Shown here: positions 1 through 64,000 of the stretch, piece after piece | How the letters are laid out: every line of letters starts with the position of its first letter | Numbering within the stretch: the first letter of the stretch is position 1 | Assembly: GCA_033065855.1 (NCBI GenBank) | Contig: JAVXUO010001356.1 | Span: forward strand, 1-64,000 | DNA: 64,000 nt | Source: Escallonia rubra | Lineage: Eukaryota; Streptophyta; Magnoliopsida; Escalloniales; Escalloniaceae | Direction of reading: 5' to 3' | Notes under the pieces: model-generated | Database searches by the model: none | Seen by the model: the letters and a program-made list of their open reading frames with translations, nothing else | What the model was told of the DNA's origin: nothing | Made by a program: the position numbers and the translations under genes

Positions 1-1522
1 GAAACAAAGTAGAAATTACCTCCAAGAGACTTTACTGTAGTATGTCTGCAAACATCCGTGTGAACTAACTCCAACCTTTCAGTCTTCTTCTTTTTACCAT
101 CTCTTTGAAAACTGACTCGTTTTTGCTTTCCATAGACACAACCCTCGCAAAAATCCAACTGAATGTTCATCGTCCCTGGCAATGCATTTTTTGAGTGTAG
201 AATTCTCATACTGCTCTCACTCAAATGTCCCAACCTCTGATGCCATAATGTAGTCCTCTGATTTTCTGTAGAAGTTAAAGAGATAGAGTGGTTATAATTA
301 CCTAAAATAGTATATATGGTTCCTACTATTTCACCTCTTGCTACCACCAGCGACCCTTTGATCATCTTCCACTGTTTTTCACCAAATTCCACAAAATAGC
401 CTTCACGGCCAACCCGCTGATGGATATAAGGTTCTTCTGCAGTTCTAGAATATGTGTAAGATCCTTCAAAATCAGGGTTCCCCCATTAGACAGTTTAATT
501 TCCATTTTTTCCTTTCCAACAATATTACACCAATATCCATTCCTGACAATCACATGTCTATAATCACCATGAACATAATCATAGAAATAATCCCTAAGAG
601 GTGTACAATGAATAGATGCTCCTAAGTCTACATACCACACTTTGAAATTATCATTCACTGTAACAGAGAGACATAAATCGTCATATGTCCGTTTGTTTAA
701 ACTTACCATGTTTGCCCCGTCATCATCACCTCGTCTTCCCCCTGCTCCATTTTTCTTCTTTGGTTCTGTACAATCATTCTTCTTATGACCCTCCTTGTTA
801 CAATTCCTGCACACTATGGTTCTCCCTTTGGACTTCGAATTGCCTCTTGATTTTGATCTTCCTCTTGTAAGAGTTCTTTCCATGTTCTTCTGCTTGTTAT
901 TCTGTCTACCTTTGAATTCCACGAACAAAGCAATACTAGATGATATATCATCACCAATCATCTTTCTCCGCATTTCGTCATTCATCACAGAGCTCACAAC
1001 ATCACTAAGCATTAGCATTCCAGAGATAGTAGAATTACTCACTGTCGTTACTAAGTTATTCCAACTATCAGGCAGTGAATACAGAAACAACAGAGCCCGA
1101 ATTTCAACATCAAAATTAATGCTGACAAATTCCGGTTGATTTGTAACACCGTTAAAATCATTTAAATGATCAACAACAAAACCATTTTTAGACATCCTCA
1201 TATTAAACAGTCTCTTCATAAGAAATACATTATTTGAAGCTGAAAGTTTTTCATACTATTTCTCCAACGCTTTCATCACAGTAGCAGTAGTTTTTTCCTT
1301 GAAGATATTGAATGCTACTTGTGGTGTCAGGCTAAGCCTTACTGTAGCCAATGCCTTTTTATACAAAATTGCCCACTCATTCGCATTCATCGCTTCAGGT
1401 TTCTCTCCCACAAGCTGTAGATACAGATCCTTCTGATACAAGCAGTCTTCAACTTGCATCTTCCACCACTGAAAATTCATACCATTCAACTTCTCGATCT
1501 TTCCTTTACCTTCTTTGGCCAT
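1..1522 (-). pseudogene. Copia gag-pol remnant (gag, zinc knuckle, protease, integrase start)
   Basis: The gag N-terminus begins at 1522 (MAKEGKGKIEKLNGMNFQWW), a UBN2-type Copia gag start. A zinc knuckle CRNCNKEGHKKNDC fits the C-x2-C-x4-H-x4-C pattern, near 780-830. A protease region with the D-x-G-A signature follows near 610-640. The left end encodes the gag-pre-integrase and HHCC part of integrase. The family encodes one polyprotein for capsid and replication enzymes. This copy is broken and is treated as a fossil. Confidence 0.85.
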
Positions 1523-1569
1523 TGCTCCGACTCAAACGTAAAACCTACGTAAGTAAAACTCTAACTCAA

Positions 1570-1581
1570 GCTCTGATACCA
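1570..1581 (-). other. Primer-binding site (tRNA-iMet)
   Basis: The minus strand reads TGGTATCAGAGC, the standard plant Copia/Gypsy sequence complementary to the initiator tRNA-Met 3' end. It lies directly inside the LTR and fixes the element's orientation. Confidence 0.9.
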
Positions 1582-1583
1582 GT

Positions 1584-1978
1584 TGTTACAAAACGCAATA
1601 ATAACGAAGCAATATTTTGAAGAACAAAGAAACGAGAAATTAAGAAAAAAAAAAACAAACGCACAACACAAGAATTACGAGGTTCACCAATGTGGCTACG
1701 TCCTCGGAGTATGATCAGATTTCGATTTTACTATTCAGCAGTGTTACAATTAGAAATCCTAGCCCCCACTCTCTGTTGTCGTTTTCTCTCTTGACCCGAA
1801 AACAATACACGACCATTTATATGTCTTTAGAGCTAAGGGGTGAATTTTTCAAAATAACCAATGTGGGACAAGATAATTTATATACTTGGGCTAAGTCGCG
1901 ACCTTCTTTCAATTATCATTGTGGGATACCCATATAGTAATAATATCTTTGGGTTGAAATCATGCTCCACATATAACA
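1584..1978 (-). repeat. 5' LTR of the Copia element
   Basis: The LTR is 395 bp with inverted termini: TGTTA at 1584 on the plus strand and TAACA at 1978. Two bases separate it from the primer-binding site. A TATA-like box (ATATAAATGG on the minus strand) lies near 1814-1823. Confidence 0.85.
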
Positions 1979-2059
1979 ATTACTTACCTCACTTGCTTAT
2001 TCATAACACCATATAAAAAGTTAAGAATTACAACTAATAAAGAATAAAAAAATGGCCAG

Positions 2060-2948
2060 AATAATCAAGTAATTAGGTTATAGTAGCATAAACCAAACAG
2101 CATGTAAGGGCGTGAACGAATTTTTTTATCTATGGGGATGAAGATATCCACGACCTTGCCATATTTGTTGAAGAGCGGGAAGAGATCATCTGCGGTGGTC
2201 TCTACACATATCAATCCGATAAGCAACAAAAATTCAAGGACGGTCTGACTATTGAAATGGCAATTAAAGTCCAAAAAGAAAATAAAACGCAAAACAAAAC
2301 AGAGGAGACTTACGGAAAATGATGTTGAGGATCGGGAAGGAGTAGATGTTGGTGATCAGGGGCAGATCTAGGAAGTGCAATGGGGGGGGGGGGGGCAAAA
2401 TAGGTAATAAAAAATTGATGGCTAACATAAAAGAATTCGCGTCATTATTGAATACGTTACATGCAAAATATATTGCTTAATTTGACTAGCAATCATATAA
2501 TTTTACTATTCATAGTGATTTACTTAAGTTGCTAAGGTTAATCAACAACAATTAGTAATTGTATTAAGGACAATAGTCACATTTAAGTTAACATAATATA
2601 AAATTTTAAAATAAGAAAATAACTAACCTTGATCTATTTGTGTTTCTTTGTAATATGAAGATTTAAAATTTGAAAGAATGAAGATAGAGTAAGGTAACGA
2701 GAAAGACAAAAATTATGACGGTCGGTGGCACTAAAATTAAAAAAGACAATAAAATAAAATCCTAATACATTAATGTTACAATATAATGATATTTTCATAA
2801 ATATTATAAATATGATTACCCATTATTCAAAAATTGAAAAAGAACTTTCCAAAATTTTGGGGGGTGCCGTGCCCCCTCACCCCCGGTCATAGGGGTGCTC
2901 GCCCTTGTCAGCGATGTCAAGCGCTTTGGTCTGGCCGAAGTGTGACAT
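2060..2948 (-). pseudogene. SC35-type SR splicing factor pseudogene, intron retained, disrupted by a hAT-like insertion
   Basis: The minus strand at 2948 starts MSHFGQTKALDIAD, close to the plant SC35 start MSHFGRSGPPDISD. After a 551-bp insertion the RRM continues at 2356 as ITNIYSFPILNIIF (SC35: TYSLLVLNITF). A GTAAGT donor follows, with a 112-bp intron (2202-2313). Exon 2 begins after a TGTGTAG acceptor and reads TTADDLFPLFNKYGKVVDIF, nearly identical to the SC35 RRM. The match then fades in the RNP1 region (near 2070-2110), where an in-frame stop follows; the C-terminal RS domain is absent. SC35 proteins bind exonic enhancers and recruit the spliceosome; this copy cannot. The retained intron argues for DNA-level duplication rather than retroposition. 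The gene family call is strong. Whether the copy was truncated before or after the neighbouring Copia insertion is unknown. Confidence 0.85.
2357..2907. mobile_element. Non-autonomous hAT-like element inside SC35 exon 1
   Basis: The left end starts CAGGGGCAGATCTAGG. The right end, read inverted, starts CAAGGGCGAGCACCCC. The element carries a poly-G run (about 2382-2395) and an AT-rich interior with no coding sequence. The flanks are 8-bp copies, ATCACCAA and ATCGCTGA on the minus strand, matching at 5 of 8 positions with all three differences being transitions. Eight-bp duplications and CAGGG-type ends fit hAT. The insertion point is exact because SC35 codons resume on both sides. Confidence 0.7.
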
Positions 2949-3185
2949 CTCTCGTTATTGGCGATTGGGGTGATCAAACATGGTGTTTCTAAAGTTACGC
3001 TTAATTTGTGTGTGGAACTTTCCTGTGGCGCGTGTTTGGGAACTGGTTGGGGGCATGAGAGGTGGGAGGTGGGTGGCGAAGCTGAATGTGGGGGGGCGGG
3101 GGGGGGTGGGGGGTGGGTGGGTGGGGGGAGGAGAACGGCGGGTAAAAAAAACAAAGGCTTGGGTTTTTTTGCTTTTAATTACGTT
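2949..3185. other. Upstream flank of the SC35 pseudogene, G-rich tract
   Basis: This holds what was presumably SC35 5' UTR. A strongly G-biased tract of simple GGGGT/GGGTG repeats lies at about 3050-3135. No gene is seen. Confidence 0.4.
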
Positions 3186-3497
3186 TAGGGACGGATTCCA
3201 GTCTGTTGTTAAAAGTTCGTCGCTAAAGTTCTTTTAAATCTTTTTGAAAAATGAAATTTTTTCAAAAATAGTTATTAGCGACAGATTATTCCGTCAGTAA
3301 TAATCCGTCGATAAAGGTCCATTGCTAAAAACCTTTACCTACAGATTTTTCTATCGGTAAAGGTTTTAAGCGACGGACCTTTACTGACAAATAAATTTGT
3401 CGATAAAGGTTGCTTTTAGCAACGGATATCTATCGGTAAAGACTACTTTTAGCAACAGATTTTAGTCCGTCGCTAAAGGCTATTTTTCTTGTAGTGT
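3186..3497. mobile_element. CACTA-type element end with subterminal repeats
   Basis: The right end reads TTTTTCTTGTAGTG, the inverse of the CACTACAAGAAAAA terminus of plant En/Spm (CACTA) transposons. Inside it are many direct and inverted copies of a short motif around TAGCGACGGATT/CCGTCGCTAAAG, as expected for CACTA subterminal repeats. The other end was not found; SC35-like sequence begins immediately to the left, so the copy is truncated or a remnant. Confidence 0.6.
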
Positions 3498-4261
3498 GCA
3501 TCACCACCGTGGCCTGCATGTTCTTGTTTTGCCTCTGCTGCCTTGTAATACTCCCACCATCTCCTGCACCAAAACCCATCTCAAACAAATCTGAGATCAA
3601 AAGTCAGATTCGACCATAACAACCACCACCTACCACTCATACTCGCCGACCTACGTACAAAAATTGCACAACTCATTGCAACTGCAATCCTCGTTTTCCT
3701 TTTCGTCTCAAATCATCACCATCAAAGCACAACATGTCACAGCCCATTACTGGCCTAAACAATCCACCACTACAGCCACAACATCACCACCAAATCACCT
3801 CATCATCACACATCCACGGCCGTAGTTCAATCTGTCAACCACCTACCACTCGTTGCTCCAGTTCACGCTACCACCATGATCTTACACCGTAGCCACCTCA
3901 CATTGGTCGCAATGCGTAGATCCATCGCCAGAAAACCACACTTCAATCTCAGTATCAACCATATACGCTGATCTACCACCTAAGTCGATTACGGAAGGTG
4001 TATGGTAGAGGCATTGGGGACTTGTCGTGTCCTTGGTCTTGCCAGTAACAACCTTTTACTCCTCAATTTCGCCACAAGGCTTAAAGGCGGAGAGGATGTT
4101 CTGGTAGTAGTGGGTTTTGTATCACTAAGATGTTGCTTTTGTTTTGGGTTTCGATTTTCAATTTTGATTCTGAGTCAAGGGAACTTCGGCTCCCATAGTT
4201 AATAAAATTTCGTTTTGAATCGATTTAGATGCATAAACATTGGAAGTAAACTTATTTGAAT
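3498..4261. other. No recognisable gene
   Basis: A moderately C/A-rich stretch (CCACCACC-type words) and a 66-codon open frame at 4002-4202 that resembles nothing I know. I see no supportable feature. Confidence 0.4.
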
Positions 4262-4436
4262 TTTTTTTGCTGCTACTGGATTGAAGGAATCTTCCTCTTT
4301 CCTCATATAACGATAATTAATGGTCGCTAAATGTTTCTAATGACGTTAATCTAGTGTCGCTAAAAATTATCGCTGAAAGAGTCAGCAGTAAAGTCATTAC
4401 AAATATTTAGCGATTATTAATTGTCACTATATACAA
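4262..4436. repeat. MITE family M1, copy 1 (truncated)
   Basis: GCTGCTACTGG, GGAATCTTCCTC, TATAACGATAATTAATGG and TCGCTAAATGTTTCTA match the right arm (inverted) of the hairpin element at 29915-30121. The second arm is only partly present, ending near CACTATATAC. Confidence 0.6.
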
Positions 4437-4741
4437 AATTTGTGCAACATAGTTTAGAAACTCGTTTATTTTGTTAAATTGCACATGCTTAACTTTAGCA
4501 AAAATGTATATATCTAACTAAATGTTAGAATTTTGGTTCCAAAATTAGATGTATTCGTATTTGGGAAAGCATGCACGAAAACTAACATATGGAGAAGAGT
4601 AATTACAAAAACCAACATTTCATGCATGAAAGGGAAAATAGAACCCCGCCTCCAATTTATTCGCCCTTATTCATCTTAATGAGGTACATAGAGCTTTTAA
4701 ATGCTGGTACACATGGCGGCAAAATATCGTCCTCAACAGAT

Positions 4742-5443
4742 TCAAGGCTTGGTTTTTGTTGCCTGCATGTAGGCTTTAGCTTCTTCGGAATTGAGGCAGC
4801 ACTTGAAGCAAGCTCCGCCACCTTTGCCATAATGACCACCACAGCACCCATACTTGCAATGTCCACCCTTCCCTCCTCCTCCTCCTCCATAACCACCTCC
4901 CTTGCTGCCGCCTCCGTAAGCCTCCTTATTTTCGACCTCCCTTCCTCCTCCGTAACCACCACCTCCTCCACCGGAACCACCACCCTTGCCTCCTCCTCCA
5001 TAACCACCACCTCCTCCACCATAACCACCACCCTTGCCTCCTCCTCCGTAACCACCACTTCCTCCGCCGGAACCACCACCCTTGCCTCCTCCTCCGTAAC
5101 TACCACTTCCTCCGCCGGAACCACCCCCCTTGCCTCCTCCTCCGTAACCACCACTTCCTCCGCCGGAACCACCCCCCTTTCCCCCTCCTCCGTAACCACC
5201 ACTTCCTCCGCCGGAACCACCGCCCTTGCCTCCTCCTCCTCCGTAACCACCACCTCCTCCGCCGTAATCGCCGCCCTTGCCTCCTCCTCCGTAACAACCA
5301 CCTCCTCCGCCGTAACCACCACCCTTGCCTCCTCCATGATCGCCGCCCCATCCTTTACTTCCTTCCTTCGTAACCTCCCTTACCGCCTTCACCATAACAG
5401 TAATTTCCATTGCTATGATCATCCACATTATTTGCTACCCCAG
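4742..5443 (-). CDS. Glycine-rich protein GRP-C, exon 2 only; probably damaged
   Basis: The minus strand encodes a long Gly-rich domain built of GGGGKGGGSGGGSGGYG-type units, then a Cys-rich tail (CKYGCC, CFKCC) and the end EEAKAYMQATKTKP. It is likely a secreted cell-wall protein of the family of GRP-A and GRP-B here. The right edge follows a CATGCAG acceptor, and the exon opens with CTGGGG, like the CTGAGG of the two paralogues. Read in their phase it gives TGVANNVDDHSNGNYCYGEG, but that frame stops at a TAA soon after. A GAAG unit present three times, against two needed to join the downstream Gly-rich frame, explains the shift. An internal ATG at 5428 opens the Gly-rich frame but gives a non-GRP start (MWMIIAMEIT). 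No signal-peptide exon is found to the right. Most likely a recent pseudogene; a misplaced or distant first exon cannot be excluded. Confidence 0.65.
4965..5235 (-). repeat. 48-bp coding repeats in GRP-C
   Basis: Near-identical 48-bp (16-codon) units, each containing CCTCCGTAACCACCACTT and CCGCCGGAACCACC on the plus strand, run in tandem about five times. They account for most of the Gly-rich domain. Confidence 0.8.
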
Positions 5444-7521
5444 CTGCATGGACACATGAAGCAAGCTTGTTTAAAATCTTCGAACGCATCTAGGTCATCT
5501 ACAAGTTCAATAAAATTGAGATTTTCTATTTCTCGGTATAATAATAATGCTAAAAGCCAAGTTGTATCAGACGGATCCATTCTTGTTTCCTACTCTGGGG
5601 TCTACCTGTGAACAAGGTAAACCCAACTTTGGTGAACGTATGTTTTTTGTTTTATTTTTTATGAATATATTTGTGTATATACAAACATACTTCTGTTTTT
5701 TTCATTTCTGAACAGCATGAAGTTACATGTTGTTATGCCCTCTTTACAAGTAAGTGCCTTTCTAATAAGCAGTGCCACTAAAATGACAAAATTGCCTTAT
5801 TACATCAGCTAAGTACGTAGACTTTGTTTTTTTCATTTTCCCCCTCTCTTATGCTTGTACGAAACTGAAGGAAGAATAGCATCTTTATATTCTGTATGCA
5901 CTACGAGGAGAGGACCGTCTCATTCAAGCCACAATGTTACTCATTTAGTATTAGGCCCTGTTTTTACCTACTCATTATCCAATGTTCATTTCCTTCTCTT
6001 TTTTCATTTTTCTTCCGTATTCTGACTTTGTTTATGTGCACAACTGGACCAATACAATTCAATTTGGTTGCTTTACCTAATAGCAATTCAGATGGCTTTT
6101 AGTGATACTTTAAAAAGCGTTTTGTTTCTATTTACAGTTTTGAGATACGATAACCCCTTGAAAAAATGTTGATTAATAACTTACCACGTAAGTCTTATGG
6201 ATTTCTGCACTGATTTCCCTATGTCATTGTCACATGCTTTTGATGAGTTGAATGTTTTTGTATGATATTAGAACAAGTCGATCAAGTTCAACCAAATAAT
6301 TCAAATTCAAAATTTCGTTGTCAACCAATTTAATCCTTGTAAGTGTTTCAGTCACTTCAAAAAATTCTAACTGCAAGTGAGGAGACATGTTGATATACTA
6401 CTCCAAACCAAAAAATACTAATTAGCAATTTAACATAAAATTAAGGCCTGTGGCATGGACTGTCCACTCATTGCAAATTGGCTCTGAGGAGGGGGGGTGG
6501 CAGGAGCACAGTCCAGATCGGGAGAATACTAATTAACGTATAAGACTTGTAGATCTTTCCGGTCAATCTCAATCGATTTTGAGTTGATATTGTCTTAATT
6601 ACTATCAAATTGGAGTGGATTGATTAATATTGAAGTGAGAATATCAATTCATAAACATAAAAAAATAAAATAAAAAAAATTGTGTACAATGCGAGAAACC
6701 ATATAAAACAAATATGTTACCACGGATTGAAATGCAGGAGAATGCATAACAGATAGGTCTTGATGGTCAGAAGATGCATAAAGATTTCATAAACTTATAA
6801 GCGAGGAAAGAATTACTGACTCTTTTTCTCATTTTGAGACGTCTCGTCGGACATCACAACCGAAGAGATGAGAAGCGCAACCGTGAAAACAAGAGCACCA
6901 GAAAGAAAACCCCTGGACTTCATCTTTCTCCGGAAAAATGTCACGAGGAAAGAAGAATTTCGACAAGAATGGGAAACAAACTCAGCCCTTAACCTTGAAT
7001 ATATGGAGTCCCAAAGTACTAAGAGACATCAGAGGAAGGTGAGAGGAAGACATTAATTAGGCATGCATTGAAGGATAACGTGCCTCCTGCCACCGCCGTG
7101 CTGTGTGGTTACTTGTTAAGCATTTGAATTGTATGGCATGCATTCCAAGGTTTTATCAACATGATTACGTTATACGCTTGAACTCCGGAAGGTTAGAGGT
7201 GGTGGCAACTGGCAATCAAATTTGGAGAGATCTTTGAAATCACTTACATCTGGAAAGTGAAAGAGCTCTACAAACACAACTTCTCTTGCCAGGTTTAACG
7301 TTTACTTCTTTTTCTGTTTCGTAGTCTAACTTCTCTTGTTTCAAAAACAAAAGAAAATATGGATGCCCAACTTTCAGTTGGCTTTTTTTTACTGTCAGTC
7401 TTGTCCAGTAACATTGTTAGTCCCAGGGGAAGAATTTTGGCTTCAACCCCTTCTAGTGGTAAGAAACTAATAAGGCACTTCTCCTACATAGAATACTCAG
7501 GAGGTGTCTCAAATTTTTGAG
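5444..7521. other. No recognisable gene
   Basis: AT-rich sequence. I searched it on the minus strand for a GRP-type signal-peptide exon, which should begin near ATGGTTTCCAAG, and did not find one. A short open frame at 6868-7056 (62 codons) is unsupported. Confidence 0.4.
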
Positions 7522-8290
7522 TTAATTACACTTAGTTCATGAGGTTAGCTAGGAAGAAATTAAAATAGACCTGTGTTCATTAGTTCATACCAATAGAAAT
7601 AATGTTTATTGACAGAAACGAAATCATGAAATACGTAACACTTCGACAAAAGTACTATATTGCCCCTAATTTGGAAGGTACTTGTTGAAATACCCTTTAA
7701 AAACATCATTTATCTCTCCCCGTCAAGAACACTGCTGCAGCACCACTGCCACCGCGCCTGGCGCCACCTCTGCCATGCACAACCCACAACCACCACCACT
7801 ACCCACCTACCCGCCTGCACCACTGTCTTGAACCCTTCCCCCGGACCATCGCTTCTTCTCTTCTTTTCTCCACTGCCGCCGCCATCTACTGCTACTGCCG
7901 TATCCTCCCTCTACCTTCCTACCACCGCCAATGCTCTCGTGACCTCTCGGTCCCCCTTCTCGCCTATCCCCTTTCACCAACCGTCTTGCCGCATCACAAC
8001 CACAATAGTTCCATATCATACCCAAAAACCCATCACAGTTGCCAGATCACCATATCCACGCGGACCACACAGATCGGCACACCCACACGACACACACACT
8101 CACCGATCGCCACAAATACATAGAACACGCACAACGCAAAAATATTCACTGCTCAGGTTCCATTTTTCGGTGCAAACTGTCGTCGTGTTTTTGTGGCTTC
8201 GGTTGGATTGTGGTGGGTGCTAATTCGAGTGAGGGCGCGGGTGAACTGCCACTGGATCACGGTGTGTGCTAATCCCGCAGCGGTAGTAGT
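7522..8290. mobile_element. Degraded Mutator-like left end with C-rich interior (tentative)
   Basis: GTTAATTACACTTAGTTCATGAGGTTAG at its start resembles the GGGTTAATTACACYTATGTCCCTGAGGTTTGG end of the Mutator-like element at 18686. The interior is a CCACC-rich stretch (7735-8150). No right end was found, so this is at best a fragment. Confidence 0.35.
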
Positions 8291-11190
8291 TTAGTCTAGA
8301 CCTGTATGTTGTAGCTGACCATATATGTAAATTTATGGTGGGTGGGGCAATTGGTATTGGTTTGGGGTGTGGCTAGGTGGTGGTATCAGGTGACAGGCAT
8401 GGCGGTGGCTGAAACAGGCCAACGGTGACTACAACAAAGGTAGGCCGTAAGGACGCATCCTACGATCGTAATGTAACCTATTAAATTTAGACCAAAAAAA
8501 ATGTAGCCTATTAGAGGCCGTCACAATAAGCTATTACAATGCACACAAGCGCTTCAACAAGGCTAAGTCCTAACAAGGTGTAAATGAGCGTCCTATAAAC
8601 CGAACCACATCAAACCCTATTGAAAACTATTAGCATTGTTTTAGATCTTTTAAGGCTCTTCTCAACGTCCCAAGATAAATATCTTTTTGAGAAAAAGAAT
8701 ATTATATAATTATTTTCAGTTATAACTTTCAGTATTCAACCAATGAGCTAGCACTAAATCAATTTCAAATTACAAGAACTCACAATTGTACAATCCATGA
8801 AAGCACGAAAGATCTACTTCACTTGGAAAAGGTACAACTCATACAATCATCCTCTTATTACAACACCTAATATGTAAGATCAACAAGTTATAAGCACATG
8901 CAATACAAAGGATCTTATCTATCATATAAACAAGTGAGCAAGTTCAAGTATCTACTTGGGCAAGACAGCATTGTTTCAAAGATATGCTGGACACTATATC
9001 ACATTGAATACATAATGTGTTGATAAGCGATGATGTATTACACAAAGAAGTTATTATAGAATTTCATTTTAAAATACGTATAAAACAAAACAAAGTTAGC
9101 ACGGTTAATTCATATTTCAACTAGATTGTCAATCTTAATTGGTAAATTTAAAGATGAATCTGACTTGATTAATATGTTGGTTAAAATTTTGGCTATTGAA
9201 TTCCTTACTCTAAAGTTTTGAACTATCCTATTCAGTTGGATTGATTAAATGTAGAAACATCATAATATGCAAGTTCTGATTTATTTTAAAAATAGTTTAA
9301 ATTTAAAGCCTTAAACATGTGAGCGCGAATTAAATTCAACTAATCTTATGTTGGAAAAATTTTGAAACAATCTTTTTCTGTGATTTTTTTATTATGAGGA
9401 ATTAAACTCTTAAACATTCTAAATTATGTATTAGCTATATACTAATATATTAAGATTTTATGTTAACTTTAATAATTAAAGATATTTTTTGGATGGGACC
9501 AGACCAACAAATCTAAAGGTATGCAAATATTGAATTAGATGTGATCCCTATGTCAAAATTAATTTAAGTTTATTATAAGTAACAAATACACACACACACA
9601 CACACACTGATTGCAAAAAATTATCTATATAATATATATTTTATATAATCAAATTATAAGATAATTTTTTGCTTTGATAAGACCGCACGACCAACAAAGT
9701 TTCTATATTGCATTTATGAGATTTTGAACAGAATCACATATGCATTAGAAGGAACAATTGTACAATTAAATCAAATAATTATTAGGTTCTATATTTGAGA
9801 ATATCCAAAACCTTTAAGATGCAAAAAAGTATCCGTGTAATTCTACTTGAATGTAACTGTTAGTTGTGATTATTGTGCCAATTCAATAGCAAGTGGTTGA
9901 TTAACATATTAGGCTAATATAATGATATTTGTTATCCTTTCCAAGCTCATTATAGTTATAGATATAAGCTGACATGTTTTGGTATATAAAAGTTGTATTA
10001 TATATGTTGTGATAAAATAAGTATCATTCATGGGAAAATATCATTAAATGCACTTAGCAGATATAAGAACTATAACTTGGCAACAAATAGTCAAAGAAGA
10101 TGTGAAAACTAATTCCAACACTCCGAAATAAGGACATGTCATCTTAATAAATTGAACGTTCTCATTAGTAGCAACTTACAAGAATTAAAAAAAACTCATA
10201 TATAACGAAATATTGGATATTATGTAGTTGTTCTGTTAAATTTATTTTGTAAAAAAGCAATAACTTATTTGAAAGTGATAAGGTGTATGCATAAGTGCTG
10301 TTAAATTAGAAATGCAACCTCATTTCTTTTAGATTTCTACTTAATCGTTATAATAACCTCTGAAATATGTATATGTATAGTACCTTAAAAACCCTCCGAA
10401 GTTTAAAATGGTTAATAAGTGATAGCGTAACCATCTTTAATTACAAATACAATAGTATTTGTTACTTAGTTCTATATGACACCAACATGACTATTCTTAT
10501 ACTCTAAGTGCTAAGTCAACATTCACTTGAAATACTACTTGATAACTTAAAACAAATGCTTGAAGAAGGCAAGTAAACAGACAAGTATATTTAAATATCT
10601 CATAATAATTGCATGCACCTAATCAAACAAAAAATGCTATTTAATAATAAAAAATTAAGAGTAATGCAAGTGAATTCATTGTCTAATACTTTACTTAAGT
10701 TAGTTGTGATTAATTTATGTACTAAAGTTATTATTTATAACCAAATAAGATATTTTTATAAGGTTAATATCTTTTTTGTCTCACGGTGTGTGGTACATAT
10801 TCATATACTTTTAAAACATTATGATATACAGTATTTTATAAATCGGTCCGAGTTTAACTCGGGTTACTGGGCTAGTAACCCACAAAAAGACTATATGCGA
10901 AAGTCGTGGACACTCTCCTTCAATTGATGTGTCATTGGATACTCTCCTTCAGTTGTTATCGTAAATGACAAATTATTTATTTAGATATATTCAAAATAGC
11001 AGATACACGGACCGTTATTCTTGTCACTACCTTCCCTAAAAAAACTTAGTTTCTATCACTAACGGCACATAAGCTTGTCTATAAGGTGCACAATATCAAA
11101 GTTTTCACAAGTGAGGGTACCAATTGGCCTTAATAATGACAACATCAAAGTTGTCACGAAAACAAGTTTTTGATGAGTCTTTTGTTGCCC
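8291..11190. other. AT-rich intergenic sequence, no recognisable gene
   Basis: Long AT-rich stretch with many stops in all frames. The 104-codon frame at 10613-10927 has no recognisable content. A (CA)n microsatellite lies at 9588-9607. Confidence 0.5.
9588..9607. repeat. (CA)n microsatellite
   Basis: About ten CA units. Confidence 0.95.
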
Positions 11191-11207
11191 AAATCTTAAT
11201 CTTGTAT

Positions 11208-11402
11208 TACCACCAAGCGTGTAGGTCAGCTGGTAAGTGGTTGTCCTAGCTTAACCAGAGGTCTCGTGTTCGAGCCCTGGGAATGCAGCTGCGTTAAAAC
11301 TTGGTAGGGAGAGCTTTTCCGCCCATGTGGTCCTGCCCGGCTCGAACCCGGATTAGTCGGCTCTCAATGTGGTGTCCAGAAACCGGGTGGTCTAACCAAA
11401 AA
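11208..11402 (+). mobile_element. tRNA-derived SINE with perfect target duplication
   Basis: The head contains an A-box-like TAGGTCAGCTGG and a B-box-like GTTCGAGCCC with tRNA-like spacing, so it carries an internal RNA polymerase III promoter. The body has the CCCGGCTCGAACCCGG block seen in plant SINEs, and the tail ends CCAAAAAA. The 17-bp flanks AAATCTTAATCTTGTAT (11191-11207 and 11403-11419) are identical, which indicates insertion by target-primed reverse transcription and a fairly recent event. SINEs use LINE enzymes in trans; the LINE copy in this window (55389-58622) is too decayed to be the source. Confidence 0.85.
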
Positions 11403-11419
11403 AAATCTTAATCTTGTAT

Positions 11420-12299
11420 CTTGATTATGCTCTTTCCTGATAATAGAGGTCCTATTGACATACCTAATAATACTAAAATGTCAAAAAATTTGTCCCTAGA
11501 GCATAAGAATATTTGACAACTGAGTTCTTGTCACTATAATTAAGTTTTAGTAACAGCAACGATCTATAAATGATTTACAGAATCTCATTTGTCATAATCC
11601 TTTAGTGCCAATAAACAAGCGCGAGAACAAATTTCTGTCACTTTTAGTGTAACAGTCACCACTTTATACTTTCTACTGACAATATGTCTTGTCACTACTG
11701 ACTAGTTTTCTTTGGATGTGTTTCTCAGACAGTTGTTAAGATGCCAAAGAAGACAAGGCTTGCGGGATTATTGGCCAATAAGGAACTCCTCCGCTTGAAC
11801 TCTTGGAGGTGACTGGAGGTCCAAAGCACGAGACTTTGTCAATGTCTGAATACTTTGAGAAGATGAAGACTGGACTCGAGAGAAGATAAGATTGTGGACT
11901 CCAAGCTGTGAAGACTCCTAGTCAATGGCTGAAGAGTGAAACATGTGGCGTACATTATACAGTAACTATTGCAATTAAAGATAGAAATGGTGATAGTCAA
12001 TGCTGTATATATATGTTAATGTTAGTGTTAGATTGTCATGATCAAGTATTAGTATGTATTGTGAGTGAAGTTCAAAACTCAGATGATCTTGTTCTTTGTC
12101 CCATATTAGAGAGATATTAAACTTTCTCACCTTAAAAACTAGTACATGCTACTTTCATTTGAATTATTTTGAGATACTTTGAAAGGCAGCTTGGTAATGC
12201 GCGCTCTTGTATGGTGCGCACGTGGACACCGCTTTAGTGGACGCACTTAGCACTTGGCACGCTTCCTGTGGTCACGCATGGCGGGTTGATTTATGATCT
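11420..12299. other. No recognisable gene
   Basis: It contains scattered TTGTCACT/GTGACA words (about 11530-11710, also left of the SINE), perhaps decayed transposon subterminal repeats. The 70-codon frame at 11908-12120 is unrecognised. Confidence 0.35.
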
Positions 12300-13080
12300 A
12301 ATGCTCCAAAATTTAATTGATTTTCAGAATTGTTTCATTCAGACATTAATTTTTAGTGGCAATTTGGTGACTTTGGAATAATTACGGAAAGGCACTAGAG
12401 TGGTACTTATTTATGAAGTGGTGCCTTTAATAGTTGTGTCTCTTTATGAAAGAGTGACTTTTAGTTTTAAATTAAGGCTATGAAAATTCAGAACATTATC
12501 TTATTTTTTACAATTCCCAGCTTCAAAATCTCGTTCTTCTCTTTCTCAATTGCACACGCAATTCGAAGAGTAATTTTGAAACAAATCTTCAAAATTGCTA
12601 TCTGCAGATTGGTGGGTTTGAGTATTCCTGGAATTGATTTGCCATAAACTTGGTGGCAAACTTGACACGAGTGGGAATAAATATCGCCTTAAAGACAGGG
12701 TCTTTAGAAGCGCCTCAAGTCATGAAATTCTGTTTTCTGCTTCCATTCTGCATATTTATACTACCAGTATCCGTGAAGATGGGGGACAAGAAGAAGATTG
12801 TTCTTCAAATCTCACCAAAGAAGCAACACGAGAAAACAAATTACTTGTGGTAAGAACGGATCAAAGAATAGAGGAGATACTAAGAAAAGTGACGATGACG
12901 ACAAAGACACTGGATTATCTATGTATGTGATTCTATCACTTAGGTAAACAGGCCACTTTGCAAAGAGTTGCAAAGTGAGACTTCACCTGCCGAGCGTAAT
13001 TTATGTTAGTACAGACTTGTAGTTGAGAAAAGCTTGCGAGCAAGGAGAATACAGTGACGACGAAGTTTAGGATCCCATGG
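12300..13080 (+). mobile_element. Old Copia-type remnant (LTR/leader and gag zinc knuckle)
   Basis: A leader-like stretch (GAATAAATATCGCCTTAAAGACA followed by ACGCCTCAAGT-like sequence near 12676-12722) resembles the untranslated leader of Copia elements. Downstream, near 12950-12976, GGHFAKSCK-like coding (GHFAKSC) is typical of a Copia gag zinc knuckle. The rest is too decayed to outline. It is a broken fossil with no clear ends. Confidence 0.4.
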
Positions 13081-13525
13081 CAATTAAGTTACATGTCAGC
13101 TATTGAGGATGTAGGTATACCTACTAGATGCACCATAGAAGAAGTGATGGATTTTTGCCTTGGCAGCTATACTAGTACAGGAAGCACATAACTATTAGGA
13201 GAGCCAAATGTTGTGATGGACTCTTAACCTGAACATGGACATACGTGGTTTGTAGCGTATGTTATTCATTGTACTAGATATTCGACAAACACATGCAATT
13301 TCAATCCTGGTGCTTAGTGTGTGAATTGGTTGGTTTTTTGGTCCGGTCGGTGCTGCGAGTAATCAGATTAGCACTAAAAGAATGGAAGGAAGATTTTTTG
13401 GTCCGGTCGGTACTGCCGGTCATGCAGGAAACCAATACTTGACGAGAAACCAATACATATTTCATACAACATAGTTTACAAGCACTCTCACATAGGGATA
13501 GTTAATCCTCTTATTCTCCACTTCC

Positions 13526-13541
13526 TACTTCTAAGGAAGTA
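13526..13541 (-). promoter_or_regulatory. 3' UTR hairpin-like 16-mer shared with GRP-B
   Basis: TACTTCTAAGGAAGTA, with 6-bp inverted arms TACTTC/GAAGTA, lies 19 bp beyond the GRP-A stop. The identical 16-mer lies beyond the GRP-B stop (43703-43718). Conservation in otherwise diverged 3' UTRs suggests constraint or recency; function is unknown. Confidence 0.45.
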
Positions 13542-13559
13542 GCTACATTTTTTGTTGCT

Positions 13560-14255
13560 TCAGTTGTGAGGCTCTGCCTGCACAGCCTCACCAGCGAAAC
13601 GGCAGCAACCATAGCGGCAACGACCATATCGGCAGTAGCCTCCTCCACCACCATAACCGGGGCGTCCACCATAACCGCCCCCAGGGTACCCTCCATAACC
13701 GCCCCTCGGGGACCCTCCCCCTCCATAACCGCCCCTCGGGTACCCTCCCCCTCCATAACCACCGCCGGGATATCCTCCATATCCACCGCCGGGATATCCT
13801 CCATATCCTCCTCCTGGATACTTGGCCTCTTTTACCCCATTTGCATCCTTTGTTGCCTCAGCTGCAAATCAAACACATGCATGTTAACGGAGAAACCTCA
13901 AGAATGTCTAAAGTGTAAGTACATAACCCAAAAGAAGATGCGCCTACGTACTAGACTAGTTAGCATAAAAATAAACCAGAAAGCATCAGCAATGTTAACA
14001 GTATTAAGGCGGAGAACACAATGCCTGGTTGCCGCTGTTTATGCGCCACTTTAGGTAGTGGACGCCATGAATGATGCGACTCCAGGAGTTGAAACAAGAT
14101 AACTATATCACTTAATCATGGAAACATGGCTAAAGCTTACTGTTTACGGTGGATTTAGTGGCAGTCTCAGCCAAATCCCTAGCCGCAGCGTCGGAGGATA
14201 TGAGAAGAAAAATAGCCAATAAAAGGCCAAGATAGATAATTGCCTTGGAAACCAT
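13560..14255 (-). CDS. Glycine-rich secreted protein GRP-A (two exons, 138 aa)
   Basis: Exon 1 is 14141-14255 and exon 2 is 13560-13861, with the minus-strand intron between them (GTAAGC donor, TTTGCAG acceptor, phase 1). Exon 1 encodes a signal peptide, MVSKAIIYLGLLLAIFLLIS, with likely cleavage after SSDAAA, then RDLAETATKSTVN. Exon 2 begins TEATKDANGVKEAKYPGGGY, continues as GGY/GGGYP repeats, and ends in a Cys-rich tail (CRYGRCRYGCC) and FAGEAVQAEPHN. This matches plant AtGRP3-type glycine-rich proteins, small apoplastic proteins thought to act in the cell wall and in ligand-like interactions with wall-associated kinases. Start, splice sites, frame and stop are all intact. The paralogue GRP-B has the same exon lengths to within three bases. 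The function is inferred from the family. Confidence 0.9.
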
Positions 14256-14337
14256 TTTTTCACCAAAAGTTTATCCTCTTTCTAACTCGCTAATACTCAA
14301 GTGCTGAAGGATAAAAAATACTAGCGTGCTGGTCTCA

Positions 14338-14344
14338 ATTTATA
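14338..14344 (-). promoter_or_regulatory. TATA box of GRP-A
   Basis: The minus strand reads TATAAAT, 83-89 bp upstream of the ATG. The flanking promoter has blocks shared with GRP-B, for example GATGGCCCATGAT and GAGTGATTAG. Confidence 0.7.
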
Positions 14345-16629
14345 GAAAGAGATTCAAGCTGTGGAGAGACGACAGTGGGGAGGTGGAGGGGTGGGTGGGG
14401 GGTGGTGACATTTAATAGATGGCCCATGATACAGTTGGCTGTTGATGAGTGATTAGTTTTGAAACTATAAAAATCGGCCTTATCGCGGCTGCATTCCCTC
14501 TGTACCAAGTCAAAGTCCTTTTTTTGTACTTGCATTCGGAGTATGTTTGCTTTTTCATAGAAAAGCTATGACTAATCCTATCCTATTATCAAAGCACAAA
14601 CGCCTTTTATCAAACGACTATCCATTTTTAAGTGATTGTACTGCAGCAGTACCATGTGCTTTGTCAGTCCTCAAACACGCTTTGCCATCAGGGCTTGTGT
14701 TTTTCCGTCCTTTGGCCCAAACACTGGCCATAAAAATCTGTTTACCATGTTTCTCGATCATTGCAGCAATTAGCAGGGGATTAATGACAAGGGAAAATCG
14801 GGTACGGGAGCCAGCACAGGATCCTGCGACACTGTTTTCATGTTGAATGAAAATTACATCCGCTTACTCTCTCTCTCTCTCTCTCTCCTACCCATCAAAG
14901 CTTTACATAGGATAGACATTGAGTCACAACCGTCACCGATAAACTTTGGCTCCTACCCGGGTTGTATGAATCTTTCTTCAATCTCGTGTATAGTAACAAT
15001 TAATATCCAATTGAAAACTCATAAACCAAAACATCAAAAACAAATCTGTAGCAGATTTAAGCTCCCCACACGTCCGAGATATTTAGGAACCTTTGCTGGG
15101 AGAGTTAAATCAGATCATCAGATTGGGAGTTTTCTCAGTTTGCCTTGTTCTGTGCTGCCTATCCCGGCCAAATTAAAGTCGCCTTTTTCTTCTTTGGTTT
15201 GGTTTGCCTTCTATGCGGAGTTGGAGAAAGAAACGAGAAAGTGAGCTCCTTTTAATCTTAGTGGTGTCGTTACAGCATGTCTCACACCCGATTGCCTGTG
15301 GTGACAAACTGTATTAATTTACCGATGATGTAAACTCCTTCATTTTCCTTCTACTAAATTTAAAGGTATGAATTACTTATATCTTCAACATAGCACTACA
15401 TACCGAGATATCTCTAGTTCTAAGATTACCAAGACCATAAAAGATAGACCTTCCTTTCTTCTTCTTTTGCAAAACAATTCACATGAGCGGAAAACACGAC
15501 CAAATATCGAAATGTTTCAGATTTTTACTTCGTTCTTTACTTTTCTGCTAACCAAATTATATTGTCAAATGCTACTTTTTTTGGGGGGAGCGGGGGGAAT
15601 AGTTGGAAGGAAACTTGGGTGGTGTCCTCTTCAAACTTAAGGTAAAATATAGGAAACGTTCCAAAAGATTGATAGAAGGAAGTTTCCTCCATTCTTGCCC
15701 GCTTGGTCACTGTCCTATCTAATCCATAGCAGGATTTTTCAATCATTTACTGAAACTTAAAGAAATCTAGTCGCTCGTGTCGTGCATGGATTTGCATGGC
15801 ATTTATGACATTAATATGACAATATGGTCCTGCTGTTCATCTAGATTCAGATGCAAAGTTGAACATTGCAACATGACTTTTGGACCACATGACCAATTTG
15901 GAACTGTAAAATAGGGGTATGCTTAAACTAGTATATCAAGGGCCTCGAACATTATTGTGAATCATTTAAGGGTTCGCAATGATCCAAGAGATCAGGGACC
16001 CTCAAAGAGTATGGACAGAGAACAAGTAGAGGGCCATTCTGTGACTCAACGAGTCAAAGAGACTGCAAGCGATACCCATCTTTAACTCCAGGTACAATAC
16101 CTTCAATTTAGCTCCTAGTCAACGAGTTCAACTATCTCTTATCCTTTGCAGGGGCGGTGAGATTGGCTACCGGTGGATTAAGTGTTCGTGATCTTCAGTC
16201 GATCCGGATCCCCTGCTATTATTGTCCCAGAACTGTCGCTAAGGATGTCATTTGTTAGTATTGAGTTTCGACGATAAACAACACTCTTACTTTTATATAT
16301 TGACAAAACCAAGAGATTATCCATTTCGGGTCTTCGTAGCCCATGTGTCTTTCGTATTATCTTTTGATCTTTTTCCTGTTCGGTAGTTGTTTATGTTCAA
16401 AAGTAAACTTTTAATGTAATAATTTCTTCACGGTGAGATTTTTCTTTGCCTCCCCTTGAAAGCTTCTCTAAAAATAGAAACTAGATTAAACATAAAGAAA
16501 TCGAACGTGCCCACGAAGATTTTGGTTCATGTTGATGATGATCACAGGTACAATGATTTAGTTGTAAACCTGAAATCACGGTTATAATCGATTGAAAGGA
16601 AAGTCAATACATTGAAGAAACAAAATGAC
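14345..16629. other. GRP-A upstream region and intergenic sequence
   Basis: The first ~180 bp matches the GRP-B promoter. A (CT)n microsatellite lies at 14877-14888 and a partial MITE at 14941-15006. Sequence near 15955-16080 is a diverged copy of 59206-59310. No gene is recognised. Confidence 0.4.
14941..15006. repeat. MITE family M1, copy 2 (one arm)
   Basis: It begins AAACTTTGGCTCCTACCCGG, the same 20 bases that open the copy at 29911, and continues through GTATAGTAACAATTAATA. The second arm is missing. Confidence 0.6.
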
Positions 16630-16632
16630 TTA

Positions 16633-17833
16633 GAGTGTGTTTGGAACCATAGAATTGATGGGATTTCATTTCAAATCCTCAAATTTTGTTGTTTGGAACA
16701 TTAAAAAAAGGAATTGAAATTGGATTTGATGGGATTTGACTGGATTTGTTTCTATAGTGTGAAATCCGATGAAAAATGGTCGGATTTCATGGGATTTCGA
16801 TTTACTTGAATTAAAACTAATTATTTACCTATCTTACCCTTTTTCTGGATCTCTCCAATAATGAACCCACCACCCCATCTTCATTGCCATTACCGCCACA
16901 CCACTTTTACTACCACCACCGGCACCACTACTGCCACTACTACCACCACCGGTACCATTGCTGCCACCACCACCGCTACCACTACTGTCGCCACCACCAC
17001 GCCACTGCCACCACTACTACCACTATCGCTCCACCACAACACCCGCTAACACTACCGTCACCACCACCACCGCCGCCATTACCCTTCACCACCACTACGG
17101 CCAGTACTACCACAACTACCACCGTCGCCATCACTACTGCCACCACCACCGCCATTGCATCCCCCACCACTACAGCCACCACCGCCAGTACTGCCACCAC
17201 CATCGCCACCACCACCACTGCCACCACAACCATCACCACCACTGTCGCCACCACAGCCACTGCCACCACAGCCATCAATAATGCCACCACCACTACCATC
17301 GCCGCCACTACTGCCACCACCACATCATCACCACTATTGCCACCATCATCGACGTCACCACTATTGCCGCCAACACCACCGCCACCACCACTATTGCCAC
17401 CACCGCCATCAACATCACTACTGTCACCACCGCCGTCACCACTGTTGCCACCACCATCACCACTACTGCTACCGGCATCACTATTGGCGTCAGTGGATGA
17501 CCACCACTACCATCATTACCATCACTTGACCACCCCACCACTTCCATCGTCGATGTTGCTACCCCGTGCAATGCCGCCGCCACCACCACCACCACCATGT
17601 GGTGGCACTAGCCCACTTGAAACTACTTACCGTAATTTATTTTTCATTGTAAGTTAAGGATATAATTATCTAAAAATTTATTACCTTTCCATTTCCTCTG
17701 TTCTCCAAACACAAAATTAGAATTCCGTGATTTGAATTCTCTTTCGTTCCAAACAAAAAAAAGTGAATTGAATTCCAAATCCAATTCCAAATCTGAAATT
17801 CAAATCCTAAAAGAATTGGTTCCAAATGGACCC
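16633..17833. mobile_element. PIF/Harbinger (Tourist-like) element with triplet-repeat interior
   Basis: The termini are GAGTGTGTTTGGAACC and, inverted, GGGTCCATTTGGAACC, flanked by TTA on both sides (16630-16632, 17834-17836). TTA duplications and GTTTGG-type ends are diagnostic of Tourist/PIF elements. Both ends then carry related GGATTTGAAATT/GAATTGGAATT-like sequence. No transposase is present, so the element is non-autonomous. It is 1201 bp, long for a Tourist MITE because of the internal repeat array. Confidence 0.8.
16861..17620. repeat. Imperfect (CCA/ACC/GCC) triplet array
   Basis: About 760 bp of degenerate ACC-GCC-ACT triplets. Every open frame across it (for example Thr- or His-rich ones) is a by-product of the repeat and has no supportable protein. 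Confidence 0.9.
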
Positions 17834-17836
17834 TTA

Positions 17837-18091
17837 AAGTCTGAAGTTGTATTTTTGTTGAGTTATACTTTTCTTCTTTTCTATCCTTCCTTCTGTTCAT
17901 CCCTTGAATGTAGCCGATTTGCAACTGCTGGAAACTGCTTGCCTGAAGTAACTAACTTAGGCGGTCGATTGGCTCTCTTCAATCGATAGCCATAGAAAAT
18001 CGTTCCAATGTCTCTAACAAATAAGCTTTACGTTGCTATTAACTGCCATCTGCCGTTAATAGTCGCATATAACAAATAACCATCATAATAA
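17837..18091. other. Short spacer, no gene
   Basis: Sequence between the PIF and Stowaway elements. I see nothing in it. Confidence 0.4.
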
Positions 18092-18093
18092 TA

Positions 18094-18392
18094 CTCCCTC
18101 CATCTCTAAATAATTGATCGTGTTTGACTTACACGCTTATTTATGATATGAGTTATATTTTATGAATTTCTCATTCTACCCCAAGAGAGAGAGAGAAAGA
18201 GAGAGGAAGAAAGTGTGCAGGAGAGAGAAAAATGAATTGATGGAGGATTAAATATGGAGAGATAAATAGAATAAAATGTAAGAAGGGTAAACATGAAAAA
18301 ATACCTATGAAATCTTTTTTAATTCGAAAACTGATTAATTTTTTATTACAGTTCAAAAATAAAATATATTAATTAATTAAGGATGAAGGGAG
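18094..18392. mobile_element. Stowaway MITE (Tc1/mariner type)
   Basis: The termini CTCCCTCCATCTCTAAATAA and, inverted, CTCCCTTCATCCTTAATTAA are the classic plant Stowaway ends. They are flanked by TA on both sides. The element is 299 bp and non-coding. Confidence 0.85.
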
Positions 18393-18394
18393 TA

Positions 18395-18676
18395 ACTCTC
18401 AATCAATCGAATAAGCATTAAAGTCAGTGGCATGTGATTTATGTCCTTGACCCTTTACTTTATACACACGTTTAATCCTCATTGAGCAATGCTAAAAATC
18501 ATATTCTTACATGCCAAGATTGCTCCATGACTTCTGCAAAATACATAAGCGTACAACTCAATAAAGTCTCAGTCTCTACCCGATTAAATTAGGATTTGAA
18601 TTTGAATTTAGGCCGTTACCTATTCTTACATGATCAATCAATACATGTCTTGAACTAGGACTCCTCACGTAATCGA
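18395..18676. other. Short spacer, no gene
   Basis: AT-rich; nothing recognised. Confidence 0.4.
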
Positions 18677-18685
18677 TAGGTTTTA

Positions 18686-19872
18686 GGGTTAATTACACCT
18701 ATGTCCCTGAGGTTTGGGTGAAATTACAGTCAAGGACACAAAGTTTCAAAAGGTAACATACCGTGACCACAAACGTTAAAAATGTAACACTTATGTCCAT
18801 CCGTTAGGGTTCCGTCCAAAAAGTGTATTTTTTTCATGATGTCATCATTATGTATTTTCAAAATGGCAATACTGCCCTTGTACTGTATAGAAAAATATAT
18901 ATTGAATAATTTTTATAATTTTGTCAGATCTTTTAATTTGAAAATTAGGGTTTTCAATTAGGATTGTCCTTAGGGTTCTTAAATTAGGATTTTCAAACTT
19001 CAATTTAGGGCTTGTAAAATTAGTATCCTTAAAAATTAACTTCAAATTAAAGTTTGTAAAATTAGTACACTTGAAAGCTAGGGTTTAAAAATTTTGCTTT
19101 AACAAACCCTAATTTGAAAATTAGGGTTAAAAACACACATACTATCTCACAAATACACCCCCTCCCCCGGCGGCGCCACCCGCTCCCCCTCCCTCCCCCT
19201 TCCTCGCCAATGCACCACCTTCACATCATCCCAAGACCATATGGCACCACTGCAACACCTAGGATCCACCACTGCGTCAAGGTTTGGGGCGGGGTTAGGC
19301 ACTGCATTTCCGCAACCTTGTTGCAGCGGGGTTGGGCTCCTCATTTCGACAACCTTGTTACGGCGAGGTTGGGCTTCGCAACGTTGGGCTAAGGAAAAGG
19401 CTTCGTCGGGGTTGGGAGCAAAAGGGGCTGCTGGCGGGGTGGGGTGATGCAGGTGGTTGCTGATGGGGTGGGGGATGTCTTGGTGGCCGGTGCTATGGAA
19501 GAGAGAAGATGAATTTGAGAGGCATTTGGTGGAGAGGAATCTGTGAGAATTGGTGTTTGGGATTGTGGGAGATTTTGAAGGCCTTTGGTGGGTGGGTCAA
19601 AGGTGGCTTCGTGATGGCGGCGCGGTGAAGGTGGTGTCAACGCTGGCGTCGTGCGGTGGTGCTGTGGTGGAAGATTACAAAGAAGAAAGGTAAACCCTTT
19701 CATGGGCAAATCAGGAATTGCAAACTTAGTTAGGGGCAATTTGGTCTTTTGTTGTAAACCGTTAAGTATTTGAGTATTCTGTTAGGTCAAAGGACATAAG
19801 TGCCTATTTTCCAAACTTATGGACACGCGTGTAGTTTCACCCAAACCTCAGGGACATAAGTGTAATTAACCC
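18686..19872. mobile_element. Mutator-like element, non-autonomous (MULE-1)
   Basis: The termini GGGTTAATTACACCTATGTC and, inverted, GGGTTAATTACACTTATGTC stay alike for about 43 bp (through CTGAGGTTTGGGTGAAA). The 9-bp flanks TAGGTTTTA and TAGGTTCTA (18677-18685, 19873-19881) match at 8 of 9. Nine-bp duplications point to Mutator. The interior has AAATTAGGG-type repeats (about 18930-19130) and a GC-rich half (19150-19730). The GC-rich half may be captured host sequence, but I recognise no gene in it. Confidence 0.8.
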
Positions 19873-19976
19873 TAGGTTCTATTATCCTCCAATTATGACT
19901 CTCTCACTTTCTTAAAGTAATTCAGTGAATGTAAAGTAATATCTTGCACCTAGGTGTGGGTTTATGATAAATTCTA

Positions 19977-20920
19977 GGGATAATTGCATAAAATACCCTT
20001 GTGGTTTGGAGTAGTTGCAAAAAGACTCCTGAAGTTACACAAGTTGCAAATGACCTCCTATGGTATTAATTTTATTGCAACCGTTAGAGAAATCGTCCAG
20101 ATTGACGGAGCGTGATATTCACTCTCTTAAAAAATGCATTTGATAAATTTTAATATATTAAAAAGACTAAATTACCTTCATTTTTTTTCTCTCCCACCCA
20201 AGTCCCATTCTCTTCTCCATTCCAGTCAAACCCTAACCTTAGCCACCACCTCACAAACCGAAACCCTAGCCGCCACCCCCACCCAGCCCCATCTACCACC
20301 ACCACCGCCGATTTCGGCCACCACACAGCCCTGAAAACCCACCACAAACCCTCTCCCGCCGCCGCCGCTAGCGCCTTCATCAACTGGAGCCAAGTGCGTC
20401 GCCACCACAGGTCCTTTCCACTGACCGCGAACTCGCATCGCCATCCCCGTCATCATCCCCACATCTTACATCGCCGCTCGCCGCGCCATCAACCCAACAA
20501 CTTGCGCCGCCACCAAGCCCTCCATCAACCCTAGCCAATTACCCTGGTGCCTGCCCCACTATCTTTTCTAATTTAGAAACCCTAAATCGATCAAGCCACC
20601 ATGACCTACGTCGTCGCCCGCCAACCCTACTATCAACCCCATCCATTTTCGCTTACACCCCCATCTTGATCCACCACCACGAGCTTAGCCCTGCCCTTTT
20701 GCCCCCTGCCAAATACCAACACTATTCAATACAAGGAAAGACCCCAGAGCTACAATTAGTTTATATATAGAGGGGCAATTTTGGCATTTTTATCATTCCG
20801 TGACAGGAATTGACGGGTGCAACACATTTGTATGTTTAGGTGTTTTCTCCCAACTTGTGTAACTTCAGGAGTCTTTTTGCAACTACCCCAAACTACAGGG
20901 GTATTTTATGCAATTATCCC
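19977..20920. mobile_element. Mutator-like element, non-autonomous (MULE-2)
   Basis: Terminal inverted repeats of about 70 bp begin GGGATAATTGCATAAAATAC on both ends, with about three mismatches. The flanks are a perfect 9-bp duplication, TAAATTCTA (19968-19976, 20921-20929). The interior (20190-20700) is C-rich and Pack-MULE-like in composition, but no protein is recognised. Confidence 0.85.
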
Positions 20921-20929
20921 TAAATTCTA

Positions 20930-22130
20930 TAGCAGATTTACTTATTGATGTCAATTGGAACCTTTGGCGATGATTATTGTAGGTGATAATATTTGGGCCT
21001 TTGCGATATCTTTTTTTATAGTGACCACAAATTTCAAATTAATGACGTGGGGTGCAATCGGCATTTTAATAGAAGTGGGGGGTAGTTTTGGAGAAACTTA
21101 TAACTAAATGAGTTGCTATGCAGAAATTAATTAAAAGTAATTTAAAAACTAATTCTAATCATTCTAAAACTCTACCTAATCAATGTTGTAACACCCCAAA
21201 GCCTGAGGCTAGTTTTACGGTTTAAAAATTTTTAATTATTTATCTGACCTTTAGCGACAATATGGTGAGCAATATTTTTTGACAACTTTAGCGACATTTT
21301 TTTTAAACGAAATGTTGTAGATTAGTAGAGCTGAGCGTTGTAGTTTATGACTGACCCTTAAGAAGCTGAGCGTACGTCTTACTAGCTAATCTAATGCCAT
21401 TATTCCAGAATTGAAGTGGAAAAACTTGAAGACTAATATCTTTAAGAAGCTACATGTTTTTTATAGTAAAGATTATTGCAGTAAGAAGCTGCGTATGTTT
21501 ATCTACCGACATTTAGCACTTTGTGCAAAGACTTTGAAAGCCTACTGAAAAACAATTTTGACAAGCCATGTCCCCGAAATCAAAGCTAAAACTAAATGCC
21601 TGGACATGGATGATGATATGAAAAAGGGAAGATAGTCAAGAGCCACGACGTGAGGTTTATTGCTGCAAAATAAAAAATGGGAGTACAGGTAACACGTAGC
21701 AGTGTAACATCAGTTGATTTTTGTTGTGTTTCCTTTTTTTTCCTTTTATGGTTCCAGGGTACGTCAGATTTGACATCAATGTTGGTCAAGTGCTTCCAAC
21801 TAATTTTGAACTAACTTCTATATCAGAGAATGGTTGTTGAAGTCTTTTGAAGGCCTTGGGGATTTTAATGATGTCCGTTATATATTGTATAGTTCAGGAT
21901 CATTTATCTATTAGATCAGAAAGGTTGAGGAGACAAAACTAGAGACAAATTAAGGGAAGTAAATGAATATTTAACAAGATATTCAATGGTGCTAGATTAT
22001 CGCGACAATAGTTTTAAATTACCCAATGTTTATCATTAACCATGATATAGTAGTACGTTTTGAACATTTACATACACAAGATGATATAACGACTCATGTT
22101 CGCAAGTCTTCAAGTTTAGGTTGCTTAGAA
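20930..22130. other. No recognisable gene
   Basis: AT-rich. Near 21140-21185 it shares CTAATCATTCTAAAACTC-like sequence with 39720-39760. At 21188 TGTAACACCCC resembles a Gypsy LTR terminus, but no LTR can be outlined. Confidence 0.35.
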
Positions 22131-22135
22131 GAACA

Positions 22136-22838
22136 TGTTGGAATATTTTAATAAAATAAAATGTACATTATAGCATTGTTATTATATTGCAAATTATGGC
22201 CATATGTATTTACTTACATGTAAATTATGAAATGAGTTACAAAAGCAATAATGAGTATTATTAACTCAATTGTGTTTATGGTGCATATAATATACTTTAT
22301 TATTTGGCATTATTGGGAATGGTTATGATCCATGAGTTACAAAGGTTTTTAAGCTTACTTATGTTACTAATAAATGGATTATGATTGGTCATCTATATAA
22401 GGCCATGTGGTGTGACATAGAAAAACTCTTGAAGCTTGTATGCTTCGAAACTTAGTTCTCTACTCTACTACCAAGATGTATTTTTCTTTATATTTATTTT
22501 TTATATTTTATACGTGGGTAACGTGATCGTGGACTGGTTCATATTGTCTTCCTGTGGACGTACACATGGAGGAGACATAGCTGCGTCAATGGGTTTTATC
22601 TTGGAGACATTATCTGCCGTCAACACCTGCACGTAGGGAGGCGATAACGTCTTTAGGACAGTGACTCTGTCACGACTCTCACGGACGAGCAATTTTATAT
22701 CATTTTACTGCTTTAGATTACATAATTTTATCAAGAGTTCATATAGAATTACTTTCAATTACTTTGCTACGTTTAATATCTTGTTATTGCTAATATTTTG
22801 TTGTAGAAAATACAAATTAAAGCCTAAATCTTTCAACA
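22136..22838 (+). repeat. 5' LTR (703 bp)
   Basis: Begins TGTTGGAATA and ends TTTCAACA. It contains a TATATAAGG box near 22393-22402 and a transcript-like leader. It has a ~37-bp segment, starting after TATATAAGG, that the 3' LTR lacks. Confidence 0.9.
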
Positions 22839-22920
22839 CCTAAAGACGTTATTGGTTTTGATTTGTATAGTTTTCAATTTTTATTTTTTGAAAGAGTGAA
22901 GAGAGATTTGGAAGCTAGAA

Positions 22921-23160
22921 ATGGCGATTCGTGTTTTCAGCTCCATCACAACCCATTGCTCCAGCTCGGTCAGAGGTGTTTCTGTTGGAAATCATTTCAT
23001 TCCCCACCAAAAAGGTTGAGAGGGGTGGGGAAGATGCCTTCTTCGTGAGCTCCTTCAGTGGGGGAGTGTCGTTGCTGATGGTGTCTCTGGGTGGGCCGAA
23101 AAGAATGTTGATCCTGCACAGTTCTCTAGGGAAATGATGACTAAAGCTTCAGCTTTGGTG
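22921..23160 (+). pseudogene. Captured 5' coding part of a chloroplast PP2C (PBCP-like)
   Basis: The fragment opens at an ATG with a transit-peptide-like start, MAIRVFSSITTHCSSSV. Separate stretches then match the N-terminal region of plant PBCP-type protein phosphatase 2C: VERGGEDAFFVSS and VADGVSGWAEKNVDPAQFSR, the latter containing the metal-binding DG motif. PBCP dephosphorylates photosystem II core proteins in the chloroplast. The segment covers the first quarter or so of the protein and stops abruptly at the HSP70 joint. It is a host gene fragment carried inside an LTR element and is treated as a broken passenger. Family assignment is from memory of the conserved motifs, with good confidence. 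Confidence 0.8.
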
Positions 23161-23368
23161 CCGGAAAAGGTGAGGGACCCGCGATCGGGATAGATCTCAG
23201 CACGACCTACTCGTGCGTCGGCGTGTGGAAGCACAACCGCGTCGAGATCATCGCCAACGACCAGGGCAACAGGACGACTCCTTCTTACGTCACCTTCAAC
23301 GACTGAGAGGCTCATCGGCGATGCGGCGAAGAACCAAGTCATCATGAATCCAATTAACACCATCTTCG
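23161..23368 (+). pseudogene. Captured exon 1 of cytosolic HSP70 (HSC70-type)
   Basis: Directly after the PP2C part comes [13 protein letters not shown], the plant HSC70 N-terminus lacking only its initiator Met. [26 protein letters not shown] and DAAKNQV follow, all ATPase-domain signatures. Similarity ends at AACACCATCTTCG followed by GTAAGG, the position and phase of the conserved intron of plant HSC70 genes (…NTVFD|AKRL…). So exactly exon 1 is present, and the next bases may be HSP70 intron. The fragment lacks most of the nucleotide-binding domain and all of the substrate-binding domain. It is a broken passenger of the LTR element. Confidence 0.88.
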
Positions 23369-26237
23369 GTAAGGTTTTAGCTCAGTGTGGATCTCTGTGT
23401 TGTTGCCTATGCGTAGATCTAGAATGCTTGGTTGGTTGCAGATTTTGGCTGTGTATGTTGTTTACCCATTGAGGTGTGTAAATTACTGCTGTGTGTGTTA
23501 CGTGCTTTATTTATTGCAGCATAGTAGCTAGATCTGGTATGTAGAGAAAAGTTTATAGAGGAAGAAGAAGAAGCTTGATCTGAGAGCGTATATCAATATT
23601 TTGATTATCTATGTGAAATAATTTGAGTCAATGTGATTTGATTACCTATTTGAAATAATTTACTTCAAACCAGTGCATTACTTGAAAAGTTGTAAGGTTC
23701 CTTGTGGAAGAACAATCAATAAATATTGCTTGGAAGATTACAGCAATCATCTTATAGTAAATTTTATTAGCTGAAAAAGTGATTACTGAAGTTTAGAGAA
23801 GTTTTACTGCACGTTTATTTTTAATGAGGTAAAGTTTTTTTCGGAATCTTTAACAAATTGGAATGCTTTTAGGATGTGAGAATTAAGCCTAGGAATGTGG
23901 GGGTTAAGTTTTAATTCCATTATTCCTGCACGTTCTTTTGGAAGAAAAATTGGGTTACAACTTTTTTGGTTTAAAAAAAAAATGAAAAGCATTACGTTTT
24001 AGATGAAGGGGTAAAACATTTTCTAAGTATGATGAGCGTATGTCTCTTACGTATATTAGATATTTTCTTTGAGCGACCAGTTTCATCTAACTCTCTTTTT
24101 GTAGATATCATATAAAGAAAATAAAGGAAAAATAAAATGAACTTTTGCTAGATATTTTTTTTTTGTGTATGAATTGGATTCAAAATTTAAAAATTAGTGA
24201 CAATAACGCTGATGCCTTTACTCATATATTTGTCTGTAAGTAGTTGTATCGTGGAAAATACCTAGAGTTATTCTTTTTAATTTTTGTCACATGGTTTTGG
24301 TTTGGAAAAAAAAAAGGAATTTTGAGATTTTACACAGAGTTATAGTTTGGTAAACTACCCAAAGTTAGTGTTTGTGGAGTTCTCTTTCAAGAGAGGAAAT
24401 AATTTGTTTTATAAAATTATGAAAATCATTATTTCAATGTTAAATTCATTGATAAATACATGGCTGCGAAATATGGGGGTGCATGATTTGAAGATAATTA
24501 TGATTTCTTGAGTCATGTATATACAAAGAAGATTAGCGACATAAAGAACATCTATTTACAATATGTTCTTAATTTTAAGTCTATTTTAGCATGTCGTGTG
24601 CATGTATCCATAGTGAGATTATGTTATATCTCATGCGTGTATTTCTGTTTCTTGCACTTGGGCTTTGCTAGTTTGGATCTCTGGGCATGTATAGCTCTTC
24701 TGCATAATTGAGCTTAAAATGTGGAAGGAGGAAAAAAAAAATTGCAAAGTATTGCGAAGTTTAGTAATTGAAACTATACTTTGGTAAAGATGTTAAATCA
24801 TAATAACCGAAATCTTTGACTTCTGATTATCTTGGCTATTTTGATATTTATTGTTGTGGTATCTATTTCAAATGGTATCTAAGTTTTGATTTTTTGAATA
24901 CGAGGTGCGTTGAATCTTTTGGTACTTTAAATCCTGGATACCCAATTATTTATCATATGATTGCAAATTCGAAACTATATTTGCACATGGATTTTATATA
25001 ACTTTTGCAAAGCTTGAGAATTGAAAATTCTTGAAACTTATCAGAGGATTTTTGTGAAGTTGCTATTGATGTGAGATTATGTTATGCAAAGCATGACGCA
25101 TGTTGAGGAAAATGTGGCTCCTAGTAGGTGAAAGACTACTGGTCCCAATATGTTGAAGACTAGTTCCTAGTAGTAGACTACTGATCAAAGGTTCGATTCC
25201 TAGTAGTGAGACTACTGACTAGCTAGTATCATATTTGATGCTAAGCGAAGTGGATGTTACCATTGAAATGTGATTTACTTGATGAGATTCATAATGTTGC
25301 TTCCATGTGCACTATTGGGCCCTTAAAATTCTGCAGACTTGTGATACTTCATCGATGAAGAGAAAATAAATTATAGAGGCTTTCTAAAAGTTGTGCAACT
25401 TGCCTCGGGACTAGCACAGAGGCTAGATCCTTTTTCACCTGAGGCGGATGGGGTGAGCCCACAGGGAGTCACCAGCGGGAGTAACCCATCCTTTGTGATT
25501 GGAGATCCCATGAAGAAGGTTCAATGGGTAGAAACAACCCGTAGAGCGTGACTCATGATAAAAGTAGCACAATTTTGTTACTAGGAGAGTGTGTCTCCTC
25601 CCCATCCGTACGGTGCTCGTGCTACTTAGTGTGACGTCTAGGAAGGGTTTTTCCGTGAATGAGCCCGAGGCGAATTTTTTCGCGAGGTACATGTCACACG
25701 TACCCTTGGAGGACTCACCTAAGTGAGAGTGGTCGTGAGGCCGCGACTGTGGGAAGTATGGGCCATTCCCTAAAGACTCTCATGAGAATCAAGATAAGAG
25801 CGCGTGGCCATCAATAGCGCTAACCCGCGAACTAAGTCCCATATCAGTATTGTGTGTGTGACAACTGAAGTTTGGCCAAGGGACCTAATTCAAGGCGTAA
25901 TCCATTACGGCTCTCTCAAATGGAAGTTGTCAACACTAAGTGTTGGTTCAAGCCCGGAAGGCACCAACACCTATTACACAGTACAAGTTGCCCATCTTAT
26001 TTATGTATATTTGTTTTTTATATTTTATTACTTTATGAGTTTATAAACCATGGCTTTATTTTGCGAAAGAGAAAAATATTCAATAATTTAAATAAAAAAA
26101 GAGAGGTTTATGATTTTATCATGATGTTCATTGATATGGTTTTAAATGCTTAAATTTTTTGGAATTGTGAGACTTTATAAACATTTCATTAGTGACTTTT
26201 TAAGTATTTTTTTAAATTATCATTTTATTTTATCAAA
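23369..26237 (+). other. Non-coding interior of the LTR element
   Basis: The first few hundred bases may derive from the HSP70 intron. No exon 2 is seen. At 25118-25230 a CCTAGTAGT(G)AGACTACTG unit recurs three or four times. From 25380 to 25990 the composition becomes balanced (CCTCGGGACTAGCACAGAGG, GTCCCATATCAGTATTGTG), resembling the untranslated 3' region of an LTR element. No gag or pol is present. Confidence 0.6.
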
Positions 26238-26249
26238 ATAGTGGGGGAT
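26238..26249 (+). other. Polypurine tract
   Basis: AATAGTGGGGGA(T) stands immediately before the TG of the 3' LTR, where plus-strand synthesis would be primed. Confidence 0.75.
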
Positions 26250-26916
26250 TGTTGGAATATTTTAATAAAATAAAATGTACATTATAGCATTGTTATTATA
26301 TTGCAATTTATGGCCATATGTATTTACTTACATGTAAATTATGAAATGAGTTACAAAAGCAATAATGAGTATTATTAACTCAATTGTGTTTATGGTGCAT
26401 ATAATATACTTTATTATTTGGCATTATTGGAGATGGTTATGATCCATGAGTTACAAAGGTTTTTAAGCTTACTTATGTTGCTAATAAATGGATTATGATT
26501 GGTCATCTATATAAGGTCTGCTTCGAAACTTAGTTCTCTACTCTACTACCAAGATGTATTTTTCTTTATATCTATTTTTTATATTTTATACGTGGGTAAA
26601 GTGATCGTGGACTGGTTCATACTGTCTTCCTGTGGACGTGCACATGGAAGAGACATAGCTGCGTCAATGGGTTTTATCTTGGAGACATTATCTGCCGTCA
26701 ACACCTGCACGTAGGGAGGCGATAACGTCTTTAGGACTGTGACTCTGTCACGACTCTCACGGACGAGTTATTTTATATCATTTTACTGCTTTAGATTACA
26801 TAATTTTATCAAGAGTTCATATAGAATTACTTTCAATTATTTTGCTACGTTTAATATCTTGGTATTGCTAATATTTTGTTGTAGAAAATACAAATCAAAG
26901 CCTAAATCTTTCAACA
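26250..26916 (+). repeat. 3' LTR (667 bp)
   Basis: Near-identical to 22136-22838, with the same TGTTGG start and CAACA end, followed by the GAACA duplication. Confidence 0.9.
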
Positions 26917-29176
26917 GAACATAGGTAGAGAAATCAAGAGAGAGAGAGAGAGAGAAAGAACAAAGAAAGAGAAACACAGTGAGTATTTTGAGAGAGAAGG
27001 AGAAATTATACAGAGAAGGGGAAACCACACGGGAAGAGGAAGAGAGAAAAGGACGGCAGTCTAAAACTCCGGCGAAGAGTCCGAAATTTCCTGTAAGATT
27101 TCTACACCTCAGTAAACATATCAAAAAGTTTCTTGATTTAAAGTGATGGGGTTTGTTTTTTAGCGTTTGATTTTCATGTGGGGTTGCTGTTTGAGAGTTT
27201 GGAAACCACGTATGGTGGCAAAGTATGAGGCCAGGAGAAGGCCTTTTGTTTTCGTAATGGGGTTTTGGATAAACATGGGTGTGGCTGTGTGAGTGAAGGG
27301 GGTATTTTTGGGTGGAAAGGAATAGTGTGTAACAGGCTTTTGTGTGTTTGTGATGGAGGTGTGTTTACGTGTGTGTATATTGAGAGAGGCTGCAAGGCAG
27401 CCGTGTAGTGTGTGCTTTGTGCAGTCTGTGTGGGTAAAGAACAAGGAGCTATGGCTGCAAAGGCAACCATGGCTGCCGAGTAAGTGGGTACCGTGGATGG
27501 CTTGGACGGGATAAGAGAACCAAGCACTGTGTAAAATGGTGTGTCCGTAGTGTGTGTGTGTGTGTGTGAATATACTCTATGTGTGTGTGTGTGTGTGTGA
27601 ATATACTCTATGTGTGTGTGTATATACTCTATGTGTGTGTGTTCCGGTGTATGGGTTGTGAGGAGCATGAAATGGTATGTGTTGTGGGCATGAGAATGTA
27701 CAGGTGTGTTGGTGTGCGAGTGAATTTGTGTATAGTGGGTATATGTAAGTATAAATTACTGTGTGCAGTGTGTGGATACGGTGAATGGAGTGTGTACAGG
27801 CTATGGAGTTTGTGTGTGCATGAAAGTAGTGCAAATGGGAGGAGGTGCTGTGAGCACGTGTGTGTATAAAGGGGTGAGTTTGTACAGCCATGGTGAGATG
27901 AAGGATTGATGGTTGTAATGTGGGGTATGAGTGTTTTTGGTTAGTTGTGAAGATGATGTATTGGTGTGCATATACATGTGAGTAATGTGTGTATATATGT
28001 GATAGTGTGTGTAAGGAAAATGGGACGTATGTGTGAACTGTGTGTTCTGGGTTTGTACAGAAGCCGAAAGAAGAGAAGAAGGTGGGTGAACAGTGATGGG
28101 TTTATGCCGTAGAGTGGTACACTGTGCTTGCACAGTTGTACCACGTGACTGTTGGGTAACGTATAATTGTCGAAAAACTGTTGGGTAATATTAGAATTGC
28201 TGTTAAAATTTCCTATTTTTCGGATATCGTTTAGTATTTTTAATATTTTCTGTAATTTCAGTACTTTTAAAAAAAAATTCAGAGCTTTCAAAATTCATAT
28301 TAAATTATGGAAAAATTTCAGTAATGTTTTTGTATCACAAAGACAATTCCCTTTCAGTTTAGTAAATTTTAGAGTTGATTTGCTATTATTATCCATATCT
28401 CATTTGATTTAGCTAAACGGATGATTTTAAAGTGATTTCGACACTTTTTAATTCTTGATTTTAATTTATGTATTATCCTTGTATATTGTAAAGCTATTGT
28501 AAAATTTATGGGAAATTGATTTGAGCTGAAAATATTAATAGCTATTTTTGGGCTTTTCTTGTATTTAAAGATATTATTTTAATTTGAAAACATTCAAAAT
28601 TTCAAAAAATTCATATTTTGACTTTTTATAATGTTTTAAGTTTTAAAAGTGTTTTATTATAATTTATTTTTCATTTTTGGATATCGTTACACATTAAGGA
28701 GCGTATAGGGTTTCTCGCTTAGGTTGGCCGCGTGCGAGACTCGCTTTCAGTTATGCGATTTCGGAGTTAGAAGTGAGCACGTGGGAGGTAGTTGATATTA
28801 ACTTTATAGTATTGTAGCATAAATTGTGTTCTAACAAATGGATTGCCAATCTAGGATTATTCAGAAAATTTTGATCGAGGTAAGGATTTTCTCTCCGAAC
28901 CCTACTCATTATTCTGAACTCAGATGTTTTAATCTCAACTGTTTTGCAAATACTATTGAACTATGGTTTTATTAAATTTTCATGAAAATATTTGTATATG
29001 CCTGTGAAACCCTAATTTGAGCCGTTTAGCGATCGTTTGAAATTTTGATTCATACTTATTTGTTTATTGATTTGATCATCGTAAAATATTTTGAATTCTA
29101 TTTATTGCTTCTCAATGTTGGCATGAGTTAGTAATCTGGGAGTTATAAGGATGGTCTGTATTGTTGGAGTTATAAG
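26917..29176 (+). repeat. LTR-related repeat, copy A (family shared with 37633-39505)
   Basis: From about 27960 to 29170 the sequence aligns with 36530-38830. Shared blocks include GGTGGGTGAACAGTGATGGG, GTTGTACCAC, ATATTAGAATT, TTTTTAATATTTTCTG and TTGGATCGAGGTAAGG/GATCGAGGTAAGG. It includes a (GA)n tract (26935-26955) and GT-rich repeats (27549-27640). The left limit is unclear. Copy A is cut at 29176 by the start of another LTR. Confidence 0.55.
27549..27640. repeat. (GT)n and GAATATACTCTAT minisatellite
   Basis: Runs of GT alternate with (GAA)TATACTCTAT three times. Open frames on either strand here (His/Thr-rich or Cys/Val-rich) are repeat artefacts. Confidence 0.9.
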
Positions 29177-31546
29177 TGTTAGACCCCTCATATTTAAATG
29201 CTTAAAAAAAAAGGGAAGAAAAGAAAAGAAATTAAAAATTAGAGAGTTTGGGACGTAATTGGTATTTTGAAATTTTAATTGTTTTAAGAATATACATATA
29301 TATATATCTTTTATGTGTCTGATAGTTACGTACATTCATAGGAGCACACCAAAGTTCAGAAAAGTCTCTAGAGAATCCCTAGGAAGAGCCTTTTGAGAGT
29401 TTGATCATTACTTCGAGGTAAGAATTTATTTTCGGGTATCGAATTGAAGTTTGTAGCTGGAATCCTTACGAATTTTTATTATTGTTGGAACCCTAATTGG
29501 AACCTTTGGGTATATTAATTTTTAGGGCTTTTGATACAATTGGATTGAGAAGATCAGATTTTAGGTTAAATTGCGCGATCGAAGGTAAGGGTTTACTTTT
29601 GATATTTGATTTAGCGTTGGACCGATCATTCATGTAAGGATTATATATATTTTTTAAGATCTAAATCAGTGGTCGACCGATTACTCTTAGATTTGGAAAA
29701 AGATCTCCTCCTCGTCTTTTGTATGTTGTTTCTGAAATCTGTCAATTAAAAACCTCGTCACCTAATTCGTTCCGGTATTAACCAGTTAATTGAAGACCAT
29801 ATTTGTTGACTGTACATCGGTAACTGCACATTGAGTCGTCAAGAAATTATTTTCGTTGATTGATGCACGACAGGCTCGGATTTCTTTGATGTTGGCTTTG
29901 TTTGTTGAACAAACTTTGGCTCCTACCCGGGTCGTAGGAATCTTCCTTCAACCCCATGTATAGTGACAATTAATAGTGGTTAAATGTTTCAAACGACAAT
30001 AATTATTAGCAGCACTTTTTTAGCGTCACTAAATTAAAGCCACTAGAAACATTTAAAGACAATTGATTGTCGCTATATAAGGGGTAGGAGGAAGATTCCT
30101 CCAACCAGGGTAGCAGCCAAATTTTTCCTTGTTTGTTTGAGCCATGCAATTACGGAACTCGTATTACTAACTCGTCATTAATTGCTTGAAACTTTTTGCG
30201 TGCCAATTGGCTACATAGCCATCTGTCTCCTGATCTGTTTCTTTTGTAGGCCAATTTATCGCAGCCCTTCCTATTGTATTGATTTTTTCCAAAGTGTAGA
30301 CAGAGAGCTTTTCATACTATATCATGTCCAGACTTGTGGTGTGGTCATTCTTGTTATTGTCTTGTTAAACAAATTTAGTCACCAGTCCAACCACATCTTA
30401 GACTTACACGTGCCTTGGTCATTAAGTGAATGTCATCATTTGACAAAGTTTTGGCTCCTGCTCTCTACTCACCTCACCACTATATATATTTTATAGCTGT
30501 GGTTAGTGCTATATTTCTATGAATGCTAAAATGACAAAGTGGGAACTTTCTTCATTCAAGGCTTTACTTGATATATTCAAATTTCCATCTATCCGAACAC
30601 TGGTATTTTAATGGTTGCCTTGCCTTAATTTTCTTTTGTGCCAGGTTCGTCTATAGTCCCGTTCTTGTATACTCTGTTCCGTTTTATTCCTTTGGACATG
30701 TTTATTTGTGTATGACTTATGGGTAGCACCAACTAGCGTGTGCCGTCGGCCGCTAGATGAGTGCGGCTCATTCCTAAAGATGGTCTAGGCAATCTATTGG
30801 TGTTTAGTAGTTTAAAAATTGAATTAACATACATGTATTTTGGCGAGCCATGTCACGTGTATGTGACTATAATTTATTTATGACTTACCCACGTGGATTG
30901 GAACGTGGGCTAGCTCAGTGGGACGAGCTAGAGATCGCGATCTTATTTTCTGAACATGGTTTCACGTGTTAGTGATGACATGTGTGACCTTATTTTGAAT
31001 GGCTCTCTAGTCTCTGTTTCTGTACAAAATATATTTTGGCATTTCGAAATTCTTTTGTGTATCTGTTCCGTTAAAAATTCTGTATGTCCGCAACTTCATT
31101 TTCTCAGACATTTTTTTTATTCCTTTTGATTGGTCTATTGAGCGACCTTACTGGGCATTTGGCTCACTCCCTTATTGTTTTTCTTTCAGGTGATCAGTAG
31201 GTGAGATTGGATTACAGGGTTAGCTGTGTGACTGAGAGTTAGCAATTTTATATCAAAGTCAGTATTAATAGTTTAGTTTTGCATTTAGTTTGGTTATTTT
31301 TAGAAAGTACAATAGGAGGACCTATGTGGATTTGGATGATTAATTTGGAACTCCGTGTAGGAGTAATTTGGGGACTTAATTACTGTTTTAGGTCTATTTG
31401 AGACGTAATTATGTGACTTGGAGAATTTTTTATTTATTTTTTATTTTTAGATGCTCTGACTAACCAGTTTGGGAGACTTATGAATATTTGGGGTTTTCTG
31501 TCTTTATTGATTTGAATTTAACGCTTCAAAAATTCGGGGCGTTACA
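29177..31546 (+). repeat. Gypsy-type (chromovirus-like) 5' LTR, about 2.4 kb
   Basis: It starts TGTTAGACCCCTCATATTT, like the TGTAACACCCC start of Tekay-type Gypsy LTRs, and ends CGGGGCGTTACA, two bases before a tRNA-iMet primer site. It is inserted in repeat copy A after ATAAG. It contains MITE 29915-30121. The downstream internal region has no recognisable gag or pol, so the element is a broken fossil. The start is less certain than the end. Confidence 0.55.
29915..30121. mobile_element. MITE family M1, copy 3 (complete hairpin, 207 bp)
   Basis: The left arm TTTGGCTCCTACCCGGGTCG and the inverted right arm TTTGGCTGCTACCCTGGTTG continue alike for about 75 bp (GGAATCTTCC, CCCC, TATAG, GACAATTAAT-type, TTAAATGTTTC). 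The whole element could fold into one hairpin. No clean target duplication is seen, so the superfamily is open. TAGCGAC-type words recall the CACTA-like ends here. Confidence 0.7.
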
Positions 31547-31548
31547 GT

Positions 31549-31560
31549 TGGTATCAGAGC
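31549..31560 (+). other. Primer-binding site (tRNA-iMet)
   Basis: TGGTATCAGAGC lies two bases after the GTTACA end of the LTR. Confidence 0.85.
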
Positions 31561-32406
31561 TTAGACTTATGATTCTGTAGACTTTAGAAATGTGTACTAG
31601 GAAGGTTACTTAATTGACGAGAGTACTACGGAGAAAATCTTTATATTTTTAGTTGAACGTTAGGATAGCTCTGATATGTGAATTCTTTCACAAAGGTATA
31701 ACTGGTTTGGCTTGAAATCAGAGTGCACATCGAAAGCATGGTGGTCTTGGGTGCGACGCGTAAGTACTTATAGAATTGGCTACCCATTTTGGCTAAGTCA
31801 AAGCGGTATGTTTCGAAGGGTATTCGATGGTATCAGTTTTGGTGACATATTAATAAAAAGAGATGGGCAACTTATTGCCTTCAAGTGATCACATGGTTTT
31901 GATTAGTGAACTTTTTAGACATGACATTATTACAATTTTAGTTAGGCCTTACACATTGAGTATGATCTTGGTAGTCAATGGAATACGACTAAGGAGATTG
32001 AGTTTGATGTTGTGTTGAGTAATCACGTGTTTGAAGGATTAAGAAGTTTATGGGCACAAAATATATGACTCAAGAATTTGAAGTTGGCAATAGGATGGGT
32101 AATGCATTAGACTAAGAACGTGCTAATAATGTGGCAGCTTTAGTCACTAGTTAACCACAATAGTCAGTGAAATGTCATTAAGAGAGTATTGGGATGACTG
32201 CAATTGTGGCTTTCTATAGGTATAGATTTCAAACATTTACATACTAGTATGAGGCTAGGGAGGTGATGAGCATGGAAGTTAGAACTGGGGGTTTAGATCC
32301 TATAGAGTACATGTCTCATGTGATGAGGAAATTGCTTTGTACTCTGGCTTTCTCTTGGTTTGATTTGTATCGTTAAGTTTTGCTTTCTTCTATTAAACCG
32401 TAGTTT
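31561..32406 (+). other. Decayed leader/internal region of the Gypsy-type element
   Basis: It begins TTAGACTTATGATTCTGTAG, typical of the sequence after a Gypsy primer site. No recognisable gag is readable; it is too decayed to annotate further. Confidence 0.4.
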
Positions 32407-34440
32407 TTGATGATCACCGATATCCTTAATATTATTGGTTGGCTTGCCGTATCATTTGCCAAGGTTTCAAGAAATTATTTTGACCATTTTTCAGTTGTTT
32501 TGTAAGTTTCTCAAGCAACCACTTGCAACTGTGAAAGCAGGATTCTTCATTTCTATACATGGGAAGGTTGTTGGAAGGATTTGGTGTTGGAATAATCTCT
32601 TACATGGTAACTCATTAAGCCGCTTTATGTGGGTATTTAATAGATTATTTGCAGATAATTATGTTACTAGATTGTTAATCTGCTCTTTCTTGCAGGTTCC
32701 AGTATATATAGCTGAGATAGTGCCTCAAAACATAAGAGGAGGGCTGGGTTCAGTGAATCAGGTTGGCGGAGGTTAATGTAGAGAATGAATTCCATCCTGT
32801 AGAAACCTTATACTTGTGTACTTAGAAGTATTGCTATCTCGATTCTGTCAATTGACGTGTTGCTGAGTGATGGTTCCATTTGACTTGAGTGCTCAACCAT
32901 AAGAATCTTACTTTTCCAGATTTGTATTTGGTTACAACTTATCCTTGTATAAGAGGGTACACGCGCATATCTTTTGTTGAAACGTGGGTTGGGGGGAATA
33001 ATCTGCATCACATATTAGTTTCCTGGTGAACGGAGCCTTAGCCGAGGCTTTTTATTTTCCACCTCAAATCTGGTTAAGTTTTGATCTAGGATCCAGTTGT
33101 ATGTTGAGATTCTGCTTTAATCTTTTGGTTTGTTGTATGGGTTTCAAAGGTTGTCTTTTCTTTTTGGGTGTGGTGGCGTTGTGGGTGGGAGAGGGGCGAA
33201 CAAAAGTGCATGTGAAACACAACAAATACAAATCTTGAGCAGCATCAAGAGCTAGCCCTAGCCGGCATATAATGGCAGTGTAAACTTAATCCATTAGCCT
33301 ATCCAGTAGCCTCAACAATCACATTAGAAAAATTAATTGATAGTTTGATTGAATAGATCGTCAGCTATACCCTTCACCATCATAATGTCCTTATGGCACC
33401 TGCCTTTCCTATTCAGTTGAAGATAATCTTTGAAGTACAAATATTCCATGTCTCTTTGGCAGGAATATTGCTCTGTTTTATATTGATACCTGGCCTCTTC
33501 TTTATGCCAGAGTCTCCTAGGTGGTTGATAAGCTTCATAAATCATTGTCTCTACTATCACTTGAACCCAAGATCATATTCAGTAAAGAAAATCTCTTTTT
33601 GTCAAATCTAGGCGAAAATGGTTGACTGATTTTGAAGCATCTTTGCAAGTACTACGGGGTTTTGACACTGATATTCCACTCGAAGTAAACGAAATTTAAG
33701 GTAAGTCTCCTTTAGTGAGAAGATCTTAAAGACCATCAACCTTTGCTGCTTCCAATTTAACTGTACTTAAAGAAAGTATCCGTGCATTTGATACCCATGA
33801 TTAGTTTGTACTTTTGTATTGTACAGAGGTCTGTAGTGGCATCGAGCAGAAGAACAGCAGTCCGTTTTGGGGACCTCAAACAAAGAAGATATTAGTTTCC
33901 TCTGATGGTATTTATGTTGCTTGAAGCTTTCACTTATTTGTTGCTCGTGTTCTTTGGTGTTCCATGTGATGATTTCTGCAACTATAAATCCTTATATCCT
34001 GCAGATAGGAATTGGATTACATGTACAGTCTGCTTGGCGCACTTATTATTTTCCAGTTTTCGCTGTTCTAATGCTGACAACAAGTGAGAAAAGATCAAAT
34101 ATACCTTTGATGTCAGCGCATACCTTGTACTGCACACAAAATACGTGTCATACTTTCTAATTCCATGCTGTGCATGTCCAAAATCAGTTCATGGACGTGA
34201 GCTCTTTGCAAGCTGCACTACCTAATGACCAGATGCTGGCTTCCTTTATTGGTGGTCTCACTCAGGCTTGGTTTCCTCAAGAGCCAGGGTCGACATACAT
34301 GTCTGCTGGACCTCATGGTAAGTGATGCATATTCCCAGGTGATAAGTCATACTGCATCCGGTCTCACTCTGGTAGTGATCTGCAGGTGCTTCACCGTTCA
34401 TGGAGGGCAAGCACCAAGGGCACAAATACCGTAAGTTATT
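32407..34440 (+). pseudogene. ERD6-like (major facilitator) sugar transporter pseudogene, introns retained
   Basis: Successive exons of an ERD6-like monosaccharide transporter are separated by introns. 32407-32463 reads LMITDILNIIGWLAVSFAK. 32541-32606 reads DSSFLYMGRLLEGFGVGIIS. 32696-32761 reads VPVYIAEIVPQNIRGGLGSV, an MFS signature region. 33473-33527 reads LIPGLFFMPESPRW (PESPRW motif). 33612-33700 includes [19 protein letters not shown], and 33827-33907 includes SSRRTAVRFGDL. Splice sites are mostly GT/AG, but the donor after PRWL reads ATAAGC. Damage includes a frame change and a stop in the 33612 exon and a TAG where RYWFPLM is expected. The first transmembrane segments and most of the second half are missing or unrecognisable. 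The intact family moves glucose across the tonoplast. Retained introns mean a genomic copy, not a processed one. Confidence 0.85.
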
Positions 34441-35750
34441 CCCTTGCTCTCGTTCCCATCTTTTAAGGTGTCTTCTAAGTCCAAGCTCCTTGTTTCCCTC
34501 CTGTAATTATTTTTACTGGCCGTCTTCATTCTGATGGTTGACCCTTTGGAAGCATAAATATTTGGAGCTCTCATAGTCGAAGGTAGAAGTTCGTTAGATG
34601 CTATTGATGGAGTTTTATGATTGTTTTCTCCTTATTCTGAGCAACTCTTAAGATTTTGATGTGGAGATGTTCTTTAGTTGCTCTCTGTGGCCATGAACTT
34701 TACCACCAAATTGAAGTAGAGTTTTATAGGACTGCTGTGAGGCTTGCACTGCTCTTAGTTTTAAAATTTTGAGCCATCAAGTGTAGTTGATCTGTTGATG
34801 TAAGGTGGAAATGCGGCCAATTGATGATCAATTAAATAAGAACTGAAGAAAGTTTCCTCATATGAGACCGATTGAGAATTAGGTCAGCAAGAAAATCTTG
34901 AGATGGTTTATACATATTCGTTGTGATTCGTTGGGCAAATACTTGGTAATATGAGTATAATGTAACTCGTATAGTCGTTGAGCTACTGTGGAGCAACACG
35001 TAATTAACTGCTGAATCTTAATTTTCAGCTGAAAAACTAGATGTAAAAGCTTATGGTAGTAGGCGACGTTCATTTCGGATTACATGAAAGAATCATCTAG
35101 TTGAAAGAGGACGACTTATTGGTTGAAGACATTGACATTTGCATGAAGTTTATTGCTTTTTGCACCGATGGCATGAAGCTTGAATTTTTGTTTAGAAGCT
35201 TTGTGGAAAATTGCTTAGTATGGGGGCCTTCTTGAACTGGTCAATTTTTTTCGAAGATTGCTTCCAAAAGCTATATTTGACCATCTTTCTTTCCTGCAAG
35301 CCCATCCAAACTCAGTGGTTCCTGAATGATACTAAAGTGGTTGTTCTATCAATACCTATGTCTGTGTCATCCCACTTCTAGTCTGTTTTTGGACCTGTTA
35401 ATGTAGCTCTGATATCCTGCTGATAAAGCCTTCCATCTATTTTTTTCTAATGCTGGAAATCATAGTGCTGATTCTCCCAAATCAAATGCTATAGTGAGTT
35501 CAGGCCCTAAAATGATGTCCCTATGGAAGCGTGCGATAGAGTCCAGCAAAGCATTGTTGCTAGATAAGATTTGCCTTGGTCCTGATGCTCTTTTAAAGAA
35601 GGTAGAGGAATTTGAGAGCAGTTCACAGGCCACAGTGCACTCTTATTCAAAAGGACAGAGTATGATGAAGATTATCAAGATGAGGATTGTAATGAAGATG
35701 AGACCTACAGTAGCGAATATGATTATGATTATGTAATTAGGATGTGAATG
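34441..35750 (+). pseudogene. Unrecognised gene fragment with acidic C-terminal tail
   Basis: The clearest part is 35437-35740. An open stretch, [20 protein letters not shown], is followed by [19 protein letters not shown] and [20 protein letters not shown] neighbouring frame then gives an acidic run ([20 protein letters not shown]) and a stop. Codon-like composition and the acidic tail suggest the last exon of a real gene with a small frame change. I do not recognise the family. It may be a neighbour of the ERD6-like gene moved together with it, or an independent capture. The stretch 34441-35436 holds no other clear exon. Confidence 0.4.
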
Positions 35751-35909
35751 TTGGATATGGTATGGTTGAATACTTGAATGACATTAGCTTGTTTATATAG
35801 TGATGAGTTTATATGCTAGTTAAATTGACTTCGCTATTCATTATTCGTGTTGGATTGGAGCAGGGATTATTTAAATATTCACTATCACGTCTTAGGCCAA
35901 TGTTTTTTT

Positions 35910-36364
35910 TTTTTTGACAAATTTTAGAATTTGCCAGGCAAAAAACTAACGACAATTGCTTAAAAGTGCTGTAAATAGGAACGACATTTTAAAAATAATG
36001 CCGCAAAAACAAAAACGGGCACTTAATGCAAGTGTCGCTAATTTAGCAGCATTTCAAAGATAATGTTGCCAAATAAAAACTGGCACTTTAATGGAAGCGT
36101 CGCTAACTTACGACATTTTTTATCAAAGTGTCGCATATCCAAGTTGACTATTGACTCCATAAGAGGCACTTGAAAGTGTCGCATAAAAGTGTTGTAAGTC
36201 TAACACCGATATGTTTAAGAAGTGTCGGGAAATTCCCGACGCACGAATTTGCGACGCTTGTGAAAAGCGTTAATAAAGTGTCGGGAAACCACTTTGCGAC
36301 ACTTTTACTATCATTGGCGACACTTTTTTAGTGTCGTCTAAACCTTTTTTTTTTTTTTGTAGTG
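35910..36364. mobile_element. CACTA-type element end with GCGACACTTT repeats
   Basis: The right end TTTTTTTTTTTGTAGTG is the inverse of CACTACAAAAAA. Dozens of direct and inverted GCGACACTTTT / AAAGTGTCGC words fill the 450 bp before it, like CACTA subterminal repeats. The opposite terminus is not found. The gene fragments at 32407-35750 lie on the interior side of this end. Confidence 0.55.
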
Positions 36365-36515
36365 ACTCAATTCACGTGGGTAGGGTACGAGTTCTTAAAA
36401 AGGCTACCCGAAAAAAATTGGGTAAAATTTACCCGACCTGTTTTTATCTGTATCCAACCGGGTATTATCCGTACCCGATGGGTATACCTGTTTGTCAGGT
36501 CTACTTGGAGCAGGT
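36365..36515. other. Short degenerate repeat with GGGTA/TACCC words
   Basis: GGGTAGGGTACGAG, CTACCCG, TACCCGACC and GGGTATACC suggest a decayed hAT-type MITE. No ends can be fixed. Confidence 0.3.
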
Positions 36516-39505
36516 GTAGTGCTGTGTGTTTTGTGTGTAATATTAGTGGGTGTTAATGTGTGTGTTGTGTTGCGTAAGAGTGTGTGTGTAGTGTGTGTAG
36601 GGAATGAGTGAAATTAGGGATGTCAATTAGACCCGCACCCGGCGGATCTCCACCCCACCCCGCCCCATTAGGAGCAGGTTATTTTGACTTTGACCGGGTT
36701 ATGGGGCAGGTATGGTATTTTTTTTTAAATCCATAGTGGATTAGGGGCGGGTATGGTATTCTGCCCAACCCGCCCCGCTATCCGACCCACACCGCCCCGT
36801 TATACACCAGCTAATCTCTGCCGTCCATCTACGTATATATATAGTCCCAACCCTAATTATTTCTATCTTTTCTTCATTCAGCCAAGCTACCGCCGCGGCC
36901 TCCTTGCTCCCCTTTCCTCTCTCTCCCCTGCAAACTGTCAACGTCCACGTCCACCTCCACCTCGACGACCACCGTCCAGCTCTCCTTCGCATCTCTACCT
37001 CGGCGACCACAATCCACCTTTCCCCCACATCGTCGACTTCCACCTCTCGGTGACTGTCCAGCTCTCCCTCGCATAAACGGCCTACACCTCCACCTCGGCA
37101 ACCATAGTCTACCGCTCTCCCGCATTGTCGGCTTCCACCTCCACCACGGCGATCACTGTCCACCTCTCCCCCGCACAAACGACGTCCACCTCCACCTCGG
37201 CGATCACTGTCCACCGTCCACCATCGAGGATAATTAGCTTATCTAGTCTCAATTTCACTCGGATCCTTCGTGATTTGTCACTTGTTTTTGTTTTGTGGTT
37301 GAACTGTTGTCTTTTAGTTAATTTTTCTTTTTTTGGTTTTGTGATTGAATTTTTAATTATTCAGTGTTATGTGAAGTGATGAACCATGAGAATTGTAGTG
37401 AACTGTGATTGATTACTTGCCTGAAATGACAAACTAAACGGAGTTCTGAGAGTGCTACTGGGGAAGGGCGGGGCGGATCGGGGCGGGGACGGGTTTTTCA
37501 TTCTTTGTTAAAGTCGGTTATGGTATCGTATATAAATAACCCGGTGGCGAGGCGGAGTGGTGTTTTAGGGATACCGGGGCGGGTACGGATTTTATAAGAT
37601 CCACATTCGACCCGCGCCCATTGCCATCCCTAGAGTGAATAGGTGTGTATGCGTGAGTTGATACTGGAAAAAGGGTTGTGCGCTGTGGGAGAAAGGAAGA
37701 AGACAGTGGGTGAACAATGATGGGTTTATGCTGAATAGTGGTACACTATGCTTGTACAGTTGTACCACATGGTTGTTGGGTATCATTTAATTGTAAAAAA
37801 ATGCTAAAACTTTACAAAAAGGTTCTCAGGAAAATATTAGAATTACTGTTGAAATTTCAGATTTTTCTGATATAGTTTGATATTTTTAATATTTTCTGCA
37901 ACTTCAGTTTCTCTAAAATTAGTTTGGAGCCTTTAATATTCTTCTGGGGAAATTATTGTAATGATTTTATTATACAATTAAGTTTCAGTTTCATAATTTT
38001 TAGAGTTGATTTGTTACTAAATCCGTCTCGTATTTGATTTAGCAAAACTGATGATTTTAAAATGGTTTCGGTGCTTTTTAAATCCTAATTTCAGTTTCAG
38101 TATTTTTCCTATACATTATGAAACTACTATGAAAATTATGGGACTCTGATTTGAGCTAGAAGTATTAATTATTATTTTGGGGCTTTCACTGGTATTTAAG
38201 AAAATCATTTTTAATTCAAAAATATTAAAAAATTCAGAAAATTTATATTGTAACTTGTTATGCTGTTTTAAGGTATAAAATTATTTTAGAAGTATTTATT
38301 ATGAATTTTAGAATGTCTTAATGCGTTATAAAGTGTGTAGGGTTATCAATTAGATTTAGCCGTTCGAGGGATACGATTCGTTTTTGTTTACGGTAAGAGT
38401 GTCGGAGTGAGCAACGATTAAGAATTAGCATTAGATTAATTGTTTGTGAGGCTAGGTTGTATTCTAATAATTTATCTGCTAATTTAGGTTAATTCGAGGT
38501 TTGTAAGAGGTTGAATAGCAGCGAGCGCATTTCTTGGATCGAGGTAAGGAATTTCTTCTGAAACCCTATTTCTTCAAATTGACATCGTAAATATTCTTTC
38601 TAAATTGTTATTGACGTTTCCATTGGACTCAATTATAATTGTGATGAAATTTCATCGATTGCCAATAAATACCCTGCTTTGAGCCTGATATGTTTATTGA
38701 ATATTCCTTTTCGATGCTGCGTATTTATTTCTCGTTATACATCGATTTAATCATTGCATCATCGATTATTGCACTCTGCATATTGACATGAGTTAGTATA
38801 TTGAGGAGTTATAAGGATGGTCTGTATCGGGGGTGATATAAGGATGGTCTGTTATTGTCGGGAGATGCTAGTACCTTAGGGGTCTAGCTAGTGTTCATAT
38901 GCATATATAACTATATTTTTAGTGAGCACTGCCTGTGTGGCTTTCCTAAGTGTTACCCTGCACTGCCTGTGTGGATTTCCTAAGTGTTATCCTGCACTGC
39001 TTGTGTGGCTTTGCATTGTACTCATGTTCAATATCATCTGCATTGTTTCAGTGAAATCGAAAGTATATCTATTGAATCCTGAATTGAGAAATTAAGATTA
39101 TCTTTTCCCATTTTGTCATTGATATAATTTTTTTTTCAAATCGTTTGTATTCTCTATTGAATATTGAGCGACCTTACTTAGCTCTCGAAAGCTCACTCCC
39201 TTTTATGTTTCATTCTGCAATAAATAATCGTCAGTAAGATTTCGGAACGAACAAGCTTGATTTCAGAATAGCTTAATGCTTTCATTATTTGTTTATTTAA
39301 GCCTTGTGAGGGAACCAATGTATAATGTAATAAATTAGGTACTTTACATTTGTTTTGTGATGAAAGCGATTTGCTAAGACAATTGAGTTATTGTAGAGCT
39401 CTGATCTGGATGCTATTGGGTTTCTTTAGTGGAATTAAATCGATTAGATATTTGAGGATCTGATCGATTGATCAGTTAACGCTTCGGAAATTCCGGGGTG
39501 TTACA
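36516..39505 (+). repeat. LTR-related repeat, copy B, interrupted by a hAT MITE
   Basis: Copy B of the family at 26917-29176. It ends CCGGGGTGTTACA at 39505, like the CGGGGCGTTACA LTR end at 31546, so this is a Gypsy-type LTR. The left part is GT-rich. A MITE occupies 36615-37632. Three tandem copies of CACTGCCTGTGTGGCTTTCC-type units lie at 38928-39015. Copy B may be a 3' LTR partner of copy A or a separate insertion; divergence is high and the element is old and broken. Confidence 0.55.
36615..37632. mobile_element. hAT-type MITE nested in LTR copy B
   Basis: Ends are TAGGGATGTCAATTAGACCC and, inverted, TAGGGATGGCAATGGGCGCG. Flanks GAGTGAAAT and GAGTGAAT agree apart from one A, fitting an 8-bp hAT duplication. 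LTR homology resumes on both sides. The interior is C-rich (36880-37230) and non-coding; long open frames there are compositional. Confidence 0.65.
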
Positions 39506-40498
39506 AATATACCAATCTATTAATACTTCATTTTGACAATCATGCCCTTACATTTTTTTTCTAATATGACAATTAAAATCCATAGACCCAAAAAATAACT
39601 TATGAGATTTAGAATAAAAACATGATCCGATAATTAATCTAAATTTTGATAGGATCTTTATTTTTATATCTAATTAATTTTGCAGAAGTGATGAGGGTTT
39701 TCTGTAAGCCCTATGTAATTCTAAAATTGATTCTAATCATTCTAAAACTCAACATAATCATTATACTGACTTATTAAGACTTAATATTAATTATTGTATC
39801 TTCAAAACTACTCTTTGATATGAATATAAAAGCTCATATATATAAAAAATGAAAAATATACTTTCCATTTAGAAGAAAAAACTAATGTTACAATTAAAAT
39901 TAAACAACTTATGAGACCTAGAAAAAAAATGATCTAACAATTAATTTGAATTTTGATAGGTACCTTATTTTTAAATTTGATTAATTTTGCAAGAATAATG
40001 AGGGTTGTATAATTTAAAAATTAATTCCAAATATTTTAGAACTCAACCTAATCAATACACCAACTTATTATGACTATTGTATTCTTAAAATTACTCTTTA
40101 ATGTGAATATAACATATTAGATTTAGAAGGGAAAAAATGACGTTCAAATGCACTATATATATATATATATATAAAAAGAGAGACAGATCGACACCATCGT
40201 CAGTCCACCATCATCCCAGCTACATCGACAGGCTTCACGCACGGCCTTTCATCGCCACAACCGCGATGGACACCATCGCATCTTCACCACATCAATTACC
40301 ATTCAAACATCAAACACCCCTACTTTGCAACAACATAGATTTCCCAAAATGATTGTTAATATTGTTGATGTCAACGGTAAGGGCTTCTTATCTAGATAAT
40401 CGAGTCCAGTTGCTTTCAAGAGTTGAGAATGTACAGAGACAGAGTTATAAGGTGAGAGATTTATTGTTTATTCATGTGTAGCTTAGATGGTTGGACGA
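39506..40498. repeat. AT-rich tandem duplication
   Basis: Two imperfect direct copies, about 39541-39870 and 39885-40130, share ACTTATGAGA, GATAATTAATYTRAATTTTG, TTAATTTTGCA, ATGAGGGTT and ACTCAACMTAATCA. A (TA)n run follows at 40151-40172. No gene. Confidence 0.55.
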
Positions 40499-40506
40499 TG
40501 TGGGGT

Positions 40507-42021
40507 TAGTGGCGAAACCAGGATTTCAGTTCAAAGGGTGCAAAAAATATATCGAAATCACTAAATTTTTTTATAATTAAAATAATATACAAAAACTGAG
40601 TGTACTTTCTGATTTTCTTGAAAACTAAGAAATTTTCTGGAGCATTTCAAATCGTCTATCCAAACAAAGACCGAAATGAGTATGTATCGTTATCTTTCTC
40701 GAAACTTGTGCATTCTTCAGAATAATCTCTACGAAAATAAGATCAAACTCTTGACGCAAGTTCTTTATCATAAATGTATTGAGCCACCGGAAAAAAAGAT
40801 ATAGGCAGATAGTTATGAAGTTTGATGTCATCAGAGAGATTCTAGTGGCAATGAAAAAAGAAGTTAAATTGCAATCTAGGTAAATTCCTATCACGTTAAA
40901 GGAGCATCTCCATTAGCAAGCTTTGGGTGCTTTTAGTTCGAATCTTTCAGCAGTGGACCATAAATTCAACATCTATCCGCTTGAAAAGCACAACATGTAA
41001 ACAAAAAATATCCATCTGATTCATTGGATTTTCCCCTCAAACTTTTTTCGATAACCTACAATAGCTTTTGGTACATGTAAATATTTAACTGAATGATTGA
41101 CAAATCACCTAGGATAAAAATAATATGCAAAGTCAAGCTTTCGTGTATTAAATCTATTCTAAAGTTCGCATATAGTCAAAAAGGAAAAATTGCAAGGGAG
41201 ACATGGAGCAGCAATTCAACACCCACCACCGTTATCCATTGAGGCATTTCCTCAAACAGTTAGAGGACAATCGGACAGACCTAAACTATATAACATAAAA
41301 GCTAGCACGATTTACTTCCCATAACTAGGGTTAGAGTTTCAATCATTGGTAGATAAAAAACGTAGGATTAGAAGAGCTATAATTGCAAAGAATCTTACCT
41401 AGTATGTTCAGCTTCTCTTTGCTCGTCTCTTAAAGATTGTTTCGATGCTTCTTCGGTTTGCTTTGAATGATAAACGTTTGGTTAATTTCATCGAAAAATT
41501 TGACGGTCCAGAAATTAAGACGAGGGTACGTTGGGTCGAGTGACTAGATAAAAGCTTTTAATGATCAAATGCAATGGTAATGGTAATTAGAACGAAATGG
41601 GTGGGATTTGTCCACAGTCCACCTTGATATGTGGATTATTAAACATTTTACATGTACCCAAAAGAAAGAAATCTAATAAATGCAAGATGGAAAATTTTCC
41701 CACCTTCGATAAGAGAAAATCTATTTAATTAGCTCCACTCGGCTGTATTGATTCGAGGAGGAGAGGAGCCTGAGCTAAGGGTGAGGCCAGAGAGGGTCGA
41801 GAGAGCCCCTGCCGGTTGTTGTATGGCCGTCTGGGTGAGAGTTTGAGAAAGTAGGGCAGAGTCGCAAAGAGAGAACTAGAGAGGTGATGGTGAATGGAGA
41901 CTCTGGAGAGAGAGAGTCAGGCAGAGAGACTGAGGGACAGAGTATGTTAAGGGAAAAAAATTCTTCTTGAAGTTCAAGGGGTACATTAGCACCCCTTGGT
42001 GCCAACGTGGTTCCGCCCCTG
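40507..42021. mobile_element. hAT-like element (1.5 kb), non-autonomous or decayed
   Basis: The left end TAGTGGCGAAACCAGG and inverted right end CAGGGGCGGAACCACG are related, and each is followed by GGGGTGC-like sequence. Flanks TGTGGGGT (40499-40506) and TGTGGGGC (42022-42029) match at 7 of 8. The end type is the same as in the element inside SC35 (2357-2907). The interior has no convincing transposase. Confidence 0.7.
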
Positions 42022-42029
42022 TGTGGGGC

Positions 42030-43700
42030 AAGAGTGACCGTGAGGTTATATGCGGCGCTGATGTTTTTATACTGATCATTAATGCCACCTACATGTCGGC
42101 TCATTTTGTAATTGCGATGGTTTGAAGGGATTTTTGCCGGGAATAAGAACCCTAAACTCATACGCCATAAAAAAACGCATTTCATCGGGAATAAGAACCC
42201 TCACACGCCATAAAAACTCTTTAAATTAGTCATTTACGCCAAAATTATAAGTTTGGGTTTGGGGAAATTGGGGGTGAATTGTTGCTATTTTCTAGCAATT
42301 GGCTTTTAGCAGTTGTAGTCGATGTGCGGTGGTGATGGGGACGTTGGTATCGTAGCTGCCACCGTTTGGGCTTGCTGTGGTTAGGCGGCAGTTGTGAGAT
42401 TAGGGGAGAAGAAGAAAGAAGAGGCAAAGAAAGGAAAATAAGTTTACCTTTTGTATTTTTGATTTTGATATCTATGAAAATAACACTTTTTTTTTATATA
42501 ACTTTGCCCCTGACAAAAACTTAGGTGAGAGGCACGAATCAAAATATTGGGTCGGAGCAATTTTGTAGAAGCGTCGGATAAGAGCTCCGGATAAGATAAA
42601 AATAATTCTATCCCACTTTAATGAGATAACTCTGTACCCTTTTTTTTGGGGGAGGGGGGGATTTTATCCCAAGCACTTGGGATTAAAAAAAAAGAAAAAG
42701 AAAAAAGACAATGAGAACAGAAAAGTGAGGAAGGACTGCATTGCATAGCAGCACCCACCACAGCCACAACATCATCCACTGTTGCCACAGAAACCATCTC
42801 CGCCGACAACTATTGTTGCTGACCAGTCTCTTCTGCTTCCATCTCCGTCTCTCTTTCAATTCCTCATCTTTTTTTTCTTCAGATTTTCTTCCGACTAAGT
42901 AATTGCTGCCTAAAAAATTTGATTTGCTTAATCTTCTAGACCTAGGTTTTAATTATTGTACCATTTTAAAATTATTTGGGTGTGTAAAATTAAAATACCC
43001 CGAAGTGTTGGATAAAATGTCCAAAAGAGATTAGAAGAAAAACATGCATCAAAAAGCTTCTTAGACAGCGGTCTACTGAGCTAATGAGCTATACTGTCTA
43101 TAAAATGTTCACTAGTGGGCTGTGCACCAAGAGGGTCATCATATAGGCCAAAATCTGGCCAAGTACAGTTAACAAGATATGACTGACAGGAGGTATTCTA
43201 GCTTATGTTATCCGATCCGAATGAATAAATCTAGCGCGTGAAATGCAGGCTTTAAAGGGTTAAATGTTTCTACGGATGAAACTCTAGTGGTTAAGCAAGA
43301 CGATGATACAAACTATATAGAGAGTTATTTGCAAAGCGTACTTTCAATATGCATATATATTGCATTGAATCAAAAGGTACAAATCCAAAGCAACTCGTAT
43401 AAGTAAAACAATAACGCACTTTCAGTCCCTGCTAATATAAACGATTTGGATAATGGTTGATGTGTGGAAGTTGTCGCACAACAACTTAATGGTTGAATTT
43501 ACGGTAGAGTGGTAGGATACACTAAATTATTTGGGGCAGTACATTGCTGCTAAAAGTGATAAGCAGAAAAACGATTTCAATAATATATTATTTGAGACGT
43601 AAACATGGGGAACCAAACATACTGACGTAAACATGGGAAACCAAATATATTTTTACAAACATTTTCGCATAGTGAAACTAGTCCACTCGTGATTCTTATT
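42030..43700. other. No recognisable gene
   Basis: Mixed sequence with homopolymer runs (42485, 42641-42660) and no protein I recognise. 43700 begins the 3' flank of GRP-B. Confidence 0.4.
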
Positions 43701-43702
43701 TG

Positions 43703-43718
43703 TACTTCTAAGGAAGTA
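43703..43718 (-). promoter_or_regulatory. 3' UTR hairpin-like 16-mer shared with GRP-A
   Basis: TACTTCTAAGGAAGTA, identical to 13526-13541, 50 bp beyond the GRP-B stop. An AATAAG/AAATAAG poly(A)-like signal lies just beyond it on the minus strand. Confidence 0.45.
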
Positions 43719-43767
43719 TTCATATATATTGCAACGCCTGGGAGTTGTTTGTAAACAGGCATCTGCT

Positions 43768-44814
43768 TCAGTTGTGAGGCTCTGCTTGCACGGCCTCACC
43801 TGCAAACCGGCAACAACCGTAGTGGCATCGGCCATGGTAGCAACCGCCACCTCCATAACCCCCTCCGCCACCTCCATAACCCCCACGGCCTCCGTAGCCA
43901 CCGCGTCCACCATAACCGCCCCCAGGGTACCCTCCATAACCGCCACGTCCACCATATCCACCACCGGGGTATCCTCCATTTCCTCCTCCGCCTCCGGGAT
44001 ATCCTCCATATCCGCCACCTCCGTACTTGGCTTCCTTTTCCCCATTTGCCCCCTTTACTGCCTCAGCTGCACATGTAATATGGACATGCATGTTAAGCAA
44101 AAACACCACGAAAAAATGATAGAAGGAAGGACTTGCATGTTAAGCAAAAACCTAAAACGTGCCAATTATCTTAAGCACACACCAAAACCAGAGGCAATGA
44201 CAAGTGGTATTGTTAAAAAACAATGCCTTGTTGTGTTAAAGTTGATTACAAGGCAACAATTAATATGTTTAATGGCACAAGTTACCATTGTCACGTATAT
44301 TAACTCCCTCAATACAATCCCTCAAGACAATCATGCTCACCCACATGCGACATAAATTTATTCTTGTAATTAAGAAGTGAATAAGCCTATGTCTTGCGTA
44401 TCATGATTCAAATGACTTTAAACAGAAAGTATATACCCTTAAATGACAGTGATACTTCACGAAGCAACTTTTAGATAGCAAAGTGAGATGATGAAAATAC
44501 TGTTATTCCCTAATTTAACTATATGTAGGGAAATAATGAGGATTTCATGCTTGCTCTCATTCAACATAAAGACTCACAATGGCGTGAACTCTCGTTGGCA
44601 CACCATTTTTGAACCACTGTGAGGTATAATGGCCAATTCCAACTATATATCACGCAATCTCAGGTATACATGAAGAGTTTAGAAAAGACCGAAACTCACT
44701 GTTAACTGTAGATTTGGTGGATGTCTCGGCCAATTCCCTAGCTGCAACCTCTGAGGAAATGAGAAGAAAAATGGCCAATGAAAGGCCAAGATAGAGAACT
44801 GCCTTGGAAACCAT
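43768..44814 (-). CDS. Glycine-rich secreted protein GRP-B (two exons, 137 aa)
   Basis: Exon 1 is 44700-44814 and exon 2 is 43768-44066 on the minus strand (GTGAGT donor, ATGTGCAG acceptor, phase 1). Exon 1 encodes MVSKAVLYLGLSLAIFLLIS then SEVAARELAETSTKSTVN, with the signal peptide probably cut after EVAA. Exon 2 reads TEAVKGANGEKEAKYGGGGY, then GGYP/GGRGGY repeats, then CYHGRCHYGCCRFAGEAVQA and EPHN. It is a close paralogue of GRP-A: same intron position and phase, 115-nt first exon in both, same tail. The intron is about 630 bp against 279 bp in GRP-A. It is predicted to be an apoplastic or cell-wall protein. All coding signals are intact. Confidence 0.9.
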
Positions 44815-44891
44815 TTTCTTCCTTAAACTATATGCTCTTTTGACTAGTACTGTGATGCCAAAGGATAATAATACCAGTGTGCTCTTGTTTC

Positions 44892-44899
44892 TATTTATA
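44892..44899 (-). promoter_or_regulatory. TATA box of GRP-B
   Basis: The minus strand reads TATAAATA, 78-85 bp upstream of the ATG. Farther up are blocks shared with GRP-A (GATGGCCCATGAT, GAGTGATTAG, CCTTTGTACTT-like) and a TTGACC W-box-like word on the plus strand near 45065. Confidence 0.7.
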
Positions 44900-46439
44900 G
44901 ACAGAAATTCAAGCTAACATAGGGTTTTTTTTTTTGGGTGGTGGGGGGGGCGGCACTGGGGGTGTGGGGGAGCGAGAGAGATGGCCCATGATGTAGTTGG
45001 CAGCTGAAAGAGTGATTAGCTTTCAATACTATCAAAGTCGTTCTTACCTCGCGGTTGGGTTCCATCTTGACCAAATCAAATGTCCTTTGTACTTTCTTTC
45101 CACTGGCTAGGTCATCTCGATCAAATCAATTTTTTATGTCGGAAGACATAACGCTATCTTACCAGATCGAGCTATTAGCTTGTTTTTAGACACCTATGGC
45201 GCAAAACACTGCATGTTTGTCAATCATTGTGACATTTTGTTCGTGGGATGAAGGATATGAACTCCTTCATTTTCTGTTTTCATTTTATTGTTGGCATGTA
45301 CAAATTAAAGTTTCAATATGATAAGTTATCTTAAAAACAAAAACAAAAACAAAAACAAAAAAAGTTTCATTATGATACACTGAAACATCCGAGACGTTTC
45401 CATAAAAAATTGGACGTATTGCTATATATGCTACTGACAATTTCTCTATGGCCGGCAACTACTGTTAACACCAAAAAAATAAGTTCTCAACTGATAGGTC
45501 ATTGGCTTAAACAGAATCGATAACCATTAAAAGTTGATGATTTGTCCTCAAATAATTGCCATTAAATGGCTTTAAGGTTCAGACTATTATTTCAAAAGGA
45601 GATGACGATAGATGCAAGTTTCAAATTGGAAGTTATTTTTTAATGTTAAGAAGATCGATAACTTCAGAAGTGTGTTCTTATTGATACCAAGGAAGTGGGT
45701 TCACAGTCTACGTGGAGGTGCCATAAAAAATACAGTCCGAGTCAGATGCCAAGTATGCTGATCTGGGACACATCAAGGATGGAGAAATGGTAGAGACTAA
45801 AGGCTTTACAGACATAGCCTGAGGATGGCAATACTGTGAAGGCTATGACGCGGGATGAATACACGACGACAATCACAGTCCGATGCTTAGGTCTAGAGTC
45901 AATGTCCGGCATTAGGGTTCTCTGTGTTTCTCTCTCTAGAATTCTAGAGTAAGAAAGAAAAGGTGATAATGAGTTCTGAAATATCTCTCCTAAAAATGAA
46001 TTCTCAAGACCCCTAGGGGTTGAGATTATGATGTCATCAAGCGACACTAGCACTAGCTCTACGGGAGTGGCACGTCATTGAGGGGCCACAAATGTCAGTG
46101 TTCATTCGGACTGTCGGATCGCATATTCATCTGGCCTGTCCCACATAGTGTCGCTCTGTCTGTCCGGAAATACTGGCCCACACAGCGTCGGTGTGGTCAG
46201 AGAGCTCCCTTGATCTAGCCACTAGTCCAAAGCCTTTGTAGAGTCCCATAGGGTATCGAGAGACACCAAAGACCTGTCAGCGATGGAGAAAACCCATCGC
46301 CCAACTGTCAGGCGGACTAGGCGCGATGCCCTTCTGAGACCTGCTCCTATCTTAGAGTGACCCAGGGGTCATAGTCCCCAAGGGTGCCGATGAAAGCCCC
46401 TTAGTGCCGAAGCACATAAACTAGTCACACAGACACCTT
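44900..46439. other. GRP-B promoter, then intergenic sequence
   Basis: The first ~220 bp is the conserved promoter, including a G-rich spacer (44936-44975). An (AAAAAC)n run is at 45332-45362. Nothing else is recognised; the 103-codon minus frame at 45742-46053 is unsupported. Confidence 0.4.
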
Positions 46440-46910
46440 AGTAGAGATAGTGTCTTAGAGAGCAAGCATATCCCCCAGGTGAGTCCTTCTGTCGAAGAAC
46501 TTAGAGCGCGCTAAGGTAGTGACCCGGAAGAGTTGCCTACTTGATGAGCCAATGTAGTTTCCGGAAAGAGTCGCCAGCCCGACATGCTGAGGTAGTGGCC
46601 TGGAGGACTCACCTACCCAACAGATTGAAGCAGTGACCCAAAGAAATCGCCTACCTAGCGGAAGGGAAGTTGGAGCTCCGTAGCGGAGATATTGTCTTAG
46701 AGAGCGAGCCTATCCCCCAGGTGAGTCCTTGCGCCAGAGCACTAGAAGCGTGCCAAGATAGTGTACCAGGAGGAGTCGCCTACCCGACGGGTCAATATAG
46801 CATCCCGGAGGAGTCCTCTACCTGGCGGAAGGGGAGTCTTAATGTTGGAGCACACTTGAAGCTCCATGGCAGACATAGTTTCCCAGAGGAATCACCTACC
46901 CCCACGGGAT
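46440..46910. repeat. Tandem array with ~240-bp unit and ~50-bp subrepeats
   Basis: AGATAGTGTCTTAGAGAGC (46446) and AGATATTGTCTTAGAGAGC (46686) start two successive ~240-bp units; each continues CCTATCCCCCAGGTGAGTCC. Inside are ~50-bp subrepeats of the type GTAGTGACCCGGAGGAGTCG plus CCTACCCGAC. Confidence 0.7.
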
Positions 46911-46963
46911 ACTGCACACTCTAGGGAATGGGTCGAAGCATGTTTTATGATCAAGGCAAGGTG

Positions 46964-48111
46964 TGTTGACTTATCGATTTTGATAATTTCAAATTTATTA
47001 TCTCTAACATTAATCTGAAAACATTATTAAGATAAAAATTTCAAGATTTATCTTAATCAAATAAAGATAAGATCATGCTTTAGACAAAGCTTGGACCAAG
47101 ATTTGGGATTGATCAAAGACTCGGACTACATTGAAGATACAAGGCCATGTAGTCTATTTTATCATTTTTATCATTTCTAAGTCTTTCTTAAAAGATCTCA
47201 CAGAAATTCAAGTAAAGAACCAAAACTGAATGTTTTAGTCGAAGGCAAACAGATTGCAGTCGACTAAATTGTGCAGTTCATTCGTTTTAGTCGAAGCCAA
47301 AGTTTCTAGTCGAAGCAAAAGTTTTTAGTCGAAGCCAAAGTTTTTAGTCGAATCAAAACTTTTTAATCGAAGCCAAAAGCTTTCAGTTGAATGAAATGGA
47401 GTTTTCAGTCGATTCAATTCTTCAGTGTCACTTCTCGCTAAGTTTTTAGTCGACCAATCTCTTAGAGTAGTTCTTCCAGTCGACTCAAACTTATGTTTCA
47501 GTCGAATCAATTTTCAGGCTTTCCCTTCACAACGGTTCATTTTCTTCTCTAGTATAAAAAGGGATCCTTGAGAGCATTTAATACACTTCTCGCGAATCTT
47601 TTTCAATACTCTCTCTAACTCATCTCAAAACACTCTCTCATCTTGTTCTCTAATTCTCATCTATTATCTGTTGAGTGAGCTCATCTTTGAGATAGTTAAT
47701 TACAAGCTTCTTGGTTTGGTTCTTGAAAGAATATAGATCTTCCCACCTAAGAAGGCTTAGTCTAAGATTATTCATTGTAACATCTACTCAAGAAGGAGTT
47801 TGTTTGTTGTATTCCAATTGTAATTCTCTTTTCATTTGTAAACTACTGGAAACTTTGGAAGGGCTTCAGAAATTGTATTGCGGATTGAACTAGCACCCGA
47901 AGCTAGCTGATTAGTGAAAGGCTCGAGTAGGTCTCCCTTGTGTGGAGTGCTCGGGGACTGGACGTAGGCTGATGGGGCCGAACGAGTATAAATCTCTGTG
48001 TTGAATTTATTATTGTTATATATGTCATTACTTTGTAATCTCATTTTTAATTTATACTCAAAGCTGTAAAACACATATTCACTCCCCTCTAGGTTTATTT
48101 AGGGACCTACA
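46964..48111 (+). mobile_element. Solo LTR (Copia SIRE/Maximus-like), 1148 bp, with perfect 5-bp duplication
   Basis: It starts TGTTGACTTATCGATTTTGA, as in SIRE-type Copia LTRs, and ends GGGACCTACA. It is flanked by AGGTG on both sides (46959-46963, 48112-48116). A TATAAAAAGGG box lies at 47553-47563. No internal region is present, so it is the product of LTR-LTR recombination. It sits inside a tandem-repeat region. Confidence 0.8.
47230..47515. repeat. AGTCGAAGCCAAAG-type short tandem repeats in the solo LTR
   Basis: About a dozen degenerate units of TTTTAGTCGAAGCCAAAG or TTTCAGTCGA(A/C)TCAA lie upstream of the TATA box, in the U3 part of the LTR. This position fits promoter or enhancer repeats. 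Confidence 0.7.
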
Positions 48112-48234
48112 AGGTGCACATGATGTGGTGAAAGGATGGACTAATGCTGGGGTGTGGTAGTGTGATAGAATGCCGGGGGGCACGACTGTATAAACAATGA
48201 TGTACATGGGCACGACGGATGTGTGCAATGTCGA

Positions 48235-48535
48235 GGGCACGTGACATAGAAGCGGTGCACGGGCGGGGCGATAAGTATCACGGAGTCGGGCATCGTGTCG
48301 AGGGCACATGACTCAGAGATAGTGCTTGGGCATGGCAACGAGTGTCATGGAGTCAGGCACCCTGTGAGGGGCACATGATGCGTCGACAAAACTCGGGCGT
48401 GGTGACTGGTGTCCCATAGACGGACATCGTGTAGTAAAGAAAGCGCACGCAAGGGCGCGGCGAAAGGTGTCGAGGAGACGGGCGTCGTGCTGGGGGCACG
48501 TGACACAGTGAAAGTGCTCGGGCGAGGTGGTCCAA
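48235..48535. repeat. ~65-bp GC-rich tandem repeat
   Basis: GGGGCACGTGACACAG-type blocks recur at about 48234, 48301, 48367 and 48494 with intervening GTGCTCGGGCGTGGCGA and GAGTCGGGCATCGTG words. The period is about 65 bp. Confidence 0.75.
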
Positions 48536-48539
48536 ACGT

Positions 48540-48735
48540 TCATAGCCAGGTTGAGATACCAGCAGTCCAATTATGGGCACCCGGGTTGAGATAACAATTG
48601 TCCAACTATGCGCAGCCAAATTCGGATAGCAGTGGTCCAACTGTGTGTAGCCAAGTTGGGGTAGTAGCAGTCCAACTGTGTGTAGCCAGATTGGAATCGC
48701 AAATGTCCAACTATGCATAGCCAGAATGGGATATC
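48540..48735. repeat. ~36-bp tandem repeat, five to six units
   Basis: Units of the form CATAGCCAGGTTGAGATACC followed by AGCAGTCCAACTATG repeat head to tail with about 80% identity. Confidence 0.8.
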
Positions 48736-49040
48736 AACACATATTGATAAGAGATAAGTTTAGTTGGTTATTTATTAATGGGTAGTTTTCTTTTTCTAAG
48801 TGGTAGTAGTTATTTCCTATTTGGTAGTTCTCTTATATGTGGTAGTTATTTTCTAAATCTAGTTTGTATTATAAATATTAGATATAAGAGTCATTGTAAT
48901 GAACATTAATCATCATTAAACAAATCTTTTTCTTTATTTTCCTTCTCTTGTCAAAAAGAAATCTTCCTTCTTTCGATGACTCTTGTAAATTTTCTTCTCA
49001 TGATACAAGCCTTCATATATTAGAAGTTAGATGCTTTCAA
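48736..49040 (+). repeat. Probable LTR fragment (U3/R-like)
   Basis: Repeated GGTAGTTNTC words, a TATAAATATT box (about 48871) and an AACATTAATCATCATTAAAC / TTTTCTTTATTTTCCTTCTC leader resemble a Copia LTR. The ends are not defined. It may be one LTR with the preceding arrays; old and broken. Confidence 0.4.
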
Positions 49041-49876
49041 TGTATATTGGGGTCCACTTCAACATTCTACGCTAACAATTTCGCAGTTTCTAATCTTTCA
49101 AACACTTTGAAGAAGTCTTCATCAAGAAGCCAAAAAGAATCCACGCATTTGAATCAATTGTAGAAATTGCATACAAAGTGATTGTGTGTTTGCATAGGAG
49201 CAACAACTACTAACTAAGGAGACAATTATGTTCTTATATTAAGTCTACATATAATTAGTTCATTAAAGGTAAGAAGTCACTTGAGTTTTAAATTTACGAC
49301 CGTAGTTGTTCTCTCTTTCTTCTCCGGCTGTCACCATCATCTTTGCCGACGTTCATGTTAGCAAAGCAACAAAGAATTGGCGGTGGAACACAATGCCCCT
49401 TGTTGTCCTTAAATCCTACCAGCCAACCCCACTTTCTTAGATAACGCCAATGGTTCATTGCATCACGCCGACAAGGTAGCGGTGGTGGCAGTAAGTTGAT
49501 CCAATCGAAAGTGGTTGAGGTGGGGCTGATGGAGGTGGTGTGTAGTGGCGGTGATCCGATCGAATGTGGTGGCTAAGATCCAATTGGAAATACTAGGGGG
49601 GGAGGGAAGCAAAAAAAATGGCTACTAATCTCCAAAACCACGTCATTTTGGTTCGTAGCTATATAGAAGTAACCAATGTCATAGTAACCTATCCAATTCT
49701 TCTCCTTTCTAAAATTACTAATATATAAAGAGGATTGATTTAGCTTTTTCTTCTTTCGCATAAGACTTAAAATAAAAAATGGCCAAACTGTCAAACATTT
49801 TAAAGAAATTTCTCTTTTACCGCAATGCGAAACGACACTTCGAAACTAAAGTTTAAAGACCATGGGGAAAGAAAAT
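49041..49876. other. No recognisable gene
   Basis: Mixed sequence. The short frames here are not supportable. Confidence 0.35.
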
Positions 49877-49879
49877 TAA

Positions 49880-50803
49880 GGTCCATTTGACAAAGTTGTA
49901 GTTTTTAGTTTTGGTTTTCTAAAAAATAAAAACCAAAACTAGTTGTGGTTTTTTTCTTTTTGAGAAAAAACATATAGATGTTTGGTAACTAGTTTTTTGT
50001 TTTTGAGTTTTCTTTCTACTTTTTTTTTTCCATTTCTCATTAAATTCTCTTCTTCTCCAACGGAACCAAACAACCAAGCACCACTGCTGGTCAACACCAC
50101 CACCAAAATCATACCACCCCCACCACTCCACTTTATCAAATCACACCCCCACTATCAACAATTAAACTCTATTTAAATTTAGCCAGTTTTCTCGATCATG
50201 GACAGAGCTAGACTTTTCTATCGTGGGCTTGGTGGTGTGGTCGTTCGTCACCGCCTTGGGGTCGGTGGCGTTGGTCTCGATGCCTTGCTTCTTCTTCATT
50301 TTTTGTGGCTGTAGTATCTGATCTGAGTGGCGACAGTGGGGTGACGGTAGTGACGATCGGTGGAGCAGATATTGCGATGGTGAGTGGAACAGATCTGTGA
50401 TAATGGGGCTGCAACAGTGGTCAGATCTCTGGTGCGATGGCGATGGTTAGGCATGAGAGTTGAGTCATGATGCATATTGGCCTTGGGTGGAGCAAATTTG
50501 GGACGGTGGCATAGATTTCTCGATGCGATGGTGGCGGCGGAGCAAGGATGTGAGTGGCGACGGTGGTGGATTGACGGCGCTGGTCTCGATTTTAGGGTTG
50601 TCGATGGCGGCAGTGCAGTGGCGACAGCTTTGTCGTGTGGTGGTGGTTAGGGATTAGGGGTAACTGATGAGAATGATGAAATTGAAAAAAAAAAAAGTGT
50701 GTTCCAAATTGCTTTTAGTGAAGTTCGAAGGTGGGATCTGAAATAAAAACCAAAACTGAAAACCAAAAACTTCAAAATGTATTTATCAAAAAACAACTCA
50801 ATA
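49880..50803. mobile_element. Tourist-like element (tentative)
   Basis: The left side reads TTA then AGGTCCATTTGACAAAG and TAGTTTTTAGTTTTGGTTTT. The right side, inverted, reads GTTTTTTGATAAATAC and AAGTTTTTGGTTTTCAGTTT. The interior (50040-50650) is G/C-rich. The ends resemble GGTCCATTTGG-type PIF termini, but the right terminus is not exact. Confidence 0.4.
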
Positions 50804-51547
50804 TAGAAAACTGGTTTATAAAACTGAAGGGGAAAAAAACTGTGAACCATTGTTTGCAAGCGGGTGTTAACAGTGTGGTGGATCAGGAGTTTGTGATATT
50901 CAGACCCATTTATTTATCATTTTTATTCTCATTTTCGTAAAGATGATTAGAAAAAAAATATATTATGTACTTTTATTAAAAAAAATCTTGTTTAGAAAAA
51001 ATCTCATTCAAAAAATGAGAAAAAGGTAAAGCACCTTCCCAGTTGTTGTACTTTCGAAGAGAAATCAAGGGTCCCAAGGTAAATGTTCGTGCAAATAGCA
51101 AGGGTAAGATGGAACTGAAATGAGTAAAATGTTTCCGAATATGATACCATGCACGATTAGACCAAAAATGTGACCAAAAATGACAATGAAAATGACATTC
51201 GAAACAAGCCATGGCAGGCAAGAGGCGCCGTTCATTTCTTGTCTTCTAGACATCTGCTAGGTTTCGTTTAGAGGTGTTAGATTAGATGATAGTATTAAAT
51301 CAAATATACTAAAAATATATATATATTGAGTGGAGGCATATTTAGGGTAGGATTGTCGATCAAGAGTAGATAATTAAATGATAGTATTAATGAAACTTTG
51401 ATTCCGGTCACTATTCTTTTTATTGGATCATAGAGTGGTGGTACTTCAAAATTTAACAGAAAATACAAAGGAAATACATGGGTGAGAGTTTTGGCTAAAA
51501 TTCAATGATTCATTGATACGAGACCTAGCTAGTACTGCAAAGTTATG
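50804..51547. other. No recognisable gene
   Basis: AT-rich. 51421-51547 may be LINE sequence upstream of the hAT insertion, since LINE-like sequence resumes after it. Confidence 0.35.
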
Positions 51548-51555
51548 GTGCCAGC

Positions 51556-54500
51556 TAGAGGTGTCAAACGGGCCGGGCTTGGGCCGCCAGGCCCGGGCCC
51601 ATCGGGCTTGAAGCGGGGCCGGGCCAAGGGGCTGCCAATCCGGGCGGGGCCGACTGAGGAGAAATGCTAGGCCCAGTCCAAGCCCTGGCCCTAGGCCCAA
51701 TATTTAGGGCCGGGCTTGGGCCGGGCCCAAATTTTTTTTTTTGTGTAATTTCTTTCTTTAATTGGCTATAATTATCCCTCTTTACTCATAATGTTGTTTT
51801 ATTAGAGATACCACTTCCTCATGAATTTATCTTGAATTGGGAAAAAAGAATTGGTTAGTACATTAGTATTTCCTTTTAAATATATCTAGTAACTTTTATT
51901 TTGTAACGCTAAAACAATTCTTAAAAGAACGTATGCAAAACGATTGTAATGCTAAAACAATTGTTAAAAGAATGCATGCAAAATGACACTAATAACATTT
52001 AGCGACAATGATCGTTATATAGAGCAAACTGTTGTAGGCTACTTTTACATTTAATAAATGTGTTCATAGGCCCTCCTCCTTTAATCTGGGCTTGGGACCG
52101 GCTGCTTGTAAACAAACAGGCGAAGTTACCTATTTTTTTATATATACGAAAAAATATATATCTTGCTCGTAAAAATTTATTTTATATATATGAAAAAAGT
52201 ATATTTTGTGAAAAAATTTATTCTTAAAACTTAAGAGAAGGAAAGTAAAAAGAAATTACCTAATCATCCGGAAGTACTTCAATATCCGAGTCACTGCTCT
52301 TCCTATCATCAATCGGTTTATCTTGCTCGCGGTAATTCGCATCAAGATAATCCTTCCAACATACACATAGATCGAGCGACTCGGGGTTAAGACGACTCCT
52401 CCTGTCATCCAAAACCTTCCCGCTGGCTGAAAATGCCGACTCTGAAGCAACCGTGGAGGCTTGCACTGGCAGTACATCCCGTGCAATTTGGGATAAAGTT
52501 TTATACATGTTTTGATTTTGTTTCCAAAAATTTAACAGTTTAAAATTAACCTGTTCTTACCTTGATAAATCAGAATAATGATCAGTATTTGAATATACAC
52601 CAATCTCATTAAAAGAGGAAAAAGTTTATGAACCTGCCGAATTAGAAGTACCTTCACCTGGTAGTTGTCTTGCTACTAGATGTTCAAAGCCCTGAAGGTA
52701 TGGCGCATAATACCTCTCAGCAGTGGATGATGATGTAGCTCGCCCGCGCACGTCAGCAGAATTACGATAGAGGTTGAACAAGTCCTCAAACCTCTTGCTC
52801 ACTTTTGCTGTGAGTGCGGTTGTCTCATCTGCTGTGTAGCGCATTAATTTCGATATCTCTTGTATCGAGGCGTTCACGCCATGCAACTTTAACCTAGGAT
52901 CTAAACAAGTAGCCACAACAAAAATAACAGGCAATTTCTTCCAATATTTATTAAATTTTTTATCCATCTCTTTTACTATTTGTTGAAAGGGTCCTATATA
53001 TCTTCATTTTGTTAACATTGTAGCCATCTTGAGAATTTCTATTACAGCGAGAGGAGAGGTGGGATAGTACGTACCAGACAATAAATTGGTAGACGTGTAG
53101 AATACCTTTAAAAATTCAGCTAGGTATGTGGCCATCTGCCATTCCTCTTGAGTTGGCAAGCCGGCTGGGAACTGGGTTAGTAGAAAATGCGTATAGACTT
53201 CTCGGTATGCCAGAATGTGTAAAAGCATGTGGTATGTAGAGTTCCACCTGTGGACCACATCTGTAACTGCTCTCCTGCGAGGCATATTATATTGAACACA
53301 CAACGTTTTACATTGTTGTGTTCTCAAACTCGAGCCATTAACATACGCTGTCATACCCCTCATTTTGAGCAGAATATCTCCTGCAGCAGCTAAACCATCT
53401 TGAACAATTAAATTAATAATGTGACAAACACAGTGAACATGAAATAATTCAGCATGAAGTACAGGTTGAAGCGTGTCCTTTAAAGCTGCAACAGCAGCTT
53501 TATTATTAGAAGCATTATCAAAACTAACACTCATAATCTTATTCTTTATTTTAAATGTGGTACATGCTTTTAATATAAGAATAGCAATGTTCATTCCATC
53601 GTGCGGATAAGGAAAGTGCTCGAAAGCGATGATTCTCTTGTGCATAACCCAATCTGCATCAATCCAATGAGCGGTCACACAAGAATAACTAACAAAAGTA
53701 AATGGAGATTGCCAAATATCAGAAGTAAGACTAATTTTACCGTCAAATTTATCGAAATAATCGATAAGGCGTGCTTTGGCAGCACTGTACTGTCGGAGTG
53801 CATCGGATCTAGTTGTGTTTCTAGTAACCTTTTTGTACAAAGGTTGAACGTATGTGTTCATATATCTAGAGTACTTAGAATTATCGGCAAAAGAAAATGC
53901 TTGTTCATCATGAATAACAAATTCAGCGAGACCGTCTCTTTGCTCTCGCTGATTATAAACAAATAACTTACCGTCAAAAGATAACTGCGTTTGGGTAGGT
54001 TCGACGTGGCCTTGTCGAGGTGCACACTGAGGGTAATGCCTGTTAAGATGTCCATTACCACTACCAGACGAAAATAATTTAGAACAGTACTTACATCAAG
54101 CTTTTCGGATGTCGTCCATCGTAACTACATCGAAATGATTCCAACACTCGGCTTTCTTCTTTTTCCCCTTTTGGACTTCTGGCACGTTATCGGAGGCATT
54201 GCTCGGCCCTTCTTCATCATGACCAGGCATAGGGTTGAGATTATGCCACTGAGTAGTAGCTTCGCCAACCGAGCTGCGTCCTTGACTATAATGCGGGGGG
54301 TCTTCATCAGGCGTGTATTCAAAATCTGGAATGTTTTGATTGAACTCCCAATTGGCTTGGGTATCTATCATACAGCCTGTACTAATTCGTCCACGAACGA
54401 ATGGTTGTGTTGGTGCTTCGATTGGTGTTTGTGATGGCCGTGGCGCTGGCGCTTGTGCTGGTGGTGGTGCTTGCGATGATGATGATGTTTTTCGTGATGA

Positions 54501-55380
54501 CGATGCACGCCTCATTTTCTTCAATAATCCAGCCATATTTACGCTAAAAATTGTAAAAGTAACTAAATACACAAGTATAAGAGTACTAATAAGAAATAAC
54601 AATTAAAAGAATGAACGAGTAACAAATATTAATCACTGAGGGTAATTCTGATCCAATGTGGAGAGAGTTAGTAATTAATAAATAAAAAATCACTAATTAC
54701 TAATTACTAGACAAAAGAATTAGAGAGTAACAAATTAATAAGAGTAGTAGTTTGTAATTAGAATTTAGTAAGACTACTAATTAATAAACAAGAGTACTAA
54801 TTAGTAAATACTAGTGGTAATTAGCAAGAGTAGTAATTGGAGAGAAAAATAGTAGCAAAGCTTGTAGAAATATAGAATGTTTAGGTGAGATAGAGTAAGA
54901 AGATTGGTGTGAAAAATTAGAGAGAAATGGTGTGAATTTATAGATTTTAGAAACTTCACAAAAGACCAAAATACCCCTACAAACTATCCGTTTATAGTTG
55001 TTGGGGAGGGTAAGAGTGTAAAAACCTTTAAAGGAGTTGGAAAAATGAAGTTAGACTAAAATACCCCCCAAACTAGCCGTTATATTGCTGTTGGGGGGGT
55101 AAAAGTGGAATTTTGGAAAAGGGGTGGAAGAAAGGGGGGGAAAACCAAAAAATTCAAACCAAGTGGTGGGGCCGAACCGAGCCAAGCCCGGGCCATAACC
55201 GGGCCGTCTTCGGGCGGGGCCATAATCGGGCCGTTTCCGGGCCGGGCCTGGCCGGACTTTTTCCCAGAATTCTTTGGCCTGGTCCAGGCCCTGGCCCCAA
55301 GCCCAAATCTGCTGGGCCGTTACTGTTCACCTTAAGGGCCGGGCCAGCCCGCGGGCCGCCCGACCTTTTTGACAACTCTA
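51556..55380 (-). mobile_element. hAT transposon, autonomous type, full length 3.8 kb
   Basis: Termini TAGAGGTGTCAAACGGGCCG and, inverted, TAGAGTTGTCAAAAAGGTCG. Flanks GTGCCAGC (51548-51555) and CTGCCAGC (55381-55388) match at 7 of 8. Subterminal GGGCCGGGCC words crowd both ends (51575-51725, 55180-55350). The right subterminal region has a duplicated block (CCCCYACAAACTA…GTTGTTGGGG, about 54970-55100). It carries a transposase gene on the minus strand. It is inserted in a LINE. Confidence 0.9.
52260..54536 (-). pseudogene. hAT transposase (BED zinc finger, RNase H-like, dimerisation domain) with four in-frame stops
   Basis: One uninterrupted reading frame of about 758 codons. It starts MAGLLKKMRRASSSRKTSSS (54536) with a Ser/Pro-rich N-terminus. 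A BED finger follows with Cys pair CKYC and His pair HLNRH, then an hAT core (LTSDIWQS, VSFDNASNNKAAV, VHCVCHIINLIVQDGL, DVVHRWNSTYHML). The C-terminal dimerisation block ends it (ARDVLPVQASTVASESAFSA, GKVLDDRRSRLN). This is RICESLEEPER/Ac-type architecture. Four nonsense codons lie in that frame: TGA 54096-54098 just before the BED Cys pair, TGA 53004-53006, TAA 52626-52628 and TAA 52557-52559. I see no frameshift, so inactivation looks recent. An intron could remove the third and fourth but not the first. Confidence 0.88.
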
Positions 55381-56134
55381 CTGCCAGCTGGTCTTGATTA
55401 CTTCCTCGTTTAGTTTTTGGGACAATAATTGGGTGCCTGGCTTTTCTGCTCAATTATTGCTCATCTAAAATCCTATTTTACGAAGCTATGGAAATTGTCA
55501 GATGTTCTGGATAACCAGCAGGGCTGGTTAACTCGCGAGTTAGAGGCATATATTTCGGCACCTATAGTTCAGACTATTCATGGCATGTATTTGTCCTGGT
55601 TTGGATTTTCGAAACAATTGTACTTGGCACCTAGAGACAATGGCGAATTTACGATGAGCTCCACTTATCATCTTTTGAAATCAACAGGCAGAAAAACCCT
55701 CACTTTACCTTGTATCCCACCGGCCGCATGCGCCCGCCTATGGAAGCTAAAACTTCCTCATAAGATTCTATTTTTCCTCGGGCAATGTCTTTGGGATTGC
55801 ATGCCTTGCATCGTAGAAGCCTCACGGCAAAATCTCGTCATTTATGTCTTATTCATGCGGAGACTGCCTAACATCTATTCCTACAATGTGAGGCAGTGAG
55901 ACCGATCTGGTTTGGAAAAAATCTGATCGAGTTTACAACTAATGCACCACATGGCTCTCTTTCTGTTTGGCTAGTGGCGCGGCTTCTTGTTAAACTTCTT
56001 AATATTCAATATACTCTTTCCTTTTGGCCTTTAGTTTTATGCTTATACACTCTAATGTATATGGCTGTCGGGCATTCAAACGGTTTTTCACGAATCCAGT
56101 TTCTGCCCAAGCCATGTCATTGGCCATACACTTA

Positions 56135-56637
56135 GGAGATGTTTGATAAAACTAAAATTTAAGTACTGGATTCGTAAAGTTGAAAACTTTAAGCAACTGA
56201 ATGTTTATTGAAAAATAAATCAGCTCATTTGGTAAACCAAAAGCAAATGTCTGAAAGTTATTCAATTTACAAATTAATCCATTTTACCAAGGAATAATGG
56301 TGGTCGCTAAGTCGTGGTAATTATAGTGGTAGTAGAAAATTTGAATAATGGTTGTGGTGGTGGTTGTAGTGTGGTGGAGGCGGTGTTGCCAGTAAATTAT
56401 TTGACGAGGCACATGGTGGTAATTGTTCTTTTTTTACAAATTTATTTTCAATATCTTTTAACCATCTCACTTAAAATTAAGTGATAAGCATTAAGTAAGT
56501 CCACCATAACTTAAAACTTCAGTTTATTTTTCGTAAGAATTAAAGTGATACCACATTAAGCGTTATAAAACGTACTTAATTGAAAATCATTGAAAATTTT
56601 AAGTTTTACGTGCTTAATTGCGTTATCAAACACTCCC
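56135..56637. mobile_element. Tourist-like MITE in the LINE
   Basis: Ends GGAGATGTTTGATAAAACTA and, inverted, GGGAGTGTTTGATAACGCAA. Flanked by TTA at 56132-56134 and 56638-56640. 503 bp, non-coding. Confidence 0.8.
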
Positions 56638-56960
56638 TTAATCTTCGGCGTTTAAGTTTTTTGGCCTTTGCAAGCGGCCGGGGCATACAAGAGTCCCGAA
56701 ACGTATGTGAAGGCTTGGCTATCCCGGTAGAAGGTTCTGTCTCTATTACAGCCAAAACTCTACTTTTGCACTCATGCCCCTATCCATTAACGGGTTCGGC
56801 TAGTTTCTTTTTGCTTTAGTATGGTTTAGGTTCCCACAAAATCACGTGCGGGAATTGGCATGGATGCAGTTGATGAGTCAGGGGCATGTGTGGTTTGTTT
56901 GCACGCTCTGCTTGTTGTACTAATCTTTCTTGTGCCATTGTGACGTCTTTGAGTTATACC

Positions 56961-58210
56961 TAGGGCTGTAAATGAACCGAGCTGTTCACGAACAGCTCGT
57001 GGTTCGTTCTCTTCATAACTCGTTCATGTTCGTTCAGCTAATAGGTGAACCGAACACGAACACAATTTTAGGGCTTGTTTATTAAACGAGCCGAGTTTGA
57101 ACATAATGATGTTGTTTATTAATGTTCGTGAACAAGAGGGTTCGTTTAATAAACGAGCCGAACACGAGCCTATTCTTATAAACGAACATCGCTTCGTTTA
57201 TACTCGTTAAAAAATACAGTATATTACACAAAATATCTTCTATTGGGACGTGTGTTGTGGGACGTGGAAGCATGTGGATCACTTATCCTCTCTGGCTCTC
57301 TCTATGACTATCACCAAATTCATTTCTCTTCTCATCAGAGAGACAACAGTCAACACCCGTGCTCCTTCTCCCATCAGTATATCGTCGCCAGACCACACCC
57401 CACGCTGTCGGCCATACCACACCCCATGCCTCGGCCAGACCACCGCTCAGTCGCTCACACCGCCTCCTTCTCTCAAATACTCAAACACCTTCTTTTCTGT
57501 AGTCAACAGTTTGAGATCACTGAGTTTCTTCTTCGTCTTTAAAGCAATTTCTTCTTGGTGATCAGATGGGCCATGCTTACACCCACCTTTAGTTGGATCA
57601 TCAGGCCTGAAGGGAGGCTTCTGTGCTTTCGAAGATGGTAAATCTCTGATGGTCACACCCTCTGCCCCCTCTCTTTCATCACACAAGAACACCGCCGGCC
57701 AGACCACCACCCACACCCCCCATGCCACGACCTTCTCTCAGGCACTCGAATAGTCGTCAAACACCCTATACACACACACACACTCTCTCTCTCATCACAC
57801 AAGCACACCGCCGGCCAAATCATCGCCCACATCGCCTGCCAGACCTCCGCCAAGTCAGGCCACATGCCCACAAACGCAGCTGCTCCTCCATACAGATCTT
57901 GCATCACCCCGATCAGATCTGGGATTTTACGACTCCAAATCTTCGATATTTGTGAAGATCGAGAAATCTGTTTTCATCTTCTTCTCCGGTCGTTTCTCCG
58001 GCCATTTTTTCGATCCTTGATTCAGTTTGTCTCTTTAGACGAATGAGCCGAGTCGAGCCTGAGTTGTGCGTTGATGAACTCGAGCCGAGTTCAAACACCC
58101 ATGTCTGGCTCCTAAACGAACGTGAGCCGAGCTCAAACACCCCTGAAAATATACGAACCGAGTTCGAACACACCCCTGTTCGGCTCGAACTCGGTTCGTA
58201 TATAGCCCTA
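56961..58210. mobile_element. hAT-type MITE in the LINE, perfect 8-bp duplication
   Basis: Ends TAGGGCTGTAAATGAACCGA and, inverted, TAGGGCTATATACGAACCGA. Flanks GTTATACC at 56953-56960 and 58211-58218 are identical. Both subterminal regions are built of GTTCGNNNACGAGC/GAACCGAG words. The interior contains a duplicated CGGCCAGACCAC…TCTCTCA block (57387-57480 and 57693-57745). No transposase. Confidence 0.85.
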
Positions 58211-58622
58211 GTTATACCCTTCTCTGGGCTTTAGCTCATGCTTTATTAATATTAAGTTATTCTCTAATGATATCTCTTTGATGACAGAGTTGTTAGTGAG
58301 GGTGATGTTTCTACAACATGGTCCTCCACGAAGTAACCAGCTGTTGGCTGACGCTCGATAATTAGCTTGTTTTGCGGCCCGAAGTCGTACACCGGTGAAC
58401 ATGCATTGGATTGCTCAACTGGATCAAGATATTTTGAAACTTCAGGCGGATGCGTAATACTACCGTCCCCTTTAAGGCTGGTTTTGGCTTGGCTAGAGAG
58501 GGTTATGCCAGTTATGTTGCAGTTGTTGTTTGTATGTCTGTGTTTTTGGATATAGCGACAATATTGTGCTAAATTTATTGTAAATATATCCCATAGGGTT
58601 TTTATGCGGTTAAAAAAAAAAG

Positions 58623-59935
58623 ACCTAGTGATGACCAACCTTTCATTTGCATGGAACACTAAATTTAGTAAGGTGTGCATAACTGATATATCACCTGACC
58701 ATTGACTTAAAATAGATAGACTGACTACTTTAATTTTCTTTTCCATATTTTTGTTAGCAAAGCTTAATTTCTTTCGGATAACAAAAAAGATTGTAAAAGG
58801 AAATAATTAGGATGTTCTTAATAAACTTAGGTACAATACTATGTGACAAAAAGGGAAACCTTCTCCATGGCCAGCCAGCACCTCTGCCCTATCTTGCTGT
58901 CGCACCCCTAGAGATGTTCAAAGGTTAAGTGAAACCGAAAGAAATCTAATTGCTTGCGCCATAAATGGCATATGGTCCCCGCAGTTTGAGCAAGCGTCTA
59001 ATAATGCGCTAGTTCTCATCCCTTGTCACTACAATCAGATTACTTGTCGGCGTAGGGTCGCTCAGCTAGTATGGCCTTGATGGTTTATCTTTGAGATGGA
59101 TAGTTCTGTTTGGTGCCATATCAAAATGTGTTTAATATCACAAAAATATTAACTAAAAAAAAGAGCCATATAATTTCTTTCTAGCAAAAATCTAAACCTT
59201 ATCTAGGTTCACAATGATCCAAAAGGTCGGAGACCATCAAAGACTGAGGGGGAGGGGGAGAGAGAACAATTCCCGAAGTCGACGAGTCAAGACGCTGCAA
59301 GGTTATGAGAAACGGAAGATAGCTCACTTTTAACATTCGGCAATTAAGCGGATTAATGAGTTTTTAAGAAGCCTAAGCCTGCAAAATTAGCAGATCAATG
59401 AAAAGGCTAACCACACATAGCCATGCTTTTAATTCCTAGCTTCATCAATACAGAATCGCACTCCATTCAATCCCTTCAAAACCAGAGTTTGAACATATAG
59501 CTCGGTCCATCATATCCTTTATTGTTCGTTTTTACACTATCATTTGTTGCTACAGAGTGCGTCATAGTAAAAAAAAATATGATGAGTTACACATACCGAT
59601 TGTTTTGCGTTTTACTTGTCAATCCCAGGAGTTAAATTAAGCATTACTTAACAAAATTACATTGCAAGAGTTGTGAGTATAATTTCTGAAATGTGATGAG
59701 TGGCCAGAATGTATTTTCATAAATTGAGTCTGTAGGCCACTTCTGTTTATTGGTCAACTAGTTTTTTTGTGGCTGCATGCGCAAAATTAGAGAAAGAGGA
59801 AGTTACTAAATTAGAAGTTAGCTTCCAAATAAAAGATATCAAATTTAGCATTGTCCTTTCTTAATTGTCACATGTTATTACTATGTTACACCAAACATAC
59901 CTCCATAGCAAACAATTTATAGGGTTTTGGCATTG
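58623..59935. other. No recognisable gene
   Basis: AT-rich. 59206-59310 is a diverged copy of 15955-16080. Confidence 0.4.
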
Positions 59936-59945
59936 TAGGTATTAT

Positions 59946-61306
59946 GGGTTAATTTTATGCTACACCTCGTACTTAGGGGTCAGTTGCACCCAGCACCTTA
60001 TGGTTCTAATTTTGGCACCCAGCACCAAAATTTTAAAAATCTTGGCACCCAGCACCAGATGACGGTCAAGAGGCACTTTGACCACACGTCTGCTAGTTTT
60101 TCAGGGGCAAAATAGTCTTATTGCCCCTTAAAGCATACATGTCATCCAGTCAGCTACACATGGCCCAATTGGGCTCTCCACGTCACCAGCTCTGGACTTC
60201 TGGTCTCTAAACTCTCACCCACAGCATCTCCCCATCAACAATGGGTTGCTGTCTTAGCACCACGCCCCCAAAACAACCACCCACATTCCATCCCTTCGAC
60301 CCACCACCACCACCATTTGCCTAAATCTGGCTCCGATGGCAGAGACCCACCACCTCCACCGCCAGTACTGGAGGAAGAAATCGTGAAAGAAGTCCTCTCG
60401 GAAACCCTCATCCCAAAATCACCAACATCGGTAGTAGCAGACATCACCAAACGGCCCAGAGTCCAAGAACCCAAGGTTGAATCACTAGCTCCGCCAAATC
60501 CGACAGACGAAATCGTCTCTGAGGTCTCCGAGATCTGCAGCTTCAGCGGCAGCTTCTCGACTACGACGGTGACCGAGGTGAGGGACGACGACGGCGGAGA
60601 AGTGACCCAAAGGGTCCGTAAGTCTCCCGCGAAGATCCCGAGAAAACGGCCGTACTCCGACAAACTCCCCAAAACGATGGAGAGGGGCGCCCGGTCTCCG
60701 GTCAAAAGGTCGGCTCCATCGCCGGTCCTGGCGAGGACAGTGACGGGTCAGCGGTAGAATGCGGGGCCGGCTAATGGCATCCAGCGGGATCCCGACGAAA
60801 GATGAATCCAGGTAACAGTACTGCGATAGGCTCCATCGGCTCCGGCAGATCTGGTGGTTGGATTGGTGGCTGCTCCGGCAGCATAGTGGCAGATCTGGTG
60901 GTTGCAAAATTTGGCGTCGGCGTCAACAACACAGTGGCACGGCAGCAAGACACCATCCTTGGTGGTCGATTGGCTGTTGGTGCCCCTCGCCGGTGGCTAT
61001 ATGAACCTACATTGCCCCATTTCTTTTCTCTTCTGCTTCATTTCTTTTTAGCTGTCAGAGAGCTGGTGACGTGGAGAGCCCAATTGGGCCATGTGTAGCT
61101 GACTCGATGACATGTATGCTTTAAGGGGCAATAAGACTATTTTGCCCCTGAAAAACTAACAGACGTGTGGTCAAAGTGCCTCTTGACCGTCATCTGGTGC
61201 TGGGTGCCAAGATTTTTAAAATTTTGGTGCTAGGTGCCAAAATTAGAACCATAAGGTGCTGGGTGCAACTGACCCCTAAGTACGGGGTGTAGCGTAAAAT
61301 TAACCC
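59946..61306. mobile_element. Pack-MULE (Mutator-like element carrying a host gene fragment)
   Basis: Long terminal inverted repeats of exactly 248 bp each (59946-60193, 61059-61306) start GGGTTAATTTTAYGCTACAC. They differ at five positions with no gaps, about 98% identical. The flanks are an identical 10-bp TAGGTATTAT (59936-59945, 61307-61316). No transposase is present. The GC-rich centre carries host coding sequence. End similarity and the perfect duplication indicate a recent insertion. Confidence 0.9.
60241..60800 (+). pseudogene. Captured fragment of a plant MGCC-type Ser/Arg-rich protein gene
   Basis: The fragment starts at an ATG with MGCCLSTTPPKQPPTFHPFD, an N-myristoylation/palmitoylation-type start. 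This frame ends at a TAA after about 28 codons. A frame offset by one base continues from about 60317 for 146 codons. It includes a Pro run, EEEIVKEVLSETLIPKSPTS, EIVSEVSEICSFSGSFSTTT, QRVRKSPAKIPRKR and a Ser/Arg/Pro-rich end at a TAG (60755-60757). Proteins with MGCC starts, an EEE-VKEVLSET block, a SEICS-SEST block and a basic RSP-rich tail occur across eudicots as small uncharacterised proteins. The copy has a frame change in a CCA-rich tract and a premature stop, so it is probably non-coding. It could still be transcribed and act through antisense or small RNA. Confidence 0.7.
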
Positions 61307-61523
61307 TAGGTATTATACATTGGCCGCTTGTCTAAAAAAGTGGGATGGAATTATGGACCAAAAAGAAAAGGAATAGACAATGGATCTGATTTTTTTTTTT
61401 TCCAGAAATACAATGGACAGTTTTCGTAAAAACTACGCTAACTTATCCAACAAGAAAATTAAATTAAATGAGAATAAAAGATTATGGAGTAAGCTAACTC
61501 ATTCAACTATATAAAACTAAACA

Positions 61524-61528
<5 letters not shown>

Positions 61529-61587
<59 letters not shown>
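61529..61587. repeat. (TA)n microsatellite
   Basis: About 29 perfect TA units. Confidence 0.97.
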
Positions 61588-61589
<2 letters not shown>

Positions 61590-61974
61590 GCCTAAATTAT
61601 CTCTAACGACCTGTTTTTATCAGCTGGCCCCTCGATAGCCCGAGTCCGTGCTAGACTTTGTCACCACTCGCCTTTAATTTGAACTTAAAAAGAAATCCTG
61701 GAGCAAAAAGCATCATCATGCATGACGAAAGAAGAAATGGCCTTGTAGTTCATCTTCATCGTATCCGAACTCATTAAGCCCTGTGGTTGCCATGTCAAGC
61801 CCTTGTGCTCATGTGATCCACTGATCAGAAAGAGTCGTCAGTATTCGGCAAATAGTGACTTCTCATAAAAACTTGGACCCGGATGCCTCAATTTTTTTGT
61901 GATTTTTCTTTTCTGGGTATAAAGACCGGAGAAATGATTGGCTTTCTATGCATGCTCTGGAGTTAATACATTCG

Positions 61975-62025
61975 TTGCATGAGAGCACTTTTGATAAATT
62001 CAAATTCAGAAGTGCTCTCATGCAA
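61975..62025. repeat. 20-bp stem hairpin
   Basis: Arms TTGCATGAGAGCACTTTTGA and TCAGAAGTGCTCTCATGCAA pair at 19 of 20 positions around an 11-nt AT-rich loop. No transposon ends are apparent around it. Confidence 0.75.
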
Positions 62026-64000
62026 AACTTTGGCTACAAATATAGGTGCAGCAAAGTGAATGCTACAAGACTTAATATCAATAAAAAGAAGGTGTTAAAA
62101 AATCTCGCTTATTATATTAAGCAACAACCATGCTTGTAACAAAACTTTCTCCTCCTACTTTTTATATTAAATTGGTTTTTGTTTAAATTCCAAACAGGTA
62201 AGTATCAGACCACCACGATAGAGGAGCATCACTTTAAATGTCAAATCAGTAAAGTTTTATCAAATGAATCGCGTGGTCAAGTACCTTGAAAAGGTTTGTA
62301 AAGATTGACGTAACTCTGATCCAAGAACATGTAATGGTTGATTGATTAAATGACTTTGATACCATGTTAAAATAACATCATGGTAAAGTAACATTTGCCG
62401 ATCTCTTGTAGTGAATTGATATTGTGGTTTCAGAATTTGGACGAGCCGTCAGCATGATTTTTAATGGCACTTATAAATAACTAAAAGAAATTTCTATTAG
62501 AAAATAGAGTTAAGGAGTTCAAGGAATCGTATCCACCGCCCGTGTGCTTGCTTTAAATCTTATTACATCAAAACACATTGTGTCTAAGCTTTTGTTTACA
62601 ATTATGAGGTATTGTTGAATTATAATAAGATCTCGAGAATATATGTACTTAAGTGTTGAGTAAATATGTCTTCATATCTTTAAGAGTAAAATTGAAATTT
62701 GAGTACTAAAGTAAAATTTTGAAATTTAAGAGCAATGTTACTTTTGGGTGAGGTTTCTTGCATACCCTTCTTTATGTTTACCCATCATTTTATATTTCTT
62801 TGTCGCTAGAGCTAACACTTGACTCTATAATAATCTTTTAGTGACATATACAAAGCAGAGGTGTGAAAAGCGAAAAGGGTCGTCTATAGATAGCCTAAGC
62901 GCCTACATAATTCACTATAGAAATCGTCATGATTGTTTCAAGAATTGCAAGCTTTTGGCGCTTAAATTGACGTAATTTGTAGTTGGATTTCAAAAGATAT
63001 ACTATCAGATAGCAAAAACAAATAGCAGCATTCCAAAATAAGGAATTGAGGCTACTCTCACTCCAGATAGACTATTGGGCTCTCTTTTGTTGCTAAAAGG
63101 TTCATGATTATGTTTGCTTAAAAAAGGCTGGAAGGTCTATAATTATTATAATGTGGGGGCATGCCATGACTTGACAAGATTACCTGTAAACACAATTCTC
63201 AAACAATTTAAACGGCCTACGTTGGGAAAATGTATCTCTTGAACTTATCTTCAAATGATTTGCGAGAATTTGAAAAAATCATTAGAGTTTTTTTACCCTA
63301 AAGCTTTAAAACATTTTCAGTACTGTTTAAGTTACAGCTACTCATGTCTAATATGTTCCGACTCAGCTCCTAATCAAATCAAGTACATAAATGCTTTGAA
63401 CAAAAATTACTTTCATCGTGTTTGCAATGACCGACTCTTATAAAACGATAATACTTTGAGATACAAAAATTTCGATTCAAAGATTGAATACACTTTGGTG
63501 ACTGTTTAAGTGAGTTAATAAGTTGGTTTGATGTACTTGAGATAAACATATTTACCTAGGGTAAACGAAGGTGTGCTAACCTAAACCATGAGCTAATTAG
63601 TTTGTCTGTATGCTGAAAAAGATTGATTGATATTACATTTATGGATTTTATAATTGGGCTTACAATCATTTAGCCTCAAGTCGGTCTAATCTAAAGCTAT
63701 CCCACGTCTTAGCGTGCGTGTTTTACCCTTATTCTCATTTTAAGCTTCAATTATTTGATCTAACCTTTACATGTGTACGTCGAGGTTGGATAGTGTCTCA
63801 TTGTACCTTCCTACCTAAGTTTCATTTGGCCTTTATCACATTTTTTTATATTTCTTTCCACGATAACACATTGCACAATTAAAACTTTAGTCACTGTATG
63901 TATGTACAAGTCATGTGTCATCCCTTTGTTCAGAACTGGCAAAAGCCACGTGTCATTGGTCATTGTTGTTATTGATTTGACAGTTTTATAAACATACACC
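62026..64000. other. AT-rich sequence, no recognisable gene
   Basis: Stops are frequent in all frames. The short frames (for example 63255-63443) are unsupported. Confidence 0.5.

Follow-up and report, generated by a model that had tools for sequence, protein, structure and literature searches.

An apparently non-autonomous LTR retroelement family of Escallonia rubra that carries mosaics of host-gene fragments

How do pieces of two unrelated host genes, a PP2C (PBCP-like) phosphatase and an HSP70, come to lie side by side between the LTRs of a single element? The locus that raises this question belongs to Escallonia rubra (assembly GCA_033065855.1, contig JAVXUO010001356.1, positions 1-64,000, forward strand); these 64,000 nucleotides are referred to below as the window. 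A first-pass annotation had described here a complete LTR element with paired LTRs, a polypurine tract and a perfect GAACA duplication, and each of these features was found in place (Table 1). The element is 4781 nt long, and it is confirmed as a genuine LTR retroelement: its LTRs are direct repeats with TG...CA ends, flanked by a 5-bp duplication, unlike Pack-MULEs, which have terminal inverted repeats, and Helitrons, which have TC...CTRR ends without a duplication. Its two LTRs differ by 16 substitutions over 667 aligned sites (K2P 0.024), with 38 gap columns, and the 5' LTR is 87-92% identical to other genomic matches (best 40 of 479 candidates, itself excluded). The sequence that follows the 5' LTR, (N)CTAAAGACGTTATTGG, does not start with TGG as judged by eye, and inspection by eye recognised no standard tRNA primer site there. 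The hairpin across this border, folded for the window copy, has a predicted minimum free energy of -18.9 kcal/mol (z -4.05), a stability equalled in 0 of 200 shuffles.

Table 1. Features of the element in the window and of its flanks.
Feature	Position	Strand	Remarks
Target-site duplication GAACA, left copy	22131..22135	.	5 bp
5' LTR, TG...CA ends	22136..22840	+	705 nt
LTR-end/leader hairpin across the LTR/internal border, 15-bp main stem	22803..22878	+	inverted repeat
Leader motif, 30 nt	22840..22869	+	83 genomic places
PP2C (PBCP-like) passenger with the end of the 5'UTR, the ATG and intronless joined exons; reading frame shifted	22889..23164	+	donor C2592 (L062)
PP2C/HSP70 joint on 5-nt microhomology GCCGG	23160..23164	+	donor versus element sequences
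HSP70 exon 1 from codon 2	23160..23368	+	donor C1699 (L059), both exons open
HSP70 intron 1, unspliced	23369..23728	+	360 nt; stretch at 23547 missing, present in sister copies
Common 3' domain	24188..26239	+	coding match absent in ORFs scanned
Polypurine tract AGTGGGGGAT	26240..26249	+	directly before 3' LTR
3' LTR	26250..26916	+	667 nt; about 36 nt deleted relative to 5' LTR
Target-site duplication GAACA, right copy	26917..26921	.	5 bp

No Pfam match to gag or pol was found in the 16 window ORFs that were scanned, out of 35 ORFs of at least 50 aa listed, which agrees with the earlier statement that both are absent and makes the element non-autonomous by that test. Its 3' domain, queried with positions 24400-26249, recurs in the genome at 90-97% identity (best 40 of 279 candidates, itself excluded). 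The domain is common to the groups of copies carrying PP2C-RPL5, reticulon and TIR1/AFB pieces and to the L066 group; it was not seen in copy C589, and the parts of C2535 and C1735 that were read, both beta-galactosidase/HSP70 copies, did not show it either.

The source genes of the two passengers were found elsewhere in the genome, on different contigs (C2592 for PP2C, C1699 for HSP70), so that the description of two unlinked host genes within one LTR pair is borne out. Comparison with the PP2C donor revealed that three introns and a 117-nt GT-AG exitron are removed in the passenger, a copy of a spliced mRNA. The protein identity of this piece was tested on copy C589, whose version matches PDB entry 6AE9, "Probable protein phosphatase 2C 1" (E 5e-15); Pfam gave no match to the PP2C piece, whether in C589 or in the two frames spanning it in the window. 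The HSP70 exon 1 piece of the window itself matches PF00012 (E 2.5e-15). The picture of an ATG-started phosphatase piece joined to HSP70 exon 1 is correct as to the ATG, the joint and the identity of the genes, with a correction as to the reading frame: the two pieces are out of frame at the joint in the window copy and the PP2C frame is itself shifted, so this copy encodes no fusion protein.

The two ends of the HSP70 piece fared differently against the first-pass annotation. The piece was said to begin where the initiator Met should be, and it does begin at codon 2, a consequence of the joint's position on the GCCGG that is common to both donors. It was also said to end at the conserved intron position, and this proved wrong, as the homology crosses the exon 1 boundary (23368) and runs on, unspliced, through 360 nt of intron 1, as far as about 23728. 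The sister copies include about 0.8 kb of this intron, with a stretch at 23547 that is missing from the window copy, and the intron ends in the window at approximately the same donor point as in the copies that join beta-galactosidase to HSP70.

It had been suggested that the element would belong to a gene-shuffling family if other copies shared the PP2C-HSP70 joint. Including the window, the joint is present in at least nine genomic places (best 40 of 46 candidates scored), and in all nine copies found it is preceded by the same family leader; the at least eight others thus support the family interpretation. For six of these nine both LTRs were read, and each of the six has its own 5-bp duplication at a different insertion site. 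These observations bear directly on the idea that the chimera was first a host locus, an LTR element having simply landed around or next to it. Such a history would find some encouragement in C2300, where HSP70 exon 1 is joined to another gene (unnamed, here gene X), the 1.5 kb read on each side being free of LTRs and the closest same-strand leader motif lying 8.9 kb off; family 3' sequence nevertheless follows that joint too, at 75-79% identity. Among the copies found, no LTR-less locus with the PP2C-HSP70 joint was encountered. With common joints at different insertion sites, an origin as a host locus is disfavoured, and we consider it hardly credible.

The two-gene picture turned out to be too small. 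The leader motif occurs at 83 sites in the genome (42 forward and 41 reverse, with at most two mismatches; a reversed control gave 0), and pieces from the scored host-gene groups lie at 55 of them, with two or more at 35. The family carries about ten passenger genes, among them PP2C, HSP70, ribosomal protein L5 (RPL5), beta-galactosidase, reticulon, TIR1/AFB (residues 108-156) and MYB; an ERD4/OSCA piece (residues 512-578 matched) stands beside the leader at one further sampled site, C1985. The beta-galactosidase piece is identified by a Pfam match under the curated cut-off (E 0.0016) together with its donor, C2228. Two more pieces, provisionally read as CHD/CHR5-like (in L050, L055 and C2300) and P450-like (in L066), received no support for these names from Pfam and PDB searches and are for this reason left uncounted by name. 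Three candidate HSP70 donors (C1735, C2535 and C377) were rejected, being themselves chimeric copies in which a beta-galactosidase piece accompanies HSP70; LTR and leader are present in C2535 and C377, and C1735 is without the leader in the stretch read. Among 16 copies with both LTRs read, 15 have 5-bp target-site duplications, six of these once the LTR end is moved by one base, and the exception, L046, has no matching duplication. The copies have in common the LTRs and the 30-nt leader, and most groups the 3' domain; what follows the leader differs from copy to copy, as a mosaic of host-gene pieces. One-passenger copies, two-passenger copies, a 19-nt relic of a lost passenger and the donors themselves all survive in this one genome.

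What the passengers have kept of their donors tells something about how they were acquired. Parental introns are lost, as in retroduplicated genes, in four of the five cases examined: besides PP2C, these are RPL5 (donor C2750; three separate pieces), gene X (donor C1105; an internal piece) and reticulon (donor C2068; five pieces). The spliced state shows an RNA step for those four; HSP70 is the exception, and its retained intron means either that the RNA captured in this case had not been spliced or that DNA was the source. The 5'UTR is included in the PP2C, RPL5 and reticulon passengers and in the HSP70 of the beta-galactosidase copies. A rule that a passenger always begins at the 5' end of an mRNA was dropped all the same, since the TIR1/AFB, ERD4/OSCA and X pieces are internal. 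At the four joints that could be compared with donor sequence, the partners share short microhomologies: GCCGG (5) for PP2C/HSP70, GGTA (4) for HSP70/X, AGGGAC (6) for an HSP70 remnant/X and CTCCT (5) for PP2C/RPL5, where the random expectation for a single joint is P(>=4) = 0.016. The return joint from RPL5 to PP2C is ambiguous, and donor identities, lowest at about 75% in part of the HSP70 intron and 98% at best, make the exact breakpoints approximate. The HSP70/X joint was also considered as an exon-exon junction made by trans-splicing and rejected as such; it holds the first bases of the HSP70 intron, with GGTA common to X, which fits microhomology better.

The structure of the element and the family are seen in the copies themselves; for the capture mechanism we infer, and regard as probable, that the family is non-autonomous and takes up cellular RNAs through template switching guided by microhomology, the captured pieces being recombined afterwards. 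Reverse transcriptase and integrase would be supplied in trans, and the RNAs packaged together with that of the element would include cellular ones, four of the five cases examined being spliced. While the minus strand is synthesised, the reverse transcriptase would jump at a short microhomology from the element RNA to a cellular RNA, copy part of it towards its 5' end, and jump back to the 5' region of the element. Later switches among co-packaged family members would truncate, combine and exchange passengers; the PP2C-HSP70 joint would have been made in this manner and afterwards transposed as one unit. The jump and return agree with the facts that passengers lie in sense orientation and that several start in the 5'UTR; the HSP70 intron and the internal TIR1/AFB, ERD4/OSCA and X pieces count against them. 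Further points against the model are that no autonomous partner came to light among the copies read, that a standard primer site was not recognised by eye, that L046 has no matching duplication, and that the 3' domain is not seen in C589 or in what was read of C2535 and C1735. That same unspliced HSP70 piece, with its 0.8 kb of intron in sister copies, is what would speak for pickup at the DNA level, by LTR readthrough into a neighbouring gene or by ectopic repair, with retrotransposition spreading the result only later. We think this unlikely, given the RNA step shown by the PP2C, RPL5, X and reticulon pieces. The four intronless pieces would also suit processed pseudogenes made by LINEs, put into an empty element and fused later by deletions; this seems very unlikely, as the four donor-compared joints run from gene to gene on 4-6 nt of microhomology without poly(A) or inner duplications, and HSP70 retains its intron.

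Template switching among family members would also exchange passengers, and the copies do group differently by passenger and by LTR. The PP2C-HSP70 passenger of L040 is 97.1-98.4% identical to six sister copies (90.4% to L046, which has an insertion), whereas its LTR is 98.3% identical to that of L056, from another passenger group, and only 87.5-92.7% to those of its own group. L053 likewise has a passenger 96.0-99.3% identical to its own group and an LTR closer to that of L055 in another group (98.4%) than to its own (90.2-91.5%). Passengers and LTRs have thus been reassorted. A strict order of capture (CHD-like, X, HSP70, PP2C, RPL5) was considered and is not proved by the informative sites in HSP70. 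At the 16 sites of exon 1 at which the beta-galactosidase and HSP70-X groups differ, the PP2C-HSP70 copies side with the latter at 14 and with the former at 2; nearly all of the 14 are donor states, with one shared change, at 23199. In the intron, which is missing in the HSP70-X group, they share six changes with the beta-galactosidase group. A single capture followed by divergence could explain this pattern as well as recombination, and so could an unsampled HSP70 paralogue.

The closest parallel is the maize LTR element Bs1, in which three host-gene pieces are brought into one unit by successive transductions (PMC13317346). The window element is likewise a plant LTR element that joins pieces of more than one host gene, a likeness of gene content. 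The differences are that the window copy has no open fused reading frame and that here one family combines about ten host genes in many ways over 83 leader sites, swaps passengers between LTR lineages and includes an intron-containing passenger. By this analogy the Escallonia family may be called Bs1-like at an unusual scale. TRIMs are elements well under 2 kb, a size that the window element exceeds. The soybean TRIMs, GmaRetroS15 among them, are described as non-autonomous, with fragments of several genes of which at least one is intronless (PMC4717578); the window element resembles them in being non-autonomous by the ORF test and in its multiple gene fragments, but has 4.8 kb and LTRs of about 700 nt against the 1,172-1,449 bp of the gene-carrying TRIMs in that report. 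In pepper, LTR-driven retroduplication copies host mRNAs into LTR elements, with non-autonomous elements accounting for about 72% of the NLR cases and some elements holding two or three genes (PMC5664825); that account centres on one gene class, the NLRs, whereas short fragments of many unrelated genes are mixed inside one family here. A survey of maize B73 listed 425 LTR elements with captured gene fragments, from at least 189 captures, and under the conditions that it used met none combining fragments of two or more standard nuclear genes (PMC2774510), as against two or more host genes at 35 of 83 leader sites here. Text searches of the literature, which could miss a report under the species name, turned up no recognised description of the family or of the PP2C-HSP70 element.

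A wider view, which we hold as possible rather than probable, is that the lineage may be a standing shuffler of gene fragments. Pieces of cellular RNAs, often their 5' ends, would enter near the leader, older passengers would be erased or split, and LTR lineages would trade them, so that passenger order is a partial record of capture. Such activity may have lasted until very recently; one copy, L057, has an LTR pair free of substitutions (0 over 702 sites, with 2 gap columns). The acquisition of host genes by LTR elements has usually been argued from single end products, whereas several of the states survive here in one genome. Gene pickup can in this family be followed stepwise, with breakpoints, microhomology, splicing state and order open to statistical tests on dozens of copies. 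If several passengers are co-transcribed from an LTR promoter, the family would also give rise to chimeric transcripts and to small RNAs directed at the donor genes.

The first-pass annotation had called the stretch at window 22136-26916 a complete LTR element without gag or pol, and the LTR pair, its flanking duplication and the polypurine stretch AGTGGGGGAT directly upstream of the right LTR bear this out; Pfam found no gag or pol match in 16 ORFs, from both strands, of the 35 listed for the window. The match of one antisense ORF, over the joint between the PP2C and HSP70 passengers (the host-gene pieces inside the element), to PF10712 barely passes the cut-off (22.9 vs 22.8 bits), and we read it as chance. 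The LTRs differ by 16 substitutions over 667 aligned sites (K2P 0.024). At the alternative rate of 7e-9 the insertion would be ~1.75 million years old. At the rate of 1.3e-8, taken from PMC5664825, it is ~0.9 million years old. In the window copy a hairpin (22803-22878) spans the LTR/internal border; it is stable (z -4.05; none of 200 shuffles as stable) and may have a role in priming or packaging. Judged by eye, the sequence after the LTR holds no TGG-type tRNA primer site, and half-tRNA priming or self-priming is possible for the element.

Features of the window, passenger groups of the family and donor genes (positions are in the window; counts are leader sites)
Feature	Position or contig	Leader sites	Detail
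LTRs of the element			705 nt (5') and 667 nt (3'), flanked by GAACA duplication
PP2C passenger	22889-23164		5'UTR end, ATG and exons
HSP70 exon 1	from 23160		PF00012
HSP70 intron 1	after exon 1, to ~23728		kept
3' domain	24188-26249		internal
Inverted repeat, possible transposon	59946-61306		248-nt arms, 98% complementary, 865 nt apart
Tandem repeat	4888-5370		~48-nt spacing
PP2C+RPL5		13
TIR1/AFB+MYB region		11
PP2C+HSP70		8
PP2C+HSP70+X		1
TIR1/AFB alone		6
L066 set		6
Reticulon		4
Beta-galactosidase alone		2
Beta-galactosidase+HSP70		2
MYB region alone		2
Reticulon donor	C2068		five pieces
RPL5 donor	C2750		three pieces
Donor of X	C1105		two pieces, intron read
Beta-galactosidase donor	C2228
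TIR1/AFB donor	C1971		96% over query 99-274
L066 set donor, unnamed gene	C2819		92% over 426 nt
L066 set donor, unnamed gene	C2367		90% over 154 nt

The reading of the passengers as PP2C joined to HSP70 exon 1 stood, given the Pfam match of exon 1 and the match of the same PP2C piece in copy C589 to PDB 6AE9 (E 5e-15); the claim that HSP70 ends at the intron position fell, the sequence running on into intron 1. At the PP2C parent gene (contig C2592) the captured piece splits into five stretches. Three of the gaps are GT-AG introns; the fourth, an exitron, takes up 117 nt within the first coding exon (donor ~561-677) and likewise has GT-AG ends. All captured PP2C copies compared lack it, a pattern that points to a captured mRNA from which the exitron had been spliced out. 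The HSP70 donor is a gene on C1699 with an open exon 1 and an exon 2 comprising a 596-residue open frame ending EEVD. In sister copies the HSP70 intron piece is ~0.8 kb and ends at donor position ~1675, the same point at which it stops in the beta-galactosidase copies. The joint lies on GCCGG, common to both donors, and this gives HSP70 the appearance of beginning at its start codon. The frames are mismatched across this joint and the PP2C frame is itself already shifted; therefore the window copy encodes no fusion protein.

The conjecture that other copies share the joint was confirmed. A search with window 22905-23380, in which 40 of 46 candidates were scored, placed it at nine loci (the window, C268, C558, C1844, C1993, C1375, C391, C844 and C589), all with the 30-nt leader motif that follows the 5' LTR. 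Both LTRs were read in seven of these, six with their own 5-bp duplication; in the seventh, on C844, no such duplication was found. C268 and C589 have one full LTR each within the stretch read.

The leader itself, at ≤2 mismatches, has 83 sites (42 + 41), against 0 for the reversed control pattern. With passengers assigned by position, a scored host-gene group is present at 55 of the 83 sites and two or more at 35; a 77-nt piece common with the beta-galactosidase passenger is the sole content at 10 further sites, and 18 carry no assigned passenger in the count. Two of these 18 were sampled: C1985:29700-30090 holds an ERD4/OSCA (CSC1-like) channel piece near the leader (PDB E 3e-12, Pfam 1.6e-5), and C1240 holds nothing recognisable. 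Nine places that do have passenger matches (C2300, C1735, C2627, C2923, C636, C2458, C1101, C813, C1082) were left out, having no leader in range. Three PP2C+RPL5 sites (C330, C2416, C2417) show the same element in the same flank and probably represent a single locus present three times in the assembly, and a single tandem array in C1873 supplies 5 of the 11 TIR1/AFB+MYB sites; the 35 multi-passenger sites therefore represent ~29 loci. That array (C1873:54742-79377) has five units at ~4.9 kb spacing with 99% identical TIR1/AFB-MYB passengers, the units apparently sharing LTRs (LTR-internal-LTR-internal). The PP2C and RPL5 pieces are short (≤~58 and 85-89 nt) in 5 of the 13 PP2C+RPL5 copies (C428, C1226, C1789, C1535, C1407).

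Copies of the PP2C-HSP70, PP2C-RPL5, reticulon, TIR1/AFB and L066 groups share the 3' domain. The exception among the PP2C-HSP70 copies is C589, where it was not seen, and the 4-5 kb stretches read at C2535 and C1735 did not show it either. The beta-galactosidase/HSP70 LTRs are the most distant of those aligned (80-81% to the window LTR). Passenger names rest on matches to reticulon (PF02453, 1.1e-9), Myb (PF00249, 1.7e-15), Ribosomal_L5e (PF17144, 1.4e-12), TIR1 in PDB (1.2e-9) and, under the curated cut-off, Glyco_hydro_35 (PF01301, 0.0016). A donor was placed outside the family when its matches fell into separate exon-like pieces or when no family matches lay nearby, rather than by whole-gene reading.

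Several joints bear on the shuffling of passengers. Copies of the L050 group have, after the PP2C piece, 19 nt of coding sequence from HSP70, and the unnamed gene X comes next; the 19-nt stretch is a remnant of the PP2C-HSP70 joint, with the cut at AGGGAC. In the same group the PP2C part is split by an RPL5 mRNA piece, at CTCCT, and C589 carries PP2C, HSP70 exon 1 and X, with the HSP70/X cut at GGTA. Microhomology at the four joints compared, which are those with donor sequence at hand, is 5, 4, 6 and 5 nt, where a random joint has a probability of 0.016 of reaching at least 4 nt; at a fifth, from RPL5 back to PP2C, it is ambiguous. LTR trees disagree with the passenger groups, pairing loci L040 and L056 (support 1.000) despite different passengers and placing L053 outside its own passenger group, and pairwise identities agree with this. 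Loci L041, L042 and L044 group alike whether the LTR, the passenger or the 3' domain is compared, which simple descent predicts. Passenger identities of the C844 copy, lowered by an insertion, were left out. The copy on C1671 (L052) holds, from oriented ~2940 onwards, a further insertion starting CACTACAAGAAAAGAGGG with a zinc-knuckle-like frame, which we take to resemble a DNA transposon.

An RNA step is needed for the spliced passengers. Recognised pieces lie in sense orientation, and those of PP2C, RPL5, reticulon and the HSP70 of the beta-galactosidase copies start in the 5'UTR; together with the microhomology, these features fit template switching in minus-strand synthesis. Synthesis would leave the element RNA for a cellular RNA packaged with it and later return, and HSP70 would have been captured as pre-mRNA. 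The TIR1/AFB, ERD4/OSCA and X passengers are internal gene pieces, and a 5'-end start is therefore not general.

Comparable captures are on record. PMC13317346 describes Bs1 as an LTR element that transduced several (three) host genes, and template switching between RNAs as known in cereal elements; a soybean TRIM has pieces of three genes (PMC4717578), and some pepper elements carry two or three (PMC5664825). For maize B73, PMC2774510 counts at least 189 captures in a set of 425 elements and reports no element that combines two or more standard genes, and rice and sorghum surveys counted captured genes (PMC3726574). In the open-licence literature searched we recognised no description of one family that combines this many passengers in this many ways.
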